This document shows, piece after piece, positions 1 through 64,000 of a stretch of DNA of 64,000 bases. The stretch is from IMG/VR virus record IMGVR_UViG_3300021364_000001, positions 62,001 to 126,000 of that record. The stretch is one strand, 5' to 3'. Position 1 is the stretch's first letter; the number at the start of each line of letters is the position of its first letter. The position numbers and the translations under genes are program-made. This DNA comes from a virus. The notes beneath the pieces were generated by a model, which saw only the letters and a list, made by a program, of their open reading frames with translations, was not told the origin of the DNA and ran no database searches.

Positions 1-336
1 ACCGATCAACTTGTCTTCCATGACCTGTAAGATCGCTAGCAGGTTGCCCTGCCCTCCTGTGTAGAGGGATGACACCATGTCAATCCGATCCTTCATGCTC
101 TTGACTTCGGACTCGTCGTCCCCTTCTTCTTCCACATAGTTTGCCATCATCTCCAAGCGAGAGTAGAAAACTTTCTGCTTAGCAATAAGTTCTAGTGTCT
201 TGTTGATGTGTTCGATCTTTTGACCAGGATCAAAGTTCTCAAAGTCCTGAGACATTTTGAGTAGGTCAGTGTATGTTGATTGCAATTCGTTCAGTTCTTC
301 TTGAACGATTTCTGACTTAAAGAATTCGTCAGTCAT
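1..336 (-). CDS. DUF1825-like protein, 3' end outside window
   Basis: The frame starts at ATG 336 after a strong AGGAGG site and runs off the left edge, so the C-terminus is missing. About 111 residues are visible: MTDEFFKSEIVQEELNELQ at the start, then a charged, helical, low-complexity-free protein. The SEIVQ start and the helical layout resemble the DUF1825 family of cyanobacteria and their phages (recalled from memory, not searched). Function is unknown. Its start codon overlaps the stop of the upstream gene (ATGA-type), so it is probably the distal member of the same transcript. Confidence 0.75.
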   Translation of the reverse strand, partial: MTDEFFKSEIVQEELNELQSTYTDLLKMSQDFENFDPGQKIEHINKTLELIAKQKVFYSRLEMMANYVEEEGDDESEVKSMKDRIDMVSSLYTGGQGNLLAILQVMEDKLIG

Positions 337-653
337 AGTTTTCCTCCTACCACGCCACTGTTTACGACGCGGGTGTAATCGTCTAGTGATCCATCCTGAA
401 TACATTTCAGATGCCAACGAGAGATTTGAAGCACTGCTTCTTCTGTTGGTCCAGTGATGAAGTGTTGACCCAGTGGTTCTTTCAGGATGGATGTGTAAAG
501 ACCAAAGCGTGTCTTCTTAATGTAGAAAGCATCATCAATCCACTCAACGTCCAGAGGGATCTCCTTCTCTACTGTACCACCAAAGGATTGGGAGAGTTTA
601 GAGCGGAAGGATTCCACGACTGGTTCGTTTGATGCAGTTGAGTTGTTGGGCAT
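333..653 (-). CDS. Conserved cyanophage-type hypothetical protein
   Basis: A 106-residue frame with no domain I recognise; it looks like a small soluble protein (segment EWIDDAFYIKKTRFG near residue 40, RWHLKCIQDG near 80, ending GVVGGKL). With ATG at 653 it overlaps the end of gp33 by 56 bases; a GTG at 617, just before VESFRSKL, would cut the overlap to 20 bases and may be the true start. No good ribosome site is seen for either. Its stop overlaps the next start by four bases, indicating translational coupling. Confidence 0.7.
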   Translation of the reverse strand: MPNNSTASNEPVVESFRSKLSQSFGGTVEKEIPLDVEWIDDAFYIKKTRFGLYTSILKEPLGQHFITGPTEEAVLQISRWHLKCIQDGSLDDYTRVVNSGVVGGKL

Positions 654-843
654 TGGCTTTGATCTTGTCTTTGAGTGGTTTGCTGATAAGTTTACCTACC
701 ATTTCAAACTCGATCTCATACTCTTCACAGACTGATGCAACTGCTTCGATGTAGTTGATGAGACCGTTGTTGTTCTGTACGGTGTGTTCAACCAGTGCGC
801 TGAACTTGTTCTGAGTCATGAAGTTTTCTTCTAGTTCTTTCAC
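598..843 (-). CDS. 33: Late promoter transcription accessory protein gp33-like
   Basis: In T4, gp33 binds RNA polymerase and links it to the sliding clamp gp45 so that the gp55 sigma can fire late promoters; both partners are encoded in this window. The central part (YIEAVASVCEEYEIEFEMV, then a LISKPLKDKIKANAQ segment) matches the layout of T4 gp33 (SYLEATTAFLEEN..., then FIPSGIIEKI) as I remember it. I place the start at GTG 843: it has AGGAGA seven bases upstream and overlaps the previous stop as GTGA, giving 81 residues. An ATG at 882 would lie inside the upstream gene. Late genes with TATAAATA-type promoters in this window fit the function. Confidence 0.75.
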   Translation of the reverse strand: MKELEENFMTQNKFSALVEHTVQNNNGLINYIEAVASVCEEYEIEFEMVGKLISKPLKDKIKANAQQLNCIKRTSRGILPL

Positions 844-1520
844 TTGATACTCTCCTGAAAGAATCGATAGTCTTTGATCCATTGGCAGAGCGTATCAATG
901 TATGGTATCTTATCATACTTTTCAACGACCTGCGTCTGTCCGTCTTCCGCAACAGAAAGTGTCACAAGTTTCTTGACCTCAACACCAGTGCGTTCCCAAT
1001 ACATGTAAGCATACGCTGCTTCCTGTACGAAATACTTCTCCAACCAGGACTCCTGTTTGAGTTCCTTAGTTGTCTTGAAGTCAATGATTGCTAGATCGCC
1101 ATCAAACTCAGCAATACAGTCAACACGACCAGCAATGCATAGATCATCAGAATAAAGAGGGGCTTCAAGAACGTGAACATTATCAATACGATCAAGCACC
1201 TCACGAGCAGCCCTGAAAAGGATCGCGGGTAGACCCGTGCTCTCTTTAACTGCTTCCAGATTCCCTTTGATGTAGTTCTCGACGATGCCATGATACTTGG
1301 TGCCTCTCCATGATGATGTGCGACGGATCTTCTCTGCCTCAGTCCAACCTACCTTCTTCTCCCACTTCCTGATACCCTCGATGGATTGATGACCAACGAC
1401 AGTAGTCACAGAGGGATACCAGTTTCCGTTTGGTGCTTTGTAGAAGCGACCTTTCTCACCTGTCCTGCTTTCAAGTTCTTTTAACTCAGAAGCAGGACCC
1501 ACATGATTAAATGTCTTCAT
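840..1520 (-). CDS. PD-(D/E)XK exonuclease, MGME1/Cas4-like
   Basis: Predicted nuclease of 226 residues. The key segment is AGRVDCIAEFDGDLAIIDFK near residues 130-150: an aspartate in a GxxD motif followed by a D-F-K (D/E-x-K) end, the standard PD-(D/E)XK core, with Q-x-x-x-Y (QEAAYAYMY) after it as in RecB/Cas4/MGME1 nucleases. A role in DNA processing during phage replication or host DNA breakdown is inferred. The start is ATG 1520, which overlaps the PhoH stop as TGATG; the stop overlaps the gp33 GTG. It sits in a run of nucleic-acid genes. Confidence 0.8.
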   Translation of the reverse strand: MKTFNHVGPASELKELESRTGEKGRFYKAPNGNWYPSVTTVVGHQSIEGIRKWEKKVGWTEAEKIRRTSSWRGTKYHGIVENYIKGNLEAVKESTGLPAILFRAAREVLDRIDNVHVLEAPLYSDDLCIAGRVDCIAEFDGDLAIIDFKTTKELKQESWLEKYFVQEAAYAYMYWERTGVEVKKLVTLSVAEDGQTQVVEKYDKIPYIDTLCQWIKDYRFFQESIK

Positions 1521-2278
1521 CAATTAAAACCGAGATTATTTTTGGAGATAAGGTACTCACGAACGATACCAGAACGTACGATGTCTTCAATCCCAAACTC
1601 CACACACTCAAACGAGGGCATGGTTTGAAGGATCTTCATGAAGTCTAGCACACCAGTGCGCTCGTTGCTCTTGATGAGGTCAGACTGGGTGTAGTCACCA
1701 GAGAAAATAATCTTGGCGTCTTCACCGACACGGGTGATGATAGAGTCTAGTTCATGGAAGTTCAGGTTAGAGAACTCATCCACAATTATAATGCACTTGT
1801 CAAGGGTGACACCACGAATGAATGACGTGGACCAGAATGAGACAGTCTCTTGTGCTCTGAGATTATCGTAGAGCATCTCGAAACTATTATCATCAGGCAT
1901 GGTGAACATGTACTTCACCATATTCTTGTATGGAATCTGGTACAGGTTACTCTTATCCTCGTGATCACCAGGCAAGAACCCGATCTCCCTGGTAGGCACC
2001 AGCGAACGAACCATATAAATCTTTTCGTACGGAGACTCAGGATCTAACACCTGCTGCATAGCGAGGTAGAGACTAATGAAAGTCTTACCTGTACCAGCGG
2101 CACCATGTAGCACCAGATTCTTCCCCTCAGCATATGCATTGAACACCTTCTCCTGATTATCAGTCAGGGGTTCGATAGTTTTAAGGTGATCAAGGTTGAT
2201 CGGTTTCTTCCGTCTCATTTGCTTGGCAGTCATACCATTCATGTTCGGAGTCTTCTGACGCTTTCTTGCTGCTGGCAT
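1520..2278 (-). CDS. phoH: PhoH-like ATPase
   Basis: PhoH-family P-loop NTPase, 252 residues, near the usual length for phage PhoH. Walker A is GAAGTGKT at about 59-66 and Walker B is IIIVDE ending at about 168, followed by SNLNFHELDSIITRVG and SGDYTQSD, the conserved family sensor region. The biological role in cyanophages is unsettled; in bacteria the gene is often linked to phosphate stress or RNA metabolism. I choose ATG 2278 because it directly follows the previous stop (TGATATG); a GTG 27 bases upstream lies inside that gene. Confidence 0.93.
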   Translation of the reverse strand: MPAARKRQKTPNMNGMTAKQMRRKKPINLDHLKTIEPLTDNQEKVFNAYAEGKNLVLHGAAGTGKTFISLYLAMQQVLDPESPYEKIYMVRSLVPTREIGFLPGDHEDKSNLYQIPYKNMVKYMFTMPDDNSFEMLYDNLRAQETVSFWSTSFIRGVTLDKCIIIVDEFSNLNFHELDSIITRVGEDAKIIFSGDYTQSDLIKSNERTGVLDFMKILQTMPSFECVEFGIEDIVRSGIVREYLISKNNLGFN

Positions 2279-2279
2279 A

Positions 2280-2510
2280 TCAAGTGTATCGTGAAAGGTT
2301 AGCACCAGGGTGAGCCTGTTGGATCTTGGACATCACATCCTTGAATCCATCCGACTGCTTTGGTTTACCATAGGTAGTACCGTTGGTTTGATTACCAAGA
2401 TACCGTTCTAGTTCTGGATGCTCTGCCTTGTATTTATCAAGGTCATGTATGGACATCCTGACTTCGGTGATCTCGTTAGTTTCTTTGTTTCTAAACTCGT
2501 AGGTAGGCAT
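2280..2510 (-). CDS. FmdB-like small protein without zinc cysteines
   Basis: 76 residues beginning MPTYEFRNKETNEITEVRMS. This start resembles the FmdB-type putative regulatory proteins found in many phages, whose bacterial forms carry a CxxC zinc ribbon. No cysteine is present here, so any zinc ribbon is lost and only the N-terminal beta hairpin pattern remains. Function unknown. It lies between a small hypothetical gene and phoH and is closely spaced with both. Confidence 0.75.
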   Translation of the reverse strand: MPTYEFRNKETNEITEVRMSIHDLDKYKAEHPELERYLGNQTNGTTYGKPKQSDGFKDVMSKIQQAHPGANLSRYT

Positions 2511-2512
2511 TG

Positions 2513-2683
2513 TTACTTCCTATTCTGTGGTTGTGCAATGGCACAGATGTACTTTGCCGATGGCATGTCTGCCTCGAAAAGTTTCTTTGCCTCATTCTGA
2601 GATGCTGCCATGACTTTCTTGAAGTGATGACGATTTCCTGTGCTGTTCAGGGTGTAGGTAATCTGATAGGGATACTGTTTCAT
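2513..2683 (-). CDS. Small hypothetical protein
   Basis: A 56-residue protein (MKQYPYQITYTLNSTGNR..., ending PQNRK) not recognised. It contains an alternating beta-type N-terminus and a helix with NEAKKLFEADMPSA. ATG 2683 avoids overlap with the upstream gene; ATG 2707 would add eight residues and overlap that gene by 17 bases, so the start is uncertain. Only two bases separate its stop from the next start. Confidence 0.6.
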   Translation of the reverse strand: MKQYPYQITYTLNSTGNRHHFKKVMAASQNEAKKLFEADMPSAKYICAIAQPQNRK

Positions 2684-2690
2684 GGTGTGC

Positions 2691-2855
2691 TCAATGTGAT
2701 GGGTCATTAGATTTCACAAACTCTTCACGAATCTTTTGTTTGATCCAACCAGACCGCGACTGGTAGGTCTCTTTCCTACCTTGGTCCAGAAGTTCTAGAA
2801 GTTCTAGTTCATCTTGTCCGAAAGAAATGCAGACAGTTTTGTTTGTTCTAGTCAT
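2691..2855 (-). CDS. Small ribbon-helix-helix-like protein
   Basis: 54 residues starting MTRTNKTVCISFGQDELELL. A short beta strand (KTVCISF), a first helix (DELELLELLDQG) and a second helix (SRSGWIKQKIREEF) give the order of a ribbon-helix-helix (CopG/Arc type) DNA-binding domain. That is inferred from pattern only. ATG 2855 overlaps the thyX stop as ATGA. It could be a regulator of its own operon or simply an unknown small protein. Confidence 0.6.
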   Translation of the reverse strand: MTRTNKTVCISFGQDELELLELLDQGRKETYQSRSGWIKQKIREEFVKSNDPSH

Positions 2856-3553
2856 GGTATAAGAAGTGCAGATTGGTAACAAGGATCATCATTCTCAGGG
2901 CAGTCACAGTCAGAAGCACACCAACCCAATGCCTCAGCAACAGTCGGGAACTGACATACAAAGTGACGCTTACAGAGTTCAGCGATCTCCATGTGTTCTT
3001 TCTGTGTACCATTAGCAGTACGCAGATTGATATAATGGATCCATGATCTGAGATTTCCCGTCATGTAGAGTTTTGTTCCTACGGCGAGGGGAAGCACGAA
3101 GCGAGCACACTCCTTTGCAATATCATCTTCAAGCATCTGTTGATAGAGTTCCATACCACGCTTGAAGTAATCTTGCATGAGGATCTCATACTTCTGAACC
3201 AGAAAAGGATCCAGGTCATCGATACTATTCTGCCTGTTCTTGGTGTCTTGACGACGCAGTTGAGGCAGTTGGATGTCACCCAGTGCAGACGAGTCTGCAT
3301 ACCGTTGGGAAAACTCTTGGAAGCAGAACGAACGGTGCCTCAGAATTTGAGCCGCCAGTCCCCTGGTAGTCTCAATCTGCAACGTCATACTTGCCTGCTC
3401 AAACACAGACCAATGTCCATGCTTGATGCAATACTTCAACAGACCAGCAACCTTAGGGTTGTCCTGGTTTGCTGGGTTGCTTACGCGAGCAATGTAACCA
3501 ATGGTTTTCTCTGCATCAGGAGTGACAGAGACAAGACATACTTTTGCTTTCAT
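2852..3553 (-). CDS. thyX: Flavin-dependent thymidylate synthase ThyX
   Basis: Makes dTMP from dUMP using methylenetetrahydrofolate and FAD, supplying nucleotides for phage DNA. The 233-residue protein has the ThyX signature RHR-x7-S at about residues 72-82 (RHRSFCFQEFSQRY) and the C-terminal NLRSWIHYINLRT region that forms the active site in this family. ATG 3553 overlaps the previous stop as ATGA; an upstream extension lies inside that gene. It works with nrdA/nrdB elsewhere in the window. The C-terminus is cysteine-rich (WCASDCDCPENDDPC), which is not part of the core fold. Confidence 0.95.
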   Translation of the reverse strand: MKAKVCLVSVTPDAEKTIGYIARVSNPANQDNPKVAGLLKYCIKHGHWSVFEQASMTLQIETTRGLAAQILRHRSFCFQEFSQRYADSSALGDIQLPQLRRQDTKNRQNSIDDLDPFLVQKYEILMQDYFKRGMELYQQMLEDDIAKECARFVLPLAVGTKLYMTGNLRSWIHYINLRTANGTQKEHMEIAELCKRHFVCQFPTVAEALGWCASDCDCPENDDPCYQSALLIP

Positions 3554-3792
3554 TTTATAAGAAGACGCGAGACGATGTACAGTCCTAAGGATTGAAGATA
3601 TCCTATCATAGGTAGTCCAAAGATGGCAGGCATCGAAACATTCCACGCTGCCCAGATAACAAACGGAGCAACAATCATTCCACCAAGGAAACCAAGGGTA
3701 GTAAGTGCCACCATCTTACTATCTTGATCAGTCCAAGGTTGTTCTTCTTCATCAGGTTTCTTGATGTTGAAGGTATACATGGAGTTTTTCAT
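3550..3792 (-). CDS. Small membrane protein
   Basis: 80 residues with a charged N-terminus (KKPDEEEQPWTDQDSK) and two hydrophobic stretches, about residues 28-50 and 55-77 (LPMIGYLQSLGLYIVSRLLI), so probably two membrane spans in the host inner membrane. No family recognised. Both ends are coupled to neighbours by ATGA overlaps. Could equally be a single hairpin membrane anchor. Confidence 0.7.
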   Translation of the reverse strand: MKNSMYTFNIKKPDEEEQPWTDQDSKMVALTTLGFLGGMIVAPFVIWAAWNVSMPAIFGLPMIGYLQSLGLYIVSRLLIK

Positions 3793-4061
3793 TTCTTTTT
3801 CTTGTCCTTTTGCTGTGCCCCATACAGTTTAGGATTAACTCTTCCTTCTGTCTGGGTCATGTTTACAAAGTCATGGCGGTAATGATCCCAATAATGATCA
3901 AAGATGTCTACTCTCTTAGGAGCAACAGCAATGTCAAACTTGGTCATACCATCCAAGGTATATTCAATCAAGTAGGCAGTGTAAGGCAAGGACCTGTCTT
4001 GACTCAATGATGGGTCACAGTCCTCGAAGAGTATCTTAATCTTCAAGAGCGATTGCCCCAC
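3789..4061 (-). CDS. Hypothetical protein
   Basis: A 90-residue soluble protein rich in aromatic and histidine residues (DIFDHYWDHYRHDFVNM) with a lysine-rich end (KDKKKK). Not recognised. The open frame begins with GTG 4061 inside the end of the upstream gene; a TTG at 4046 that overlaps that stop as TTGA would give a protein beginning MKIKILFEDC and is a reasonable alternative. No clear ribosome site helps decide. Confidence 0.65.
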   Translation of the reverse strand: MGQSLLKIKILFEDCDPSLSQDRSLPYTAYLIEYTLDGMTKFDIAVAPKRVDIFDHYWDHYRHDFVNMTQTEGRVNPKLYGAQQKDKKKK

Positions 4062-4474
4062 TGAATGCTAGGAAATGCCTCAGTGACACATGCTTTGGTG
4101 ACTTTATACTTCTTACCAAGAGTCTTATCCTTGGCAGCAATGACAACCTCTGCCTCATCAGGATGCAGTCCTTCGAGCAGTTGAATGAACATCTGCTCAC
4201 GCTTCATGCCACTGATGTTAGATCCACCCTTGAAGAAGTGGTGGAGGATACGTGCTTCATGTTCCAGTCGTGTGTGCTCAGTGCCAGCAGGTGCTTCGTT
4301 CTTGTTGTATGGAGGAGCACCCTCGGGCAGCATGGACACGATGGATTCATCGTAGTTGATGATCAGAATAGATTTAAGTGCTTGACTTACGTTGTCTTGC
4401 AGGATCTTAATCTTTTCTGCCTTAGTCTTTGCGCTGTGTGCCTTTTGCAGGACTTCGGAGATTAACAGTTTCAT
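4043..4474 (-). CDS. DUF6433-like protein
   Basis: 143 residues. The pattern MKLLISEVLQKA, AKTKAEKIKIL, a glutamate/proline loop (LPEGAPPYNKNEAPAGTEHT) and FIQLLEGLHPDEAEVV matches what I remember of the T4-like phage family DUF6433, which has no known function. All-helical appearance. It lies one base downstream of the RNase H gene and is likely co-transcribed with it. Confidence 0.75.
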   Translation of the reverse strand: MKLLISEVLQKAHSAKTKAEKIKILQDNVSQALKSILIINYDESIVSMLPEGAPPYNKNEAPAGTEHTRLEHEARILHHFFKGGSNISGMKREQMFIQLLEGLHPDEAEVVIAAKDKTLGKKYKVTKACVTEAFPSIQWGNRS

Positions 4475-4475
4475 T

Positions 4476-5351
4476 TCAAAAGTCAGTGATGTGATCTAGC
4501 ATTTCGGTCAACTCATGTCTACCGAAGTAGACATACATCTGTCCTCGACCAGGAGGTTCAGTAGTTTCAAATGTATTTATGATGTTGGCATTGACCTCAT
4601 CAGGAATGCATTCAAAGTCAATGAGTTTACGATTGCGTTCGTAGTTCTGTGCAGTTACATCATCGCAGAACTGTTCGGGAGACATGTCCAACCACCGTTC
4701 AACTTTTACTTTGGACAGTGGACGTTGACGTTTGCCAGCAACGAAGGTGTCATCATCAGACAGATAGTTGGGGATACCATCTCCTCTGTCACCTTTGATG
4801 ATGTGCTCCAAGAGATACTTCTTGGGGTCTTCGCACATGACAAACTTCTTCTGGATAGGATTGTACTGTGAGACAAACTTATACCGTTGGAGTTGTTGAA
4901 AGTCTTTGTCTCCACTCATGATGAGGACTTTCTGTGGTGGTTGCATGTTGTTCTGCAACCTGATGTTACGGTATGCTTGGTCTTTTACAAGGGATGCAAT
5001 GACATCATCTGCCTCAGCACCATCGACTTCGATAACCTTGTAAGGAAGATTCTCTTTGATCTCGTCACGAATACGATTCAAGACTTCAAAGATCTCATTC
5101 CAATCCAGAGAAGACTTCTCTCGATCTTTCTTGCGTGTGCCTTTATAGTAGGGAAACTCTTTGCGTCGCCAGTAATGCTTGCTGTCATAACAAAGGACCA
5201 GTTCACCATACTCCTTACCAAACTTAGAGCGATAGAATCGCAATGAGTTCAGTACCATATGGCGGACTAGTCCTTCGCTGATAGTCTGACTGGTTGACAA
5301 AGAAACCATCAGGTTGCTGATGCTAACCTGATTCATATCAACAAGGATCAT
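4476..5351 (-). CDS. rnh: RNase H / 5'-3' flap exonuclease
   Basis: T4-type RNase H removes RNA primers and short DNA flaps from lagging-strand fragments. The 291-residue protein matches T4 Rnh in layout: N-terminal ILVDMNQ, RHMVLNSLRFY, DSKHYWRRKEFPYYKG, acidic DGAEADDVIASL, SGDKDFQQLQRY, a HIIKGDRGDGIPN helix-hairpin-helix-like turn, and a C-terminal PPGRGQMYVYFGRH tail like the one that binds the ssDNA protein gp32 in T4. Catalytic aspartates appear intact. Its length is close to that of T4 Rnh (about 305). Confidence 0.92.
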   Translation of the reverse strand: MILVDMNQVSISNLMVSLSTSQTISEGLVRHMVLNSLRFYRSKFGKEYGELVLCYDSKHYWRRKEFPYYKGTRKKDREKSSLDWNEIFEVLNRIRDEIKENLPYKVIEVDGAEADDVIASLVKDQAYRNIRLQNNMQPPQKVLIMSGDKDFQQLQRYKFVSQYNPIQKKFVMCEDPKKYLLEHIIKGDRGDGIPNYLSDDDTFVAGKRQRPLSKVKVERWLDMSPEQFCDDVTAQNYERNRKLIDFECIPDEVNANIINTFETTEPPGRGQMYVYFGRHELTEMLDHITDF

Positions 5352-5357
5352 TAGACC

Positions 5358-5597
5358 TCAATCGTCTTCGTCAAACATCATATCATCTTCGTCGTCGATG
5401 TGCAAGTAGATCAGAGGCTGATCAGTCAGTTCTCCGTTCTCGTCGTACATCTCAGGGTGCATAGCAATCTTGGCATACTCTGCACGGTCAACCCACACAT
5501 CAAAGATATGCTTTAAGTTCCAGGATGCCAAGAATCCCAGAACAAAACTTCCGATAGTGAGGAAGAAAGCAATGTAAAGAAATGAAGCATCTGCCAT
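5358..5597 (-). CDS. Small membrane protein with acidic tail
   Basis: 79 residues: an N-terminal hydrophobic span (about residues 6-27, FLYIAFFLTIGSFVLGFLAS), then a soluble part and a very acidic end (HIDDEDDMMFDEDD). One membrane span is likely. Translation starts after a strong AGGAGG. A late-type CATAAATA lies 25 bases upstream of the start, so it is probably made late. Function unknown. Confidence 0.8.
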   Translation of the reverse strand: MADASFLYIAFFLTIGSFVLGFLASWNLKHIFDVWVDRAEYAKIAMHPEMYDENGELTDQPLIYLHIDDEDDMMFDEDD

Positions 5598-5616
5598 GGC
5601 GTTCCTCCTATGTGGT

Positions 5617-5784
5617 CTAAGTATTTATGGGAGAATCCAGATAATTCTCTGAATATGCTACGTCCCACAACTCAGTGAGGATAGTTTCATACTCTTTGTA
5701 TGCTGTACCATCCACAATGCTGTTCACTTGCTTAGCACGAACAGCATCGTAGATAAGTTTCCACTGATGATGATTCAGATTCAT
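5617..5784 (-). CDS. Small hypothetical protein, 55 aa
   Basis: A 55-codon frame that fills an otherwise unexplained gap: MNLNHHQWKLIYDAVRAKQV..., ending LDSPINT. ATG 5784 overlaps the previous stop as ATGA, and the protein looks like a normal soluble helical polypeptide (KLIYDAVRAKQVNSIVDG, then EYETILTELWDVAYSENY). Its stop lies just before the ribosome site of the next gene. Not recognised; coding nature is inferred from coupling, composition and lack of other content. Confidence 0.75.
   Translation of the reverse strand: MNLNHHQWKLIYDAVRAKQVNSIVDGTAYKEYETILTELWDVAYSENYLDSPINT
5622..5629 (-). promoter_or_regulatory. Late promoter, CATAAATA
   Basis: On the minus strand this reads CATAAATACT, one mismatch from the T4 late consensus TATAAATA. 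It lies 25 bases before ATG 5597, the same spacing as several other late-type boxes in this window, and inside the 3' end of the 55-codon gene upstream. Confidence 0.6.
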
Positions 5785-6143
5785 TTCTTTTTCACTTTGG
5801 TTCCAGGTTTGCGTCCTGGTTTACGCTCTGCATGATAATCCCAAGCATCCTTCAAGATACCATAGAGATAGTCCTTGATCTTTCTTGCTTTGGGTTTGGG
5901 TAGGTAACCATACGCTTCACGTAGGGTCTTATCACCACCCTTGATATACTCTTCCAGTTCTAAGACAAGGAAGTTTAGGTTAGCAGCACACTGACTTTCA
6001 ATAAACTCATTGGTCTGTCGTCGTGTCCACTTGTTTGTTTTTAAGTATGGGTACAATCTGAACAGGAACTTCTGCTCAGTCATGGCAAGATCTATGGACT
6101 TGTCCACGAGTTCATATAGTTCCTGTTCATTATGCTGAGTCAT
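5781..6143 (-). CDS. Hypothetical basic-tailed protein
   Basis: 120 residues when started at ATG 6143, which forms a TGATG overlap with the glutaredoxin stop (an in-frame codon nine bases upstream lies within that gene). Helical, with a strongly basic end (HAERKPGRKPGTKVKKK) that suggests nucleic-acid binding. Not recognised. Coupled on both sides to its neighbours. Confidence 0.75.
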   Translation of the reverse strand: MTQHNEQELYELVDKSIDLAMTEQKFLFRLYPYLKTNKWTRRQTNEFIESQCAANLNFLVLELEEYIKGGDKTLREAYGYLPKPKARKIKDYLYGILKDAWDYHAERKPGRKPGTKVKKK

Positions 6144-6394
6144 CAGAGGCACTTGTTCTCACGAAGATAGGCAATCGACTCGGTGCATCCACCGATCTTG
6201 TTCCCATTGATCAGAACCTGAGGGAAGGTAGCACGTTGACCAAACTCCTGTCGGAACTGGTCACGAGTGAAGTTCTGATCGAGAACGAGTTCACTATACT
6301 GCCAACCTCGCATCCTGTAAACCTCTTTGATCTTTGTGCAGTAGGGACACCCAGGACGAGTGTAGATAACTGTACCACCAGGATTCTTAGCCAT
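6143..6394 (-). CDS. grx: Glutaredoxin
   Basis: Thiol-disulfide oxidoreductase of 83 residues, the usual size. The active site is CPYC at about residues 16-19, followed later by the cis-proline motif TFPQV near 57 and the GG-C-T-E glutathione-binding turn (IGGCTES). It may supply electrons to the phage class I ribonucleotide reductase, whose NrdA has a matching C-terminal cysteine pair, as the T4 nrdC product does; that link is inferred. Confidence 0.93.
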   Translation of the reverse strand: MAKNPGGTVIYTRPGCPYCTKIKEVYRMRGWQYSELVLDQNFTRDQFRQEFGQRATFPQVLINGNKIGGCTESIAYLRENKCL

Positions 6395-6414
6395 AATAAT
6401 TTCAGGTAGAGATT

Positions 6415-6439
6415 AAAAAAGGGGACCGAAGTCCCCTTT
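6415..6439 (-). terminator. Rho-independent terminator with UUCG loop
   Basis: On the minus strand AAAGGGGAC-UUCG-GUCCCCUUU is followed by a run of U. It lies directly after the small secreted-protein gene at 6465 and before the glutaredoxin gene. Confidence 0.88.
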
Positions 6440-6464
6440 ATATATTATATCAACGCGATTGGGA

Positions 6465-6836
6465 TCAGAAGGAATACTTCACACCCAGTTTACCGCCGTA
6501 GCCACGGTCGATGTCGCTGTCGCCAGAACCAACGAAGGAGACTTCACCATAGACGCCCAGGGACTCGGTAGCAGCGATGCCAATACCAGCCTTACCAGAA
6601 GGAACGGTGTCATCAGCAGCACCATCGGGAGCCAGGTAGGTAGCACCACCTTGGACGTACCAGGAAGCAGACTCACCCAGGGCACCCTCGTAGCCTACGT
6701 GGAAATCTGTCGCGGCACCGTTGTAGTCCGTGCCAGTCCAACCAGCATTGGTTTCCACGTTGACGTAGGGACCTGCAAGGGCAGCAGCAGGAGCGAAAGC
6801 AAGAGCAGCAGCGGCTGCGAAAGCAGTTTTGATCAT
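6465..6836 (-). CDS. Secreted small beta-rich (outer-membrane-like) protein
   Basis: 123 residues with a clear signal peptide (alanine-rich core, cleavage expected after ALA before GPYVNVE). The mature part of about 102 residues alternates polar and hydrophobic residues, is glycine-rich (YVQGGATYLAPDG, GVYGEVSFVGSGDS) and ends in GKLGVKYSF. A C-terminal phenylalanine after alternating residues is the usual insertion signal of outer-membrane beta barrels. It is similar in design to the protein at 43178, including LAGPYV and the aromatic end. Function is unknown; a small barrel or periplasmic beta protein is inferred. It has its own terminator and a 140-base leader with dyads, so it is probably a single-gene unit. 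Confidence 0.75.
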   Translation of the reverse strand: MIKTAFAAAAALAFAPAAALAGPYVNVETNAGWTGTDYNGAATDFHVGYEGALGESASWYVQGGATYLAPDGAADDTVPSGKAGIGIAATESLGVYGEVSFVGSGDSDIDRGYGGKLGVKYSF

Positions 6837-6912
6837 TGTTGTTTACCTTAGTTACTTGCGGAATGGTTACCCGCAGATGGATAGGGACTCGACTTGTCCC
6901 GTTTGTTACAGA

Positions 6913-6944
6913 CCGTTAAGTCTTAACGGTATATGTATAATACC
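6913..6944. promoter_or_regulatory. Two adjacent inverted repeats upstream of the secreted-protein gene
   Basis: CCGTTAAG-T-CTTAACGG (6913-6929) is a perfect 17-base palindrome. It is joined to a second dyad with GGTAT/ATACC arms (6928-6944). They lie 77 to 108 bases upstream of ATG 6836 in a gene-free leader. Possible operator or promoter site; no convincing -35/-10 pair is seen with it. Confidence 0.5.
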
Positions 6945-6980
6945 ACAGACTTCAAAATCGTTTGCCTTGTGACAGTTGAG

Positions 6981-7526
6981 TTAGGAAAACGTAACAACCA
7001 ACACAATTCGACGACCAGATGTCGGTGGAATCATACAATGCATACCATCAAAGACAACGATGTCGTCCTCTTTGGGGTGATGCATGTCTCGAACCAGATC
7101 GGTTCGTTCAGTAAGTATAGTAGGTCCCCCTGCGTCTGTCAAGTACACGATCAGATTCTTGTGGGGGAACTGGTGGTCCACATGAGGTGGGGTCATCTTG
7201 TCAGACCCAGGGTGGACTAGGTTGGCATTGACTCGGTACAGACAGTTCACAGGGATCTGATTGTACTCAAAGATCTCCTCAATAGCAGGATAGATCTTCT
7301 GGAAATGATTGGATGCAGGTGTGGGGAACAGAGTGCCAGAGATATTCTCCCACTTAGGACGTGCTAGCAGGACGTGACTGTAAAATCCATCCTGATTGAA
7401 GTCACTGAGTTCTGAGTTCTTTACTGTGAAGTCTGTCCAAAACCAAGGGAAGTCATTACCAATGATGAATCGTTTCATCTCTCGATACTGTAAGGTATCG
7501 GGAGCCTTATATAAAGTAAAGGTCAT
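6981..7526 (-). CDS. 2OG-Fe(II) oxygenase
   Basis: Predicted iron and 2-oxoglutarate dependent dioxygenase of 181 residues. The iron ligands are HVD at residues 115-117 and a distal histidine at 163 (FDGMHCMIPPTSG); arginine 172 or 173 would bind 2-oxoglutarate. The double-stranded beta-helix pattern (NLIVYLTDAGGPTILT... IVLVVTFS) is complete. The substrate is unknown; such enzymes hydroxylate proteins, nucleic acids or small molecules. One of seven oxygenase-like genes in the window. Its start overlaps the stop of the upstream gene by four bases. Confidence 0.82.
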   Translation of the reverse strand: MTFTLYKAPDTLQYREMKRFIIGNDFPWFWTDFTVKNSELSDFNQDGFYSHVLLARPKWENISGTLFPTPASNHFQKIYPAIEEIFEYNQIPVNCLYRVNANLVHPGSDKMTPPHVDHQFPHKNLIVYLTDAGGPTILTERTDLVRDMHHPKEDDIVVFDGMHCMIPPTSGRRIVLVVTFS

Positions 7527-7882
7527 TCTTTCCTCAGAGCATTACGAATTTGTTCAACTTGTTCTGGTGTTGGTTCTTGGTCCACCACAATAGGTTCCTC
7601 GGGCATGTCAGGTACGACCTGTTTAAGTTCTTCCATTGCCAGAGGAACGTTCTCCAACAGTTCTGGATCCTGTTCGAGACGATCCATCTCACCCAACCAA
7701 CCATAGTGATACTTCTTCCACGCTTTGAGCATCTTCTTACGACCCTTAGGATCGTCAGGATACTTGCGTAGAATCTTTTGTAGACCTGTCAGTTTCTTGA
7801 CACCATCTACAATCATACGATCTGTGTTCTTAGATCTACCACCGTTACCAGGACGGTCAGACCAACCAAAACCTTCTGACAT
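7523..7882 (-). CDS. Hypothetical protein
   Basis: 119 residues, helical and strongly charged, with a lysine-rich middle (DDPKGRKKMLKAWKKYHYGW) and an acidic, proline-containing end (EEPIVVDQEPTPEQVEQI). Not recognised. ATG 7882 overlaps the stop of the giant upstream gene as TAATG and has AGGAAG upstream, so the two are coupled and this may also be a late, virion-related protein. Confidence 0.75.
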   Translation of the reverse strand: MSEGFGWSDRPGNGGRSKNTDRMIVDGVKKLTGLQKILRKYPDDPKGRKKMLKAWKKYHYGWLGEMDRLEQDPELLENVPLAMEELKQVVPDMPEEPIVVDQEPTPEQVEQIRNALRKE

Positions 7883-10800
7883 TAGTAAACTTCCTCAATT
7901 TCGATTCTAAATTTAACACGGTCCTTCTTCTTCTGGCAAAGATACCAGATGTTAGAACTCCTGTTGTGCGATTCTTGATAGAACACTGCCTTAGGTGAGT
8001 AAGAGTTGTTGTATCTATCATCAGGATCTTCACCCACAGTTTGTACTCTAATCTTCTTAGGTAATTTATCTGGGTGACCAGGTAAAACATTAGCACCTAC
8101 GTCCCTAGGGTTGTAAGGTGTTACAGAACCTGCCATCGCTGGAAAAGCATCTGCCTCGGCTTCTCGGGGTGGCCATACTAAGTCGAACGTCTGTCCAACA
8201 CCATATGCATACCCTTCATTGAGAACATCCATGATCTCAACACCACATGCCCAGTAGATAGAGTTAGAGTATCTCTGAGTACCCGCAGGCAAGTGAGATG
8301 GCATCACTGTATATGGCCAGAATGCCACACGTATCTTACCACTGCCGCCAGAATCTGTCGAGTTCTGGTTAGCACCATACTCACCCAGTCGATAGTCATG
8401 CATGAATGACATCTTACTGTACTGCCCATTGCCACCCACTGTATTGCCTTTTGGATATCCACTGCCACCTTGGTTGATACCATTAGCATAGTATTGATCA
8501 ATGACACCCATGACGTTGTTGAAATTGGTAGAACTACCTGCCTTGAACTGGGTGAACCATGCCATGAAACCATGGGTGTTAGACATGTGTACATATGTCC
8601 TGAGGTTATCATTATCCAGAACTGGTTTACAGATGAGACCTCTACCATATTCAAACAGTGCATTGTAATAGATACCACGACCACCTCTGACGTTTGGATT
8701 GCCATTGAATTTTCCTTCACCATCGATGTTAGAACTCAGGACATGTCCACGTCGGTTATCATTTCTCTCATAGAAGTTACCGTTGTAACCCTGATTGTCT
8801 GCCCACTCTTGACCATCGTAGTAGATGTCATTCCACTCTACTGACTGACCATTGGTGAGGTTAGCATTAGTATCTAACTGACCCTGATCCCAGACATAAA
8901 CCTTCGGAGTCCATTGTCTTCTAGGTTTATCCCAGAGACGAATAGAAAGTCTCTTGATTCTACCACCAGCAGAGATGCTACCACCAGTGTAGTCACCAAT
9001 CCTAGGACTATTAGAGGTTACCTCAGTCCTACCCATTGCCTCACCTGTGATAGGTGTGGTGCCAATGTCATACTGCCATGGTTTCTCGAAGACTTTATCG
9101 TCTCGGTCATAGATGATCCAGGAGACAGTAGAGATGCCTGCACTAGGACCACGTTTGATATCATCAATCTCAAACTCTAACTTATCGCCCTTGACAACAG
9201 AGAAGTCACCAAAGTTATGACCGATTGCTGGCCATGCTCCGATAGGTCCTTCGTAATTAATGATAGTAGATCCGTTCTTCTTCAACTTGAATCTGAATCT
9301 AATCTCTTCACTCTCAACAGATCGAATGAGGAGACCGAATGCTTTCAGACTGAGGTTAGCAGAGCGTCTACAACGGACAGTTTGTCTCCTGTAAAACTCG
9401 TGAGCATACTCACCACGACATTTACCAGAGTTTGACTGGTACTTCTCAGTGTTCTTATTAGGTGGTGTCTTGGGTCCACACTTAGAACGCATGACCATAC
9501 CCTGCTCAAACGCTTTGTTGAATAGTGGTTCAGAGCATTGATCTCTGACAAGGATGTCAATCAGTTCTGGTTCAGGTGCTGGTCGATCATACACATAGCA
9601 TTCAATACCTTCATACTTCCAAGTGGAACCAGGGTGTGCGACACGGTAGTACAGTTTGAAATCATCATAGTCTTCATCACTATCAGAACCATGAAGATCT
9701 TCCCACCACTGCTCACCAGGACCATGGAACTTCACCTTGTTTCTCTGGTCAGGATTCATCTTCTGGTTAGAGAAGAAGACCCAGTTACCCTCAACAGAGG
9801 CAGGGTGTTGATATGCATTACCATTCTTAGAGAAGGAGATGCTAGATCCATTGCTACCAACACCACCATTACCATCAGGAATCAGGAAGAACAAGATGTC
9901 CTTACCTGCATACTGCTTCAAGGTACTCACAGGGATGGTGTACTGAGTGTACTCAATGTCCCTCGTGGTGTTTGCTTCGATAACTCTCGCCCAGTGGACT
10001 TGACCACCATCTCTATCAGCAATACAGACACCCCAACTATTCTCGTACCCAGCAGATCCTTCCTTCACACTATATTGAATAGTAAAAGGAACATCAGCGT
10101 CACTAGGAATAGTAAATGACTGTCTTTTGTTATCAAACTTAGGCGGCGTCATGCTGCCTTGCATCTTCACAATGGAATACTTGTGATCAGTTGCAGTGCT
10201 GGGTCCAGGTTTGGTGCTACCGATAAACAGAGAAGCATTACAGTCACTACCAGAACCATCAAAGAGACAGAGTTTCTTACCGTTGTCTTGTACGCTAAGA
10301 CCTTGGAGTCCAGTGTAATTAACATTGATAGTCTGACCAGCAGTGACATTCAGAGAGACACCTTTGCTTCCCTTCTCCCCCTTTCGAGTGACAGTTTGTC
10401 CTTGTCCGAAGTCAATGGTCTTGAAGGACACACCCGAGTTACCAGGATCATCATCCCACTGCACGTTGACTTTCAGTTGACCACTACCATTACCACCAAC
10501 AACAATGTTTCCACTGCTGTTGAAGGTCGCACTGATCTCTGCCTTGCCACCGTTGTAGTAACGATGCAGTTCCTGAATCCTTTCACCTTCCAGGAGGTTT
10601 CCAGACGCGAGATCCTTGTTCGGGAACACATACCCCAGAACTATATCAAGCACCTGACCTGCTGCATCCATGGTGGCACGTTCACCAGGACCCTTGGAGT
10701 CAGGAGCACCAGGATTGATGGTCAGGAACGTGTCCTGTGTGGTCTCAGAGTAGGAACGGAACAGGGGCACGGTCCCTTTCACCCTTTCTTTCAGGATATA

Positions 10801-12477
10801 GAAAGCAGGTTCACCTTGGTTGGTGACAGTGTATCCACCCTTATCAGGTTGAGGTGTAAGACCATACCTGTGGTCACTGGTGCTACCACCAGCCTCGATG
10901 ACCTCAACCTTAAAGGTCAGGTCTCTCTTACCAGCGTTGAATGTATGTTCAACCTCTGTACCGATTGCAGGGAGATTGCCTGAGAAACTCTGCACCCACC
11001 ACCTACTATCAAACTCACCACCGTCAGCAACGGATTGAATCTTGACCTGCACTGTGGCACCACCAATGCTTACGTTCTGAGTGAACGTCGTAGCACTGTT
11101 GAAATACTTGTTACCTGCTTCACAGAATACCTTACCACCAGTGTAGTTACCTGCCACATCAGTGGTCTGGATACGCAGGTTGTGCTTCACGAATGAACCA
11201 GTACCATTGCCCAGAGCGTCAGCAACAGGTGTAACCATTACGTTGGGGACACCTGATGTCTTGTACTCGTAAATAGGAATACGTTCTGGGAAGCAGTTAG
11301 CAACACAGATCTTCTTAGTGACTGAGTTCTGACCACGGAAGTAGAAAGTATCACAGTCTGCTGGTGGAGATCTGTATGTACCTGTTGCATATGGTTTGAA
11401 CAAACAGTCTAGATAATTCTTGACGCAGGTCTCCCATTCCTCATCAGGGTTCTTAGGAACACCACCATCATCACAGATAAGTATCTGTCCTTTATTAGGA
11501 CCCTTAATATATTTCCATTGGTTCTTAACCTTAGGATAATTGTGCCTCTTAACAGTGCCTGCTAGTTTTCCAAGTTCCACTTCATTACAGTCGTTTCCCT
11601 CACCAATACCAGGACCAGGATAGGGAGGTTGAGGTGGAACAATAGGACCAGGATTCAGTTCACAGATAGGAAGGTATGGGAACAATTCACACAACCATTC
11701 CCACGGTGGTGGGTCAGGGAAGATAGGAATAGGATTCCTCGGATCAACATCATCAGGTTGTGGTTGAGGAGACGGGACAATCTCAGGATAGCATCGCTGA
11801 ACAATCTCCCTGATGACTTCACCAGGAGGAGTGTATGCAGGATCATCCTGTGGTCCCTTCCTAGGTCTAGGATAGTTAGGACCATCATCTGGTTCCAAGA
11901 AAGGACCAATGGGACCATAGCACTGACCAACCAGATCTCTAATGACATCAGAACCATTAGGGGGAATAGGTTCTAGGTCAATCTCTTTCTTAGGTCTTGG
12001 AAGGTAAGGACCAGGGTCAGGTTTCAGAGTGACAGGTTGACCATCGTAGCAGTTGTCTACGATAGAACGTACCAGGTCACCAGGTTGTGCCGCAGGAGGG
12101 GTGATGAGAGTGCCCTGCCTGGGTCTAGGAGTGCTTACAGCAGGGGTGCCTGCTTCCTGGGGAACGATCGCACGAGGCGGTTCACCAGGGATGTAGCAGT
12201 TACCTACTGTGATTTGAATTGGGTTGACGGGAGCAGGTGGTTCAGGTTCTACACCTCTCCTCGGTCTGGGATAAATGATGTTCCCTCCCACCTGGGGGAG
12301 GGGAGACTCGGGACCATAACATGATCCCACAGTGATACGAACTTGCTCACCAGGTTGTGGCGGTACAATCGCCTGTGGTACTCCTGTCCTTGGTTTGACA
12401 TACTGAGTAGCAGCAGACGTTGTACGCTCTGGTAGAGACGGCGGAGGACCGCTATAACAAGGATTGCCAGCAACCAT
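7882..12477 (-). CDS. Large virion-like protein, Cys-Tyr repeats and DUF4114-like domain
   Basis: 1531 residues, the largest gene here, probably a tail fibre, tail-associated or other structural protein (inferred from size, composition and a late promoter). Residues 1-250 hold about six proline-rich repeats spaced 40-50 residues apart, each with a Cys-Tyr core (VRITVGSCYGPESP, IQITVGNCYIPGEPP, IRDLVGQCYGPIGP and variants). Around residues 800-940 the order FFLIPDGNGG, GNWVFFSNQKMNPD and WWEDLHGSDSDEDYDDF resembles the DUF4114 domain, a beta domain with an acidic D-x-D-x-D-Y-D loop likely to bind calcium. The rest is beta-rich and glycine/asparagine-rich with no domain I recognise; no peptidase or lectin motif is evident. 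Confidence 0.85.
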   Translation of the reverse strand: MVAGNPCYSGPPPSLPERTTSAATQYVKPRTGVPQAIVPPQPGEQVRITVGSCYGPESPLPQVGGNIIYPRPRRGVEPEPPAPVNPIQITVGNCYIPGEPPRAIVPQEAGTPAVSTPRPRQGTLITPPAAQPGDLVRSIVDNCYDGQPVTLKPDPGPYLPRPKKEIDLEPIPPNGSDVIRDLVGQCYGPIGPFLEPDDGPNYPRPRKGPQDDPAYTPPGEVIREIVQRCYPEIVPSPQPQPDDVDPRNPIPIFPDPPPWEWLCELFPYLPICELNPGPIVPPQPPYPGPGIGEGNDCNEVELGKLAGTVKRHNYPKVKNQWKYIKGPNKGQILICDDGGVPKNPDEEWETCVKNYLDCLFKPYATGTYRSPPADCDTFYFRGQNSVTKKICVANCFPERIPIYEYKTSGVPNVMVTPVADALGNGTGSFVKHNLRIQTTDVAGNYTGGKVFCEAGNKYFNSATTFTQNVSIGGATVQVKIQSVADGGEFDSRWWVQSFSGNLPAIGTEVEHTFNAGKRDLTFKVEVIEAGGSTSDHRYGLTPQPDKGGYTVTNQGEPAFYILKERVKGTVPLFRSYSETTQDTFLTINPGAPDSKGPGERATMDAAGQVLDIVLGYVFPNKDLASGNLLEGERIQELHRYYNGGKAEISATFNSSGNIVVGGNGSGQLKVNVQWDDDPGNSGVSFKTIDFGQGQTVTRKGEKGSKGVSLNVTAGQTINVNYTGLQGLSVQDNGKKLCLFDGSGSDCNASLFIGSTKPGPSTATDHKYSIVKMQGSMTPPKFDNKRQSFTIPSDADVPFTIQYSVKEGSAGYENSWGVCIADRDGGQVHWARVIEANTTRDIEYTQYTIPVSTLKQYAGKDILFFLIPDGNGGVGSNGSSISFSKNGNAYQHPASVEGNWVFFSNQKMNPDQRNKVKFHGPGEQWWEDLHGSDSDEDYDDFKLYYRVAHPGSTWKYEGIECYVYDRPAPEPELIDILVRDQCSEPLFNKAFEQGMVMRSKCGPKTPPNKNTEKYQSNSGKCRGEYAHEFYRRQTVRCRRSANLSLKAFGLLIRSVESEEIRFRFKLKKNGSTIINYEGPIGAWPAIGHNFGDFSVVKGDKLEFEIDDIKRGPSAGISTVSWIIYDRDDKVFEKPWQYDIGTTPITGEAMGRTEVTSNSPRIGDYTGGSISAGGRIKRLSIRLWDKPRRQWTPKVYVWDQGQLDTNANLTNGQSVEWNDIYYDGQEWADNQGYNGNFYERNDNRRGHVLSSNIDGEGKFNGNPNVRGGRGIYYNALFEYGRGLICKPVLDNDNLRTYVHMSNTHGFMAWFTQFKAGSSTNFNNVMGVIDQYYANGINQGGSGYPKGNTVGGNGQYSKMSFMHDYRLGEYGANQNSTDSGGSGKIRVAFWPYTVMPSHLPAGTQRYSNSIYWACGVEIMDVLNEGYAYGVGQTFDLVWPPREAEADAFPAMAGSVTPYNPRDVGANVLPGHPDKLPKKIRVQTVGEDPDDRYNNSYSPKAVFYQESHNRSSNIWYLCQKKKDRVKFRIEIEEVY

Positions 12478-12485
12478 GTATCACT

Positions 12486-13139
12486 TTACTTTACGATGTA
12501 TTTATTCTCTTCCAACCACTCCCTTGTCAGAGGTGTGGGTTCATAGATCTCCCACATTGCACCAGTTGCACATGCTTCTAGTGCCTTTTGTGTCATACCC
12601 TCAGTCTTACCTGCCCAGGTTGCTTCCTTCTCCCATGGTTGTGCATATGCAGGGTAGGTACGCCTGACCATCTCTTGCCAGATCTCAGGAACATCTTCCT
12701 CAGGTAGGATGATAGCGATCATATTATTTTTGATGCTACCTGCCATACAATCTTGTGCAGCGTGCCATCCTTCATGACGTACAACACTCATCAAAATGTG
12801 AGGACGATGTACATATCTCTTGTTGAGATAGAAATGATTACTCACAGTATGGTACACACCACGATGTCCCACTGGGAAGTAACGCTCATCAGCAAGGTGA
12901 ACATCAACACCAATCTGCTTGAAAGCAATCATGATCTGATCAAACTCATCCTTGACTGCATCCCAGTTTGAATCGGGGAATGCATTCATAAGATCTATGG
13001 ACGAGTTGATCTTCTCAACATCCTTGGTACATTCTTTCAGGAGCATACAACCCATGGCATCCATGGTGAAGTATCCCTTAGTAGGTTCTGCCATTGCTGG
13101 TGCTCCCAGCAGTAAAGCAGGTAAAATATATTTGAGCAT
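12486..13139 (-). CDS. Secreted HExxH metallopeptidase-like protein
   Basis: 217 residues. A signal peptide is plain (LKYILPALLLGAPAMA, cleavage before EPTKG). The segment RHEGWHAAQDC near residue 120 is a HExxH zinc motif (H-E-G-W-H), so a periplasmic or secreted zinc peptidase is likely, though no third ligand is certain. Seven or more cysteines, including MGCMLLKEC and QDCMAG, suggest disulfides in the mature protein. ATG 13139 is set directly after the U-tract of a terminator and has no Shine-Dalgarno site; an in-frame GTG at 13175 lies before the hairpin. A late promoter at 13222 probably drives it. A role in cell-envelope breakdown or virion entry is inference. Confidence 0.7.
   Translation of the reverse strand: MLKYILPALLLGAPAMAEPTKGYFTMDAMGCMLLKECTKDVEKINSSIDLMNAFPDSNWDAVKDEFDQIMIAFKQIGVDVHLADERYFPVGHRGVYHTVSNHFYLNKRYVHRPHILMSVVRHEGWHAAQDCMAGSIKNNMIAIILPEEDVPEIWQEMVRRTYPAYAQPWEKEATWAGKTEGMTQKALEACATGAMWEIYEPTPLTREWLEENKYIVK
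12499..12506 (-). promoter_or_regulatory. Late promoter, AATAAATA
   Basis: Minus-strand AATAAATACATC, 22 bases before ATG 12477 of the 1531-residue gene, at the spacing seen for other late-type boxes here. It overlaps the last codons of the upstream gene (which read NKYIVK), so coding constraint is an alternative explanation. Confidence 0.5.
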
Positions 13140-13164
13140 AAAAAAGAGGGTCCTAAGACCCTCT
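13140..13164 (-). terminator. Rho-independent terminator after psbD, abutting a start codon
   Basis: Minus-strand AGAGGGTC-TTAG-GACCCTCT followed by six U residues that run straight into ATG 13139. A further imperfect stem (arms ACACCGTTGG and CCAACAGTGT, one mismatch) lies at about 13176-13203. It ends psbD transcripts and may attenuate the next gene. Confidence 0.82.
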
Positions 13165-13221
13165 GATGATAGCACACACCGTTGGATTTTGCCAACAGTG
13201 TTTAGCGGCGACGATATAAAC

Positions 13222-13229
13222 TATTTATA
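13222..13229 (-). promoter_or_regulatory. Late promoter, TATAAATA
   Basis: Perfect T4 late consensus on the minus strand, overlapping the psbD stop codon. It points through an 83-base leader and the terminator hairpin toward the HExxH gene at 13139. Confidence 0.6.
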
Positions 13230-14280
13230 GAGCGTTTCCACGAGGAAGAACTTCTTCTGGGAAAATAAAGTTCTCATGTGGTTGGTCTACACTGGCCATC
13301 CAGTTACGGAGTCCTTCATTGAGGAGGATGTTTTTCGTGTAGAAGGTTTCAAATTCTGGATCCTCTGCTGCACGAATCTCCTGACTCACAAAATCATATG
13401 CACGAAGGTTGAGTGCGAGTCCGATGATCCCGATAGAGGCAGTCCAAAGACCCATAACAGGAACAAACAGCATGAAAAAATGCAACCAACGCTTATTGCT
13501 AAACGCAATACCGAAAATTTGCGACCAAAAACGATTAGCCGTAACCATTGAATAAGTTTCTTCTTCTTGTGTGCTGTCGAATGCCTTGAATGTGTTTGCT
13601 TGTTCACCATCTTGGTACAGAGTGTTCTCTACTGTAACACCATGGATTGCAGAGAGCAATGCTCCACCCAGGATACCTGCTACTCCCATCATGTGGAAGG
13701 GATTCAGGGTCCAATTATGAAATCCTTGGAGGAAGAGTAGGAAGCGGAAGATTGCTGCGACACCGAAGGATGGAGCAAAGAACCAACTGCTTTGCCCCAG
13801 AGGATAGATGAGGAAAACAGACACAAAGACAGCAATGGGACCAGAGAAAGCAATCGCATTGTAAGGACGGATACCAACGAGACGTGAGATTTCAAACTGA
13901 CGAAGCATGAAACCTATGAGAGCAAAGGCTCCGTGGAGCGCCACAAAATTCCAGAGTCCTCCAAGTTGGAACCACCTGACAAGGCTCCCCTGAGACTCAG
14001 GACCCCAAAGTAGAAGAAGAGAATGACCCATAGCATCAGCAGGCGTTGACACAGCCGCTGTAAGGAAATTAGCACCTTCAAGGTACGAACTTGCAAGTCC
14101 GTGGGTGTACCAACTTGTAACAAATGTCGTGCCCGTAAGCCAGCCACCGATTGCAAGATAAGCAGTGGGAAAAAGAAGAAGTCCAGACCAGCCCACAAAT
14201 ACAAAGCGATCCCGTTTAAGCCAGTCATCAAGGACATCGAACCACCCCCTTGTTGGTTGTTGTAGTGTTGAAGCGACCAT
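13225..14280 (-). CDS. psbD: Photosystem II D2 protein
   Basis: Full-length 351-residue D2 reaction-centre protein, embedded in the host thylakoid membrane and paired with D1. The recognisable D2 segments are [19 protein letters not shown] at the start, [39 protein letters not shown] with the conserved histidine, [20 protein letters not shown] and [15 protein letters not shown]. Phage copies keep photosynthesis running during infection. The start has AAGGA upstream (AAGGATAGAAAAGATG). It lies downstream of psbA but behind the psbA terminator, so it needs its own promoter or read-through. Confidence 0.98.
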
Positions 14281-14365
14281 CTTTTCTATCCTTTAAGTAG
14301 TACAGTTGTGGCCAAGTGTCGCGAATAATCTCAGCGAGTTTTGGCGGTGTCTCCGAAGTTATCAT
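14228..14365 (-). CDS. Possible small ORF overlapping psbD start
   Basis: A 45-codon frame between the psbA terminator and psbD. It begins [18 protein letters not shown], continues [12 protein letters not shown] and overlaps the first 53 bases of psbD in another frame. The residue make-up (Trp, Tyr-Tyr, acidic/basic balance) looks protein-like, but there is no ribosome site, and the ATG lies in a dyad (14356-14370). It may be a real leader peptide gene or a decayed fragment. Confidence 0.3.
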
Positions 14366-14370
14366 AACTT
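14356..14370. promoter_or_regulatory. Dyad upstream of psbD
   Basis: AAGTTA-TCA-TAACTT, a perfect inverted repeat 76-90 bases upstream of psbD and 20 bases downstream of the psbA terminator U-tract. On the minus strand TACAAT at about 14372-14377 could serve as a -10 box, with no good -35. Confidence 0.35.
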
Positions 14371-14380
14371 TACATTGTAG

Positions 14381-14410
14381 GAGAAAAAGAAAGGGACCCG
14401 AAGGTCCCTT
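14381..14410 (-). terminator. psbA terminator with UUCG loop
   Basis: Minus-strand AAGGGACC-UUCG-GGUCCCUU, an eight-pair stem with the extra-stable C(UUCG)G loop, followed by UCUUUUUCU. It lies 43 bases after the psbA stop. Confidence 0.9.
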
Positions 14411-14452
14411 AGTTGTTTTCTTAATAAACGTCAGTTATTAAGATTCCGAGTA

Positions 14453-15535
14453 TCAACCGATCGCAGGAGCGGTGAGTGCCACAGGAGTGGACTCAGCAGC
14501 AGCGAGGTCGAGAGGGAAGTTGTGAGCATTACGCTCGTGCATGACTTCCATACCCAGACCAGCACGGTTGAGCACATCTGCCCAAGTGTTCAGGACATGA
14601 CCCTGATTGTCTTGGATGGACTGGTTGAAGTTGAAACCGTTCAGGTTGAACGCCATCGTGGACACACCCAGAGCGGTGAACCAGATACCAACAACAGGCC
14701 ATGCTGCGAGGAAGAAGTGCAGCGAGCGAGAGTTGTTGAAGGATGCGTACTGGAAGATCAGACGCCCGAAGTAACCATGAGCAGCGACGATGTTATAGGT
14801 CTCTTCTTCTTGACCAAACTTGTAACCATAGTTCTGTGATTCAGTTTCAGTCGTTTCACGAACGAGCGAAGAAGTAACGAGACTTCCGTGCATAGCAGAG
14901 AAAAGAGATCCACCGAATACCCCAGCAACACCGAGCATGTGGAACGGATGCATAAGGATATTGTGCTCAGCTTGGAAGACCAGCATGTAGTTAAACGTAC
15001 CAGAGATACCAAGAGGCATACCATCAGAAAAACTACCTTGACCAAAGGGGTAGACGAGGAAGACGGCGCTTGCGGCAGCGACGGGAGCGGAGTAAGCAAC
15101 ACAGATCCAAGGGCGCATACCCAGACGATAGGACAATTCCCACTCACGACCCATGTAGCAGAAGACGCCAATGAGGAAGTGGAAGACTACGAGTTGGTAA
15201 GGACCACCGTTATACAACCATTCATCGAGAGAGGCTGCTTCCCAGATGGGATAGAAGTGGAGACCGATAGCATTGGAACTAGGGACAACAGCACCAGAGA
15301 TGATGTTGTTACCGTACATGAGTGAACCAGCAACTGGTTCGCGAATACCGTCAATATCGACGGGGGGTGCTGCGACGAAAGCAGTAATGAAACATACTGT
15401 TGCTGCCAGCAGCGTCGGAATCATCAGGACACCGAACCAACCGACATACAGACGGTTATTGGTGCTTGTGACCCATTCGCAAAATGATTCCCAGGTGGAT
15501 ACGCCACCGCGATTTGAAAGAGTTGAACTTGCCAT
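14453..15535 (-). CDS. psbA: Photosystem II D1 protein, high-light (E130) type
   Basis: Full-length 360-residue D1, the fast-turnover subunit of photosystem II. The manganese-cluster and quinone segments are complete: [57 protein letters not shown] and the C-terminal [14 protein letters not shown], which is cut after the DLA alanine to give mature D1. The residue aligned with position 130 is glutamate ([13 protein letters not shown]), the variant found in high-light D1 forms of cyanobacteria; numbering here is 131 because of one extra N-terminal residue. No intron interrupts the gene. Supplies fresh D1 as host synthesis falls during infection. Confidence 0.98.
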
Positions 15536-15586
15536 TGTTAGTGTACTAAAAGTAAGACCATCAGGGAAATGGTGGAGTTACTATTT

Positions 15587-15607
15587 CCTCTGCACCCTTA
15601 GCAGAGG
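15587..15607 (-). promoter_or_regulatory. Hairpin in psbA 5' leader
   Basis: CCTCTGC and GCAGAGG form a perfect seven-pair stem with a seven-base loop, 52-72 bases upstream of the psbA start. No U-tract follows, so it is more likely a leader or mRNA-stability element than a terminator. Confidence 0.5.
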
Positions 15608-15620
15608 ACATGAGAGACTG

Positions 15621-15628
15621 TTATTTAA
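15621..15628 (-). promoter_or_regulatory. Possible second late-type box before psbA
   Basis: Minus-strand TTAAATAACAGT, sharing TAAATAACAGT with the box upstream of hsp20 (44139-44146). It lies 86 bases before psbA. Confidence 0.35.
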
Positions 15629-15664
15629 CGACGCTGTTTAGTCTCGGTAAGGCGTCGAGATCAC

Positions 15665-15696
15665 GTTACGTTTCGTAACCTGATCATGTATTTATA
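15665..15696 (-). promoter_or_regulatory. psbA late promoter TATAAATA with downstream dyad
   Basis: The TATAAATA box (15689-15696) is a perfect late consensus on the minus strand. Just downstream is the perfect inverted repeat GTTACG-TTT-CGTAAC (15665-15679), close to where transcription would start. Together they sit about 130-160 bases upstream of psbA. Confidence 0.6.
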
Positions 15697-15708
15697 TTAC
15701 GGCAAACC

Positions 15709-16002
15709 TCACTCGGTGTCAACCCCTTCTTCGTCGGGATAGACCAGATCATCTTCTGGTCTAGTCTGTCCTGTCTCATGGCAGTAGGACAGGTATGCCT
15801 CATGGACATCCGTGAAGGCACGAGGGTCAGCATGACTGCCTTCATACTTTTTAAGCATACCCTCGCAGGCACCACTCGAAGTGAAGTCATGACAGAATGC
15901 ATAGACAGTCCTGTCCACTTGAACTCCCTTCAAAATAAGAGCAGCCAAACAAAAGCGCCTGTCATCCAGGCGCTCAGGGTTGTATCTCCAATCTTCATTC
16001 AT
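15709..16002 (-). CDS. Hypothetical protein
   Basis: 97 residues starting MNEDWRYNPERLDDRRFCLA, with an acidic end (RPEDDLVYPDEEGVDTE) and four cysteines. Not recognised. ATG 16002 overlaps the stop of the small gene upstream as ATGA; longer frames extend over that gene. It lies just upstream (in the direction of transcription) of the psbA promoter region. Confidence 0.75.
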   Translation of the reverse strand: MNEDWRYNPERLDDRRFCLAALILKGVQVDRTVYAFCHDFTSSGACEGMLKKYEGSHADPRAFTDVHEAYLSYCHETGQTRPEDDLVYPDEEGVDTE

Positions 16003-16163
16003 AGTGATACACAACGTAGTTCTCGTTTCATTGTAGCATGGGTTTCGCACATTGCATGGCAGAGATGCATATAGAAATCTGCCTTGTGTTTGGTGAGGTT
16101 GGTGTAGTGGACCAGTCGGATCCACTTTCCATCGAGGTTAAATTCTAGTGCGTACCTTTCCAT
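15999..16163 (-). CDS. Small hypothetical protein, 54 aa
   Basis: A 54-codon frame, MERYALEFNLDGKWIRLVHY..., ending KRELRCVSL, that fills the gap between a late-type promoter and the next gene. It has three histidines and three cysteines in the second half (MHLCHAMCETH), which could bind metal. ATG 16163 is 24 bases from the CTAAATA box and its stop is coupled to the next start. Not recognised. Confidence 0.75.
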   Translation of the reverse strand: MERYALEFNLDGKWIRLVHYTNLTKHKADFYMHLCHAMCETHATMKRELRCVSL

Positions 16164-16186
16164 TATCCATGCGTCGTTCGCACAGA

Positions 16187-16193
16187 TATTTAG
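16187..16193 (-). promoter_or_regulatory. Late promoter, CTAAATA
   Basis: Minus-strand CTAAATATC, 24 bases before ATG 16163. It fits the CTAAATA variant seen elsewhere in this window at the same spacing. Confidence 0.5.
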
Positions 16194-16268
16194 TTACTCA
16201 TCACCTGATTGTGTCATCATTGCTGCCACAAAGAAGGCAACGAAACATATCAAGGCAGTGGGAATCAC
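16194..16268 (-). CDS. Possible 24-residue membrane peptide
   Basis: A GTG-start frame overlapping the hli stop (TGGTGA) encodes a 24-residue peptide with one hydrophobic stretch, IPTALICFVAFFVAAMM, and a polar TQSGDE end. It looks like the tiny single-span subunits of photosynthetic complexes but matches none I can name. Translational coupling to hli would explain the missing ribosome site. Coding status is uncertain because of its size. Confidence 0.42.
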   Translation of the reverse strand: MIPTALICFVAFFVAAMMTQSGDE

Positions 16269-16372
16269 CAGATTCCAGGGATGAGTTGTCCAGTAACAGC
16301 ATAGGATCCCATTGCTGCTACGACTCCAAGCATTGCTGCCCAACCATTAATGCGTTCTGCGTTTTCGTTCAT
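16265..16372 (-). CDS. hli: High-light-inducible protein (short Hli)
   Basis: A 35-residue single-helix chlorophyll-binding-type protein: ERINGWAAMLGVVAAM, then TGQLIPGIW. The ERINGxxAM(L/I)G core and the TGQLIPGI end are the Hli/HLIP signature; the conserved Glu and Asn are the chlorophyll ligands in the family. Such proteins protect photosystem II by dissipating light energy. Translation starts after GGAGGAAAACC-ATG. ATGA overlap with the peroxiredoxin stop places both in one operon. Confidence 0.92.
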   Translation of the reverse strand: MNENAERINGWAAMLGVVAAMGSYAVTGQLIPGIW

Positions 16373-16866
16373 TGGTTTTCCTCCAACCATTTTAGTACGT
16401 TTTCAGGGGTGCTGATTTCATAAGGATCGGCAGGGCAGTTACCCACTCGGCCAGGTTCCTCAAACATCTGCTCAATTACTCCATCGTTTACAACCATAGC
16501 ATAACGCCAGGAACGGAAACCGAATCCAAGGTTTGCTTTGTTGACTGACATACCCATGGCATAGGTGAACTCACCACTACCATCAGGAATGTACTTTACA
16601 TTCTTGATCTCTTGATCTCGGAACCATGCATCCATTACAAAAGCATCGTTCACAGAGAGGCAGAAGACATCATCCACATACTTAACAAACTCAGGGTAGA
16701 GTTCTTCGTATCCAGGAAGTTGCTTACTGCTACATGTCGGAGTAAAAGCACCAGGAAGTGAGAAGACTACGACACGCTTGCCAGCAAACAATTTGTCGTA
16801 GGGTACATCAATCCAAGAACCGCTATTGCGATACTTGAAAGTTACATCAGGTACTAGTTGTGTCAT
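16369..16866 (-). CDS. Peroxiredoxin, type II (Prx5-like)
   Basis: 165 residues. The active-site segment PGAFTPTCSSKQLPGYEE near residues 38-55 carries the peroxidatic cysteine in the PxxxTxxC pattern of Prx5-type enzymes, and SWRYAMVVNDGVIEQMF with the family arginine lies near residue 125. It reduces peroxides using glutaredoxin or glutathione in the host cytoplasm, which would fit oxidative stress from phage-maintained photosynthesis. ATG 16866 gives the usual MTQLVPDVTF start; a longer frame overlaps the upstream gene. Confidence 0.9.
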   Translation of the reverse strand: MTQLVPDVTFKYRNSGSWIDVPYDKLFAGKRVVVFSLPGAFTPTCSSKQLPGYEELYPEFVKYVDDVFCLSVNDAFVMDAWFRDQEIKNVKYIPDGSGEFTYAMGMSVNKANLGFGFRSWRYAMVVNDGVIEQMFEEPGRVGNCPADPYEISTPENVLKWLEENQ

Positions 16867-17092
16867 TGATCTTAGATGGTTCAAAAGGTGTACGACTTAC
16901 GTTTTTAATAACGATGAAGGCATCCTTGTTGTACTTACGTGTACCTTTAACGGGTGCCCACTTAGTGCCAGCACCTGGGATCTCATAGACCGAGGTGCCG
17001 CCAATATCAATTCGGATGTCATCGTTGCGAACATCCCAACCGAGTTCGGTTAGGGTTTCAGCGAGACCTTCCTGCGTAAGGGGTTTACTCAT
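16847..17092 (-). CDS. Hypothetical protein
   Basis: 81 residues beginning MSKPLTQEGLAETLTELGWD, with a beta-rich middle (DDIRIDIGGTSVYEIPGAGT) and a lysine-containing end. Not recognised. The start overlaps the hli stop as TAATG and the 3' end overlaps peroxiredoxin by 20 bases, so it belongs to the hli-prx-hli transcript. Confidence 0.75.
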   Translation of the reverse strand: MSKPLTQEGLAETLTELGWDVRNDDIRIDIGGTSVYEIPGAGTKWAPVKGTRKYNKDAFIVIKNVSRTPFEPSKINDTTST

Positions 17093-17310
17093 TAGATTCC
17101 GAATGCTCCGAAGAAGAATAGACTACCAGTGGTGGCATAAGACACCACGGCAGCAACGAAACCAAGCATAGCAGTGCGACCGTTCAGTTTCTCAGCACGT
17201 TCGGCATGAGACTCTAAACCGTAGCGAGCACGGTCTTCGTCGGTCATGTACATAGCAGGTTCGACTGCAAACATGTTGTTTTGACCGTGCTCGTTAGTTG
17301 TGACTGTCAT
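17092..17310 (-). CDS. hli: High-light-inducible protein (longer Hli)
   Basis: 72 residues. A polar N-terminus (MTDEDRARYGLESHAERA) precedes the chlorophyll-binding helix AEKLNGRTAMLGFVAAVVSY, with the ExxNGRxAMxG signature intact, and a hydrophobic end TTGSLFFFGAFGI. This is the cyanophage-type Hli with the extended C-terminus rather than TGQLIPGI. A good sigma-70-type promoter lies 28-56 bases upstream, so it leads the hli-peroxiredoxin-hli transcript. Confidence 0.94.
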   Translation of the reverse strand: MTVTTNEHGQNNMFAVEPAMYMTDEDRARYGLESHAERAEKLNGRTAMLGFVAAVVSYATTGSLFFFGAFGI

Positions 17311-17337
17311 GATTGTTAAGAAATGCAACACTTACTA

Positions 17338-17366
17338 ACTATATAGTAAATGTTAAGGTTTGTCAA
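17338..17366 (-). promoter_or_regulatory. Sigma-70-type promoter before hli
   Basis: Minus-strand TTGACA (17361-17366), 17-base spacer, TATAGT (17338-17343): full consensus -35 and five of six at -10. It lies upstream of ATG 17310 and overlaps the end of the previous gene, suggesting early transcription by unmodified host polymerase. Confidence 0.75.
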
Positions 17367-17674
17367 CTGAATGTGATGACATCCTGACCGAATTGAGCAA
17401 TGACATCCTGTCCAGCGGCACCAGGCAGAGGAACTTCTCCTGCTGCAACGACGCCAAAGTCCAGTCCCTCAGAGGGGGAGTTCAGGTACTCATAGGAAGG
17501 AGGTTCTTCCTTAGGTGCAGGAAGTGCCTCATAGATTGCCAACCACCCCAGGTATGCTCGCCACACCTCAGTCAAGGTGCCACGGTTGAAGTCAGGGTCA
17601 TCGAGTGCTGCTTTGAGAGCAGACCGCATAGAAAATACAGCGGTCTCGAATTCTACTTTTACATTACGAGTCAT
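17363..17674 (-). CDS. Hypothetical protein
   Basis: 103 residues starting MTRNVKVEFETAVFSMRSAL, with a helical first half and a proline/glycine-rich second half (EALPAPKEEPPSYEYLNSP, then GEVPLPGAAGQDVIAQF). Not recognised. Its stop overlaps the -35 box of the hli promoter. Coupled to the gene upstream by a four-base overlap. Confidence 0.75.
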   Translation of the reverse strand: MTRNVKVEFETAVFSMRSALKAALDDPDFNRGTLTEVWRAYLGWLAIYEALPAPKEEPPSYEYLNSPSEGLDFGVVAAGEVPLPGAAGQDVIAQFGQDVITFS

Positions 17675-17949
17675 CGGTCAGTATCGTGTGAAGAAACTTC
17701 GTCTTTAATATAGCATGGGACACCAGCAGGATCAAGCCATTTGGTGTACTCAAAATCATCCATGGCAGTGTCCAACTGCATGGCGTTGTCGCAGAGGTAC
17801 ATGTCCTTGTACTTTCCAGTGTATTCGTCTGCTTTCTGGATGCGATAGTCAGGTGTACCGTTGTCAAGGACGCCTGCTTCCACGTAACGATAGGGGAAGC
17901 GGGTCAGGAGGACGATGGGTTTCATGTATCGGTGGGATAACCTAGGCAT
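17671..17949 (-). CDS. Hypothetical protein
   Basis: 92 residues (or 84 if started at ATG 17925, MKPIVLLTRFPYRYVEAGVL). Mixed alpha/beta composition with several tyrosines and an acidic C-terminus (YIKDEVSSHDTDR). Not recognised. Neither start has a clear ribosome site, so the first is given with reserve. Confidence 0.7.
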   Translation of the reverse strand: MPRLSHRYMKPIVLLTRFPYRYVEAGVLDNGTPDYRIQKADEYTGKYKDMYLCDNAMQLDTAMDDFEYTKWLDPAGVPCYIKDEVSSHDTDR

Positions 17950-17961
17950 AGGATAGCACGG

Positions 17962-18582
17962 TTAAAGGAAATGATACCACCCTGTTGCGATTAGTTTATC
18001 TGATGTGTCTGATTTGCGACCCCTATGATGATAGGTCCAGTCTGCTGGCCAGATTACTGTCAGTCCTTTCTCGGCAGGGATGTAAAGGTCCTGGTGGAAC
18101 CACTCGGTGCCGCCGTCAGGAACGTCATTAAGGTATGTCATCCATACCATATGTCTATATGTATTAGATCGACTACTTGACTGGCGTTCACAATGCCACA
18201 TGTGATACCCACCACCAGGTTTGTAGTATTGAAGATTGAAGAATTCTTCCATCTTCCAAATGTTTGTCTTAGCACAAAGAGGGAAGTGATCCACATAATT
18301 ATTCATTACACGGTTCACTTCCCCAGTGAAATCACGGACCCTAGTATCAGTAATTCCAATGAAGACAGGATTGTCCATGGAATCTTTGATGCTAGGGTCT
18401 ACCATCCCACCACCATTGTCGTCAATGGTTTCCCCAGGCCATTTCTCAAAGATCGTTTGAGTGTTATAGAAGTCAGCAATGCCGTCAACAATACCCTCAT
18501 CGATCTTTTCTGTGTAGATAAAATCAGTTCGGGGATATGCTACTCGACCATCATAGAATATAGGCTCTGGGTTTAGTTTCAT
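17962..18582 (-). CDS. 2OG-Fe(II) oxygenase, prolyl-4-hydroxylase-like
   Basis: 206 residues. The iron ligands appear to be H130 and E132 (YHMWHCERQ), a HxE rather than the usual HxD, with distal H185 or H186 (DWTYHHRGRK) and K196 in the place of the 2-oxoglutarate binding basic residue, as in prolyl 4-hydroxylases. The core beta strands VWMTYLNDVPDGGTEW and GLTVIWPADW fit the fold. Substrate unknown. It is followed by a small gene whose end overlaps its start by one base. Confidence 0.83.
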   Translation of the reverse strand: MKLNPEPIFYDGRVAYPRTDFIYTEKIDEGIVDGIADFYNTQTIFEKWPGETIDDNGGGMVDPSIKDSMDNPVFIGITDTRVRDFTGEVNRVMNNYVDHFPLCAKTNIWKMEEFFNLQYYKPGGGYHMWHCERQSSSRSNTYRHMVWMTYLNDVPDGGTEWFHQDLYIPAEKGLTVIWPADWTYHHRGRKSDTSDKLIATGWYHFL

Positions 18583-18791
18583 TATGCAAGAACGTTGTCT
18601 GCGACTAGGTGATCAATAAGGTAGGCATAATCTTCTTCGATGTCCACTCCCCAGAACCTAACACCTTTATCTTCATAAAAGCGGCAGACTCGGGAGAAGA
18701 GGGATGGATACTGTGTCTCCAACTGGATGTTTCCGTTGGCAGCGTCCCGAAGAATTTGCAGACTGTCTGCAAACTTAGATTGGATCGTCAT
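18582..18791 (-). CDS. Small hypothetical protein
   Basis: 69 residues (MTIQSKFADSLQILRDAANG..., ending ADNVLA), helical and acidic. Not recognised. A strong GAGGAGG lies before the start, and two tRNA genes lie directly upstream, so it may be translated from the tRNA-containing transcript after processing. Confidence 0.75.
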   Translation of the reverse strand: MTIQSKFADSLQILRDAANGNIQLETQYPSLFSRVCRFYEDKGVRFWGVDIEEDYAYLIDHLVADNVLA

Positions 18792-18834
18792 GATCGCCTC
18801 CTCTTATTCTACTGTTGGTCGGGCAGGTGCCCGA

Positions 18835-18906
18835 TGGGGGATACTGGGATCGAACCAGTGACTTATTGCTTGTAAGGCAACCACTCTACCGCTGAGTTAA
18901 TCCCCC
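18835..18906 (-). tRNA. tRNA-Val (UAC)
   Basis: A 72-base cloverleaf on the minus strand. The acceptor arms GGGGGAT and ATCCCCC pair fully, the D arm is CTCAGCGGTAGAG, the anticodon loop CTTACAA carries TAC (valine), and the T arm has GGTTCGATCC. The 3' CCA is not encoded. It probably supplements host tRNA for AT-ending valine codons. Confidence 0.93.
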
Positions 18907-18909
18907 ACA

Positions 18910-18983
18910 CGATCCAGGTAGGACTCGAACCTACGACCGACTGCTTAGAAGGCAGTTGCTCTATTCCACTGAGCTACTGGACC
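18910..18983 (-). tRNA. tRNA-Arg (UCU)
   Basis: A 74-base cloverleaf on the minus strand. Acceptor GGTCCAG pairs with CTGGATC with one G-U pair, the D arm is GCTCAGTGG, the anticodon loop CTTCTAA carries TCT (arginine, AGA/AGG codons), and the T arm has GGTTCGAGTCC. No CCA is encoded. Three bases separate it from the valine tRNA, so both come from one transcript. Confidence 0.93.
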
Positions 18984-18990
18984 AGGGGAC

Positions 18991-19509
18991 TCAACGCCAG
19001 GCGGGACCTTGTACCCATCCAACGAGAGAATATCTTGTGCCGTCCTCTACTGGGGCGACTCTATGGTAATCATCTGAGTGAAAGAAAATCATCTGACCTG
19101 TTTTCATTTCGATTGGTTGATTGATAAGGTGGAAGTAACCACCTTGGAAGTCCTCGTTTAGCAGGAGAGTGAAAGAAATCTTACGAACCTTTTCACCTTT
19201 TCTCTTGTTGCGGGACCACTCACTTTCATCTTGGTGCCAGTCATAACTGTTTCCTTTCTCGTACTTGGTGAGTTGCAGTGGTTCTACGAAGTCAATATCG
19301 AAGAACCACTTTGCTGCCTCATTTACTCTTGATGCGTATGACAAAATAAGATCATAGAGAGTCTGATCTTCTACGAAAGATACTTCGCAGTCTCGGACGT
19401 TCTCGATCTCGGTGTGCTCAAAGTTCTGATAGCGTTGGAGGATAGATTTGATCTCTTCAAACTCATCGTCATTAAGATCAACGGTTACATAACGATCACG
19501 ATAGTTCAT
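18991..19509 (-). CDS. 2OG-Fe(II) oxygenase, PKHD type
   Basis: 172 residues. Iron ligands H92 and D94 (SYDWHQDES), distal H149 (SDDYHRVAPV) and R159 for 2-oxoglutarate give a complete PKHD/prolyl-hydroxylase-type site. The strand KISFTLLLNEDFQGGYFHL is typical. I start at ATG 19509 because the longer frame overlaps a separate 44-codon gene in another frame. It lies directly upstream of the tRNA pair and is likely transcribed from the promoter at 19659. Confidence 0.87.
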   Translation of the reverse strand: MNYRDRYVTVDLNDDEFEEIKSILQRYQNFEHTEIENVRDCEVSFVEDQTLYDLILSYASRVNEAAKWFFDIDFVEPLQLTKYEKGNSYDWHQDESEWSRNKRKGEKVRKISFTLLLNEDFQGGYFHLINQPIEMKTGQMIFFHSDDYHRVAPVEDGTRYSLVGWVQGPAWR

Positions 19510-19630
19510 AGATGGATTTAATCTTCTCATTAACAGCGTGTGCCTGTACTTCGGCACCGTCCTCCAAGTGTTCATGGAGTTCATCGATCAAAACTTCTAG
19601 CAGAGAGAAGTCTTCCAGATAGTCTTCCAT
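19496..19630 (-). CDS. Small acidic hypothetical protein, 44 aa
   Basis: A 44-codon frame beginning MEDYLEDFSLLEVLIDELHE and ending KIKSIYELS: one long amphipathic acidic helix, possibly a coiled coil. It overlaps the oxygenase start by 14 bases. It is the first gene after a consensus-like early promoter (19659-19687), which supports its being expressed. No family recognised. Confidence 0.7.
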   Translation of the reverse strand: MEDYLEDFSLLEVLIDELHEHLEDGAEVQAHAVNEKIKSIYELS

Positions 19631-19658
19631 GGGTCGCTCAATGTTTCAGAACTCATAT

Positions 19659-19687
19659 AATATATATCAGGGAAAGTGCGGTGTCAA
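19659..19687 (-). promoter_or_regulatory. Sigma-70-type promoter
   Basis: Minus-strand TTGACA (19682-19687), 17-base spacer, TATATT (19659-19664). It straddles the stop codon of the upstream gene and drives the 44-codon gene, the PKHD oxygenase and probably the two tRNAs. Confidence 0.75.
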
Positions 19688-20284
19688 GGGGGGTTGTTGC
19701 ACCTGCACCCGTGGCACAACCTTGTGTGGGATCATCTCCTTGCCCATGACGTTGAAGGAAATGATGGTCCTAGGAACGTCAGTGAAGTTGGGTTCTTGCA
19801 GGTGTGCCAGGTAGGAAGGGAAGAATACAATGTCACCTTCCTGCACATCAGGGATGAAGTCAATGACTTCTCCATTGATGAAGTTTGTAAAAGGAGCAAT
19901 GAAAGTTGTTCCTTTATGTACCGAAGGATCGAACTGCACATACAGGACAGCAGTGACACCCACTGGTCCATGGTTATGAACACCATGAAACTTACCATTA
20001 GATGTAGTCTGATGCCACATTGCGACGACCTTTTGCATATCCAGTCCAGTCTCTTGTGCCATCTGATCTAGGATCGGAGCACAAGCATCCATCACATCCC
20101 AATAGTATTTGGGCATTGCTTTGTTAGCAACGAGGTCATGATAATCAGTGTCCATCTCATGGAGAGACACCCGACCATTGCTAATGATTGCCTGAGGACT
20201 ATTCTCGTCGCACTGAGAGAGGATTCTCTCGCGCCATACGTCCCAGTTGGGTACGCTAAATTTCTCGATTGGGATTGTGAACAT
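19667..20284 (-). CDS. 2OG-Fe(II) oxygenase-like protein (HxH variant)
   Basis: 205 residues from ATG 20284 (MFTIPIEKFSVPNWDVWRER). H103 and H105 (GVHNHGPVG), distal H161 (SYLAHLQEPN) and R172 (PRTIISFN) match the layout of the TIGR02466-like group of putative 2OG-Fe(II) oxygenases, in which HxH or HxN replaces HxD. The strands TAVLYVQFDP and GDIVFFPSYLAH complete the barrel. The N-terminal extension of a longer frame overlaps the nuclease-like gene upstream. Confidence 0.75.
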   Translation of the reverse strand: MFTIPIEKFSVPNWDVWRERILSQCDENSPQAIISNGRVSLHEMDTDYHDLVANKAMPKYYWDVMDACAPILDQMAQETGLDMQKVVAMWHQTTSNGKFHGVHNHGPVGVTAVLYVQFDPSVHKGTTFIAPFTNFINGEVIDFIPDVQEGDIVFFPSYLAHLQEPNFTDVPRTIISFNVMGKEMIPHKVVPRVQVQQPPLTPHFP

Positions 20285-20603
20285 GTTTGATAAACCATTC
20301 AGCATCAACAACTGCAAGAGGTTTCTTTCCATTCTTCTTCATGAAGAGAATGGGAGTGTGTTCTCCTGCATTAGCACACGCTTGATCGTATGCATCGTAG
20401 ACATTTAATTTCTCTACGTTCTTACACTCTATACTGAATGGGAACTTCTGTCTAGCATCTCTTGCCATGATCAGATCTTCACCACCAGCACCCATGGATC
20501 GTGATTCAATATCCTCACGATGAATACCTCTGTGCTCGATGAGCATATCTCTAACCCATTGTTGGAACCTACGTCCCTTCGCTTTCGCGCTTTGAGGTCT
20601 CAT
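20256..20603 (-). CDS. PD-(D/E)XK nuclease-like protein (Hjc/RecB type)
   Basis: 115 residues starting MRPQSAKAKGRRFQQWVRDM. The order KGRRFQQWVR (basic helix with R/E), SRSMGAGGEDLIM (aspartate), FPFSIECKNV (E-x-K) and KKPLAVVDAEWFI is that of small RecB/Hjc-like nucleases: E-C-K is the catalytic E-x-K and GGEDL supplies the metal-binding acid. Function as a Holliday-junction or other branched-DNA nuclease is inferred. ATG 20603 is chosen; its 5' end overlaps the upstream gene by 35 bases. Confidence 0.72.
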   Translation of the reverse strand: MRPQSAKAKGRRFQQWVRDMLIEHRGIHREDIESRSMGAGGEDLIMARDARQKFPFSIECKNVEKLNVYDAYDQACANAGEHTPILFMKKNGKKPLAVVDAEWFIKHVHNPNREI

Positions 20604-20790
20604 ACTCTTTATTCTTTTTGAAGTATACTTTGTACCAACGATCACACGCTGCACGTATATACTTATAATCCTCGTGCTCGGTCCCTACCAGAGCAGCGAG
20701 ATAGACACAGGTCCCCTCCATCTCTGAGATGAGTGTCAGGATAGGTATAGGGGACTCTGGGTCTATGTTCCACTGTGGTTTAATCGGCAT
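20569..20790 (-). CDS. Small hypothetical protein
   Basis: 73 residues starting MPIKPQWNIDPESPIPILTL and ending with a charged tail (KNKEYETSKRESEGT). ATG 20790 overlaps the previous frame by 11 bases. No family recognised; helical middle with two cysteines. Confidence 0.68.
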   Translation of the reverse strand: MPIKPQWNIDPESPIPILTLISEMEGTCVYLAALVGTEHEDYKYIRAACDRWYKVYFKKNKEYETSKRESEGT

Positions 20791-20944
20791 ACCCGTCGTC
20801 GTCATCCTCCAACTGGTAACCAAGTCTAGTACGTGGTTCGTATGGAGTTGTATATGACTCAGGATCCTCCTTGATGGCGTCTTCAAGAGACTGTGCCAGG
20901 AGTTTCAGGTTATGTGCGATCAGTTTTACCTTATCATAATTCAT
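20780..20944 (-). CDS. Small acidic hypothetical protein
   Basis: 54 residues starting MNYDKVKLIAHNLKLLAQSL and ending in a run of aspartates (LEDDDDGYAD). Its start overlaps the end of talC by 11 bases. Not recognised. Confidence 0.68.
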   Translation of the reverse strand: MNYDKVKLIAHNLKLLAQSLEDAIKEDPESYTTPYEPRTRLGYQLEDDDDGYAD

Positions 20945-21596
20945 ATGCTTTCTCCACTTGTGCCCAGTCCTTCTCAAACTGTGCGAGACCTTCTCTGGTG
21001 AGAACATGATCGTACATCTTCCAGAATACTTTCGGAGGAAGAGTCACTACGTCAGACCCATAGAGGAAGCAACGTGATACATGATGTACGTCACGAAGAG
21101 ATGCTGAAAGAATCTCTGTCTTCACACCGTGTGCCTTGTATGTACCAGAGATAGCACGAACAAGTTCAACACCCGAGAAAGAGTTGTCATTACATCTACC
21201 CACGAAAGGAGAGACGAATGAAGCACCTGCCTTGGCGGCAAGGATTGCCTGTGCCACAGAGAACACAAGCGTTACGTTGGTGGGGATATCATCTTCTGAT
21301 AAGTTCTTACATGCTTTCAATCCTTGAACGTTGCATGGAACTTTGATCGTAATGTTGGGAGCAATTTGAATATACTCGTCTGCCATTTCTAGCATCTCTT
21401 CCCAGGTGTCCCCAGATACTTCTGCCGAAACAGATGCATCCCATGAGAACAGGTCTGTGATTTCTGCAAGAACATCGGCAGGATTCCTGCCTGATCTAAG
21501 CATGAGTGTAGGGTTGGTGGTTACACCATCAATGAGACCAGTATCTACTGCTTCACGGATTTCATCAACATTACTACTGTCGAGAAAGATCTTCAT
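20934..21596 (-). CDS. talC: Transaldolase-like protein TalC
   Basis: 220 residues, the length of the short TalC/fructose-6-phosphate aldolase class found in cyanophages. Conserved elements are FLDSSNVDEIREA, VTTNPTLM, the Schiff-base lysine K85 in NITIKVPCN, NVTLVFSVAQAILAAKAGAS and SPFVGR. In infected cyanobacteria it is thought to push carbon through the pentose phosphate pathway to yield NADPH and ribose for nucleotide synthesis. It follows a terminator, so a promoter is expected in 21597-21633, where the dyad GTTACT-TTATAT-AGTAAC (21614-21631) lies. Confidence 0.95.
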   Translation of the reverse strand: MKIFLDSSNVDEIREAVDTGLIDGVTTNPTLMLRSGRNPADVLAEITDLFSWDASVSAEVSGDTWEEMLEMADEYIQIAPNITIKVPCNVQGLKACKNLSEDDIPTNVTLVFSVAQAILAAKAGASFVSPFVGRCNDNSFSGVELVRAISGTYKAHGVKTEILSASLRDVHHVSRCFLYGSDVVTLPPKVFWKMYDHVLTREGLAQFEKDWAQVEKAYEL

Positions 21597-21633
21597 TGGT
21601 TCGGACCATAGAGGTTACTTTATATAGTAACAT

Positions 21634-21657
21634 AAAAAAAGAGACCCGAAGGTCTCT
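21634..21657 (-). terminator. Rho-independent terminator with UUCG loop
   Basis: Minus-strand AGAGACC-UUCG-GGUCUCU followed by seven U. It directly follows the stop of the 35-codon gene at 21662 and precedes talC. Confidence 0.9.
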
Positions 21658-21661
21658 CTTA

Positions 21662-21769
21662 TTATTTCTTTGTAGTGCAGTGCCCTGCCATACAAAGTTG
21701 AGCGTCGCGAAGTTTTTTCTTCTTGACTTCTTGCTGTTTGATAACAGTCAGCCAATTAGTTGTCTTCAT
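21662..21769 (-). CDS. Small basic protein, 35 aa
   Basis: A 35-codon frame, MKTTNWLTVIKQQEVKKKKL..., ending GHCTTKK. It has a strong GGAGG site and an ATGA overlap with the upstream gene, and ends four bases before a terminator. The composition is basic with two cysteines and a histidine in the last third (LCMAGHC). Not recognised, but position and ribosome site make it very likely real. Confidence 0.8.
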   Translation of the reverse strand: MKTTNWLTVIKQQEVKKKKLRDAQLCMAGHCTTKK

Positions 21770-21906
21770 TTTGTGACCTCCACTTGCTTAGTGTATACCA
21801 TACCACGATAGTTCATGGTTACGGTCTTGGTCTCGTGCTTTTCTTCCTTCTTCTTAGAAGTAGGAACGCCGCGATAAGCAGTGTGGGTGCTGTAAAGATT
21901 CAGCAT
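21766..21906 (-). CDS. Small DUF4278-like protein, 46 aa
   Basis: A 46-codon frame starting MLNLYSTHTAYRGVPTSKKK. The second half TVTMNYRGMVYTKQ carries the YRGxxY pattern of DUF4278, a small protein family of cyanobacteria and their phages (from memory). Translation starts after CAGGAG. Function unknown. Co-transcribed with the 35-codon gene. Confidence 0.78.
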   Translation of the reverse strand: MLNLYSTHTAYRGVPTSKKKEEKHETKTVTMNYRGMVYTKQVEVTK

Positions 21907-21975
21907 GGTTTTAACTCCTGAAATACTAGGGTGTGCTTAACCTTCTCTCCGAAGAGGATCCGTTTACCCGTTCCT

Positions 21976-22146
21976 TCAATCGTTTGCGTCCCAATAGAAC
22001 TCACATTCTGGTACAGATTCCTTTACGGTCTCTATTAGTTCTACCACGACTTCTCGTGGTAGTTCAACCTTGTTTAGTTTGATCCTGAACAGTATTTCGT
22101 CAGCATCAGTACACGCCATGGTCGAATATAGAAGTAGTTCTAACAT
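21976..22146 (-). CDS. Small acidic hypothetical protein, 47-56 aa
   Basis: A frame with sensible protein content: MACTDADEILFRIKLNKVEL, then ELIETVKESVPECEFYWDAND. ATG 22146 (56 residues, GGAG ten bases upstream) is preferred over ATG 22119 (47 residues, no ribosome site). The codons for LPREVVVE form a perfect nine-pair inverted repeat (22041-22062). Not recognised; transcribed from the late-type box at 22243. Confidence 0.65.
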   Translation of the reverse strand: MLELLLYSTMACTDADEILFRIKLNKVELPREVVVELIETVKESVPECEFYWDAND

Positions 22147-22217
22147 GGGATGAACGCTCCGTTCCGCGATTTACTTGCGTCCTATTCGCTATTCGCAAAC
22201 AACGAATGGGATGAACG
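22145..22217. repeat. 12-base direct repeat pair
   Basis: ATGGGATGAACG occurs at 22145-22156 and again at 22206-22217, 61 bases apart, in the leader between the late promoter and the small gene. The stretch 22147-22242 otherwise holds no convincing gene. Confidence 0.6.
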
Positions 22218-22242
22218 TGATGTCATACTAACATGACAATAC

Positions 22243-22250
22243 TATTTATA
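22243..22250 (-). promoter_or_regulatory. Late promoter, TATAAATA
   Basis: Perfect T4 late consensus (TATAAATAGT) on the minus strand in a gene-free stretch. It lies about 97 bases upstream of the small gene at 22146 and also upstream of the genes at 21906 and 21769. Confidence 0.68.
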
Positions 22251-22286
22251 CAAGTCAAATGTATCACATGTTACCGTTTTCTCATC

Positions 22287-22763
22287 CTAGTCCCTGGTCT
22301 CCTCAGGTCTGCCTTCAAGTTCTTCAAAAACTTCAAGTGGTCCCTTGTACCACTGATCGGGTCCAGGCCAATTATACTTGACACTGATTGCGTCGAGTCC
22401 CTCCACCTCGGACGGTTCCGTTGTGTATGTTTCTTCCATGGTTTCTTGCTCATCCCACGCTTCATGCAGTTCTTCTATCTGTCTGTCAACACCAGACATC
22501 GTTTGCTTTACCTTGCCGTCCCAGTACCACTTCTCAACATAGGAGAACAAGTATTTTAAGATTGTATTCAGGGGTGGTTTCTGCTTAGAGATCCACCCCT
22601 TTATCTTTTGGAGTTGTGTCCGCTCCCCACCCCAGTGGTGCTCGAACTTATAGTGCCATGTTGTATCACCTGGGAGTGGTTCAGTACCATACTCCCATGT
22701 ATCGTAATCATCCTCGTTACGAGGATCAGAGTGAGAATCCTGCAAAGGTGCTTGCTCCGACAT
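22287..22763 (-). CDS. Hypothetical acidic protein
   Basis: 158 residues, rich in Trp, Tyr and Glu (DYDTWEYGTEPLPGDTTWHY, EEYTTEPSE-type runs, PDQWYKGPLEVFEEL). Not recognised. ATG 22763 lies inside the last 38 bases of nrdB, so expression is probably coupled to nrdB. The C-terminus (GRPEETRD) ends just before the late promoter region. Confidence 0.75.
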   Translation of the reverse strand: MSEQAPLQDSHSDPRNEDDYDTWEYGTEPLPGDTTWHYKFEHHWGGERTQLQKIKGWISKQKPPLNTILKYLFSYVEKWYWDGKVKQTMSGVDRQIEELHEAWDEQETMEETYTTEPSEVEGLDAISVKYNWPGPDQWYKGPLEVFEELEGRPEETRD

Positions 22764-23895
22764 CCTGTTTAATCCCCCCGACTACATAAGACTCAATCTC
22801 AGTTTCCTGAGGAGCGTTCTGCTGCCCTTTGCTATTTAGCCAGTGCTCTGTCCAAGGTAACGGATTGTTTTTAGCGGGGATATCGTAGAGGGGAGCGAGA
22901 CCAATCGATCTCATGCGACGGTTAGCGATCCACTCCACGTACTGAGACAGCAGTCGTTCGTTGAGACCGATCATGCTACCCTCAGTGAACAGGTAGTTCG
23001 CCCACTCCTTCTCTTCTTCTACTGCGACAGCAAACATCTGTCGAACAGTCTCTTTCTCTTCTGCTGCAATCTTCTCCATCTCAGGATCGTCACCGTCTGC
23101 CCACTTCTTCAAGATCTTCTGAGTCAATACCAGATGCTGTGACTCATCACGGGCGATAAGGGAAATGATCTTTGCCGAACCCTCCATGAGTTTGAGCTCA
23201 CCAAAAGCAAAAGAGCAAGCAAAAGAAACATAGAAGCGTATTCCTTCCAGGATATTGACATTGGCAACAGCAAGATAGAGTTTGCGTTTCAAATCACGAA
23301 GAGTCCACTGAGAAGATGGAGAGTCCTTCCAATCAGACTGCCACATATTACCTTGTGCCCAGTCACCAACAGCATCCAGGAACTCATCGTATGCTTTGGT
23401 CACAGACTGAGCACGTTTGATAATCTTATCATTGTCAAGAGTAGTATCCAGGACCTCAGCAGGATCAGGGTAGACATTCTTGATGATGTGAGTGTAGGAA
23501 CGAGAATGGATCTGTTCCATGAACTGCCACACACCCATGGCACCTTCCAACTCAGGAAGAGAACAGTAGGGAGAGAACGCCATGCCAGGTCCACGACCCT
23601 GCACAGAGTCCAGAAGGATTTGATACTTCAAGTTGGAAGTATAGATGTGTTTCTGTTGTGCATTCAACGTCTTGTAGTCTGCTCTATCCTTTTGGAGAGA
23701 GACTTCCTCGGGACGCCAGAAATATCCGAGTTGTGTTTGAGTCAGTTTATCAAAGTCAGGATACTTAAACTCAGCATACTGTTGCATTCCAAGAGGTGCT
23801 CCGAAGAACATTGGTTGCTTTTTTGTGTCAACCTTCTTGCTGTTGAATACCGTTACTCCCATCTGTGCTCCCATTTGTTCCGTAGTTTGACTCAT
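22726..23895 (-). CDS. nrdB: Ribonucleotide reductase, class Ia small subunit
   Basis: 389 residues. NrdB holds the diiron-tyrosyl radical used by NrdA to reduce ribonucleoside diphosphates. The radical tyrosine lies in EQIHSRSYTHIIKNVYP, and ARDESQHLVLTQKIL supplies the iron-binding Glu and His; FFWRPEEVSLQKDR and YVEWIANRRM are also family-typical. The start is uncertain: ATG 23895 or ATG 23862 (GGGAG five bases upstream, giving MGVTVFNSKK, closer to usual NrdB starts). Confidence 0.96.
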   Translation of the reverse strand: MSQTTEQMGAQMGVTVFNSKKVDTKKQPMFFGAPLGMQQYAEFKYPDFDKLTQTQLGYFWRPEEVSLQKDRADYKTLNAQQKHIYTSNLKYQILLDSVQGRGPGMAFSPYCSLPELEGAMGVWQFMEQIHSRSYTHIIKNVYPDPAEVLDTTLDNDKIIKRAQSVTKAYDEFLDAVGDWAQGNMWQSDWKDSPSSQWTLRDLKRKLYLAVANVNILEGIRFYVSFACSFAFGELKLMEGSAKIISLIARDESQHLVLTQKILKKWADGDDPEMEKIAAEEKETVRQMFAVAVEEEKEWANYLFTEGSMIGLNERLLSQYVEWIANRRMRSIGLAPLYDIPAKNNPLPWTEHWLNSKGQQNAPQETEIESYVVGGIKQDVGASTFAGFSL

Positions 23896-24010
23896 AGTAT
23901 AGAAATGAATTAATCCTTGGGGAACACCCCAAAGATTTACAACACTCCAAGTAGGAATCGAATTCCTCTTGGAGTGCTTTGCTTAGTGTGATTGTAACTT
24001 GTCTAGACAT
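23828..24010 (-). CDS. Possible small RHH-like ORF between nrdA and nrdB
   Basis: 60 codons beginning MSRQVTITLSKALQEEFDSY. The opening strand and helix (QVTITLSKALQEEFDSYLECC) resemble a ribbon-helix-helix domain; the last 20 residues, which overlap the nrdB 5' end, are low-complexity (TNGSTDGSNGIQQQEG) and look like a frame shadow. The start overlaps the nrdA stop by eight bases. A large hairpin is embedded in it. Real gene or by-product of the regulatory region: undecided. Confidence 0.42.
   Translation of the reverse strand: MSRQVTITLSKALQEEFDSYLECCKSLGCSPRINSFLYYESNYGTNGSTDGSNGIQQQEG
23917..23932. promoter_or_regulatory. Hairpin TTGGGG/CCCCAA before nrdB
   Basis: TTGGGG-AACA-CCCCAA, a perfect six-pair stem 22 bases upstream of ATG 23895. 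With the larger hairpin at 23943 it makes a tandem structure in the nrdA-nrdB interval. Confidence 0.45.
23943..23976. promoter_or_regulatory. 15-pair hairpin between nrdA and nrdB
   Basis: CACTCCAAG-(T)-AGGAAT, loop CGA, ATTCCT-CTTGGAGTG: fifteen base pairs with a single bulged T. No U-tract follows on the minus strand, so it is not a plain terminator; an mRNA processing or attenuation element, or an operator, is possible. Confidence 0.6.
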
Positions 24011-26294
24011 TACATGCGTCGCAGTCTGCTTCGCTTCCTGAATCAATATCAGCAAGCAACGCTTGGAGTTGCTCCTCTACATTGTCTTCATCCTTCTTGT
24101 TGTCGTATGTGTTCTGATAATAAGAAGTCTTCCAACCATACTTGTATGTAGTCAGGAAGTCCTGTGCCATAACCGAGACTGGGATCTCATTGTTGGGGAA
24201 CTGAGTCGGGTTGTAAGACCAGTTACCAGAGATCGCTTGGTCAAAGAACTTTTGCATAACAGCAACGATCTTAATGTATCCTTCGTTAGAAGGCATGTCC
24301 CAGAGTAAGGTGTAGTTGTTCTTCAATGTGTTGTATTGCGGAACAATCTGTTTAAGAGGTCCCTTCTTGGACTTCTTAATGGACAGGAAGTCACGGGGTG
24401 GTTCGATTCCGTTGGTTGCATTTGACACAACGGAACTGCTCTCCGATGGCATCTGTGCAGACAGAGTGCTGTGTCGCAGTCCGTGCTTCTGGATAGATAC
24501 CCGTAGAGAATCCCAATCATACTGATACTCAGGTGCTACGATTTCATCTACCTCCTTCTTATATGTATCGATGGGGAGGATTCCATCATGATACTTAGTA
24601 CGTGCGAAACCATCACATGGTCCCTTCTCGATAGCAATCTGGTTGGATGCTTTCAGAAGATTGTACTGGAATGATTCTGTCAGTTTGTGTACTTCCTGCC
24701 AGGCACTGGGATCTTCATACTTAAAACCTTTCTTGGCAAGGTAGTGTGCCAAACCGATGAAACCGATGCCTAGGGAGCGACGAGAGAGGGTGCTACGACG
24801 TGCTGCGTTGACGGGGTAGTCTTGGTAGTCGATGAGTTCTTCCAGACCACGAACAGCAAGGTCAGCAAGGTCTTCCATCTCATCCAGACTCTTCAACTTA
24901 CCAACGTTGATAGCAGACAGGATGCACAGAGCAATCTCACCTGCCTCTTCATCGATGTGATTGATAGGATCGGTAGGAAGAGTGATCTCCTGACACAGGT
25001 TGGACATGTTCACCTTATCCTTGAAGGACGAGTGTGAGTTACAGTGGTCGATGTTCATCAGGTAGATACGACCAGTCTCAGATCTCTCTTTCAGAAGGTC
25101 GAGGATAAGTGCTTGGGCATTGACGGTTGTTCTAGGGATTCGATCGTCTGATTCGTAATTAATGTACATCCAATCAAAGCGATCAGTCCCGAAAGCGTCG
25201 TAAAGGCCAGGGACATCATGAGGACTGAAAAGTGAAATCTCTCCGTTTGAGATGAAACGCTCATAGAATAGTTTTGAAATCTGGATTGAGTAGTCGAGTT
25301 TTCTAACACGGTTGTCCTCCGTTCCTTTATTGTTTTTAAGGACGATGATGTCCTCTATTTCTTGGTGCCAGATTGGGAAGTGGACAGTCGCGCTTCCACC
25401 TCGTATGCCATTTTGAGTGCAGCATCTGACAGTGCTCTCAAACTTTTTGAGGAATGGTACAACACCTGTGTGTTGAACCTCGCCGCCCCTGATCTTACTG
25501 TTGATGCCACGGATTCGACCTGCGTTGATGCCGATTCCTGCGCGTTGAGCAACATAATAACCGATAGCCATGTCAGAACTAAAAATGCTATCGAGGGTGT
25601 CATCAACATCAACAAGCACACAGCTCGCAAATTGTCGAAGTGGAGTTCTAACCCCCGCCATGATAGGTGTGGGAATGTTGATCTTGTGTCTGCTGATTGC
25701 GTCGTAGTATCGTCGGACATATTCGATCCTGGTGTCGTGGGGATACTGTGCGAACAGAGTGGCAGCGATCAACATGTACATGAACTGTGGGGTCTCATAG
25801 ACTTGCCCACTGCTTCTGTCCTGTACCAGATATTTATCTGTGACCTGTCTCAGTCCAGCATATGTAAACAGAAAGTCACGATCGTGATCGATGTAACCAT
25901 CCAGTTCTTCCCACTCTTCCTTAGAGTAATAGTTCAGGAGATCATCATCGTACACACCCCACTCAACACCACGGATCACCTGATCATATACAGACGGATG
26001 GTTGTCAGGGTGGTCCCAGTACACAGACTTCCTCAGCGAGAAGAGGAGCAGACGTGCAGCAACGAACTGATAGTTAGGAGCATCAAGAGTAATCAGATCA
26101 TTAGCAGAACGAATCAAGATCTCTTGAATATCAGATGTAGCAATACCATCAAAGAATTGCAGGTTAGCATTCATCTCAACCTGACTTTCAGACACACCAG
26201 CAAGGTCCTTGCAAGCGTGCTCTACCATTACATGAATCTTATCGAGAGTAAGTTCTTCAACTGTGCCGTCTCTCTTTACAACCGTGGTGCTCAT
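24003..26294 (-). CDS. nrdA: Ribonucleotide reductase, class Ia large subunit
   Basis: 763 residues. Catalytic subunit making deoxyribonucleotides. The N-terminal ATP cone (VVKRDGTVEELTLDKI) is present, active-site cysteines lie in FASCVLVDVDDTLDS and NMSNLCQEITLP, SLGIGFIGLAHYLAKKG is the conserved core, TLSAQMPSESSSVVSNATNG is the family signature, and the C-terminal ADCDACNV holds the swinging thiol pair reduced by glutaredoxin or thioredoxin. Start overlaps the primase stop by four bases. Functions with nrdB, thyX and perhaps the phage glutaredoxin. Confidence 0.97.
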   Translation of the reverse strand: MSTTVVKRDGTVEELTLDKIHVMVEHACKDLAGVSESQVEMNANLQFFDGIATSDIQEILIRSANDLITLDAPNYQFVAARLLLFSLRKSVYWDHPDNHPSVYDQVIRGVEWGVYDDDLLNYYSKEEWEELDGYIDHDRDFLFTYAGLRQVTDKYLVQDRSSGQVYETPQFMYMLIAATLFAQYPHDTRIEYVRRYYDAISRHKINIPTPIMAGVRTPLRQFASCVLVDVDDTLDSIFSSDMAIGYYVAQRAGIGINAGRIRGINSKIRGGEVQHTGVVPFLKKFESTVRCCTQNGIRGGSATVHFPIWHQEIEDIIVLKNNKGTEDNRVRKLDYSIQISKLFYERFISNGEISLFSPHDVPGLYDAFGTDRFDWMYINYESDDRIPRTTVNAQALILDLLKERSETGRIYLMNIDHCNSHSSFKDKVNMSNLCQEITLPTDPINHIDEEAGEIALCILSAINVGKLKSLDEMEDLADLAVRGLEELIDYQDYPVNAARRSTLSRRSLGIGFIGLAHYLAKKGFKYEDPSAWQEVHKLTESFQYNLLKASNQIAIEKGPCDGFARTKYHDGILPIDTYKKEVDEIVAPEYQYDWDSLRVSIQKHGLRHSTLSAQMPSESSSVVSNATNGIEPPRDFLSIKKSKKGPLKQIVPQYNTLKNNYTLLWDMPSNEGYIKIVAVMQKFFDQAISGNWSYNPTQFPNNEIPVSVMAQDFLTTYKYGWKTSYYQNTYDNKKDEDNVEEQLQALLADIDSGSEADCDACNV

Positions 26295-27280
26295 ACTTGT
26301 TTCCAGTCTGTGAATTTTAGTTTGGCTTCTAAACCAGAGTAGGTGTTGTGTTTAATTATATCAGAAGGATTTAATCCTGCCAACACCATGTCATTGATGT
26401 CCTTTTGTTTTACTTCCCTTGGCCAGATAACCACCTTCTCCTTGCTTCCGATGGCAGCGTCAATCCGCTGCACGATCTGTCTATTACGCGGTTCGTTGTC
26501 GAAGACCCAGACCCTATCCTTATAAGGAAGAGTGCGGTGGTCAACATCGCTACCACACATAGCAACAGCATTGGTAATGAAAGCACTGTCGAAGGGTCCT
26601 TCTGTGACATAAACTGTTTCCTCAGGATTAATGTAGTCACATCCGAATAGTTTCAGATGATCGTCAAAGATGATAGTTACATATCGAAGATTCGACTTTG
26701 GTGCCAGAGAGCGACCCTGGCATCCAAACCAAGTACCATCCTCGCGAAGGAGAGGGATAATAATTCTAGGTCGATCGTTCTGTAAGTTCTCAAAGGTCTG
26801 CTTCTGGGTGTTGACCCACCTCTTGAATTTATCGACATAGAAAAACCTACCGAGTTGGTCCTCAGGTATCTGTCTGTCGATCAGGTATTGCTTGGCGGGA
26901 TGTCCATTATTTAGGTCATTGATACATGTAAGACCTGATACATCCTTCTTGGCAAAGTGTGGTTTACTGTCAGGGATCACTGGGTTAGCAGTAACTGTAC
27001 CTTTACCAGTCCTACCCTGACGATACTTCTCCATCTGGTACTCAGAGTACGTGTTGGGGTCAATATCTTTCAGGAAGTTAGGCAGCGTTCTACCCATGCC
27101 ACAGTTGTGACACTTGTAGACATAGCGACCCTTCATTTCAAAAAAGTATCCTCGTGCCTTGTTCTTATGCTTCTGTGAGTCGCCACAGTATGGACAACGG
27201 AAGTTGTAGAGTCCGTTCTTGACCTTCTTAAACTTTTCTAGTCTCCACGACAAGCGGGAGATGTACATCTCGTCCAGCAT
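26291..27280 (-). CDS. 61: DNA primase gp61-like
   Basis: 329 residues. The N-terminal zinc finger RCPYCGDSQKHKNKARGYFF ... YKCHNCGMG (four cysteines) reads the priming site; a Toprim region follows, with YVTEGPFDSAFITNAVAM and RVWVFDNEPRNRQIVQRIDA giving the catalytic E and DxD-like acids. It makes the RNA primers used with helicase gp41, encoded at 35916. ATG 27280 (MLDEMYISRLSWRLEKFKK) is chosen; the 5' end overlaps the upstream gene by about 50 bases. Confidence 0.92.
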   Translation of the reverse strand: MLDEMYISRLSWRLEKFKKVKNGLYNFRCPYCGDSQKHKNKARGYFFEMKGRYVYKCHNCGMGRTLPNFLKDIDPNTYSEYQMEKYRQGRTGKGTVTANPVIPDSKPHFAKKDVSGLTCINDLNNGHPAKQYLIDRQIPEDQLGRFFYVDKFKRWVNTQKQTFENLQNDRPRIIIPLLREDGTWFGCQGRSLAPKSNLRYVTIIFDDHLKLFGCDYINPEETVYVTEGPFDSAFITNAVAMCGSDVDHRTLPYKDRVWVFDNEPRNRQIVQRIDAAIGSKEKVVIWPREVKQKDINDMVLAGLNPSDIIKHNTYSGLEAKLKFTDWKQV

Positions 27281-27689
27281 GACCAAGCACTCCACTGCCT
27301 GTCATGGTAGCAGGGGATGCCATCTTTGTCCAGATGGGTACTGCCACCTGTGCGATCGTCACAACGGTCGCAAGCACAGCAGTGGCACCAATAACAAACT
27401 TAGTATTCCTTTCTACTTTCTTCTCTAACTCTCTGAACTTACCAGCCATGGACTCAAACATACGATCATCATACTTCTGATGATCCTCAATCATTCTTAT
27501 AATGGTCATGTTGGTACGTTCACCTTCGTCCAATCTGTTCTCATGTCTTTCAAGAACGATGGCAATCTTATTACTGTTGTCAGAGATAGTTGTAACGGCA
27601 CGCTCTAACTTATCCAGCATCTCTTTGGACAAGTCTTCGTAGATCTGGAACTTAGATTCCAGTACATCTAGTTTTCCTAACCCAAACAT
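27228..27689 (-). CDS. Coiled-coil membrane protein
   Basis: 153 residues. A long helical region (about residues 8-95, with KFRELEKKVERNTK) likely forms a coiled coil, followed by a hydrophobic span VIGATAVLATVVTIAQVAVPIW near 98-118 and a short polar tail. It probably anchors in the host inner membrane with the coil in the cytoplasm or periplasm. No family recognised. Confidence 0.75.
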   Translation of the reverse strand: MFGLGKLDVLESKFQIYEDLSKEMLDKLERAVTTISDNSNKIAIVLERHENRLDEGERTNMTIIRMIEDHQKYDDRMFESMAGKFRELEKKVERNTKFVIGATAVLATVVTIAQVAVPIWTKMASPATMTGSGVLGHAGRDVHLPLVVETRKV

Positions 27690-27690
27690 C

Positions 27691-28071
27691 TTACTGTGCC
27701 TGCAATGCCTGTTGTCTCTTATCCCAATAAAATTTTATGACTTGGTTAGGATACAATCTAGTAACCTTAAACTTCTTCGCCACCTCTGGGCGATACATCT
27801 TTCTCAGTTCAATCTTTACTTGTGCCTCAGACTTTCCGTAGAGAATGAAGTCTTGGGCATCGTCGTACTGTACTCGGAAGGGAAGATAGTTAGCGGGAGC
27901 ATGTTCTTGCAACTCCTCAGTCTTCAACATCTCACCAACAGACTTTTCAAAGCGACGCTTCTTTGGTTTCTTTCTAGTCAGACGTGTGATACCAGGCGGT
28001 TCATGAGACGGCGGGAGGGCAGTCTCAGCACCAGTACCAACTGAATTAGTAGGAGCGTCTTCGTTGATCAC
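27691..28071 (-). CDS. Hypothetical basic protein
   Basis: 126 residues: a polar N-terminus, a basic stretch (RLTRKKPKKRRFEKS) near residue 30 and a folded-looking C-terminal part (FRVQYDDAQDFILYGKSEAQ ... IKFYWDKRQQALQAQ). Not recognised; nucleic-acid binding is possible from the basic stretch. One base separates it from the next gene. Confidence 0.75.
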   Translation of the reverse strand: MINEDAPTNSVGTGAETALPPSHEPPGITRLTRKKPKKRRFEKSVGEMLKTEELQEHAPANYLPFRVQYDDAQDFILYGKSEAQVKIELRKMYRPEVAKKFKVTRLYPNQVIKFYWDKRQQALQAQ

Positions 28072-28433
28072 AATTTGTCCAAAGTATCTTGTATTAGTTT
28101 GTCAGTAGGAACCATGTCTAGGGTCCCACCGTCTGAATAACGGTTCAGATAGATCACAAAGGTCTTCAAAGATGACCAATACTCTCGTTCCAACTTGTAC
28201 ATCAGCAGAGGGAGAGTGCCCTCGCCAAATACATTGAAGAGAACAATCAAGTGATTCAATATAAGATTGGTTCTGAGAACCCCAGAACTGTGATAGCGTT
28301 TCAGTAATCGTTTGAGATACTTAAACTTCTTCATGTCTTCCATGAAGTCGTCCACTGTCACAGACTGGGGGTTCTCGTAATGCTTGATGGCAAACATCAA
28401 GTGGTTATGTTCGTTCAGTTCATCAAATCTCAT
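28068..28433 (-). CDS. Hypothetical protein of marine phages
   Basis: 121 residues, helical: MFAIKHYENPQSVTVDDFME, then KFKYLKRLLKRYHSSGVLRT and LILNHLIVLFNVFGEGTLPL. I have seen similar proteins in marine T4-like phages but know no function. ATGA overlap with the next gene. No good ribosome site before ATG 28433. Confidence 0.75.
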   Translation of the reverse strand: MRFDELNEHNHLMFAIKHYENPQSVTVDDFMEDMKKFKYLKRLLKRYHSSGVLRTNLILNHLIVLFNVFGEGTLPLLMYKLEREYWSSLKTFVIYLNRYSDGGTLDMVPTDKLIQDTLDKL

Positions 28434-28451
28434 AATATAGTAACGTCAAGA

Positions 28452-29078
28452 TCAGGTGCCGAAGGTCAGAGTTGCAGCGCCGTCACTGATGACTTCTTCT
28501 GTACCACCCGCTGAGGTAATCTTGACGCGATACTTGTAGCCATCGAGAGAATCATCAGCGAGACCACTGTAAGCAAGAGTTGCGGTCGTGAAGTCTGCAT
28601 AAGTGATACCTGCATCAGTGTCAGCGGCGATGTCAACCCAACGGACAGTAGCAGATGCGGTTTGGCGCTGCCACTGATAGGAGAGAGCACCAGGGGTTCC
28701 AGTTGTGCTAGTGGTGAGGGTGAATGTACCAGCACCAGAAGCGGATGTAGAAGCAGCGGGTTGTGCGTCGATGACGACTGCCGATGCTACATCTGCTGCG
28801 ATGGTGTCGTCGCTCAGAGTCTCGTCTGCGTTTGCCTCAGGGTTACTGAGAACCATCAGGTGCTCTGCCTTATGGCGTGTGCGACCATTGTGATCAGTGT
28901 ACGTTCTGTACGCCCACCAACCAGGAGCAGTAATACCGCGAGACTTGTTCTCGTCCAGTCCTGCCTCGGTGGCGTCTACGAAAACGATCGTCTCGGTAGC
29001 GGATCCAGATCCGTTACCACGGGTTCTGCTAACTGCTGTTTGATTTGTAGTTGAGTCTACTCTCCCGTAAAGAGACAT
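28452..29078 (-). CDS. Virion protein with Ig-like domain
   Basis: 208 residues. The N-terminal 80 residues (MSLYGRVDSTTNQTAVSRTR..., GITAPGWWAYRTYTDHNGRT) are typical of small cyanophage structural proteins, and the rest forms one Ig-like beta sandwich: GALSYQWQRQT, VDIAADTDAGITYADFTTAT, LDGYKYRVKITSAGG. Such domains decorate capsids or tails and may bind host surface sugars. A perfect late promoter is 32 bases upstream and GGAG precedes the start, supporting late expression. Confidence 0.83.
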   Translation of the reverse strand: MSLYGRVDSTTNQTAVSRTRGNGSGSATETIVFVDATEAGLDENKSRGITAPGWWAYRTYTDHNGRTRHKAEHLMVLSNPEANADETLSDDTIAADVASAVVIDAQPAASTSASGAGTFTLTTSTTGTPGALSYQWQRQTASATVRWVDIAADTDAGITYADFTTATLAYSGLADDSLDGYKYRVKITSAGGTEEVISDGAATLTFGT

Positions 29079-29109
29079 GTGTGCTTACTCCAATTCGGTT
29101 CCTATTACT

Positions 29110-29117
29110 TATTTATA
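29110..29117 (-). promoter_or_regulatory. Late promoter, TATAAATA
   Basis: Perfect consensus (TATAAATAAG) on the minus strand, 32 bases before ATG 29078. It overlaps the U-tract of the terminator just upstream, so termination and re-initiation share sequence. Confidence 0.75.
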
Positions 29118-29146
29118 AAAAAGAAGAGACCGAACTGGTCGGTCTC
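29116..29146 (-). terminator. Rho-independent terminator
   Basis: Minus-strand GAGACCGA-CCAGT-TCGGTCTC, an eight-pair stem, followed by UUCUUUUUUAU. It ends the transcript of the 66-residue gene at 29153. Confidence 0.85.
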
Positions 29147-29152
29147 AGTGCA

Positions 29153-29353
29153 TCAACCCTCTCGAACTTCGAGAGCCTGTTTGACTTTCTCAAACAATTC
29201 ATCATCAGCGGTTGTCTTAGTGAGTTTAACTGCCTTGCCTACGATCAGAAGGCAGAGGTCGATGAGTTTCTCACCGAGTTCTGCATCATCAGGAATCTTA
29301 GCGACAGCAGCATCTACAACTTTATATGCCAGAGGCAGAAGAAAAGATACCAT
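29153..29353 (-). CDS. Small hypothetical protein
   Basis: 66 residues starting MVSFLLPLAYKVVDAAVAKI, amphipathic and helical, with two lysine-rich helices (GEKLIDLCLLIVGKAVKLTK). It may associate with membranes through its hydrophobic first 20 residues. AAGG precedes the start. Not recognised. Confidence 0.72.
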   Translation of the reverse strand: MVSFLLPLAYKVVDAAVAKIPDDAELGEKLIDLCLLIVGKAVKLTKTTADDELFEKVKQALEVREG

Positions 29354-29358
29354 GACCT

Positions 29359-29381
29359 TATAGAATAGACTATATTCTATA
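29359..29381. repeat. AT-rich inverted repeat
   Basis: TATAGAATA-GACTA-TATTCTATA, nine-base perfect arms, in the 33-base gap between the genes at 29353 and 29387. Pairing would be weak because it is almost all A-T; it may mark a promoter or protein site. Confidence 0.45.
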
Positions 29382-29386
29382 TAGGC

Positions 29387-29785
29387 TTACTTGTACCCTT
29401 TTCTCTTGCGGTCGTGATCGATCGTCATCTGCATCATCTTTTGCTTCATACGCTCCTTTGACTTCTCCTTTGCTTTGGAGTCATCTGCCTTAGGGGCGGT
29501 GCCGCAAGATGCTTCGGCAACTGCTTCGGTCTCTTCCTTGCGAACGTCGTCGCCAGGCTCGTACCACTTGCCGTCGCCATCAGAGTCCTGCCAACGCTTT
29601 CCTGCCTTGGCAGCCTTGATATGCTTCTCTTTGGCTTTCTTCTTGGCGGATTCTCGGAGTGCCTCCACCTCAGAACGAATAGATTTTCTTAGAGATTCAG
29701 ACATGAGATCCTCTTTCTTTGGGTTAATGATGACGTTTCCTTTTTTCTTTGTGGTCGTCACCTCTTTGTTTTGATCAGGTTTCAT
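29387..29785 (-). CDS. Charged protein with EF-hand-like loop
   Basis: 132 residues, extremely rich in Lys and Glu and helical. One segment, RWQDSDGDGKWYEPGDDV near residue 65, contains a DxDxDG-type calcium-binding loop (D-S-D-G-D-G-K-W-Y-E). The C-terminal half is low complexity. Common in cyanophages as a hypothetical; function unknown. The gene lies between two late-promoter units and is coupled to the gene at 29782 by four bases. Confidence 0.75.
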   Translation of the reverse strand: MKPDQNKEVTTTKKKGNVIINPKKEDLMSESLRKSIRSEVEALRESAKKKAKEKHIKAAKAGKRWQDSDGDGKWYEPGDDVRKEETEAVAEASCGTAPKADDSKAKEKSKERMKQKMMQMTIDHDRKRKGYK

Positions 29786-31296
29786 TCGTTGATTCCTAAT
29801 TCTGCTCGCCAGTTATATGTAGGTTCCTCGCTCATGCGACGTGCAACGTTGCGAGCACCACGGGATACTGCACGAGCAGCACCACCGACAACCTTCTTAA
29901 TACCTGACTTAATTCTATCGCGCAGTCGTACACGATTCTCGTTGCCACCACCAGAGGAGGAGGACGACGAGGAGTCACCAGGAGACTGAGACTTGGAGAC
30001 AGAGGAACCACCAGCAGGCTTGCTGTCGCCGCCAGATCCACTTGCACCACGCTCGTATCCCTTCTTGAAGTTGCTGACACCTGCCTTAGCAGCACGACCA
30101 GCAGCACCAGCAGCATACCCTGCTGCCTTAGCAGCACCAGCACCTGCCTTCTTCAAACCAGACTTGACGGCAGATCCAGCAGACTTCAATGCTGCCTTCA
30201 TCTTCTCGCCACGGCTGCTGCTAGAAGAAGAACCACTACCAAGGCGACTACGTGCCTCGGCACCAGCGTCCTTACCTGCGGTCTGACCTTCGCCAGATGC
30301 AGCAGAGGTCTTGTTCTTCAAACGAGCGGCATTGACCTTAGCAGGACTGGTGACCTCAGTCAACAGTTCCACATCATCGATCATGTCCAGTGCTTCGGTG
30401 AGATACTCACCATCCAGTTCCATCAGTGCCTCAACACAGATGTCATGGAGTTCTTCAAAGGAGAAAGAATCGAATGCTTCATCAGAGATAACATCTTCGA
30501 TGAATGCTTCAAACTCTTCCTTCTTCAAATTCGCTTTGCGGTATGCAAGATCTGCTTTGGTGCCTTTGTCCATCTTACCTTGGGACTTGGGCTTAGTCTT
30601 GCCACCTTCGTCAGGTTGGGAACCAGGGTTTGCTGCCTTAACTCTACGACCATGGGTGTACTCAGCACCACTCATCTTAGAGTCGCCAGAGATCATCTTT
30701 CCACCTTGGGAGCGATCATCCTTGTACTCAGCAGAAGACTGACCGTGCTTACCTTTGTAGCGTTCGTCAATCTGCTCCTCTTCCTTGACACAGTTAGGCA
30801 CTTCCTTGCCACCTTTCATCTTGGTGCCTTGTGCCTTGTAACCTGCCCAGCATGTCTTAGCGCCCACGTTCTTACGTGCTTGCTTCATACCCTCGTGGAG
30901 TTCGTCGATGTCAACGTGCTCACGTTGCATGTTGAGACCGATGTCCTCGGGTGCCTTGGCAGTCTTTTCCCCTTTCTTGCCTACAACCGAATAACGACCG
31001 TCTGCTTTCTTGCCAGTGATGACCATAGACTGACCACCCTGAGAAATCACACGACCGATGTTACGATCATCTTTGAACTTCTGCTTGTTCTTAGAGATCA
31101 GATCTTTCTCAATCGGGAACCCAGCATAACCTTCAACGACTTCCTCATGGGAGTCGATGATGTCTGCTACTGTCAGGACTGCCTCATGCATTCTGGCAGT
31201 AGGTGCCTTCTTGCATTCGTATACACAGTCGAGAATAGTTCTTTGCTCTGCCTCAGAAAACCCAAGCAGGGCGGCAGATACCTTGATATCGAGCAT
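29782..31296 (-). CDS. Large late hypothetical protein with Ala/Gly/Ser-rich tail
   Basis: 504 residues starting MLDIKVSAALLGFSEAEQRT. The first 110 residues look folded; residues 110-290 are polar and lysine-rich (GGQSMVITGKKADGRYSVVG, THGRRVKAANPGSQPDEGG); an acidic helical patch follows (EEFEAFIEDVISDEAFDSFS); the last 170 are low-complexity serine, glycine and alanine/lysine repeats (RAAKAGVSNFKKGYERG, SSSSSSSGGGNENR). This suggests an unfolded or DNA-binding tail, possibly a packaged or scaffold-related protein. A late promoter box lies 24 bases upstream of ATG 31296; no ribosome site is seen. Confidence 0.75.
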   Translation of the reverse strand: MLDIKVSAALLGFSEAEQRTILDCVYECKKAPTARMHEAVLTVADIIDSHEEVVEGYAGFPIEKDLISKNKQKFKDDRNIGRVISQGGQSMVITGKKADGRYSVVGKKGEKTAKAPEDIGLNMQREHVDIDELHEGMKQARKNVGAKTCWAGYKAQGTKMKGGKEVPNCVKEEEQIDERYKGKHGQSSAEYKDDRSQGGKMISGDSKMSGAEYTHGRRVKAANPGSQPDEGGKTKPKSQGKMDKGTKADLAYRKANLKKEEFEAFIEDVISDEAFDSFSFEELHDICVEALMELDGEYLTEALDMIDDVELLTEVTSPAKVNAARLKNKTSAASGEGQTAGKDAGAEARSRLGSGSSSSSSRGEKMKAALKSAGSAVKSGLKKAGAGAAKAAGYAAGAAGRAAKAGVSNFKKGYERGASGSGGDSKPAGGSSVSKSQSPGDSSSSSSSGGGNENRVRLRDRIKSGIKKVVGGAARAVSRGARNVARRMSEEPTYNWRAELGINE

Positions 31297-31318
31297 TGAT
31301 CTAGGGAAAAGTATAGTA

Positions 31319-32368
31319 TTATTTATTCTTGATAGACTTTTGGTTCTTAGTGAACTCACTGAACTTCTTAATTTCCTGTCCAGGAGTCATGTTTTGAACC
31401 GCCATTCTATATGTATCGGTGCCGACTTTCCAGTCATTACCACTGCCATCGTCAGCAGAATAATTGCTTTGGTTGTTTGGGTCGCGTACCTCGGTCACAT
31501 GCTGCAACCATGCACGGTGCTCACCGCCGAGACCATCTTCCATGATGATGTAATTAGGACCACGGTGTACGATCTTACCGAGCATACCGCTGTCATCATG
31601 CTCTACGATAGCACCCACCTTAAAGATGTGTTCAAGCATGTAGTAGTCGCGGAAAGATTCGAGATCTAGTTTAGGAGCATAGTCCCAGACAGACTCTGCA
31701 ACTGCCTTCTCCTTCTTCTTGGCAGGTTTCTTCTCTGCTTTCTTCGGCGGGACCATACCGTCCAGCACATGCTGCATCAACTCTTTGGACCTTTTGTATC
31801 CACCAGTTCCTGCATGAAAGGAGTCGTGGTCACCCCCTTGGGCATGGGCTCGCATCTTGGAAGCAGACAAGGTTTCGATAGGATCATCACTATCGTCATT
31901 TCGAGCACCAGCAGACTTAATGTTAATTGACTTGAAGTCATAGTGCTTACCATTATACTTCTGGGTCAACTTCTCAAACTCTTTCACACGGTCATCACCA
32001 ACTACCATGGTGACGTGCTCATGTCCCTCATCATGGAGGTCACGGAGAATGTCGAAGATGTTTCTATGCGCCTCGGAGTTCTGGATAGCATCCTTATGCT
32101 GCTTGAACATACCACGCATGTGTTCAATCTTCTGCTCGGGATGCAGAGGATTCTTCTTGTGGTCCTGAGATCTAGAAGGGTAGATACGATAGTTGCCAGA
32201 GTCACCAGCGTGTGCCTTCACAGCATCAAGTAACTTCCCATGTCCAGCATGAGGAGGATTGAATCTGCCGAAAGTGATGGCAACATGCTTGTCAATTACT
32301 TCATTCTTTTTTGAAGTTGCTTTCTTGGCAGCCTGTGCTGCTTCGATAATGAACTGACGAAATCTCAT
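31319..32368 (-). CDS. HxGH nucleotidyltransferase-like protein
   Basis: 349 residues. Near residue 30, ITFGRFNPPHAGHGKLLDAV contains the (H/T)xGH nucleotide-binding motif of the cytidylyltransferase/adenylyltransferase (NadM-like) superfamily, followed by YPSRSQDHKKNPLHPEQKIE and TMVVGDDRVKEFEKL; the ISTxS-type site may be ETLSASKMR. The last 150 residues (FKVGAIVEHDDSGMLGKIVH) form a small SH3-like beta domain. It may transfer a nucleotide to a protein, a cofactor or an RNA; the substrate is not evident. ATG 32368 overlaps the previous stop as ATGA. Confidence 0.75.
   Translation of the reverse strand: MRFRQFIIEAAQAAKKATSKKNEVIDKHVAITFGRFNPPHAGHGKLLDAVKAHAGDSGNYRIYPSRSQDHKKNPLHPEQKIEHMRGMFKQHKDAIQNSEAHRNIFDILRDLHDEGHEHVTMVVGDDRVKEFEKLTQKYNGKHYDFKSINIKSAGARNDDSDDPIETLSASKMRAHAQGGDHDSFHAGTGGYKRSKELMQHVLDGMVPPKKAEKKPAKKKEKAVAESVWDYAPKLDLESFRDYYMLEHIFKVGAIVEHDDSGMLGKIVHRGPNYIIMEDGLGGEHRAWLQHVTEVRDPNNQSNYSADDGSGNDWKVGTDTYRMAVQNMTPGQEIKKFSEFTKNQKSIKNK
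31320..31327 (-). promoter_or_regulatory. Late promoter, AATAAATA
   Basis: Minus-strand GAATAAATAATACT, 24 bases before ATG 31296 and overlapping the stop of the upstream gene. Confidence 0.58.
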
Positions 32369-33561
32369 TTGCCCCAATCTTTTGCTACGGTGAAGTTTGC
32401 ACGAGAGAATTCAAGTCTATCAACAAGTTTGACAGCAGTGCCATCCTTGATTGCCACAAATCCTTCTGGACTAGTGACCTTGTATCCGTTCTCATCTTCT
32501 AGGAATGTGCCAACCCCCTCAATCTTTTTGAGACGGTTGATGATCTGTTCTTTCGCGGTGATAAGATTCTTGAATCCTGCCAGCGCACGATATATCTCAG
32601 ACTTATTATTATTTAGGTAATCAATCGCTTCCTGTTTCTTAATCTGCCACTTCTCTTTTGCCTTGGGTGTCTTCACACCTGCTTCTTTCATGGCATAACG
32701 AGACTCAACAAACAGTTTGAACTCAACTAGCATTTGCTGAGTAGAGGTGGGGATCTTTCCTTCCTTGATCTTCTGATTGAAGAAGATCTTAAACAGAGCA
32801 GCAGGTTCCATACCCGTCAGTCTGCCACCGATCTGGTTCAAGAAATTGCGAGACGCCCTGAGGTTCTGCTTAGCGACACGCATACTGTTATTGATCTTGC
32901 TCATCTCAGAAGGACTGAGGTTTGCGATGCCATTGGTGTTCTGGAACTCGGCAGAGAATACTGCCACATCAGAAACACCTTGAAGATTACGAACGTTAGC
33001 ACCAAAAGATGCCGCCATCTGAGCAAGTGTGGGTCCATTGTATGTTGTGTGGAAGACGATACCAACCTTAGACTTACCTACCTTAGCACCCATCTCAGTC
33101 GCTTTCTCAACACAGTAAGTAATCGTATTAGGTTTGAACTTATAGCACTGCTTACCACCCATGACAGTCAGAGGAGGAGTGTCTGTGTAGAGCAGGTCCC
33201 CTTGCAGCACACCAGTGATAGGAAGTTTAGACAGGTAGTCATAGGCAGCGATCAACTTAGGATGCACACCTGTACCACCGTACCACATGTCAATCTCTTC
33301 ATGTGAATAGCAGACCTTGGGTTCGGTCTTGGCGAACACAGATTTAGTACCGACAAAGAACATGTCAGTCTCAGGGTCGATACCACAGATGATAGCAGGA
33401 GCACCGTCCCACTTCACTGTCACCTTAGTATTGCCACCACCCTTACCAGTGGTCAGCATACCTTTGAGTCCTTCTAGGAATCCTAGTGCGTTCTCAGCAC
33501 CAGCATAACCGTTGTTGAAGATGTCATCTTCCAGGTGTTCGAGGTGAGTATTCTTGCTCAT
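32365..33561 (-). CDS. DUF6267-like, ligase/nucleotidyltransferase-like protein
   Basis: 398 residues. I recall this family as DUF6267. VTVKWDGAPAIICGIDPETD near residue 45 resembles ligase motif I (KxDGxP/R), and near the end SPEGFVAIKDGTAVKLVDRL resembles motifs IV (EGhV) and V (xhK). These are the nucleotide-binding positions of covalent nucleotidyltransferases (DNA/RNA ligases, capping enzymes), so a transferase or ligase that forms an enzyme-AMP intermediate through K47 or nearby is inferred, not shown. Its neighbours are an HxGH transferase and a 442-residue unknown. Confidence 0.72.
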   Translation of the reverse strand: MSKNTHLEHLEDDIFNNGYAGAENALGFLEGLKGMLTTGKGGGNTKVTVKWDGAPAIICGIDPETDMFFVGTKSVFAKTEPKVCYSHEEIDMWYGGTGVHPKLIAAYDYLSKLPITGVLQGDLLYTDTPPLTVMGGKQCYKFKPNTITYCVEKATEMGAKVGKSKVGIVFHTTYNGPTLAQMAASFGANVRNLQGVSDVAVFSAEFQNTNGIANLSPSEMSKINNSMRVAKQNLRASRNFLNQIGGRLTGMEPAALFKIFFNQKIKEGKIPTSTQQMLVEFKLFVESRYAMKEAGVKTPKAKEKWQIKKQEAIDYLNNNKSEIYRALAGFKNLITAKEQIINRLKKIEGVGTFLEDENGYKVTSPEGFVAIKDGTAVKLVDRLEFSRANFTVAKDWGK

Positions 33562-34886
33562 GGTTGGACTCCGACTTTATCGCGGTAGGGGTTGCCGATG
33601 GATGACTTTTCTCTCAGGTAATACTCATCATTGGGTTTGAGGTTGTTCTTCAAGTGGTTCTCCATGTAGAAGACAGGCATTCCTCTGTTCGTTGCGAACT
33701 TGTAGTAGGTCACCTCCTGCATCACGAAGTTCTGGATCACGTTACGGTAGACCAAAGCACCCTCCTTACTGATCTTACGAAGTGCCATCTGGCAGATGAG
33801 AGATGCGATACCGACCTGTCCACTGCTGTGCTTGGGTGCGTTCCAGTAGTCCTTGGCATCAGTATAGTACATGTCTGCCAGTTCCAACCACCAGGACTGT
33901 GCCGCTTTGACATCTGTCTCTGATGGGTCACCACCTTTGATCATCTTATCAATGTTGGTCACCACGTTACGAGGCAGTTTACTTTTGAGAGTAGTATCTT
34001 TGGCGATGACTTCCAGTGCCAAGAACGATCCTTGCTTCACTCTATTGTCGGCCAAGACTTTGAGGATCTTGAACTCAACAGTCTTCTTATAATCTTTAAC
34101 CCACTTAGAGTTTTTCTTCTTGTCAAGCAGACTGATAATGTCTTGTGGTTTGACAACGTTAGTTGTCTTGCTGATCTTCTTCACTGAAAAAGGATACTCT
34201 CTATCCTCATCGTCATAGATCATGAAGTCAATCAATGGTTCATTACCAGCACCAGGAAGAAAGACCTGTGCATTCTTCTTGGTTAGTTTTCCATACCCTA
34301 GTTTGTCAAGTTCAGCAGCACCACGTTCTAGGACACACAGAGGTGCAGTGATCTCAGAGAAGTCTTTCTCAATGTTGTTCATAATATCAATGTACTCAGA
34401 CGCTGCTAGGTCTGCATACGCTTTGACCAGTTCTTTCTTCTCAGTAGCACCATGATGCATACAGAACTCAGTCAGTTCTTTCAAGTATTCTTTGATGACC
34501 AGTTGTAGATCATCACGCTTCTCAATAGCAGCAAGAACTTTCTTGTAGTAAGTTTCAAATGACATCTTAGTGTCCAAAGGGATGTCAAACTCCTGAGGTT
34601 TCAACTCAGGCATCTTCTTCTTCCCTGTGGCAGACCTGGGTTTCCCCAGCATGGGGGTGGAGATCCACCCCGTCTTGTCATTGTCATAGATGACTTCTAT
34701 TCTAGCCTGGTAACTGTTACCACTGATGGGTTTCACATGAACCCCACTTCCTTTGGCAACAGTCCCTACTTTTTTTGTACTCTTTGCACCGTCGTAGACT
34801 GGGATATCCTTCTTGGCAAGAATCTCAAACCCTTTCATGTAGTGACGCTTGTAGTCGTCCCACGCTTCTTTGATTGTCCTTGCCAT
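33558..34886 (-). CDS. Large hypothetical protein with N-terminal SH3-like region
   Basis: 442 residues. The N-terminal 80 (DIPVYDGAKSTKKVGTVAKG ... GWISTPMLGK) look like a bacterial SH3 domain; a helical middle follows. Around residues 215-240, EPLIDFMIYDDEDREYPFSV then KKISKTTNVVK recalls a restriction-fold nuclease core (D, then x-V-K), but the acidic residue before VK is serine, so I do not claim a nuclease. A late promoter box is 24 bases upstream. It heads a three-gene coupled unit with the ligase-like and HxGH genes. Confidence 0.72.
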   Translation of the reverse strand: MARTIKEAWDDYKRHYMKGFEILAKKDIPVYDGAKSTKKVGTVAKGSGVHVKPISGNSYQARIEVIYDNDKTGWISTPMLGKPRSATGKKKMPELKPQEFDIPLDTKMSFETYYKKVLAAIEKRDDLQLVIKEYLKELTEFCMHHGATEKKELVKAYADLAASEYIDIMNNIEKDFSEITAPLCVLERGAAELDKLGYGKLTKKNAQVFLPGAGNEPLIDFMIYDDEDREYPFSVKKISKTTNVVKPQDIISLLDKKKNSKWVKDYKKTVEFKILKVLADNRVKQGSFLALEVIAKDTTLKSKLPRNVVTNIDKMIKGGDPSETDVKAAQSWWLELADMYYTDAKDYWNAPKHSSGQVGIASLICQMALRKISKEGALVYRNVIQNFVMQEVTYYKFATNRGMPVFYMENHLKNNLKPNDEYYLREKSSIGNPYRDKVGVQP

Positions 34887-34903
34887 CGAAGAATTGATTC
34901 GTC

Positions 34904-34919
34904 GAGACTATTTAGTCTC
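34904..34919 (-). promoter_or_regulatory. Palindromic late promoter, CTAAATAG
   Basis: The CTAAATAG box (34908-34915) is centred in the perfect palindrome GAGACTA-TT-TAGTCTC and overlaps the stop of the upstream gene. It lies 24 bases before ATG 34886. Confidence 0.55.
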
Positions 34920-35123
34920 TTCCTTGGGTTGCTTGTTGAAACCAAATGGACCCAACTTATCTTTGACTCGTTCCTTGATAACCTGTGCAGACAGTGCTTC
35001 CATAACTTTCAAAACGTCCTCTGCCTTAGCACCAAGTTGAAGACGTTCCTTCACGAAGTCATACTTCTGGAAGAACTCATCTGATACGTTCTTGTAATCA
35101 TCAACTGTAATTGGTTCTGTCAT
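34908..35123 (-). CDS. Small hypothetical protein
   Basis: 71 residues (MTEPITVDDYKNVSDEFFQK..., ending KEETK), helical and charged. AGAGG lies upstream of ATG 35123. Not recognised. Coupled to the gene before it by an ATGA overlap. Confidence 0.75.
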   Translation of the reverse strand: MTEPITVDDYKNVSDEFFQKYDFVKERLQLGAKAEDVLKVMEALSAQVIKERVKDKLGPFGFNKQPKEETK

Positions 35124-35236
35124 CGTCCAAACCTCTTGTCCATTCTAAGTTTTACATAATACATTCCAATAACCCACAGGGAGAAGAGGAACCCCTCCCC
35201 GTAGTCCATAGAATTCCAAGCGTGTACAACGTCCAT
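35120..35236 (-). CDS. Small membrane protein, 38 aa
   Basis: A 38-codon frame that starts on a TGATG overlap with the mazG stop and ends on an ATGA overlap with the next gene, filling the gap exactly. It carries one hydrophobic span (GFLFSLWVIGMYYVKL) and a basic end (RMDKRFGR), so it is a single-span inner-membrane peptide. Not recognised. Confidence 0.78.
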   Translation of the reverse strand: MDVVHAWNSMDYGEGFLFSLWVIGMYYVKLRMDKRFGR

Positions 35237-35919
35237 CAGATGTCACCCTCAGCACGGTTCTCAGACTCTTCAATAGAGAAACTACCGTCAGCATAGCGAG
35301 CAGCAAGTTTCAGGGAGTTGATGTAGAGAACATGATCCAGGGTCACGTCCAGAGCAAGACATGCTTGGGCAGCATACCAGAGGATGTCACCGAGTTCCTT
35401 GACCAGGTGCTCCTTGTTAGCATCGTTCCAGGGTTTACCTTGGAACTTCAACTTCTTGACAATCTCCATGAACTCACCAGACTCAGCAGAGAGACCAGAG
35501 GCAGCAGTATCAAGACGTGCAATGTTTACACCATCATCATGCAGATTACGGAGACGCTCGATGTACTTTACCTGATCTTTGCTGGGTTCAGAGCAAGTGC
35601 CATCAGCAAATTTCAGATACTTGTCAAGATCAACACGGAAGCGTTCTTCCTTCTTGCCTGCCTTTGCTGCTTTCTCTGCTTCCTTTTCTTTGATCTTTTC
35701 GGCAGTCACCCAGGCATTGAAACCTTTCTTGTTGATGAATTCCTCAGGAGTCTTGGGAGTATCCTCCTGCATTTCATTCAACTTTTTGTTCATGTCCTCT
35801 TTGAGGTCCTCTGCTTTGTTGTTGAGTTCCTCTGCTGCCTTTGCTTGGCGATCGGTCTCGTTGAAGTTTACGTTAGTGCCGCCAGCGGGGAAGGTGCGCT
35901 TGTTCTTTTCAGTAGTCAT
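35236..35919 (-). CDS. mazG: MazG-like nucleotide pyrophosphohydrolase
   Basis: 227 residues. The C-terminal 110 hold the MazG domain: LSAESGEFMEIVKKLKFQGK and HLVKELGDILWYAAQACLAL give the ExxE ... ExxD metal site. The 90-residue N-terminal extension is charged and helical. MazG of cyanophages hydrolyses nucleoside triphosphates and has been proposed to keep host growth-stress signals low; its exact substrate in infection is debated. Confidence 0.93.
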   Translation of the reverse strand: MTTEKNKRTFPAGGTNVNFNETDRQAKAAEELNNKAEDLKEDMNKKLNEMQEDTPKTPEEFINKKGFNAWVTAEKIKEKEAEKAAKAGKKEERFRVDLDKYLKFADGTCSEPSKDQVKYIERLRNLHDDGVNIARLDTAASGLSAESGEFMEIVKKLKFQGKPWNDANKEHLVKELGDILWYAAQACLALDVTLDHVLYINSLKLAARYADGSFSIEESENRAEGDI

Positions 35920-37298
35920 ACTTGCCAGGAGTCAAATTTACTAGTGGATTTAGTCTCAATGATATTATCATCGATGTCTTGACCAGAGTCGATGATGTTG
36001 TCTTGGGCAGACTGATCACAATCATACAGTCTCATCTTCGCTCTGTCAATACCTATCACGAACCTCTTGTTCATGGTGGGGTCGTTGTATCTATTCTTCA
36101 ACTGCTTGACCATAATCTGACCTGCTGCTTCCATATCCTCAGTAGAGATCAGAGCAACCATGAGGTCAGCAGTAGCAGGCAGACCGAAGGACTCACTGGT
36201 GTCAGTAATCTCTACATCAGAGTTACCATAACCAGAGCGAGTGGTCTGGGTAGCAGATACGATAGGAACATTACATTCAACAGCAAGACCACGCAGTTCT
36301 TCTGCAATAGACTTGATGAATGTGTAAGAGTTGACCACAGCATTCTTGTATCGTGCAGATGCACAGATGTTCAGATAGTCAACGAAGATAATGTCAGGAG
36401 CGAACCCACGCTTCATGCTCAGTTCGTTCAACAGAGACTTGAAGTGGTTGACGTGAGCAGAAGCAGTAGGGTATTCCTTGATCACCAGACGACCTTTGGT
36501 CTTACTGTTGAGTTTATCTACCTTGTTCCTGAACTGCTGCTTCGTGAACATAGGATCGGAGAGTTGCTTGATTGGTACGTCGAGGAGGTTGCTGTCAATT
36601 CGCTCAGCAATTTTCTCCTCTGCCATTTCAAGTGTGATGTAGAGAACGTTCCTTCCCTGCATGAGACAGGCGCTAGCCATGTGGCACATGAATAGACTTT
36701 TCCCGACACCCGTACCAGCAAGAGCGATGTTGAGAGTCTTAGCAGGGAGACCACCTTTCGTAATCTTGTTGAAGTATTCAAGGTCGAACGGTATCTTATC
36801 TTCTTGTTTGTGGTAGAAGTCGTAGCGGTCATCTGCATCTAGTAAGTAATCGTGTCCAACAGTATCATCAAAGCATGTCCCCAGTGCCTCGCTCATGATA
36901 TGAGGGATAGCATCTTTGGAGCGAGTCTTGTCTTGCCCATCAGCAATCTTGATGGACTCCATCAAGGCAAGATAGATCGCACGTTCTTTACACCACTTCT
37001 CAGTGGTGTCCATCAACCACTCATCGTTATACTGAGTGTCATCAATCTTGTTATCAAGGAAGTCTTCGATCTCCTTGACAACTTCTGCACTCAGGTCTCT
37101 CCTCTTCTCGATCTCAATTTTGAGAGCGGTGGTTTCGGGAGCAGTATTGTACTCTGTTACATACTCATTGATCTCATTGAAGAGGATCTGATGAGGAACA
37201 GTATCGAAGTATTCATCTTTAAGGAAGGGCAGAACTGATCGGAGGTAGTTATCCTCGGTGATCAGTTTGCTCAAAGCAATTTCTTCGATCTTTTGCAT
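35916..37298 (-). CDS. 41: Replicative DNA helicase gp41 (DnaB-like)
   Basis: 460 residues, standard length. RecA-fold helicase with Walker A GTGVGKSLF near 190, ITLEMAEEKIAERI, IIFVDYLNICAS (Walker B) and SATQTTRSGYGNSDVE. It unwinds the replication fork and recruits primase gp61. The N-terminal helical domain is complete (IALSKLITEDNYLRSVLPFL). Start overlaps the oxygenase gene stop as TAATG. Confidence 0.96.
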   Translation of the reverse strand: MQKIEEIALSKLITEDNYLRSVLPFLKDEYFDTVPHQILFNEINEYVTEYNTAPETTALKIEIEKRRDLSAEVVKEIEDFLDNKIDDTQYNDEWLMDTTEKWCKERAIYLALMESIKIADGQDKTRSKDAIPHIMSEALGTCFDDTVGHDYLLDADDRYDFYHKQEDKIPFDLEYFNKITKGGLPAKTLNIALAGTGVGKSLFMCHMASACLMQGRNVLYITLEMAEEKIAERIDSNLLDVPIKQLSDPMFTKQQFRNKVDKLNSKTKGRLVIKEYPTASAHVNHFKSLLNELSMKRGFAPDIIFVDYLNICASARYKNAVVNSYTFIKSIAEELRGLAVECNVPIVSATQTTRSGYGNSDVEITDTSESFGLPATADLMVALISTEDMEAAGQIMVKQLKNRYNDPTMNKRFVIGIDRAKMRLYDCDQSAQDNIIDSGQDIDDNIIETKSTSKFDSWQV

Positions 37299-37861
37299 TA
37301 GAGATAATGTAGGTAAGTTCCAATGATATATTTGTTCTCAGACAGAGGTGGCAACCCTGCATGAGGGAAGGTCCAGGTCGGTGGGAACAGCAGACAGGTG
37401 CCTGCTTTGGGTTTGACCTTCATACCCAACTTAGTAAACCACGTCTCTCCCCCTTTGTCAACATCATTGAGATAGAAGAACAGTGCCAGGAAGCGACGGG
37501 CGCTGCTGTGGTCACCCACATCAACATGAGGATCAAAACGATCCTCATCAGCAGCAACATACTTCTTCAATCGAATCTGTTCCAAGGCATTTTCATGTGG
37601 CCAGTTCTCACTACACCCGACCTCTTCCATGTACCTGTTAGATACTTCCTTGATCGCTTCGATCAGTCGGTTGTGAACCTTGACCCACTTAGACTCGGTG
37701 TTCTTCTCAGCATACTCAGTCACGTTGAACTGATGGAACTGAGGACGACCCTGCCTGTCCCAGTATTCATAGTCGATATCACGCTGCATGTCCATGATGT
37801 TCTTGATAACATTTTCATCAAGAACGTTGTCATAAACTTTGATGTAGTCTTTAAGATCCAT
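37298..37861 (-). CDS. 2OG-Fe(II) oxygenase, prolyl-4-hydroxylase-like
   Basis: 187 residues from ATG 37861 ([20 protein letters not shown]). Iron ligands H112 and D114 ([11 protein letters not shown]), distal H167 ([10 protein letters not shown]), and K177 ([13 protein letters not shown]) for 2-oxoglutarate are all in place, and [18 protein letters not shown] is the usual strand pair. It is inserted between the recombinase uvsX and helicase gp41, where T4 has no such gene. Substrate unknown. Confidence 0.88.
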
Positions 37862-38864
37862 AAGTGAACTCCTTCTCTGCTGCCTTATCAAGTTGATTCA
37901 TGATTTCGGGGGTGAAGTATTTCTCGGGATCAGCGAGAATAGACTTAGGAAAAAGATTAGATTCACCAATCTTGTAGCGATTCCCGATCCTCTCGAAGAC
38001 TCCGTGCTTCTCACCCAGTTCCAGTAGTCCGTAATACTTGTCCAGTCCACGCTCGTCATAGAACAACCTCGTTTCTACCTTGACATTTTCCTTGGTAAAT
38101 CGAGACTTCTTGGTCTCGCACTTGATGATGTTACCCACCACCTGTGTGCCATCCTTCTCCTTTGACTTGCTCAGATAGATAATAGTCGATGCAGCGTATT
38201 TGAGTCCACTACCACCGCCCATTTCTTTCATTGGCACATAGGCACCCACCACGTCATAGGTGTGGTTGGTCACGATCATGGGGATGTTTGCCTTACCCAG
38301 TTTCAGGGTCAGCACACGGAAGATAGACTTGACCACCTGAGCACGGGTCATGTCACGAGTATCCTTACCTGCCTCAGTGTCTTCCACTTCCTTAGACGTG
38401 GACAGCATACCCAGAGAGTCCAGGCAGAACATCAGAGGTTTACGTTCTGATTCTTTCTGTGCCAGATACTTGTCAACAATCTTGATTGCTTGCTGACGGA
38501 ACTCCTGCACAGTAACAACAGGAACGATGATCATACGAGATGAATCGATACCACGACTCTCGATCATGTCCTTACTAATGGCAGACTCGCTCTCAAAATA
38601 AATGCATCCAGCGTCAGGATCAGAATCAAGGAAATGACGAACGATGCTGAGAGTATAATAAGTCTTACCAGTGCTGCTTTCTCCTGCGATAGCAGTAACC
38701 TTGTTGGAAGGAATACCTCCATAGATCGAACCACTAACAACGGCATTAAAGAGATAGCAGCCAGTATCAATGAAAGATGCAACGTCGCCAGCAGCAACCC
38801 CCTCACTAACGACACCAGCATACTCATTGCCGATCTCCTTTACTACATCATTTAGGAAACTCAT
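37851..38864 (-). CDS. uvsX: Recombinase UvsX (RecA-like)
   Basis: 337 residues from ATG 38864. Strand-exchange protein of phage recombination-dependent replication. Walker A is [10 protein letters not shown] near residue 55; [17 protein letters not shown] supplies Walker [15 protein letters not shown] and [11 protein letters not shown] are the DNA-contact loops. Overlaps the DNA polymerase stop as ATGA. Its mediator UvsY is at the right edge of the window. Confidence 0.95.
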
Positions 38865-41362
38865 CCGAATAGAAACTCCAACGTGTGTACTTTTTCTGGT
38901 GTCCAACCAATGGCGTCAAGGACAACCCTGACGGGACTGAGGAAACTCTTCTCGAACTGTTGTTCATAGTCAACAGAACCATGGACGCCAAACTCTTTGG
39001 GTAGAGTCTGGAAGAACGAGACTACGTTCTCACCGATCCTGTTTGGTTTCCTGAGGTAGAGGAACTTGATCTTCTCTCCCTCTTGGATGAGGGGATACTT
39101 GTGAGCAAGTTTCAACTTCTTGACGTAGTAATTATACAGCAAACTACCACGTACGTGCATGGGACATCCCTTACCATAGATGTGACTAGGTGACGAGAAC
39201 TTACCGAGGTTGTTGCAACTGCGTGGGAAAGCAATGTCTTCCAGGGGGAGACTCTCGAACTCTCTACGGAACTTGGCAATGTATTTCTGCACCTCATCTT
39301 CCGTACCGTTCATGACCACTTTCAATGCTTCTTTAATAGCACCACGACAGGGAGCAGGAGTCGAAGACTTCACTGCTTCAATACCCATGATCTTCAACTT
39401 AGGTTTCTCATAACGCACACCCTCACTGTCCCAAACGTTGAGGATGTATCTCTTCTTAGCAGTCCAAACACCACGATCAGCGATGTTCTCCCGCTTCATT
39501 TGCATCTTCTGATCGTATGCCGAAACGTACGTTGCCAACTCTTGATATGAACGTTCAATAAAAGGTTCCAGTTTCTCGTGGCAGATCTTATCAAGTAGAG
39601 TGACAACCGCTGCTTTATCGCCAGACTTATCACTAAGAAATTTAGTAACAAGAGGTCCAAGATTAAGATAGATCGAATCAGTGTCAGATGCGATGACATA
39701 ATCCTCCCCCTCTGTTTGCAAAATCTTATTTAGGTAATCGTTTACCTTGTTCTCGATCCAACGAATCGAGACTTGACCCGAGAGAGTGATCGCCTCAGCA
39801 TTTGCCAGATTGTAGTAGCGGAAGTATTGGTTTCCGATGGCACCATAGGCAGAGTTGAGTTGGATCTTTCTTGCCATCTGGATGTTGTTGAATCTTGCAA
39901 CATCTTTTTGAAGTGCCACGGTCTCTGATGCTGACTTGGAATGTTCCAAGGACTGTTTGGCAGCAAGCATCTTCTTCTTGTATATCTTTCGGTCATCGTA
40001 GATACGTTGCATCATTTCAGGTAGAAACCCGTGGATGTCCTTACGATACTGAGCACCGTTAGCACACACGGCAAACTCCCCGTCAATCTCCACCTCTTTG
40101 TTAAGCAGTTTGTCAACAGTCACCGTGGGATGACGCCTCTCCACCAGGGTCTCTGGGGAGATGTTGTACTGCATGATCAGGTGGGGATACAGGGAGTTAA
40201 GGTCAAAAGATACCACCCAGTCATATCCTCCTGGGACAGGTTCCTTGACATATGCACCAGCATACTGATCGTTCTTACTGCTGCTGATCTTCGGGGGCAC
40301 AACAATGTTGCGCTGCTTCAAGTCATTGTAGATGAGGGTGTCCCACATCCTGACCTGAGAATACACATCAGTAAGGTTGACCTTAGCGTCATAGGCAAGC
40401 GTGAGTGCCAACTCAATTAGTTTCATCTTGTCTTCCAGACGGTCAACAAGTTCCACGTCAACGATGTTGTACTCAACAAACTTTTGCCAGTCCTTAGTAT
40501 AGAACTCTTTGAAGTTCTCATACTCACTGTGGTCGATCTTCGCCTGACCCAGTTCTACATTTGCAATGTGATCCAGACGATAAGATTCCTGAGCAGAGTA
40601 TGTGAACTTCTTGTAGAGATCGAGGTAGTCGAGGATAGCAACACCACTAATCTCGTAAGAAATGTGCTTACGATTGTGGATCTCGATCTCTCTTTCAAGC
40701 ACACGGTTCCAAGGGGAGAGGGACTTCTTCCACTTCTCCCCAAGCACCCTTTCAAGGCGACGGCAGATATAAGGAATATCATACAGGTTGCAGTTCCAAC
40801 CAGTAATGATGTCAGGCGTATGGTTGATCCACCAGGAGTGAAAGTCTTCCAGCATCTCCTGCTCCTTCCAGAAGACACGATACTCCGTGCCTGCTGGTTC
40901 AAATTCCCTAGTCCCCCAAGTTATCACCTCCTTGGTGGCGAGATTCTTAACGGTGATGCAAAGCATCTCTTCCTGGCAAGCCTCTACTGAGGGGAAACCG
41001 TTGTCACAACCCACTTCGATGTCGATCGTATAGATCTTCATCTGGGACATATCAAACCGAATCTCATCGGGGAATTTGTCTGCGATGAACTGATAGATGA
41101 ACCTATCATACCCATGCACTTCCATACCATCGACCGCCTCGTACTGTTCAATGAACTTACGGGCATCGCGTGCTCCATCGAACCGCTTCGCATGAGCATA
41201 GCGACCGTCCAGAGTCCTGAACTTGGACTCCTTGCTTTGATTCTGTGGCACAAAGTACAGAGTAGGACGAATCTTCTCCCTGTATTGAACAGGTTCTCCA
41301 TGTTCGTAACCCCGATAGAGGATGTCGTCACCGAGAAGAAGTACGTCCGTGTAAAATTTCAT
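38861..41362 (-). CDS. 43: DNA polymerase gp43 (family B)
   Basis: 833 residues. Replicative family B polymerase with 3'-5' exonuclease: [15 protein letters not shown] is exo [19 protein letters not shown] exo II, and [17 protein letters not shown] exo III; polymerase motifs are [15 protein letters not shown] (A), [17 protein letters not shown]-type region (B) and [13 protein letters not shown] (C, DTDS). The C-terminal end HTLEFLFG is a clamp-binding peptide like that of T4 gp43. ATG 41362 overlaps the previous stop as TGATG. Confidence 0.97.
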
Positions 41363-41547
41363 CAAGTCATCGCCTTGTAACTGTCTGCCAAGTCAGCAGA
41401 CGGATCAAGTATAGTAAAGATGAGGTCGGAAGTCAAGAAGAGATCACGTTGGTCTGTGTGTAGAGGGAACTTGGTCAGACTACCGTCTTCATGCACACGC
41501 ATACAATTCTCAATCAGAATCGACGGTTCCTCGTCCAGTTCCGTCAT
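41362..41547 (-). CDS. Hypothetical protein beside gp43
   Basis: 61 residues starting MTELDEEPSILIENCMRVHE, continuing LTKFPLHTDQRDLFLTSDLI and ending ADSYKAMT. I recall similar proteins in other cyanophages but no function. Its 5' end overlaps the upstream gene by 38 bases; a longer frame would overlap more. Coupled to gp43 by TGATG, so it may act in replication. Confidence 0.72.
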   Translation of the reverse strand: MTELDEEPSILIENCMRVHEDGSLTKFPLHTDQRDLFLTSDLIFTILDPSADLADSYKAMT

Positions 41548-41926
41548 CGTCCCCAGCAGGTACAGACTCGGATCGTTCTTCAACAACATCAATTTCAGCA
41601 TTTTTCGCAGTAAGTTCTTGGTACTTGGACACTACATTCTCCAAAGGAGTGTAGATAAATGACACTGAGGGCAGCGGCACATAGATGTAAGGAGAAGCAG
41701 AGAATGGCACGAATGCTTGGAACTCTACGTCAACGTTATCGAGAGTAGTAGGTTCTTCATCGTAACTAGGTTCTTCAAATAGGTTCTGTGCAGGTGCCTG
41801 AATCACCATGGTGTAAGGCATCTCCAACTTATATGCGAGAGGTGGTTGATCTTCACCTTGACGCATCTCGAATACATTAGCGATTACGTCCTCGCCGTTT
41901 TGCATTCTTACGATTCTTACGGTCAT
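41510..41926 (-). CDS. Hypothetical beta-rich protein
   Basis: 138 residues starting MTVRIVRMQNGEDVIANVFE. The opening resembles an Sm/LSm-type strand pair (RMQNGEDVIANV) and the middle is proline-rich; the tail is acidic. The gene at 61958 starts with a similar KLTSGEEVLGEI pattern, so the two may be distant relatives. Function unknown. Confidence 0.72.
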   Translation of the reverse strand: MTVRIVRMQNGEDVIANVFEMRQGEDQPPLAYKLEMPYTMVIQAPAQNLFEEPSYDEEPTTLDNVDVEFQAFVPFSASPYIYVPLPSVSFIYTPLENVVSKYQELTAKNAEIDVVEERSESVPAGDDDGTGRGTVDSD

Positions 41927-42119
41927 AGTCTTTTTGCATCAGGTTTTCATAAGTGTACTTTACCATGTCGGTGAAAGCACGTCGAGCAGAAACATTCTTT
42001 TCTTCTGCCAGGATGTGAACATACTGCATAAACATATCCATCTCCTCAGGTGGAATGTCTAGGGTCAGTGTTTCACTCTTTTCTGTGTACGCAGGACACA
42101 GATTAACATACATGTTCAT
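41877..42119 (-). CDS. Hypothetical protein
   Basis: 80 residues starting MNMYVNLCPAYTEKSETLTL with a helical middle (MFMQYVHILAEEKNVSARRA) and a basic end (NRKNAKRRGRNR). GGAGG precedes ATG 42119. First gene after the pstS terminator, so it may head the transcript that continues into gp43. Not recognised. Confidence 0.75.
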   Translation of the reverse strand: MNMYVNLCPAYTEKSETLTLDIPPEEMDMFMQYVHILAEEKNVSARRAFTDMVKYTYENLMQKDYDRKNRKNAKRRGRNR

Positions 42120-42130
42120 GGATACCTCCA

Positions 42131-42159
42131 AACAAAAAGAGGACCCTGGGGTCCTCTTT
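42131..42159 (-). terminator. Rho-independent terminator after pstS
   Basis: Minus-strand AAAGAGGACC-CCAG-GGTCCTCTTT, ten pairs, followed by UUGUUU. The U-tract leads into the ribosome site of the next gene. Confidence 0.88.
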
Positions 42160-42182
42160 GGTTGTATTAGTATGTATACAAC

Positions 42183-43166
42183 TTATTTGAGGGTGTCAAC
42201 AGCAGCGAGTGCTTTCTGACGAAGACTCTCGGGGAGAGGAACATAACCAAGGGAGTCTGCCTTCTGTTGCTGAGTAGGTGTCAGCATCCAGCGAAGCATA
42301 TCCTTCACATCATCATTCTTTTCATACTCAGGGTATGCCAGGATCCAAGTCAAGGAGACGATAGGATAAGCATTGGCACCAGCAGGGTTAGCATCAGCAC
42401 CACGGAGTTGATCGTCAAGAACGATCTCACCAAGACCAGCAGAAGCAGTCTCAGCAGATGCCTTCACGAAGTTACCAGCACGGTTCTGAATAGCAACCTG
42501 TTGCAGGTCACCCTTCACATAACCATAGTTGACATAACCGATGCTACCAGGGGTGTTGGTGATAGCAGCAGCAACGCCACTGTTACCTTTACCACCGATA
42601 CCAACAGGCCACTTTACAGACTTACCTGTGCCGACTGTTTTCTTCCACTCAGGAGAGAATGCGGACAGGGAGTTGGTGAAACCTTTGGTAGTGCCAGAAC
42701 CATCAGAACGATGGACAGTAGCAATACGCTGATCAGCACAACCGAAGGCAGACCAGTTAGTAATCTTACCCAGGAAGACATCAGCAAGTTGAGTCTGAGT
42801 CATCTTGACTTCACAACCAGGGTTGTTGTAAGTCGGGACAATGGCACCACCAGTGATGGGGATGTGGACCATAGGCAGTTTCTGCTTAGCATCACTTACA
42901 GCACCATCAGAGGCACCGAAGTCAACGGTCTTAGCAGTGAACTGACGGACACCAGCACCACTACCAACTGCTTGGTAGTTGACTTGGTTGCCAGTAGACT
43001 TAGCAAGGTCCTGCAACATGTTGTTATACAACATAGCAGGGAAAGAAGCACCAGCGCCATTCAATTTGTATGGCTCTTTTTGACTGACTTCTGTGTTCTC
43101 GGTGGAAGCGCAAGCTACCATCAGGGGCGCTGCCAAGGCGGCAGCTGCGATTGCTTTGAGTTTCAT
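42183..43166 (-). CDS. pstS: Phosphate-binding protein PstS
   Basis: 327 residues. Periplasmic phosphate-binding component of the host Pst ABC transporter. The signal peptide ends in a lipobox-like LMVAC followed by ASTENTE, so it is probably a lipoprotein. The phosphate-binding segments GAGASFPAMLYNNMLQDL, GSGAGVRQF, GASDGAVSD, VHRSDGSGTTKGFTNSL and GVAAAITNTPGSIGYVNYG are complete. Cyanophages carry pstS to raise phosphate uptake by infected cells; in hosts with PhoB the gene is induced in phosphate starvation. It follows the small secreted beta-rich gene at 43178 by 11 bases, so the two form one operon. Confidence 0.97.
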   Translation of the reverse strand: MKLKAIAAAALAAPLMVACASTENTEVSQKEPYKLNGAGASFPAMLYNNMLQDLAKSTGNQVNYQAVGSGAGVRQFTAKTVDFGASDGAVSDAKQKLPMVHIPITGGAIVPTYNNPGCEVKMTQTQLADVFLGKITNWSAFGCADQRIATVHRSDGSGTTKGFTNSLSAFSPEWKKTVGTGKSVKWPVGIGGKGNSGVAAAITNTPGSIGYVNYGYVKGDLQQVAIQNRAGNFVKASAETASAGLGEIVLDDQLRGADANPAGANAYPIVSLTWILAYPEYEKNDDVKDMLRWMLTPTQQQKADSLGYVPLPESLRQKALAAVDTLK

Positions 43167-43177
43167 CAGTCAGTACC

Positions 43178-43537
43178 TCAGAACTTGTACTTGGTGCCGA
43201 CTTCTACTTTCCAGTCACGAGTATCATCATCTTGGAAGAGGTTCTCAAACTTACCATAAGCAGAGAAGGAATCAGTGATCTTGACTTTGCTGCCAACTTC
43301 CAGAGCAGTGAAGCTGGTGCTGTCAGCACCGTCAGGAACGCTCACACCCAGACCACCTTCGATGTAGGGGGAGAAGCGACCAGTTTTCCATTCATATCCG
43401 ATACGTCCTTGGTGAACTGCCTTGGAATAATCCTCGTCAGTACCTTTGAATTCGTGTTTGGACTCGACATAGGGTCCTGCAAGGGCAGGTGCTGCGATCA
43501 TAGGCAGTGCCAGAGCAGCAAGAGCGATTGCTTTCAT
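43178..43537 (-). CDS. Secreted small beta-rich (outer-membrane-like) protein, pstS operon
   Basis: 119 residues with an N-terminal signal peptide (MKAIALAALALPMIAAPALA, cleavage before GPYVESKHE). The mature part of about 100 residues alternates hydrophobic and polar residues (IGYEWKTGRFSPYIEGGLGV, KVKITDSFSAYGKFENLF) and ends VEVGTKYKF, with a terminal phenylalanine typical of outer-membrane barrels. It is built like the protein at 6465. Being in front of pstS, it could help phosphate cross the outer membrane; that is inference. ATG 43537 is preferred because the longer frame adds a non-signal extension. Confidence 0.75.
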   Translation of the reverse strand: MKAIALAALALPMIAAPALAGPYVESKHEFKGTDEDYSKAVHQGRIGYEWKTGRFSPYIEGGLGVSVPDGADSTSFTALEVGSKVKITDSFSAYGKFENLFQDDDTRDWKVEVGTKYKF

Positions 43538-43573
43538 TTTAGTTACTTGTAGTGTGTACACATCTCAATAAGA

Positions 43574-43597
43574 GACCTCTGTATTGTACCAGAGGTC
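43574..43597 (-). terminator. Hairpin after hsp20, weak U-tract
   Basis: GACCTCTG and CAGAGGTC form a perfect eight-pair stem with an eight-base loop; the following UCUUAUUG is a weak U-run. It lies just before the gene at 43537 and just after the late-type box at 43601, so it may be a leader hairpin rather than a terminator. Confidence 0.55.
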
Positions 43598-43600
43598 CGC

Positions 43601-43608
43601 TTATTTAG
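43601..43608 (-). promoter_or_regulatory. Possible late-type box before the pstS operon
   Basis: Minus-strand CTAAATAA with CTTAAAT immediately before it (CTTAAATCTAAATAAG). It lies 64 bases before ATG 43537 and could be a promoter. I do not see a clear three-unit Pho box here. Confidence 0.4.
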
Positions 43609-43621
43609 ATTTAAGGGTAGG

Positions 43622-44083
43622 TTAATCCTGATTTCCTGACCCAATCTCGTAGAGTTTGAGTTTCTGGTGGTCGGGAATAATCTTCCGTAAGTTTACCACA
43701 AGCATTCCGTTCTTGAAATCAACTGATGCGACTTCCACATCGTCGGCTAGATTGAATCCTCTGGCGAAGGTTCGGGTGGCAACCCCGCGATGCATATACT
43801 CCTCCTCACCCTTGTTCTTCGCCGCCTTAGACCTGACCAGGAGGACGTTACTCTCAGTAGAGACTTCAATTTCGTCCTTGTCCCAACCAGCAAGTGCCAT
43901 TTCGATCCTCCACTTAACCTCAGATTCTTTCACGAGGTTGTAAGGGGGATACGCTTCGTTGACTGATCCCATTCCATAGGAATGCAGTCGGTAAAAAATG
44001 TCATCCAGTCCGACGCTGTATCTTTCAGCAGCATCCACCACGGCATTAAGATCTTTCGTGGTGAGTTTCCTCAGTCCAGTCAT
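43622..44083 (-). CDS. hsp20: Small heat-shock protein Hsp20
   Basis: 153 residues. Alpha-crystallin domain with VKWRIEMALAGWDKDEIEVS, LLVRSKAAKNKGEEEYMHRG and FNLADDVEVASVDFKNGMLV, ending in a YEIGSGNQ tail. It holds unfolded proteins in solution in the host cytoplasm and is common in T4-like cyanophages. The start has AGGAGAAG upstream. Expressed from the box at 44139; divergent from the plus-strand genes at 44265. Confidence 0.95.
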   Translation of the reverse strand: MTGLRKLTTKDLNAVVDAAERYSVGLDDIFYRLHSYGMGSVNEAYPPYNLVKESEVKWRIEMALAGWDKDEIEVSTESNVLLVRSKAAKNKGEEEYMHRGVATRTFARGFNLADDVEVASVDFKNGMLVVNLRKIIPDHQKLKLYEIGSGNQD

Positions 44084-44138
44084 TGTACTTCTCCTAGTAA
44101 GCGAGATTAGATTGTGTGGACCCCGAAGGCATCCACTG

Positions 44139-44146
44139 TTATTTAG
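44139..44146 (-). promoter_or_regulatory. Late-type box before hsp20
   Basis: Minus-strand CTAAATAACAGT, 56 bases before ATG 44083; shares TAAATAACAGT with the second box upstream of psbA. Confidence 0.45.
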
Positions 44147-44232
44147 AGAAAAGGGATCAAAGTTTAATAGTGGAGAACCGTATTAAAACTTTCGGTTTTC
44201 CGCAGTCACATTTCATGCACATGTTCTTTTTC

Positions 44233-44240
44233 CTAAATAG
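44233..44240 (+). promoter_or_regulatory. Late promoter on plus strand, CTAAATAG
   Basis: CTAAATAGAG 25 bases before ATG 44265, the only late-type box on the plus strand. The interval 44084-44264 otherwise holds only the opposite-facing hsp20 box and a weak AACCG/CGGTT stem near 44175-44195. Confidence 0.58.
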
Positions 44241-44264
44241 AGATAGGTTCCCAAATAATGCACG

Positions 44265-44768
44265 ATGAAGAAGTTCCTTCCTCTCGTTATGCTACTGATG
44301 ACCGCAAGTGCAGCAAATGCTGGCGGACTTGTTACTAAACATGCTTCTAGCACACAACTGACTGTTGATGCTGCTCGCTCTACTGCTTCCAGAATTGGAC
44401 ACACCTTCACCACTTCTGGCAGTGGCGTAAGCACCACTGATGGCACCACTTCGGGTGTTGTTGGTAACGGTGTGCTGATGACCAGCGATGGTTTTACTGG
44501 TGCTTCCAGTGTCGTCACTGCTTCTCAGGCAACCTCTGGCGATGCATTCTCTTACAGTGCTTCTTATACCCAAGGCGATGCTATCCCTACCTCTGCTGCT
44601 ACCGTAGGTGCTATTCCTAACTTCGGTTCGGTTACTTCTTACGAATCTGGCACTGCTGGATCATTGGCAGGCACAATCACAAGTGGTCATGCTATTACTC
44701 TGACTGCTGGTGGTGCAGGTACATCTGCAACGGGACAATTCGTTAGCGAGATCACCGTTATTGACTGA
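44265..44768 (+). CDS. Secreted Ser/Thr/Gly-rich protein
   Basis: 167 residues with a signal peptide (KKFLPLVMLLMTASAANA, cleavage before GGLVTK). The mature protein is Ser/Thr/Gly/Ala-rich with few charges (STQLTVDAARSTASRIGHTF, GTITSGHAITLTAGGAGTS), suggesting a beta-rich secreted or surface protein. Late promoter 25 bases upstream. Not recognised. First of three plus-strand genes that all carry signal peptides. Confidence 0.75.
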   Translation: MKKFLPLVMLLMTASAANAGGLVTKHASSTQLTVDAARSTASRIGHTFTTSGSGVSTTDGTTSGVVGNGVLMTSDGFTGASSVVTASQATSGDAFSYSASYTQGDAIPTSAATVGAIPNFGSVTSYESGTAGSLAGTITSGHAITLTAGGAGTSATGQFVSEITVID

Positions 44769-44779
44769 GGAGGATCGCA

Positions 44780-45217
44780 ATGAATACTATGATTCGTTGG
44801 TCTGTCCTAAGTGTGGTGGGTGTATCTGCCACACTTGCTCCTGCCCTGGCGGTCCCCGTGGTCCCAAACTTCACACAGGGGTCAATGACCAGCCACACGG
44901 AGACGACACAAAAAATAACTGAGACCATCAATTCGATGGACTACAACACAGGATACCAATACTCTGCAACGGGTAGTGGTATTACTGCAAATGGAAAATT
45001 GAATCCAGGAACGGGTTCTACAAATGTAACTATTGACGGAGTGACATCATCATGGACGGGCGTAACATCAACACCTCAGTTCACACAAACAACACCAGGG
45101 GCAGCGTTTCAGTTCACAGAAACATATTCAGGACCTGGTTTGAGCAATCACACGATTATCCAGAGAACCACCGAGGTTACAAGCGTAACGGACACTACAA
45201 GTATCTTCTCGCAGTAA
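44780..45217 (+). CDS. Secreted hypothetical protein
   Basis: 145 residues. N-terminal hydrophobic segment (RWSVLSVVGVSATLAPALAV) is a signal peptide or anchor, and the mature part is Thr/Ser/Gly-rich and beta-like (QKITETINSMDYNTGYQYSA, PQFTQTTPGAAFQFTETYSG). GAGGAGGATCGCA precedes ATG 44780. The last 166 bases are shared with the next gene in another frame. Not recognised. Confidence 0.72.
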   Translation: MNTMIRWSVLSVVGVSATLAPALAVPVVPNFTQGSMTSHTETTQKITETINSMDYNTGYQYSATGSGITANGKLNPGTGSTNVTIDGVTSSWTGVTSTPQFTQTTPGAAFQFTETYSGPGLSNHTIIQRTTEVTSVTDTTSIFSQ

Positions 45218-45951
45218 TCCTAAGTGGACTCTTCCCAACTGCATCTATGGCAGAGACTGTCGGTGGAGTATCAGCAACAGCATCCCCAGTCGCAAACAGC
45301 TCTGGCTCAGTGACCAACCAGGCAATCCAGGTTTTACAAGGTCCCTACATCACTAATACTTATGGGGGAGGAATCCAGTGTCAAGGACCCACCCGAAACT
45401 TTACCCCCTATGTAACAGGTAGTGCATCAGCATCTAAACCTTACGAACCGTACTATTGGGATCCTGTGTATGATGTAAGTGACCTAGATGAGGACGGTCT
45501 TATTGATAATCCAGGCGACATTCTCTTCCACAAGAAGACACGTACTGGTCAGAAAGATAATTATAGTCTCGGTGTAGGTTTCTCTATGACATGGAGCACA
45601 CCTACCGACAAGAAATTACAAGAACTGTGCAAGACAGCAGCGAAAGCACAGATTGAATTGAATCAACAACTAACTGCTAACAAGAGGCTTGACTTTGAGA
45701 TCGCGAGACTCAAAAATTGTGGTCAGTTGATAAAGGAGGGAATCAGTTTCCACCCCCAGAGTAAGTATTATGCTATCTGTGCAGACGTGGTAGTGCAGAA
45801 CGTGACTACCGTGAAGGACCACCGCCACTCGATCCCTTCCTCTTCTTCTTCCTCGGGAACACAGAACGCAATGCCTTCACTGCATGATTCATCTGACGCT
45901 GCTGCGCTCGGCGGTCCCCTACACTCTCACGAACATCGGGTTTCCCCCTGA
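45052..45951 (+). CDS. Secreted protein overlapping two neighbours
   Basis: 299 residues. Its signal-like segment KYLLAVILSGLFPTASMA sits at residues 50-67 behind a 49-residue N-terminus that lies entirely within the previous gene. The mature region (ETVGGVSATASPVANSSGSV, IQVLQGPYITNTYGGGIQC, DLDEDGLIDNPGDILF with a DxDxDG loop) matches conserved cyanophage proteins I recall, usually starting close to the signal peptide; here no ATG, GTG or TTG nearer than 45052 exists, and GGAG lies ten bases upstream of it. Its last 145 bases run antisense over the end of the gene at 45806. Confidence 0.72.
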   Translation: MDGRNINTSVHTNNTRGSVSVHRNIFRTWFEQSHDYPENHRGYKRNGHYKYLLAVILSGLFPTASMAETVGGVSATASPVANSSGSVTNQAIQVLQGPYITNTYGGGIQCQGPTRNFTPYVTGSASASKPYEPYYWDPVYDVSDLDEDGLIDNPGDILFHKKTRTGQKDNYSLGVGFSMTWSTPTDKKLQELCKTAAKAQIELNQQLTANKRLDFEIARLKNCGQLIKEGISFHPQSKYYAICADVVVQNVTTVKDHRHSIPSSSSSSGTQNAMPSLHDSSDAAALGGPLHSHEHRVSP

Positions 45952-46639
45952 GTTTCGCGATCTTCTTCATAACTTTCTTAACCGTTGGTTTGACTGCTTT
46001 CAAAAGTATGTCTGCCAACGGTTTTGCTAATAGTGCCGACGAGGTTGCAATGACAGCAATGCCGCCAACCTGTACGACCTGACCACCACTAGGAAGTCCA
46101 GCAATGATTTGTTGTGGCAGTGCGACTGCTTCTGTGATCTGTACACATTCGTTACCCACTAGTCGATACTCGGTAACTCTCTTACGATACCCCTCCACCA
46201 GTGTGCCAACAGGTTCTTTCAGTTGCTGTGCCTTAGTAGGACACTCTACCTTGGCAGTAGCAGGTGGTGCTGCTTTGGGAATCTCAGGTTGAGGGACCTC
46301 TGGTTTGGGTGGTTCCTTGGTTCTGGTATCCACCGCAGGAGGTCTGGTGATGATCATCTCATTGGGTTTGAATTCCATGGGATTAAAGTTAGGCATCCCT
46401 GCATCACAAAAGGTTATCGTACCCTTAGGATCATCACCGACTAGTTCATCATTTCTAGGATTGTTTTGTTGGTGTGCCTCTACACATCCAGGCATATCAA
46501 TGACAGGCACACCAATGTCCACCGTAACGGGTGCTGCAATACCTACATTGGGATTAGCAACATTACGAGAGAAGTCCCATACAGGAATTTCAATGGGATC
46601 GATACGAACCCCGTTAATCTCAATGTCAGGTATATCCAT
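45806..46639 (-). CDS. Proline-rich membrane-associated protein
   Basis: 277 residues. An acidic, proline-rich first half (EPPKPEVPQPEIPKAAPPA) leads to a hydrophobic stretch near residue 185 (QVVQVGGIAVIATSSALLAK) and a very basic C-terminus (KAVKPTVKKVMKKIAKLRGK, then RKKKRKGSSGGGPSR). This looks like a one-span protein with a basic cytoplasmic tail. It is followed by the small membrane genes at 46641 and 46891 (transcribed before it) and is likely late. Function unknown. Confidence 0.72.
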   Translation of the reverse strand: MDIPDIEINGVRIDPIEIPVWDFSRNVANPNVGIAAPVTVDIGVPVIDMPGCVEAHQQNNPRNDELVGDDPKGTITFCDAGMPNFNPMEFKPNEMIITRPPAVDTRTKEPPKPEVPQPEIPKAAPPATAKVECPTKAQQLKEPVGTLVEGYRKRVTEYRLVGNECVQITEAVALPQQIIAGLPSGGQVVQVGGIAVIATSSALLAKPLADILLKAVKPTVKKVMKKIAKLRGKPDVRESVGDRRAQQRQMNHAVKALRSVFPRKKKRKGSSGGGPSR

Positions 46640-46640
46640 A

Positions 46641-46907
46641 TCAGAAAGGCATCACGCCACCAGTAGCACTAGGAACTTCGGGAACAACACCACCTGTCGC
46701 ACCAGGCAGTTCAGGAACCTCAGGCATCAGTCCTTCCATCAGTCCAGGCAAAGCACCCACGACTGCTTCGGTTGCTGCTTCGGTTGCTGCTTCCTTGGCA
46801 CGCTCAATCAGAGCGTCCTTTTGAATGTAGACATAGGCACCAGCACCAACGATGCTAGCAGTGCCCAGGAAGGAGAGCAGTGCTAGAACATTAATTAACT
46901 TCTGCAT
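46641..46907 (-). CDS. Small membrane protein
   Basis: 88 residues with an N-terminal hydrophobic span (NVLALLSFLGTASIVGAGAY) and a proline/glycine-rich, weakly charged tail (EAATEAATEAVVGALPGLME, PGATGGVVPEVPSATGG). ATG 46907 is preferred; an in-frame extension is almost pure Lys/Arg because it overlaps the upstream gene's 3' end. Not recognised; late expression inferred from its neighbour's promoter. Confidence 0.72.
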   Translation of the reverse strand: MQKLINVLALLSFLGTASIVGAGAYVYIQKDALIERAKEAATEAATEAVVGALPGLMEGLMPEVPELPGATGGVVPEVPSATGGVMPF

Positions 46908-47172
46908 CTTTCTTCTCCTCTTTTTTAGGTGTTTCTTCTTCTTTCTTTTTAGCCGTAGCAACCCCGAAGGTACTAAGAGTCCCCGTGAAGACGCTGGCTA
47001 TGAAAGTTGGATCAATTTGTTTCTGTTGCAGACCAGGGATAGTTACATAATTAAGTGTAAGAATCGCTGCGGACCACGAAAGAATAACAACTCGCACCAA
47101 TGCTGACAGACCTTCGTCTGCCCAGTCAAACTTATCCTTTTTAGCCTGCTCCTTAATAGGAGTCTCAGCCAT
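46891..47172 (-). CDS. Small two-span membrane protein, holin-like layout
   Basis: 93 residues. Two hydrophobic helices (about residues 25-46 and 56-74, ending STFGVATAKK) and a charged, lysine/glutamate-rich C-terminus (EEETPKKEEKKDAEV). This resembles class II holins in size and layout, but no lysozyme lies beside it and the assignment is a guess. A late promoter lies 23 bases upstream. Confidence 0.7.
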   Translation of the reverse strand: MAETPIKEQAKKDKFDWADEGLSALVRVVILSWSAAILTLNYVTIPGLQQKQIDPTFIASVFTGTLSTFGVATAKKKEEETPKKEEKKDAEVN

Positions 47173-47193
47173 TAGTAAGATAGTAAGGCACAG

Positions 47194-48657
47194 CTATTTA
47201 TGTAATACATCATTACCGATGGCAAGAAAATCCATGTTTGTCTTGGAAAACAATTCTTTCGCTTCCCAGTGCTTAGAACAGATAGGTTTACCACCCAGGT
47301 TGAGTGACGTGTTCAGTATGACACTGGAACCTGTCAGTTCTTTGTATGCTCTGAGCAGTCTGGCGTACTGTCCATCTCCTGATACAGTCTGAATCCTACA
47401 TGATCCATCAACATGAGTGACTGCTGAAAGACTCTCATCCTTACATTGGAATGATGCATTCATCCAGGGGATAGGTTGTGATACACCCACAAAATGTTCC
47501 CTCACATCCTCATCGAGCACTGATGCACCGAAGGGACGGAAGTGTTCACGATGCTTGACTCTGCTGTTCAGAGTGTCCTTCATGTTTTTGATCCTTGGAT
47601 TGCACAGAATGCTCCTATTGCCCAGTGCTCTGGGACCAAGTTCACCGTGACCCTGATACCATCCAACAATGTTACCTGCTGCGATCTCTTCTGCCATGGT
47701 GACGATAGTGTCATCGCTAACTTCCTCAGTCCCCTCATCATCTTGCCAGAATGGGAACCCAGATGAGTCAAATTCTTCTTCATGGAAGTGCTGACGTAGG
47801 AACTCAACAGCACCCAGTGACAGACCACAGTCATTAGCATGTGGAATGGTAGTCAACTTAGCACCATGCCTGATAGCATTGCCCACAAACACACAATTTT
47901 GTGCCACACCACCACTAAATCCTACCTTTTCAGTAGAATACACATGATCATCTGCACCCATCAATAGGTCAGCAAGTTTCCATGACGTGAGTTCATGTAC
48001 AGTTCTCAACCAGTTGATGTCAAAGTCATTATCCCACTTACGATCCCAAGAATCATAGTTCCAAATATCTTTGATCCTACTGAGAGGATACACACTCATT
48101 TTATTAAAGTATTCCTCGTCACATAGACCATATGCTGCCAGTCCCATGACCTTTCCAGCAAGATCTAGACCATCTGGGGTCACATCTTTGAGTCCCAAGA
48201 CAGCACCGACCTTTGCCATCTCGATACCGATGGATCCGTGCTTGTTGACGTTATACTCTACACCCAGGTCTGTGCCCACGAATAGTGAATGAGACCTCTC
48301 ATTGCTACCATACCCATCAAACACATAGTTTGTGTAAGGGATACCCACTGGCCATTGTGACAGGACATGTGCCCAGTGGTGATCTATTGCAAAGCAACGA
48401 CAGGGTAGACCTAGATCAATCTCTCTGTATAGTTCCCCTTTGTCAAACTCAACCTGATCACTGATGACAGCGATGGCATCTACATCATCGATGCTCAGAT
48501 CCCAATGATTAAGTATATCTTCCCACTGCCAGGTATTATTATACCCATGGTGCTTGATACCATAATACCTCTCCGTAGAGAGGTATTTTACTTTGGTGCC
48601 GTCAGTGTATGTGATGTTGGAATCATGATCTTCAACTCGCAATCCAAGAAATCTCAT
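47194..48657 (-). CDS. Carbamoyltransferase, NodU/CmcH-like
   Basis: 487 residues. Family features are VEDHDSNITYTDG near the start, FAIDHHWAHVLSQWP (the His/Asp metal site), VGFSGGVAQNCVFVGNAI and, near residue 330, WYQGHGELGPRALGNRSILC; a C-terminal YrdC-like-type GKPI segment follows (LGGKPICSKHW). These enzymes transfer carbamoyl from carbamoyl phosphate through carbamoyl-AMP; the acceptor in phages is unknown and may be a surface sugar or antibiotic-like molecule. The start is ATG 48657 because the longer frame adds only two residues inside the upstream gene. Confidence 0.93.
   Translation of the reverse strand: MRFLGLRVEDHDSNITYTDGTKVKYLSTERYYGIKHHGYNNTWQWEDILNHWDLSIDDVDAIAVISDQVEFDKGELYREIDLGLPCRCFAIDHHWAHVLSQWPVGIPYTNYVFDGYGSNERSHSLFVGTDLGVEYNVNKHGSIGIEMAKVGAVLGLKDVTPDGLDLAGKVMGLAAYGLCDEEYFNKMSVYPLSRIKDIWNYDSWDRKWDNDFDINWLRTVHELTSWKLADLLMGADDHVYSTEKVGFSGGVAQNCVFVGNAIRHGAKLTTIPHANDCGLSLGAVEFLRQHFHEEEFDSSGFPFWQDDEGTEEVSDDTIVTMAEEIAAGNIVGWYQGHGELGPRALGNRSILCNPRIKNMKDTLNSRVKHREHFRPFGASVLDEDVREHFVGVSQPIPWMNASFQCKDESLSAVTHVDGSCRIQTVSGDGQYARLLRAYKELTGSSVILNTSLNLGGKPICSKHWEAKELFSKTNMDFLAIGNDVLHK
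47195..47202 (-). promoter_or_regulatory. Late promoter, CATAAATA
   Basis: Minus-strand CATAAATAGC, 23 bases before ATG 47172, overlapping the carbamoyltransferase stop region. Confidence 0.62.
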
Positions 48658-48839
48658 ACACAATCACCTTCTGTTTTGAATAGTTTACGACACTTCTTCA
48701 CTTCTTTCAACTCATCTTTAATCATTTGGTAAGCATCCTCGGCAGAGATCTTTCGTGCTACTTCCATAGCAGTAATGATCTCTACTCTGGTGCCGAAGTG
48801 TTTGAGTGCCTCTTCAAAACAGTTCAGTTCTTCGTACAT
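48654..48839 (-). CDS. Small hypothetical protein
   Basis: 61 residues (MYEELNCFEEALKHFGTRVE..., ending TEGDCV), helical, acidic first half and basic second half. Not recognised. Sits between regA and the carbamoyltransferase with a four-base overlap to the latter. Confidence 0.75.
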   Translation of the reverse strand: MYEELNCFEEALKHFGTRVEIITAMEVARKISAEDAYQMIKDELKEVKKCRKLFKTEGDCV

Positions 48840-48841
48840 AA

Positions 48842-49261
48842 TTAAGATTCAGTGACGACTTTCTTCTTGCCGATGTTGTACTTGGATTCTAATGTCCATT
48901 CGGACTTATCCTTATATGATAGCACCTTAATCTGGTTGAGTGGTGCAATATCAACAAGACCTTCTGCTTCAAAGTCTACTAGACCCCAGTCAAACAAAAG
49001 TTTTGCGATGCGATTACGACGTTCGATGTCGTTCTTTGTGATGTTGGCGGGCTTGCCGTCCAACGCAAACAGTTCTTTGAAATGGACAATGTAATACTTG
49101 CCCTTCTTATGCAGAATATGACATGACTGATACAGTTTACGATCCTTACGGGATGCAACACCGATTCTAGTCAGAGTTTCACGCACTTTGAGAAAGTCAT
49201 CAGGTTCTTTCAGTGCCACCTCCAACATCATATCCTGAGACCAAGAGATCTCGTCACTCAT
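48842..49261 (-). CDS. regA: Translational repressor RegA
   Basis: 139 residues. In T4, RegA binds mRNA start regions of early genes and blocks their translation. The family core EPDDFLKVRETLTRIGVASR and KKLYQSCHILHKKGKYYIVH-type sequence (here LYQSCHILHKKGKYYIVHFK) is nearly the same as T4 RegA as I remember it. The C-terminal part is longer and more basic. It is coupled to gp62 by a four-base overlap, as in T4. Confidence 0.95.
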   Translation of the reverse strand: MSDEISWSQDMMLEVALKEPDDFLKVRETLTRIGVASRKDRKLYQSCHILHKKGKYYIVHFKELFALDGKPANITKNDIERRNRIAKLLFDWGLVDFEAEGLVDIAPLNQIKVLSYKDKSEWTLESKYNIGKKKVVTES

Positions 49262-49650
49262 CTTACTCCTCCAATGTTTAATTTAGATTTGATGACTTCT
49301 AACTGATCTTTGTTGAGCAGTTTCAGGGCATCTTTCGCCTTGTCGGTGCTGTATCCGTAGAACTGTTTTACTAGTTCTAGATCATTATCTGTCTGGACTT
49401 TGTTCCAAGGCGCAAAGCGTTTGGATTTCCTAATACTATATAGGTAATAGTTATATTGCATGTCTGGATCGAGTTCGTACATACGATTCATCTCGTTGAC
49501 ATGCATGATGCAGTCGATGTGTCCAGCAAGACACTTGTTCACCACAAAAGAGGGATACTTCTTCATCGCACGTTCGTCTTCGTGGATGTTTCCTTGCTTC
49601 AAGTTGATACCGTTAAGGTAGTCTTTCAGCTGGTACTCATACTCCTTCAT
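49258..49650 (-). CDS. 62: Clamp loader small subunit gp62
   Basis: 130 residues, shorter than T4 gp62 (about 187). The matching region is KKYPSFVVNKCLAGHIDCIM ... DPDMQYNYYLYSIRKSKRFAPW, aligned by eye with T4 gp62 (SQFPECMPAVYAMN and FNYLMAAVPRGKRYGKW). It joins gp44 to load the clamp gp45. In T4, gp62 and gp44 are adjacent; here three genes separate them. Start at 49650 overlaps the methylase end by 14 bases. Confidence 0.85.
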   Translation of the reverse strand: MKEYEYQLKDYLNGINLKQGNIHEDERAMKKYPSFVVNKCLAGHIDCIMHVNEMNRMYELDPDMQYNYYLYSIRKSKRFAPWNKVQTDNDLELVKQFYGYSTDKAKDALKLLNKDQLEVIKSKLNIGGVR

Positions 49651-50497
49651 AAAACAGTGCTTCGAGTGGGTTAGGGGGTGCTACGTCGTAGTTAGATACC
49701 AAGAGTTCAGACTTCTTGTTGTTCTCTCGGTGCTTCATGCCATATGTGATGTCGAAGTATCTCTGATGATACCCTTCAAACATCTGTTCAATCTCTTCGT
49801 CTACATTGTAAGTGACCATCCACTTGTGAGGACACACCTTACATGCTTCTCCGAACTGCTCATGGTTAAAGTTCTTGTGCATCTCTGCATTAGTGCCATA
49901 AAGATAAGAACCAATCTTGTACGGTGGATCCAGGAAGCAGAACACACCATCATTGTCACCACCAGGTTCAATATCCAAGAGAGGATCTGAGTAATCAACA
50001 TTGGTAATCTCCCAATGCTGAATGATGTCCTGATACTTCCTCAGGTTCTGAGCACCACGCAGGGTAAAGTTCTGTTTGGAAGCAGACTCAGAGAAGGAGG
50101 AGTTCTCTGTCAACCCAGAGTAAGAACACTTATTAAGAACCCAAAATAACACAGCTTGACGAAAAGGATCGGCTTCGGAAATCTCTTCTTTACTTCGTAT
50201 GAACAACTCCTTAGCAAGGGGAGCGGTTGCATGGTCTTGCTTGATGCCATAGCAGACATCAGACAGTTCGTCACCTGCTTCTTGTAGGTGGACCCAGAAA
50301 TTATAGAGGTAATAGTATTTGTCATTGACCCAAACAGGAACATCAGGATGTAGTTGCGAGAAGTAGAGTGCCATGGAACCTCCACCTAGGAAGGGTTCTC
50401 GATACTCTTTGATTCCTGTTGGGAACCACTTATACAATGCTGCTGCTGCTCGCGACTTACCACCTGGGTAGCGGAGCGGGGTCTTCAATGGTTTCAT
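49637..50497 (-). CDS. dam: DNA adenine methyltransferase, Dam (D12) class
   Basis: 286 residues. SAM-binding motif PLRYPGGKSR near residues 7-16 and FLGGGSMALYFSQ near 36, and the catalytic DPPY (CFLDPPYKIG) near residue 190, are the marks of D12-class N6-adenine methylases such as Dam. It probably protects phage DNA or marks it. Target is unknown; GATC sites are common in this DNA (five in the first 390 bases), so GATC avoidance is not seen. It is coupled by four bases to a nuclease-like gene. Confidence 0.93.
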   Translation of the reverse strand: MKPLKTPLRYPGGKSRAAAALYKWFPTGIKEYREPFLGGGSMALYFSQLHPDVPVWVNDKYYYLYNFWVHLQEAGDELSDVCYGIKQDHATAPLAKELFIRSKEEISEADPFRQAVLFWVLNKCSYSGLTENSSFSESASKQNFTLRGAQNLRKYQDIIQHWEITNVDYSDPLLDIEPGGDNDGVFCFLDPPYKIGSYLYGTNAEMHKNFNHEQFGEACKVCPHKWMVTYNVDEEIEQMFEGYHQRYFDITYGMKHRENNKKSELLVSNYDVAPPNPLEALFYEGV

Positions 50498-51012
50498 ACT
50501 GTTGACTCGATCAGATCATAAAGTTTAGTAGCGAAGTCTCCCTTCTCTACTGGAATAACATTCTCAGCAAGGAATGTTATATCATCAAAATGGACTCGGA
50601 AAGAAACAGAATCATCTTTCAGAGTGGTATGCTTCATGCAAGCATCCCAGGTGCAGATACCAACAGTATACTGCTTGGTATCCCACAATAGCATGTAGTC
50701 AAAAGTCTTCTCAGGTAAACCAGAATTTCTACCTTTGAAGTTTTTCAAAGTAATCTCTTTGGTCCAAGGAATTCTCTTACAGAAAAGACCATCCTGACCC
50801 TTGGATTCATAGTAAAGATCATCTACGAGTCCATAGAAGTCTCTACCGTTCTCTTTGTCCCCAACATATTCAAGTTGACCACCACTGTATTTGGCAATAG
50901 CAATTTCCTGAACTTCGGCACGAAGAGGTCTGGTTTGCTGCCTCTTCAATCCATCAGTAGACTTGACAACTCCAAAGATAGAACGAAAATCAAAACGCTT
51001 AGGGTCAATCAT
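50494..51012 (-). CDS. PD-(D/E)XK nuclease-like protein, possible methylase partner
   Basis: 172 residues. Around residues 33-71 the order AEVQEIAIAKYSGG, GRDFYGLVDDLYYESKGQ gives glutamates E33/E36, aspartates D58 and D64/D65 and E69-S-K71, which is the E...D...(E)xK layout of type II restriction enzymes. The later part (KEITLKNFKGRNSG) is basic. No sequence-level match to a named enzyme was recognised. Its four-base overlap with the methylase suggests a matched pair; the activity is inferred. Confidence 0.6.
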   Translation of the reverse strand: MIDPKRFDFRSIFGVVKSTDGLKRQQTRPLRAEVQEIAIAKYSGGQLEYVGDKENGRDFYGLVDDLYYESKGQDGLFCKRIPWTKEITLKNFKGRNSGLPEKTFDYMLLWDTKQYTVGICTWDACMKHTTLKDDSVSFRVHFDDITFLAENVIPVEKGDFATKLYDLIESTV

Positions 51013-51635
51013 AATACATTAATGTTTGCCATGGGTACACCCTGTGGTCCAGCGTTGACTGCACCATGAGGAAGAGAGTTGAACGACATGGTATAGCGTG
51101 ACTCTTCACTGACATGAGGATTGCTGTAATGCCTCAACCATCCAGGGAAGATAAGAAGTTTACCAGGTTCTGCCTTAAAGGTCTCAGTGGGTCCATCGAA
51201 GTGATCCCTAATGATCTCCAAGGTATCAAGATTACGGATGTCAACAGGGTCTTGAAAGACTGTCTCACTTCCTTCTGTGAAATAGAATACCCCAGAGAGA
51301 TAAGAATAATTATGACGATGAAGAGGATGACAAGCACCTGAGTTAGGTGGTGCCCAGTTTGCCCAAGAAAGTGCAATACGAAGTTCTTGGGCTTGAAGAC
51401 AAAGGTCGCAACGAATGTAGTCCAGACAGTCATGGAAAAATCCAATCAGCGGGAGCATAGGTTCCTCTTTATGTATGTCCCCACGACTGGTTCTGACACC
51501 CGCAGGGAAGTTATACATGGCCATCTCTAAGGTCTTGATGTATTCCAATGCCTGATCTGCCATCCACATGTCATCATCACCCAGGTTGAACTGGTAAACA
51601 GTAGTAGGGAATAGATCGTGCTTGGTAATGCTCAT
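51009..51635 (-). CDS. 2OG-Fe(II) oxygenase-like protein, TIGR02466 type
   Basis: 208 residues. H106 and H108 (CHPLHRHNYSYLSGVFYF), distal H169 (GWLRHYSNPH), and R180 (ESRYTMSFNSLP) match the putative 2OG-Fe(II) oxygenase group TIGR02466, in which the usual HxD is HxH. It is coupled at both ends by four-base overlaps to the nuclease-like gene and gp44, so it is part of the inserted trio. Substrate unknown. Confidence 0.83.
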   Translation of the reverse strand: MSITKHDLFPTTVYQFNLGDDDMWMADQALEYIKTLEMAMYNFPAGVRTSRGDIHKEEPMLPLIGFFHDCLDYIRCDLCLQAQELRIALSWANWAPPNSGACHPLHRHNYSYLSGVFYFTEGSETVFQDPVDIRNLDTLEIIRDHFDGPTETFKAEPGKLLIFPGWLRHYSNPHVSEESRYTMSFNSLPHGAVNAGPQGVPMANINVL

Positions 51636-52573
51636 TTGAACTCACACCTCATCATGATTTCTGTCATGAATGCGACAAGGTTGATCTCCTGATCCATGAC
51701 AAAGTTTGCTTTGTACTGGTACTCACCGATCACAAGGACTGCTTCGGGAATACTTGCTGGTTTCAAATATGTATAGAGGGAGTCATAGACCTTTCTCATG
51801 ATTGAATGAGGTTCGTTGTCCATGTTGGCAACCACCCACTTCTTCACCTCAGTGAACTTACGATGCTTCAAGTATTCCATCAGGTCTGACATGGCAATGT
51901 CAGAGGAATTTCCCAGAATACCTGCATCAATGCTACCTTTTGAGGCATAGCGTTGCAGTTCGTTGAGAGTACGACGGAAGTCAGGGAAGTGTTTCAGCAC
52001 CACCTCACGCAGCACTGCCATCTCAAACTCCACACCCTCCTGAGCAAGGATTTGATGCACACGTTTGAAGAATGCAGCACCAAGCAACTGCTTCTCCTTG
52101 CCTCTGACGTTGAACTCGACCACCGAGCAGCGAGAGTGCAGTGGTTGGATGATCTTGTTCTTATAGTTGCAGGTGAAGATGAAGCGACAGGCACCCTGAA
52201 ACTCCTCCACAAACGCCCTGAGGAGCATCTGCACGTCAGGAGTGGTGTTGTCTGCCTCATCGATGATCAGCACCTTGTGCTTCGCCTCAGAGGTCAGAGA
52301 GACGGTGGACACAAAGGACTTAGCACGGTTCCGAACAGTGTCCAGAAAGCGCCCTTCGTCCGATCCGTTGATCACATAGTAGTCAGCACCCAGTTCATTG
52401 CAGAGTGCTTTGGCAATGGTAGTCTTGCCGATGCCAGCAGGACCAGCAAGCAAGAGGTTCGGCAGTTCACCTTGTTCGATGAACCCTTTGAACATCTTGG
52501 TAGTCTCTTCTGGCAGGATACAGTCGTCCACCTTTTGAGGACGATACTTCTCTACCCAAAGAAAGTCATTCAT
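51632..52573 (-). CDS. 44: Clamp loader large subunit gp44 (AAA+)
   Basis: 313 residues. AAA+ ATPase that opens and loads sliding clamp gp45. Walker A GPAGIGKTT near residue 44, Walker B VLIIDEADN near 105, and the SRC motif in LHSRCSVVEFN (sensor/arginine finger region) are present. Works with gp62. Length matches T4 gp44 (about 319). Confidence 0.95.
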   Translation of the reverse strand: MNDFLWVEKYRPQKVDDCILPEETTKMFKGFIEQGELPNLLLAGPAGIGKTTIAKALCNELGADYYVINGSDEGRFLDTVRNRAKSFVSTVSLTSEAKHKVLIIDEADNTTPDVQMLLRAFVEEFQGACRFIFTCNYKNKIIQPLHSRCSVVEFNVRGKEKQLLGAAFFKRVHQILAQEGVEFEMAVLREVVLKHFPDFRRTLNELQRYASKGSIDAGILGNSSDIAMSDLMEYLKHRKFTEVKKWVVANMDNEPHSIMRKVYDSLYTYLKPASIPEAVLVIGEYQYKANFVMDQEINLVAFMTEIMMRCEFK

Positions 52574-52576
52574 AAT

Positions 52577-52807
52577 CTAGTTGAAGTTATTCAAGTTGTG
52601 CCAAACGGCACCGATGTTCATCTTACCATGGAAATACCCTGCCACAATGACACTGAGGGTGGCGATGATCACACCCAGGAACATTAGGACAGGGGTAAGG
52701 GGACCTCTTTTTGCTTTGCGGCGCTCTTCCACAGGGTCGAAACCCCTGCCTTCGACTACTTTACTCCAAGGAGCGTAGAGTGGTCCATCGTAGTCTTTCT
52801 TATCCAT
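52577..52807 (-). CDS. Small membrane protein
   Basis: 76 residues: an N-terminal charged part (GRGFDPVEERRKAKRGPL), one hydrophobic span (VLMFLGVIIATLSVIVAGYF) near residues 38-60, and a short tail. Found between gp44 and gp45. One-base overlap with gp45 stop. Unknown function. Confidence 0.75.
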   Translation of the reverse strand: MDKKDYDGPLYAPWSKVVEGRGFDPVEERRKAKRGPLTPVLMFLGVIIATLSVIVAGYFHGKMNIGAVWHNLNNFN

Positions 52808-53535
52808 CAGTATTCGGAGTCGGGTTCCAATGCGAGCATCAGTTCGATGTTCTCAACAGTGTGAGAGGCAGTCTCATTGACGATCCCCACCAGTCTAGCA
52901 ACCTTCTTCTCGAACAGTTCAATGTCGTAACCCTTAGCAGCACGACAAGGTTGTCCGTTGGTCATCAGGATCGACATATTCTCGATCTTCATGCAGAAAC
53001 AGAAGTCCTTGTCTGCCTCACCCAGTTCGATCTCCAAGGAGTTGGAAGTGGCGTTACGCTTGTCGGTCACGATAGCAAAGAGTTTACCTTCTTTACCTTG
53101 GAAGCACAGATCAGGCAGTTGATAGTGCGATGCAGTACCAAAGATCTGGATCAGTTGATCGTTAGACAGTCGGGTGACAACAGCAGGTTCACCGAGAGAG
53201 TTGATGTTCTCAGGTGGGACAGTAATCATACGCTCTTCGGCGTAGTAATACTTCATTCGACTGCCGTTGTTGCTGATCTCAACACGGTTAGTGTTGAACT
53301 CAACCTCAGGGGAGGAAGTGTTGTTACGAGACAAGACCTTGATGGTCTTCATCATGTTACCCAGGTCATAGATGGGTGCTTTGCTCTCAAACTCTACGTC
53401 CTTGAACGTACAGGATCCCAAGATGTTTCTGTTGTTGGAGATAGTCGAGACTTTCTGACCTGGTTTGAACATAATCGAAGGATTGATGTTCATAAACAGA
53501 CTCAGAATCTCCATCTGAGGTTCGGAAAATTTCAT
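52807..53535 (-). CDS. 45: Sliding clamp gp45
   Basis: 242 residues, close to the T4 gp45 length (228). Trimeric clamp that tethers polymerase gp43 and, in late transcription, activates RNA polymerase with gp33 and gp55. MKFSEPQMEILSLFMNINPS, LSRNNTSSPEVEFNTNRV and ASHTVENIELMLALEPDSE show the expected beta-alpha-beta domains. ATG 53535 is chosen because the GTG/ATG upstream overlaps the previous stop region. Confidence 0.93.
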   Translation of the reverse strand: MKFSEPQMEILSLFMNINPSIMFKPGQKVSTISNNRNILGSCTFKDVEFESKAPIYDLGNMMKTIKVLSRNNTSSPEVEFNTNRVEISNNGSRMKYYYAEERMITVPPENINSLGEPAVVTRLSNDQLIQIFGTASHYQLPDLCFQGKEGKLFAIVTDKRNATSNSLEIELGEADKDFCFCMKIENMSILMTNGQPCRAAKGYDIELFEKKVARLVGIVNETASHTVENIELMLALEPDSEY

Positions 53536-53540
53536 ACAGG

Positions 53541-53828
53541 TCATCGGTTGGGATATTCGTCAGTTGGGGCAGCGTTTTTGTCGTTGAAGTACATCAACAG
53601 TACAGAGTAGTGTAACACCTTCATGATGTCACGTCTAGCAGTACCTTTGCGATCGTAACGGGTAGCATACTTCAAGATGTTGCTTCGACAGAATGCTTCA
53701 CCGTCACCACATGCTTCAATCAGATCCAGAGTTTGGAAACCATCGTTAGAATAGTGCTGATTGTAGGTGGAACTGATGTATTCTTTCAATTCTCTGAGGA
53801 TCTCGTCCTCATTGTACTTGTTGTTCAT
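53541..53828 (-). CDS. DUF3310-like protein
   Basis: 95 residues. FQTLDLIEACGDGEAFCRSN and ILKYATRYDRKGTARRDIMK, then HYSVLLMYF, is the DUF3310 (SaV-like) layout: a short helical domain with a conserved LKY(A/I)xR motif seen in many phage genomes. Such proteins may bind nucleotides or regulate replication; the true role is unknown. Five bases before gp45. Confidence 0.78.
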   Translation of the reverse strand: MNNKYNEDEILRELKEYISSTYNQHYSNDGFQTLDLIEACGDGEAFCRSNILKYATRYDRKGTARRDIMKVLHYSVLLMYFNDKNAAPTDEYPNR

Positions 53829-53831
53829 AAT

Positions 53832-54395
53832 TTAACAGAAGCGTTCAAGTGTAGCGGTGTGAAGATCAACTCGTTCAGGGAGTTTGGACAACTGGACGAT
53901 AGCATCGCGTGTAAATGGGTTCTGAACATTGGATTCATCCCACCAATGGACCACTTTGCGAACACCAGAGATAATTGGTTTCACTCGGTGGATGATTCCC
54001 GTAGGATATATGACGGCATACCCTGCGGGAAGTTTAATACTAACACCAAAGTCACCAAATCGCAACTCTAACTCACCACCTTCATAATCAGTTGGGTCAT
54101 TGAGGAAAAGTGTGGTAGATACATCCAATCTCAGACCATCGATGCTAGTAACCTCGTCCTGATGCCAGTCATAATCCTGTCCAGCAGTGTATTTTTTGTA
54201 GGTAAACCCTGTTCTGCCGCTGGATAGTGTTAGATCTGGTTGAAGAGACTCAGCAATCCTTTCGTCTAACCACTCTGGATCAATTCCTTTGTCTTCGTTG
54301 ACATTTTTGAGAGGATTTGTGACCAGAATAGGGTCAACTTGACCCAAGACTCGGGATACACCCGAGTCGTCAAGGATTTGTGTACGATACAGCAT
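53832..54395 (-). CDS. 2OG-Fe(II) oxygenase, PKHD (PiuC-like)
   Basis: 187 residues. Iron ligands H78 and D80 (YDWHQDEV), distal H136 (TGIIHRVKP), and R146 (SGVRKVVHWW) form a full PKHD-type site, with DYEGGELELRFGDFGVSIKL between. The group includes PiuC of bacteria. Its stop is three bases from the DUF3310 start and its start overlaps the CobS-like stop by one base, so it is transcribed with them. Confidence 0.88.
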   Translation of the reverse strand: MLYRTQILDDSGVSRVLGQVDPILVTNPLKNVNEDKGIDPEWLDERIAESLQPDLTLSSGRTGFTYKKYTAGQDYDWHQDEVTSIDGLRLDVSTTLFLNDPTDYEGGELELRFGDFGVSIKLPAGYAVIYPTGIIHRVKPIISGVRKVVHWWDESNVQNPFTRDAIVQLSKLPERVDLHTATLERFC

Positions 54396-55486
54396 CAGTC
54401 TTGGAGCAGAGGGGATTCATCAAGGTCAATCTTAGCATCAATCTTGCTGTAAAGTTCAAGGAATGATGCTTTGGTCTCGTCATCGAAGCGATTCAGGCAC
54501 AGTTTGATCGCTTTCAGACGGTTGTTGAAGATAGCGAAGGCACGGATGACGTGGACCAGGCGACGGGTGCTGATAACCTCGTCACAACCACCCTCAGCGA
54601 AGGTTTTTCGGATGATTTCTGCCCAAGTAGTGAGGTTGGAGATGAATTCATCGTCGCAGCAGTTGAGTTCCTTGCAGTAGTTGTTGAGCATCTTGGTCTC
54701 GATGCTAGCAGTGGGGTACTCTTGCTCGAAAGTGAGGGGAAAACGCTCCAAGAATGCCTCATTGAGCACGTTTGTGCCGATGAAACGACCATCATCGCTA
54801 CCCTTACCCTTGGTATTGGCAGTAGCGACCACAGTGAACCCAGGTGCAGGGTTGATAGTGACACCAGTCTTCTTCAAGTAGACCCCTTTGCCTTCAAGAA
54901 TGGACTGCAAGCAGAGGATTTTGTTACTAGCAAGGTCGATCTCATCGAGAAGAAGCACTGCACCACGTTGGAGTGCCTCAATGACGGGACCATTGTGCCA
55001 AACAGTGTTACCGTCCACAAGGCGGAAACCACCAATAAGGTCATCTTCATCAGTTTCTACCGTAATGTTGACACGAATCAGTTCACGACCGAGTTGGGCA
55101 CATGCCTGCTCGACACCGAAGGTCTTACCGTTGCCAGACAGACCCGTGATGAACACAGGGTAGAAGATACCAGACTTGATGATCTTCTTAACATCGGTGA
55201 AGTTACCAAATGGAACGTAGTTTTTGTCTTTGGAAGGGATCAAGGTTGATACTTCAACGGCAGGTTGGGCAGAAGGGGCGGAGAAAGTCTTCTCGATCTC
55301 TTGTGCAGTCAGGCACCACTTGCCACGACCAGTCTTGTACTGGTCAAGACGCTTGCAGACGGTGGGATAGGAGACACCGAAGTGGTCAGAAGCGGCAAGA
55401 ACTTGCTCAGTCTTGACATCAGAACCGTAGGTTTCGGTGAGGAAGGAAACGATTTGAGTGGTGGTGAGGTCGGACTTGGCAGGCAT
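54395..55486 (-). CDS. cobS: CobS-like MoxR-type AAA+ ATPase
   Basis: 363 residues. AAA+ ATPase with Walker A TGLSGNGKTFGVEQA near residue 110, ETDEDDLIGGFRLVDGNT, Walker B LLLDEIDLAS near 180, SILEGKGVYLKKTG, TVVATANTKGKGSDDGR and NEAFLERFPLTFE: the CobS/MoxR layout. CobS is a cobaltochelatase subunit in B12 synthesis, but no other B12 gene lies in the window and the neighbour is a HEVGH-VWA protein, so a MoxR-like chaperone role with that partner is at least as likely. The N-terminal 75 residues (TTTQIVSFLTETYG ... DHFGVSYPTVCKRLDQYKTG) add a helix-turn-helix-like extension. Confidence 0.9.
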   Translation of the reverse strand: MPAKSDLTTTQIVSFLTETYGSDVKTEQVLAASDHFGVSYPTVCKRLDQYKTGRGKWCLTAQEIEKTFSAPSAQPAVEVSTLIPSKDKNYVPFGNFTDVKKIIKSGIFYPVFITGLSGNGKTFGVEQACAQLGRELIRVNITVETDEDDLIGGFRLVDGNTVWHNGPVIEALQRGAVLLLDEIDLASNKILCLQSILEGKGVYLKKTGVTINPAPGFTVVATANTKGKGSDDGRFIGTNVLNEAFLERFPLTFEQEYPTASIETKMLNNYCKELNCCDDEFISNLTTWAEIIRKTFAEGGCDEVISTRRLVHVIRAFAIFNNRLKAIKLCLNRFDDETKASFLELYSKIDAKIDLDESPLLQD

Positions 55487-55521
55487 TGGTGTGTCTCTCG
55501 ATTACCTAGTAATCATACAAG

Positions 55522-55545
55522 AAAAAAGGGGGTCCGAAGACCCCC
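55522..55545 (-). terminator. Rho-independent terminator with UUCG loop
   Basis: Minus-strand GGGGGTC-UUCG-GACCCCC followed by six U. It ends the VWA-gene transcript before cobS, which therefore needs its own start or read-through. Confidence 0.9.
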
Positions 55546-55553
55546 TGTGGACA

Positions 55554-57731
55554 CTATGCGATCTGTCCCGCGAACGATGAGAGCATCCTTCGATTGACAG
55601 ACTTAGACTTCAAGGACTTCCTGAATGCTGACTTGATCTGAGTCTTGGTTGCATCATCAGCAACCTCCATTTCAGTGTCAGAACTGTACGAATTGGACTT
55701 CAAGACATACAGTTCAGTGTAAGGACTGTTGTGAACGATAGTAGACTTGTTCTTGCTAAAATCTTTGGAGTATTTATCAGTGTCCCAGATACCCAGGACA
55801 TGCAGATAGTGGACCATAGAACGATTCTGGCAGATACGGAACCCAAGAACACTACACTGAGGGTATGCAGAACGGAGGATCTTCAACAGACCAGCAGTAG
55901 CAGAGGAGTTAGCATTCTCGATGCCAGTGTGGTAGCGACCATTGTCACGAACAACAGTGTTGTAGGGCAGTGTGGAGATGTAAGGACGGTCAAAGTAAGG
56001 AGAATCCTCAGGAGACTTGGTATATCCAAGGCACTGAGACTCACCGTCAGTCAGGACCAGTAGATGGGTCTTTTCAACACCCTGCTTACGCTGCCACTCA
56101 CCAAGATACTGACGCATAACCACGAGAGCATCATTCAGAGGAGTGCCACCGAGACCCATGAAGTGAGGAGGAGCAGGACGGAAGTTGTAGAAACTCTGGG
56201 GTTTCCAGTAGTTTGCAACACGATAGAGGTACTTACACTGACGCTTGAAATTCTTGTTATTACCTTCGCTGGACAGCAGGTTTACAAGTTTGAAACGCTT
56301 GTCCAACCAGAACTCACCGTCGTTGCGAGTCTGAGGATCAGGAAGATCCTTCCACTCAGTGTCAGGTTCAAGACCGAAGAAGCGATTCTGCTGATGATCG
56401 GTGACAAAAGAGTACACATCGAAGGGGACACCAACTTTCTTACAGAATTGAGCAAGGTTGATGACCTGACATACTGTCTCGAAGATCTCCTGTGCCATAG
56501 AACCAGACCAGTCAAGCAGGAAAAGCATACCGTGGTTCTTACCATCAGGAGTACGAGTCACCTTTTTGAAGATATCATCGTTGAACTTGTAAGTATGCAG
56601 TTTGCCGAGGTCAAGAACACCAGTACGAGAGGTGGTAGACCGTGCATAAGCAGAAGCAGACTTCTTACATTCAAACTCCTTGACCAGGTAGTTCACATCC
56701 TTAGCAGTGTTGTTGCAGAACTGGGTGAAGTCAGCATCAACAGCGGCAAAAGGAGACTCATGATCAGAGTAGTATTCGTCCCACCACACCTCTGCTGCAT
56801 CCCACAGAGCAGCGTTGGGGGTGATGATCTTACTCATGTCAAACTTGGGGAAAGAGACATAAGTGGGAGGAAGGGCACCCTTGTTGATCAGAGACTGTGC
56901 CTTGGTATCAAAGTTGTCCTGAGTTGCAACGTTGTCAATGTCGGGTTCAGCATAGTCATAGGACGGAGTTTCCAGATCAGCGTCATCTTTGTCGAAGTTA
57001 CGCTCAGAACGGTGGTCTTCCTCAGGGTCACTGTCAGTGAACCAGGGGCGTGGTTCTTCACCTTCACCAGATGCTTCGTTCTGTTGCTCACGTTCCTGTG
57101 CTTTGTCAAGCATCTCTTCGTGAGTCATGCCAGAAGATTGTTGGTTACCCTGAGGTGACGGGGTGACAGACTTCTGCTTCTCTTGCTGCTGCTTGGCATA
57201 TTCGTAAATAGCAACAGCAGCGGCAATCGCTTCTTCAAACGTCTCAGCAGCGCCCACAGCGTCACGCAGAGGGGTCTCAGCGTCATTAAAAGGCAGCATT
57301 GCATAGGCACCGATCTTGAAGTGGAGGTTGATACGATCGATGAGAGTCATCTTGCTCAGGTCTTCGTCCTTGATGCAGAAGAAATCCTGATCATTGAGTT
57401 GCTGATACCCAGAATAGAAGTCCTTGGTCAGACCAGGATACTTACGCTTCATCAGTTTCTCGATACGAGCATCCTCAGTCACATTGATATATGCCTTCGG
57501 GCAAGGAGGATTGTCAAGGGTGTCATCGTTAGGGGTGAACAGGGCATGACCGACCTCATGACCGACCAGCATGGTGTACACCGTGTTGCTTGCACGTTCC
57601 CACAGAGGGAGAGTCAGGACACGCTTCTCAACATCGAAGGAAGCAGTGGAGACTTGCTTGTGCTGCACCAGCAGGTTTTCGGTAGCAAGCAGTCGTGCGA
57701 GGTTGCCTTTGATCTCTTGGGTGTTGTACAT
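55554..57731 (-). CDS. HExxH metal-binding protein with VWA domain (CobT/MoxR-partner-like)
   Basis: 725 residues from ATG 57731. Near residue 55, VYTMLVGHEVGHALFTP carries HEVGH (H58, E59, H62), and INVTEDARIEKLMKRKYPG supplies a likely third ligand. The middle is acidic and low-complexity. From about residue 390 a von Willebrand A domain follows: FLLDWSGSMAQ (DxSxS), LGGTPLNDALV (T) and VLTDGESQ (D), so the metal-ion-dependent adhesion site is intact. It resembles CobT-like/MoxR-associated VWA proteins; peptidase activity is unproved. Its partner is the CobS-like ATPase downstream. Confidence 0.82.
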   Translation of the reverse strand: MYNTQEIKGNLARLLATENLLVQHKQVSTASFDVEKRVLTLPLWERASNTVYTMLVGHEVGHALFTPNDDTLDNPPCPKAYINVTEDARIEKLMKRKYPGLTKDFYSGYQQLNDQDFFCIKDEDLSKMTLIDRINLHFKIGAYAMLPFNDAETPLRDAVGAAETFEEAIAAAVAIYEYAKQQQEKQKSVTPSPQGNQQSSGMTHEEMLDKAQEREQQNEASGEGEEPRPWFTDSDPEEDHRSERNFDKDDADLETPSYDYAEPDIDNVATQDNFDTKAQSLINKGALPPTYVSFPKFDMSKIITPNAALWDAAEVWWDEYYSDHESPFAAVDADFTQFCNNTAKDVNYLVKEFECKKSASAYARSTTSRTGVLDLGKLHTYKFNDDIFKKVTRTPDGKNHGMLFLLDWSGSMAQEIFETVCQVINLAQFCKKVGVPFDVYSFVTDHQQNRFFGLEPDTEWKDLPDPQTRNDGEFWLDKRFKLVNLLSSEGNNKNFKRQCKYLYRVANYWKPQSFYNFRPAPPHFMGLGGTPLNDALVVMRQYLGEWQRKQGVEKTHLLVLTDGESQCLGYTKSPEDSPYFDRPYISTLPYNTVVRDNGRYHTGIENANSSATAGLLKILRSAYPQCSVLGFRICQNRSMVHYLHVLGIWDTDKYSKDFSKNKSTIVHNSPYTELYVLKSNSYSSDTEMEVADDATKTQIKSAFRKSLKSKSVNRRMLSSFAGQIA

Positions 57732-57760
57732 CGGTTCTCGTCTGTATGAATACAGTATAA

Positions 57761-57788
57761 GACCCCATGGGAGATCTCCCACAGGGTC
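57761..57788 (-). terminator. Strong hairpin between speD and the VWA gene
   Basis: GACCC and GGGTC arms enclose the perfect palindrome TGGGAGATCTCCCA with two-base internal loops. On the minus strand it is followed by UUAUACUG, a weak U-tract, and then CTGTAT-TC-ATACAG, a small dyad. It may end speD transcripts; read-through or a new start then serves the VWA gene. Confidence 0.6.
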
Positions 57789-57796
57789 TGTGACGC

Positions 57797-58156
57797 TTAT
57801 TCAGGTGTCCCTTGCGGGTCTTCGTCCAACGGTCTTATGAACTGGGAAGCAACCATGTCTGTTGCTTGCAAGTAATCATACATATACCTGACTGCTGAGT
57901 CTGGCATCGTGTGGTTCCCGCAAGTAAACACATCACAGACTGCCATGTTCTTCTCTGGCCAAGTGTGAATGCTGATATGTGACTCTGCTAGGAGTGCGAC
58001 AGCAGTAACACCGAGTGGAGAGAACTTGTGACTGGTAATGTCTAGCAAGGTTGCTTGTGACATTACCGCTGCATTCACCAGACAGTTTCTAATATCTGCT
58101 TCATCGTCCAGTTTATAGAGTGGACAACCTTTGAGTGTGAAGAGTATGTGTTTCAT
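57797..58156 (-). CDS. speD: S-adenosylmethionine decarboxylase
   Basis: 119 residues, the size of the bacterial class 1B enzyme. LAESHISIHTWPEKNMAVCD contains the ESHIS cleavage/pyruvoyl serine region and the catalytic His and Cys. It supplies decarboxylated SAM for spermidine, which may help condense DNA. Start overlaps the gp46 stop by four bases. Confidence 0.94.
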   Translation of the reverse strand: MKHILFTLKGCPLYKLDDEADIRNCLVNAAVMSQATLLDITSHKFSPLGVTAVALLAESHISIHTWPEKNMAVCDVFTCGNHTMPDSAVRYMYDYLQATDMVASQFIRPLDEDPQGTPE

Positions 58157-59868
58157 CCCTGTATAGATGCCATGGTGGAAAAGTCTCCGTCTTTCGAGAA
58201 CTCTACGATACGCTCAAACTTATCGTAGAGTACGTCACCCTTATGTGAGATCACAAAGAGGTTAGTCTTTTCCCCCAGACCCTTCAATATCCTCATCAGT
58301 TCGTCAGTAGCAGACTGATCGAGCGACGAGTCAAACACTTCATCAAGTAGAAGAAGGTTGGTTGACACACTGTTTTTAAGTTTGGCGACTTCACGCCAGG
58401 TGAACAGCAGTGCCAGGTCGATCTTTTGTTTCTCACCCTCAGAGAACGAAGCATAAGAGAAGTCGTCTCTGAAACGAGAAAGGATCTTCTCGTTGAAGTT
58501 ATCATCAAGCGTGAAATTCACATAGAAATCCATGCTTTGAAGATATTTATTGATACGCTGGTTGATAACAGGAATGAACTTAGAAATAATCTTAGTCTTG
58601 ATCCCGCCGTCTTTGAGCAGACCAGCGACAACTTTGAGATGATCCGTCTGCTTGTTTATATTAGAGCATGATTTCTGTTTGCTGTCAAGTAGTCCTTGCA
58701 TCTCAACCAGTTCTTGCTTTTCTTTCTCCAAAGAAGCAGAGTCACTACCCACATCAGTCATGATCTGTGTGTTCTCTTTCAAGAGACGCAGTTGTTCTTT
58801 GGTGAGAGACTGAATCTCGTACCTCATGTTATTGATCTTCGATGCTTTGTCACGAAGTTCTTTAACTTGCTTAGCAAATGTGGTGATGTTACCAAGAATC
58901 TTGGACTGTGCATCATGCAGTTCAACACATTTCTGATTGAGTTCCGCTTGCTTATCGATACGAAACTCTCTGTCGATATCTTGGGTGCATACAGGACAGG
59001 TTTTGTGCTCTACAAAGAAGTCATAGTCTTTCTTAGACTGCTCATACTTGTGATGCAGTTTAGACTTCATGTCCTTGAACTTCTCATGCTTTTCGACCAT
59101 GACATCCAGTTGTAGGATTTCTGGTTCCATAGCATTTACATCCTTCTCGATGAGTTTGATCTTCTCACCAATCTCCATCACACGATTTTCATTCTTGACA
59201 AAGCGTTCTTGCTTGTCTTCTACGTGCTTGGCATCAACTTCTTCCAGGTTCTGAATGTTACGAACCTGCATATCAACTTTCTGCTGTGCAAGTTCTAGTT
59301 CGTACTCACACTGGCGTTGCTCATCCTTTGCATCTTTGATCCTCTCTTTGAGGATACCATTCATTTGTGAGAAGATCTGGATATCAAGGAGGTCTTCGAT
59401 AACTTCTCTTCGATGAGCAGCAGGTAGTTGCATGAAAGGCACAAAAGTGCTACTCCCGAGAATAACAACCTGAGTGAAAGACTTGAAGTTAAGTTTGAGA
59501 ATGCTTTGTTCAAGATGTTTCTGGTAGTCCTTGTTAGCAGCGTTCTGATCAACCAGTTCATTATTACGGTAGATCTCAAACACGCTGGGTTTGATACCAC
59601 GAACTATTTTATAATCGACGGTGCCAATTTTGAACTCCACCTCCACCAGAAGTTCACGTTCATTAACACTATTGATCAGTTGTGGTTTGTTGATCTTGCG
59701 AAACGGTTTGTTGAACAAGACAAAACAAAGCGCGTCAAGAATGGTACTCTTGCCCGCGCCGTTATTTCCTACGATCAATGTAGTGGGTGACTCAGTGAGA
59801 TCGACTTCGGTGAACTGCTGTCCAGTAGACAGAAAGTTCTTCCATCGGATCTTCTCAAATGTGATCAT
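58153..59868 (-). CDS. 46: Recombination endonuclease subunit gp46 (Rad50-like)
   Basis: 571 residues. SMC-like ATPase of the gp46/gp47 end-processing complex. Walker A VGNNGAGKSTILDAL near residue 32; a zinc-hook CPVC (HKTCPVCTQDI) near 290 in a long coiled coil; signature FSEGEKQKIDLALLFTW near 480; Walker B LLLLDEVFDSSL near 510. Length matches T4 gp46 (560). It works with gp47 (60133) and recombinase UvsX. Confidence 0.96.
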   Translation of the reverse strand: MITFEKIRWKNFLSTGQQFTEVDLTESPTTLIVGNNGAGKSTILDALCFVLFNKPFRKINKPQLINSVNERELLVEVEFKIGTVDYKIVRGIKPSVFEIYRNNELVDQNAANKDYQKHLEQSILKLNFKSFTQVVILGSSTFVPFMQLPAAHRREVIEDLLDIQIFSQMNGILKERIKDAKDEQRQCEYELELAQQKVDMQVRNIQNLEEVDAKHVEDKQERFVKNENRVMEIGEKIKLIEKDVNAMEPEILQLDVMVEKHEKFKDMKSKLHHKYEQSKKDYDFFVEHKTCPVCTQDIDREFRIDKQAELNQKCVELHDAQSKILGNITTFAKQVKELRDKASKINNMRYEIQSLTKEQLRLLKENTQIMTDVGSDSASLEKEKQELVEMQGLLDSKQKSCSNINKQTDHLKVVAGLLKDGGIKTKIISKFIPVINQRINKYLQSMDFYVNFTLDDNFNEKILSRFRDDFSYASFSEGEKQKIDLALLFTWREVAKLKNSVSTNLLLLDEVFDSSLDQSATDELMRILKGLGEKTNLFVISHKGDVLYDKFERIVEFSKDGDFSTMASIQG

Positions 59869-59869
59869 G

Positions 59870-60133
59870 CTAATCGGTATCTCGTGGAGGGAATACTATG
59901 TCGTTTGGTGTGATGACAGTGTAGTTGTAACCATACTGAGTACAGTTCTCTTTGACAATCTCTTCTTCGACTTCCATGACTTCTAACACACGTTTGTAGT
60001 CGTCTGCCATCAGGTAACCGTGATACCGCTCGGCATCATCTTCTTGTTCAAAGATCTGAACTACCCTTTCATCGATAGTGTCATCCCGAACAGCATACAC
60101 GCCACCTGATTTCTTGTCAACTAGAACGTACAT
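59870..60133 (-). CDS. Small DUF3110-like protein between gp46 and gp47
   Basis: 87 residues starting MYVLVDKKSGGVYAVRDDTI and containing QIFEQEDDAERYHGYLMADD, resembling the DUF3110 cyanobacterial family as I recall it. Located inside the recombination-nuclease operon as in other cyanophages. Function unknown; possibly an accessory of the nuclease. Confidence 0.72.
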   Translation of the reverse strand: MYVLVDKKSGGVYAVRDDTIDERVVQIFEQEDDAERYHGYLMADDYKRVLEVMEVEEEIVKENCTQYGYNYTVITPNDIVFPPRDTD

Positions 60134-61161
60134 TATAGTCTTAGTGCCTCTACATACAAGGATTTGAGTATACCAAATACCTCTTCCTTATTGTCGATCT
60201 CTTTGACACAGTTTTGAAGAATGCTCAGTGTGTCCTCTTGTTCTAGATCCTCATCAACGTCATCAAGATGCACGAATGTATCTTCAATGATCTTCAAGTC
60301 AACAATACCTGAATCGTTGATTTGTTTGAGGGTCTTGTCAAACAGAACTTGGTCCTGTTTTTTCTCGACAATGAGTTTAACGTAACTACCTTCCAGTGAG
60401 TTGTAATCAATGGTGGCAGTTTCGGAATCCCGATAGTAGATCTTGTGGAACATACTGTTAGGATTCTTTACAAACGTGAGTTTCTTGGTATCAGTATTTA
60501 GTACATTGAACCCACGATCGCAACCGTAATCATTCCAGAACATTTGGTACGGATTACCCAAATAAACCACGTTACCTTTCTTAGATCTGTGGTGGAAATG
60601 ACCACTACATACTAGATCAAACTTGGAGAACATACTTGGATCATCCCCATGTTCCATGGTGTATCCAGGAATAGGTTCAAAAGAATTAAGTTCAAGATGG
60701 CCAAGACAGATAGGCGAATTACTGCTTGCAATCGCATCGAGTGCTCTTCTTCTATTGTCATCACATATCCAAGGCAGAAGAAGTATACTAGTACCACCAA
60801 TAGATAGTTCCCTAGGATTATCCACGACAGTGATGTTGTCATAATCCCCGAGCAAAAGTTGGGGACTATTAATTCTGAGAGTATTCTTGTAGTAGATGTC
60901 ATGGTTCCCCACGAGCATGTGCATTTTCACATCACGCTCGCGTAAAGGATCAAACCACATTGCTTTCGCTGCATCCAGCGAGTTGTAGTTGATACCTTTC
61001 CTTCTGTCGAACGTATCTCCCAAAGCGATCACATTAGTGATCTTATGCTTATCTATGTAAGGGAGTACGGTTTTAGAGTAGAACTTTTGATACTTGTTAA
61101 CATATGCCTGACTGTCGTTTCGAGCACCGAAATGCTGGTCAGTTATTAGAAGTATCTTCAT
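60133..61161 (-). CDS. 47: Recombination endonuclease subunit gp47 (Mre11-like)
   Basis: 342 residues from ATG 61161. Metallophosphoesterase with DQHFGARND (motif I), ALGDTFDRRKG (II), VGNHDIYYKN (III) and CSGHFHHRSK (IV), all metal ligands intact. Paired with gp46. A TTG two codons upstream is a weaker start and lies inside the previous gene. Confidence 0.95.
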   Translation of the reverse strand: MKILLITDQHFGARNDSQAYVNKYQKFYSKTVLPYIDKHKITNVIALGDTFDRRKGINYNSLDAAKAMWFDPLRERDVKMHMLVGNHDIYYKNTLRINSPQLLLGDYDNITVVDNPRELSIGGTSILLLPWICDDNRRRALDAIASSNSPICLGHLELNSFEPIPGYTMEHGDDPSMFSKFDLVCSGHFHHRSKKGNVVYLGNPYQMFWNDYGCDRGFNVLNTDTKKLTFVKNPNSMFHKIYYRDSETATIDYNSLEGSYVKLIVEKKQDQVLFDKTLKQINDSGIVDLKIIEDTFVHLDDVDEDLEQEDTLSILQNCVKEIDNKEEVFGILKSLYVEALRL

Positions 61162-61330
61162 ACTCAATCACAAGTTTCTTGTACTGTTTGCCTGCACTGG
61201 TGACACAAGTCTGGGTGTATGTTACACCACCCAGAATGCTAGTCAGTTCTGCAATCAATTCTCTGGTGCGGTCTTCGGCAGTGCCACCCCGCCAATAGTT
61301 CTCCATGTAGTTGTCTGACATGTGTGCCAT
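61139..61330 (-). CDS. Small hypothetical protein
   Basis: 63 residues (MAHMSDNYMENYWRGGTAED..., ending EYEDTSNN) with a helix-rich middle (TRELIAELTSILGGV). ATG 61330 overlaps the gp55 stop as TGATG. Not recognised; co-transcribed with gp55 and gp47. Confidence 0.75.
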   Translation of the reverse strand: MAHMSDNYMENYWRGGTAEDRTRELIAELTSILGGVTYTQTCVTSAGKQYKKLVIEYEDTSNN

Positions 61331-61821
61331 CAGTACCTCGTGTTGGATTCGACTCGGGACTTAATGTAGTTCATGTCTGCCATGTTGTCAAGGTCGTCAC
61401 TATGCATGACTTCCTCCCATCCCTTACGTTCTAGGATCTTCTCTCTAATTGACTGCTGCCTCTTCTCTTTGGCAATCCTACGCAGGTATGCATAGTACAC
61501 AATCTGTGTGAAGTATGCAAACGGGTTGGATGATTTCTCTGGATCAAAGTTATGGATGTACTGAATACAGTTCTCGATACCATCACCAATCATGTCCTCA
61601 CGGTACATGTAGTTGATGAAGTTGGGACGATAAGAGAGGTGCGTAGCAATTTTAAGGAAGCATTCACCAATATAGTTCGACACACGAGGTTTGGGTTCAC
61701 CCTTCTCTGCTGCCTGAGCACACTTGTTACGGTAGATAATCAGTTCATGAAGGAACTGCTTGTTATCTACATAGTGTTCTTTCTTTTTGGCGTTCTTCCG
61801 TGCTGGCATAGAAATAGTCAT
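61330..61821 (-). CDS. 55: RNA polymerase sigma factor for late genes gp55
   Basis: 163 residues. Short sigma factor that, with gp33 and clamp gp45, directs polymerase to TATAAATA late promoters. Core segments NYIGECFLKIATHLSYRPNF, REDMIGDGIENCIQYIHNFD (sigma region 2, -10 recognition) and SSNPFAYFTQIVYYAYLRRI are the gp55 signature. AAGGA precedes the start. A sigma-70-type promoter at 61845 drives it early, as expected for a middle regulator. Confidence 0.95.
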   Translation of the reverse strand: MTISMPARKNAKKKEHYVDNKQFLHELIIYRNKCAQAAEKGEPKPRVSNYIGECFLKIATHLSYRPNFINYMYREDMIGDGIENCIQYIHNFDPEKSSNPFAYFTQIVYYAYLRRIAKEKRQQSIREKILERKGWEEVMHSDDLDNMADMNYIKSRVESNTRY

Positions 61822-61844
61822 AGTGGTCCTTCACGGATAGCATA

Positions 61845-61873
61845 ATGTTAACTTATGGTGACAAAAAAGTCAA
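61845..61873 (-). promoter_or_regulatory. Sigma-70-type promoter for gp55
   Basis: Minus-strand TTGACT (61868-61873), 17-base spacer, TAACAT (61845-61850), 24 bases before the gp55 ATG. Good -35, moderate -10. Confidence 0.62.
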
Positions 61874-61889
61874 GTGACAAAGTGACGGC

Positions 61890-61918
61890 TTGACAAGAAG
61901 AAGAATTATAATTATAGT
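61890..61918 (+). promoter_or_regulatory. Plus-strand sigma-70-type promoter, antisense to next gene
   Basis: TTGACA (61890-61895), 17-base spacer, TATAGT (61913-61918). It faces right into the 3' end of the minus-strand gene at 61958 with no plus-strand gene downstream, so it would make antisense RNA. The interval 61822-61957 holds only these two divergent promoters. Confidence 0.55.
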
Positions 61919-61957
61919 AACACAGTCAGGGTTCAGAGACAGAGTACCTTTAAGTTA

Positions 61958-62407
61958 TTACTTAGAGGATGACTCACTATTGAATATCTTCTCTAAGAAA
62001 GATCTTGCTTCATCAACCTTAGACACCAGACCCATACTCTTGTTCATTGGAACTTCGGTCTCAGTGTCTTCTTCATTCATAATCTCTTTTCTAACCCAAC
62101 GCTTATACATCATCACTGCTTCCTTTGACATAGGAGCAATGGTAGTAACAGAGGATTCATCTAACACATAGAAGTCTTCATCAGAGAAGTTCATCCAGCG
62201 GATGAATGCCATAGCAACTTTCTGGTTCTTTGCATCTTCATCAGGATCCAACTCAATGACTTTTGTCTTAGCAGGATTCTGAATGAAGATCATATCTGTC
62301 TGAGTATCAGGATCTGTACTAACGAGGATCTCACCTAAGACCTCCTCCCCTGATGTCAGTTTGACTGTGCCGTAGAACTGTTCGTCGTGTCGAATGTAAT
62401 TAATCAT
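61958..62407 (-). CDS. Hypothetical beta-rich protein beside uvsW
   Basis: 149 residues. The start GTVKLTSGEEVLGEILVSTD looks like an Sm-like strand pair, like the gene at 41510; a helical C-terminus follows (EAVMMYKRWVRKEIMNEEDT). Acidic overall. Function unknown; the start overlaps the uvsW end by eight bases. Confidence 0.75.
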   Translation of the reverse strand: MINYIRHDEQFYGTVKLTSGEEVLGEILVSTDPDTQTDMIFIQNPAKTKVIELDPDEDAKNQKVAMAFIRWMNFSDEDFYVLDESSVTTIAPMSKEAVMMYKRWVRKEIMNEEDTETEVPMNKSMGLVSKVDEARSFLEKIFNSESSSK

Positions 62408-63878
62408 GTTTTAGTTTGATCTCCTTGATTTCGTAATTGAATGACTCTTCTTGATAGATCTTGATTCTTTCAGCAAGATGACGAAGGGTATAATTACTTC
62501 TGGATCCTCGGGAGCAGTTGTCTGCAATGTCATACAACACTGCCTGCGCCTTGTTTTCACCTTTACGAAGGACACGTCCAATAGATTGAAGGTTCCTTAC
62601 TCTCGACTTGGATGGACTAGCAAAAATTACATTGTGTAGATTCTTGATATTGATACCAGTAGAGAAAGTTCCATACGATGCCAGGATGATGGCATTGTTT
62701 TCTTTCTCACAGATAGATCGTGCTTGTTCACGATCGTAGGCGTCAATGCCACCGTGGATAAAGAAAGTCCTGCGTGGTTCAGGACCGCTCTTGACCTTAT
62801 TATTTAGCATCTCCCACAAAGGGTCCCCGTGCTTCTCCACGTAGTTGAACAGGATGAGAGTGTTACCTTTCAGATCACACGCTAGATTGGTGATCAGATT
62901 ATTTCTCTTACCATGACTGATGATGTAGTCCATCTCCTGATGGTAATCATCGAAAGGAACATACCCATGATTCAGCAGTAGGATATTTACTTTCAGTGGG
63001 GTGAGGTGTCCCTTCTTCATAAGGTCAGCAGTCTTTGTCACCTTGTCACATCGACCAAACAAACCTTCTAACACCAACTGATGAGTGTGCATACCATCGA
63101 GAGTACCTGTCAGTCCTACGCGGTATTTTGCATCATGGCACTTGGTGAGAATACCTGACAGACTTTTCGCTTTGTATAGGTGTGCCTCGTCACCGATGAC
63201 TACATCAAAGTCCTTGAAGAACTTACGAGGTTCTTTGTAGATACTCTGCCAGGTAGAGATGACCACAGGTGCGTTTGTGTACTTCTCTGTGCCACCCATG
63301 ATCTTGTGACAGTATGCATCTGCCTTCCACCCATATTGTTGGAAGTCTTTGTACATCTGTTCAACCAGAGATACAGTAGGTACAATGATCAGCACACGAC
63401 GATCTAGACCTAGGTGCCAACGCACCAGAGCGTAGATGATCAGAGACTTTCCTGATCCTGTCGGGGATAGTAGAAGTCTGCGATTGTACCTAAGTGCCTG
63501 GTAAATTGCTCGTAACTGGTAATCTCTTGCTTTGAAAGGGAGTCCGAGAGATCTAACAAACCCCGCAGTTGCCTCAGGAGATACGAGTAGTTCACATTCA
63601 TTTGGTTTACCATAGAACTTGCTGTCTTCAACTTCCCATTCATATCCCTTCTCATCCAGAAACTCACACAGATAATCAAAAAGACCCGCATATATCTCCC
63701 CAGTAGCAGGAGAGTATAAGCGGATCTTGCCATCCCATTTCCATTTTTGATACTGAGGCATGTACTTTGCCTGAGGAACTTCAAACTGGAAGTGATCACT
63801 CAGTTCTTGATGTACATGTGGTTCTGCTGTTACCTTGACATAGACTTCATTCTTTTTTTCAATCTTAGTAATCACCAT
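62400..63878 (-). CDS. uvsW: DNA/RNA helicase UvsW
   Basis: 492 residues. Superfamily 2 helicase that regresses forks and unwinds R-loops, ending origin-dependent replication. Walker A LLSPTGSGKSLI near residue 140, GDEAHLYKAKS (DEAH) near 230, LTGTLDGM, and motif VI QSIGRVLRKGENK near 440 are intact. The N-terminal part (HVHQELSDHFQFEVPQAKY) is the UvsW DNA-binding domain. Confidence 0.96.
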   Translation of the reverse strand: MVITKIEKKNEVYVKVTAEPHVHQELSDHFQFEVPQAKYMPQYQKWKWDGKIRLYSPATGEIYAGLFDYLCEFLDEKGYEWEVEDSKFYGKPNECELLVSPEATAGFVRSLGLPFKARDYQLRAIYQALRYNRRLLLSPTGSGKSLIIYALVRWHLGLDRRVLIIVPTVSLVEQMYKDFQQYGWKADAYCHKIMGGTEKYTNAPVVISTWQSIYKEPRKFFKDFDVVIGDEAHLYKAKSLSGILTKCHDAKYRVGLTGTLDGMHTHQLVLEGLFGRCDKVTKTADLMKKGHLTPLKVNILLLNHGYVPFDDYHQEMDYIISHGKRNNLITNLACDLKGNTLILFNYVEKHGDPLWEMLNNKVKSGPEPRRTFFIHGGIDAYDREQARSICEKENNAIILASYGTFSTGINIKNLHNVIFASPSKSRVRNLQSIGRVLRKGENKAQAVLYDIADNCSRGSRSNYTLRHLAERIKIYQEESFNYEIKEIKLKHD

Positions 63879-64000
63879 GTCGTCTCAGATCAATGAAATT
63901 CTTAATCTGGAACCCACGAGAGGAACACTGTTTAAGAATCTGTTCTAAGTAATTTATACAAGTTTCAAGGTAGTCGATCTTCTGCTTGTTTCTCAACCAG
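63865..64000 (-). CDS. uvsY: Recombination mediator UvsY, C-terminal part only
   Basis: The last 45 codons of a minus-strand gene whose start lies beyond the right edge. The visible end KIDYLETCINYLEQILKQCS then SRGFQIKNFIDLRRHGDY matches the C-terminal helix of UvsY (RGxQIKxxI...), and the gene sits just upstream of uvsW as in cyanophages. UvsY loads UvsX onto ssDNA. Identification rests on this short tail. Confidence 0.72.
   Translation of the reverse strand, partial: WLRNKQKIDYLETCINYLEQILKQCSSRGFQIKNFIDLRRHGDY

Follow-up and report, generated by a model that had tools for sequence, protein, structure and literature searches.

What does a late operon of a marine T4-like cyanophage have to do with nucleotidyl transfer? 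The question is raised by the window, a stretch of 64,000 nucleotides from a 187-kb Kyanoviridae record, which is marine T4-like cyanophage DNA with a late operon (Table 1). Marine T4-like cyanophages rank with the most common viruses of the ocean. An initial annotation had placed here three coupled genes and a fourth one, encoding nucleotidyltransferase-like, ligase-like and unknown proteins. All four ORFs (442, 398, 349 and 504 aa; hereafter X, D, C and K) are found on the minus strand at the positions claimed, with the motifs present, and the first three follow each other with successive 4-nt overlaps. We propose, at about even confidence, that they form an operon expressed late and encoding T4-type head cargo, in which X is nuclease-like, D is ligase-like, C is NMNAT-like and K is an internal head protein. 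D and C share an operon almost everywhere and are fused in some phages (one 598-aa ORF; an S-PM2 protein of 591 aa). In S-SCSM1, the gene of the D family, DUF6267, lies ~134 kb (record coordinates) away from the X and C genes; therefore, D and the X-C pair need not act together.

Table 1. Features of the operon and its surroundings, in window coordinates.
Feature	Position	Strand	Remarks
X, 442-aa protein	33558..34886	-	SH3b at the N-terminus, PD-(D/E)XK-like towards the C-terminus; slot hypervariable
D, 398-aa DUF6267 protein	32365..33561	-	Putative ligase-like covalent nucleotidyltransferase; PF19782 E 1.5e-132
C, 349-aa (H/T)xGH nucleotidyltransferase	31319..32368	-	NMNAT-like; SH3-like C-terminal part
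K, 504-aa protein	29782..31296	-	Basic, low-complexity; homologue S-SZBM1_139 in virions of S-SZBM1
208-aa neighbour	28452..29078	-	Homologue S-SZBM1_136 is a virion protein
Late-type promoter core of X-D-C operon	34909..34915	-	CTAAATA
Late-type promoter core of K	31320..31326	-	ATAAATA
Late promoter of 208-aa neighbour	29110-29116
X, putative nuclease active site	34179..34229	-	D220 to K236 (D...SVK); E178 nearly invariant upstream
D, motif I	33397..33414	-	KWDGAP (K50-P55)
D, motifs IV-V	32416..32466	-	EGFVAIKDGTAVKLVDR (E366-R382)
C, N-terminus	32342..32368	-	MRFRQFIIE, T4-type capsid-targeting sequence; predicted prohead-protease site after Glu9
C, (H/T)xGH motif	32240..32269	-	GRFNPPHAGH
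C, SxSxxR motif	31850..31867	-	SASKMR; S168 and R173 100%, S170 97%

Late promoters had been predicted before the 442-aa and 504-aa genes. Both cores were found, and they are conserved in homologues as compared with controls when [AC]TAAATA is counted at ≤70 nt upstream of a gene. The motif precedes all 32 non-redundant X homologues, 89 of 102 genes in the X slot (shuffles: mean 4.6, maximum 10) and 44 of 55 K homologues, and is mostly missing at the flanking genes (helicase, 0/70; MazG, 1/39). At the level of sequence, late expression of the operon is supported.

The start of C, MRFRQFIIEA, matches the mapped grammar of the T4 capsid-targeting sequence MKTYQEFIAEA, with the same spacing. The latter forms the start of T4 IPII and IPIII; in IPIII, targeting is governed by residues 4 and 7 and processing by residues 8 and 10 (PMC9026906). 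The pattern is present in 66 of 92 non-redundant C N-termini, in 38 spellings, and in none of the helicase (0/69) or MazG (0/44) N-termini; it is a loose one, which matches 70 of the 733 other ORFs in the loci (~10%). Within the window, it is absent from D, X and K.

The presence of a C-type nucleotidyltransferase in virions has already been reported, and published virion proteomics of other phages contains homologues of both the HxGH and the 504-aa proteins, in line with the link to the virion first suspected for the module. Mass spectrometry of S-SZBM1 virions detected homologues of C (S-SZBM1_140), K and the 208-aa neighbour; S-SM1 virion proteomics detected T4-GC190, which is C; and S-CREM2 virions contained ORF154, a cytidylyltransferase of the C family. 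Additionally, ORF90-93 of S-SCSM1 are annotated there as virion proteins, ORF91 being C, and we found that ORF90 matches X-slot cluster 0 (4.6e-99). Peptide coverage of the C homologues is given as ~11-13%, and the authors caution that co-purification with virions could account for enzymes of this kind, leaving open whether they are packaged. D was seen in none of the readable virion datasets; S-SZBM1_141 and _142 are missing from the S-SZBM1 table. We regard the packaging of C in the head as well supported and that of the nuclease-like slot protein as moderately supported, and we infer the packaging of D in this phage, the enzyme activities, ejection, the substrates and the coupling through NAD+ discussed below.

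The HxGH motif noted in C is present, although its first His is replaced by Thr in roughly half of the relatives (30 H, 36 T), and C matches Pfam CTP_transf_like (PF01467) above the cut-off (E 3.6e-8). Its closest curated family is nicotinate/nicotinamide nucleotide adenylyltransferase (3.3e-5); however, C stays below the NMN adenylyltransferase equivalog cut-offs (TIGR00482, 24 vs 112 bits; TIGR01526, 17.6 vs 341), and phmmer gave no match for C in the PDB. A role as a cytidylyltransferase of cell-wall synthesis has been suggested for the C-type protein (PMC9146016); it was set aside because NMN adenylyltransferases are the nearest curated families.

D is a full-length member of DUF6267 (PF19782; 442.9 bits against a gathering score of 27, covering model positions 1-376 of 376). 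Its KxDGxP and EGhV/K motifs were confirmed: the tested residues (KxDG, QxD, HT, EG and KxxxR) are unchanged across all 98 aligned homologues, and it is such conservation whose lack had been named as a refutation of the initial reading. The K, D and G of motif I are also invariant across 12 diverse members. Within the family, QGD, EGxV and KxVxR are invariant, and the order of the motifs and the IV-V spacing fit the ligase superfamily, but Asp stands in motif III and motif V reads K-x-V-x-R. Structure prediction, which had been suggested for comparison with ligase folds, gave a suggestive match to solved ligases that is statistically not significant: covalent nucleotidyltransferases account for 14 of the best 50 PDB matches (best E 0.39), and no solved structure was matched at E ≤ 1e-3. 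In BFVD, an annotated RNA ligase was matched at E 8.6e-4. With T4 Alt as the negative control, hhalign aligned the motif IV-V region of D weakly with T4 RNA ligase 1, at a score above 60 of 60 shuffles; the alignments with T4 Rnl2 and gp30 fell outside the motifs and were discarded as evidence. The RNA_lig_T4_1 profile matched one of 98 DUF6267 members (E 0.017), and a DUF6267 profile search against PDB sequences gave no match. An OB domain with motif VI, a trait of DNA ligases, is missing in D, in which the chain ends 16 residues past R382 and the model has one helix after motif V. From the fold and motif evidence, a covalent nucleotidyltransferase of the RNA/DNA-ligase-like type is the favoured assignment for D. 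DUF6267 has 38 matches in bacterial genomes, nearly all in marine MAG or single-cell contigs, which are probably phage contigs.

Nucleotidyl-enzyme intermediates had been expected for the enzymes of the module in general. NMNAT-type HxGH enzymes pass the nucleotide on directly and form no such intermediate; thus, only the 398-aa protein would form one.

The 442-aa protein begins with an SH3-like domain, as first noted, and the fold search confirmed it as SH3b (bacterial SH3b protein 2hbw, E 3e-4). Its listing as an unknown overlooked a PD-(D/E)XK nuclease-like signature farther along the chain, where D220, S234 and K236 are invariant among 35 homologues. The model shows a helix-strand-strand-strand-helix order with E178, D220, S234 and K236 conserved, Ser replacing Glu, where PD-(D/E)XK nucleases have E, D and (E/D)xK on an alpha-beta-beta-beta-alpha-beta core. 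The fold search matched SH3b alone and left the nuclease-like part unmatched, and searches of Pfam, NCBIfam and PHROG returned nothing except SH3_3 below the cut-off. The slot occupied by X holds at least seven families that are mutually unalignable but have a common D...(S/E)xK signature, D and (S/E)xK being among the most conserved residues across the seven. Since an all-against-all profile comparison gave no significant match among the nuclease-like families, we claim for them, on sequence, a shared signature and not common descent. One family has a weak match to Pfam PDDEXK_5 (E 0.0067), and one member resembles HNH nucleases.

Since C bears a T4-type head address tag, infection probably brings at least some of a nucleic-acid-processing kit into the cell together with the phage DNA. 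In the mechanism we propose, the N-terminus of C would direct it into the prohead core, where the prohead protease probably trims it after Glu9. K, whose basic low-complexity tail is plain from the sequence, would be a basic internal head protein, and the virion would carry C and K, joined in one phage or more by an X-type protein, all of them delivered into the cell along with the DNA. Once inside, X, a PD-(D/E)XK-type protein in a fast-changing slot, may cut nucleic acid; D could charge itself with AMP on Lys50 and then seal or adenylylate ends; and C may make or regenerate an adenylated cofactor. Our guess is that C makes NAD+ from NMN and ATP, which would couple it to an NAD+-using D. The boldest form of this proposal is a tag-loaded, virion-delivered cut-and-seal system of T4-like marine phages. 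It would consist of a hypervariable nuclease passed effector-like between phages, DUF6267 as a novel ligase family and an NMNAT that regenerates NAD+ for the ligase. In the opening minutes of infection, the system would act on nucleic acid of the host or of rivals, or repair the incoming genome; we think the proposal unlikely to hold in this full form.

Other explanations separate the genes from one another. DUF6267 might be a replication or repair ligase that replaces the missing gene 30 in marine T4-like phages, its neighbours being only loosely connected, which we consider rather unlikely. Profiles of ATP- and NAD-dependent DNA ligases gave no match in the 187-kb record, and likewise none in 12 of a further 13 phages with DUF6267, and a standard DNA ligase or Rnl1 family is absent from 12 of 13 DUF6267 phages; T4 gp30 relatives occur in 2548 phage records, with Synechococcus outside the ten commonest names; and in S-WAM1 and S-SM1, the DUF6267 gene lies between those of the gp41 helicase and the gp61 primase. 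However, DUF6267 appears to be transcribed via X from a late-type promoter and not an early or middle one, its start resembles the capsid-targeting sequence in some lineages, Stenotrophomonas phage DLP6 encodes a DNA ligase in addition to DUF6267, and the host provides a ligase. It is unlikely, too, that C is simply a virion-delivered NMNAT by which the host's NAD+ is sustained or replenished in the early phase of infection, with D and X as unrelated neighbours. The closest curated family of C suits this role, which published authors have proposed, and phage NAD+ restoration pathways are known (NARP1; PMC12774641), but the score of C is far under the family cut-off, the low peptide coverage suggests few copies, and the D-C fusions and nearly universal D-C operon argue against an enzyme that stands by itself.

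The resemblance of D to RNA ligases raises a further account, in which the kit serves RNA (tRNA) repair or tRNA attack, as with T4 RNA ligase 1 and PseT against anticodon nucleases. The best sequence resemblance of D is to motif IV-V of T4 Rnl1, and the significant viral fold match and the single RNA_lig_T4_1 match point the same way; we nevertheless judge it quite unlikely, as these links are all weak, no kinase or phosphatase partner was found in the operon, and the X families look like DNA nucleases, not ribonucleases. Finally, X could be a selfish homing-type endonuclease at this site, D and C functioning independently. The slot switches family while its neighbours remain 60-90% identical, and there is the HNH-like member; however, X stands under a conserved late promoter with codons overlapping D, a slot protein is listed in S-SCSM1 virions, and 166 loci have an upstream ORF in the slot, empty slots not being the rule, which makes a homing element improbable. 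Our preferred reading remains the late operon of head cargo.

In the literature searched, no earlier report was found of the ligase assignment of DUF6267, the nuclease slot or the capsid tag, and the accessible parts of the earlier virion papers on C contain no discussion of the targeting sequence or of the linked D and X. Relatives of DUF6267, a family so far without assigned function, occur in 467 phage records and those of its partner in 558, and they are near-universal in marine T4-like cyanophages. If DUF6267 is a ligase, it would make up for the lack of a DNA ligase in most such phages. The capsid-targeting sequence on C would settle whether the enzyme is packaged or co-purified, a question raised in two papers, and finding a variable nuclease slot among head-cargo genes would suggest a weapon or counter-defence that is delivered during infections in the open ocean.

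The proposed enzymes can be compared with known systems. As in the adenylation domains of T4 RNA ligase 1, RNA ligase 2 and DNA ligase, the KxDG, EG and K motifs of D occur in order; the motif IV-V spacing of 12 is that of T4 Rnl1 (EGYVAVMKDGSHFKIK), and RNA/DNA ligase adenylation domains come first in the fold-search ranking of D. Unlike the T4 ligases, D carries a large helical insertion that separates motif IIIa from motif IV; it has QGD in place of the usual motif III glutamate, a chain that stops soon after motif V and no significant PDB match. X resembles PD-(D/E)XK nucleases in its predicted secondary structure and in the order of its conserved E, D and (S/E)xK; it differs from most of them, as do most slot families, in having Ser where the ExK motif has its first Glu/Asp, and its own sequence has no significant structural or Pfam match. 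C has the G-R-F-N-P-P-(H/T)-x-G-H and SxSxxR motifs of the PF01467 NMN adenylyltransferase/cytidylyltransferase family, to which it adds a capsid-targeting N-terminus and an SH3-like C-terminal domain, while lying below all NMNAT equivalog cut-offs. With the T4 internal head proteins (IPI, IPII, IPIII and Alt), the operon has in common late expression, a tag of 9-10 residues (MRFRQFIIE in C vs MKTYQEFIAE), homologues in the virion and a variable cargo set (PMC3012670, PMC9026906), although D and X are untagged in the window. The known T4 cargo comprises an ADP-ribosyltransferase, an inhibitor of restriction and proteins whose role is unknown, whereas the cargo proposed here links a nuclease-like, a ligase-like and an NMNAT-like protein.

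The window lies at positions 62001-126000 of a 187,193-bp virus record, and its nearest phages are Synechococcus S-WAM1 and S-SZBM1 (Kyanoviridae). The gene order helicase-MazG-X-D-C-K-208-aa virion-type gene is kept in the large majority of >100 metagenomic relatives covering the region. An [AC]TAAATA core located ≤70 nt from the gene start was found for 32/32 non-redundant X homologues, and 89/102 X-slot genes (shuffled sequences: mean 4.6, maximum 10). It also precedes K homologues in 44/55 cases and those of the 208-aa gene in 37/38, but is scarce before helicase (0/70), MazG (1/39), D and C genes. Because the core stands upstream of X, K and the 208-aa gene but of few D or C genes, X-D-C look like a single late operon beginning at X, with K and the 208-aa gene each having its own late promoter.

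Features of the region in window coordinates
Feature	Position	Strand	Description
X	33558-34886	-	442-aa protein
D	32365-33561	-	398-aa DUF6267 (PF19782) protein
Second conserved block of D, N-x-H-L-E-H-x-E-D	33508-33561	-	residues 1-18, before motif I, on first helix
C	31319-32368	-	349-aa (H/T)xGH nucleotidyltransferase
K	29782-31296	-	504-aa basic protein
208-aa gene	28452-29078	-	neighbour of K

D matches Pfam DUF6267, a family of unknown function. In 12 diverse members (identity down to 29%), K50xD52G53A54P55, Q120xD122, H171T172xY174, E366G367xV369 and K378xV380xR382 are invariant, and in 98/98 closer relatives not one of the eleven tested motif positions varies; these blocks are arranged like motifs I, III, IIIa, IV and V in covalent nucleotidyltransferases. 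Short DUF6267 forms have little of the helical insert that separates IIIa from IV. An AlphaFold2 model of D (pLDDT 80.7) gave no significant fold match in the PDB, where 14 of the best 50 matches were RNA ligases, DNA ligases or LigA adenylation domains and the remainder mostly helical; a viral structure library returned one annotated RNA ligase (8.6e-4). T4 RNA ligase 1 is the sole ligase sequence that aligns with D at the motifs (EGYVAVMKDGSHFKIK in D vs EGFVAIKDGTAVKLV), with a score of 23.0, higher than that of the reversed sequence (16.1) or of any of 60 shuffled copies (at most 21.8). The record holding the window has no match to PF01068, PF01653 or PF09414, and among 13 other DUF6267 phages a PF01068 ligase occurs in DLP6 only and PF01653 and PF09511 in none, T4 being the positive control for the PF01068 and PF09511 searches. 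D is likely to be a covalent nucleotidyltransferase; the chances that it is specifically a polynucleotide ligase are about even. Most positions of its N-terminal second block do not vary among the 98 relatives, and we know of no counterpart of this block in ligases.

C, an NMNAT-like enzyme, has a CTP_transf_like match above the Pfam cut-off and an NMN adenylyltransferase match far below the curated-family cut-off; its motifs G-R-F-N-P-P-x-x-G-H and S-A-S-x-x-R are nearly invariant (n=67), the first histidine being H or T. D and C form one polypeptide in L197 (598 aa) and, to judge from a fold match and the protein's name, also in S-PM2 (591 aa), a fusion that suggests joint work of the two enzymes; coupling of C and D through NAD+ is rather improbable. 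P-TIM40 and P-RSM6, in which a single tblastn alignment spans both parts, were excluded from the fusion count because these are annotated as separate genes. In S-SCSM1 (L240 and W01:221406-222275), X and C are adjacent and DUF6267 lies ~134 kb off in record coordinates, which weakens a strict three-part complex; in ACG-2014f, DUF6267 is likewise apart from C. Stenotrophomonas phage DLP6 (non-marine, non-Kyanoviridae) shares the X-DUF6267-C gene order, its C being 722 aa long, and has its own DNA ligase besides DUF6267.

X of the window carries a bacterial SH3 domain by fold search. In its C-terminal region D220, S234 and K236 are invariant and E178 nearly so, placed in helix-strand-strand-strand-helix order in the predicted structure. 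The slot holds different proteins in other phages: X varies while its neighbours stay similar, both in S-WAM1 (D 80%, C 89%, X just 33%) and in L027 (D 74%, C 80%, X from another family). Seven slot families (3 to 30 members each) gave no significant alignment with each other, yet share D + (S/E)xK among their most conserved positions; of the 11 columns that reach ≥90% in the largest family, roughly half belong to this signature (P139, D141, I142, S218, L219, K220), and one family has a canonical ExK with a PDDEXK_5 match at 0.0067. X is a putative nuclease-like protein occupying a variable slot; slot genes of some freshwater-type loci are not nuclease-like. One singleton (L192:82-1944, 621 aa) resembles HNH nucleases, with an HNH-like stretch replacing the PD-(D/E)XK-like signature (HNH_4, E 0.076).

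In published virion work, C, K and the 208-aa protein have homologues among the S-SZBM1 virion proteins, those of D and X being absent at the reported threshold; T4-GC190, which corresponds to C, is reported in S-SM1 virions, and a cytidylyltransferase with the two following ORFs in those of S-CREM2. S-SCSM1 ORF89 to ORF93 are annotated as virion proteins, ORF91 being C, whose tag reads MKSFLQFLKEA, and ORF90 a member of the S-WAM2/P-SSM7 slot family. The authors of this work warn that such proteins possibly co-purify with virions. We consider packaging very likely for C, reasonably probable for an X-type protein in at least some phages, and possible, if slightly doubtful, for D. K residues 137-304 (a 170-aa stretch) are 60% identical to S-SCSM1 ORF89 (L240:2221-3192), a virion protein of different build; this common stretch gives K the look of a mosaic whose pieces are exchanged between virion proteins. 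The X-D-C-K products would be head cargo that processes nucleic acid, a scheme in which we infer catalysis, substrates and ejection alike.

In T4 IPIII, Y4 and F7 serve targeting and I8 and E10 processing (PMC9026906). The start of C, MRFRQFIIEA, reads as a head-targeting tag: it resembles MKTYQEFIAEA of T4 IPII and IPIII, with F3, F6, I7 and E9 spaced alike. This pattern fits 66/92 non-redundant C N-termini (38 spellings) and none of the helicase, MazG, K, 208-aa or window-type X proteins, although it is loose and ~10% of other ORFs also fit; the strict version is found in the window on C alone. In other lineages D carries it in 15/111, and in Melnitz-3 both X and D fit (MQGFKTFLSEA, MINFSKYITED), with a related start on C (MKKFSEIIEAR). 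In jumbo phages, among them Klebsiella phage RaK2, a DNA adenine methyltransferase gene adjoins that of a short C-like nucleotidyltransferase whose start lacks the targeting sequence. Open literature gave no paper for DUF6267 by name and only a T4 review for cyanophage with capsid targeting sequence; the ligase-like assignment, nuclease slot and targeting sequence thus appear unreported in the open papers covered by the search. A virion-associated NMNAT/cytidylyltransferase is already known.
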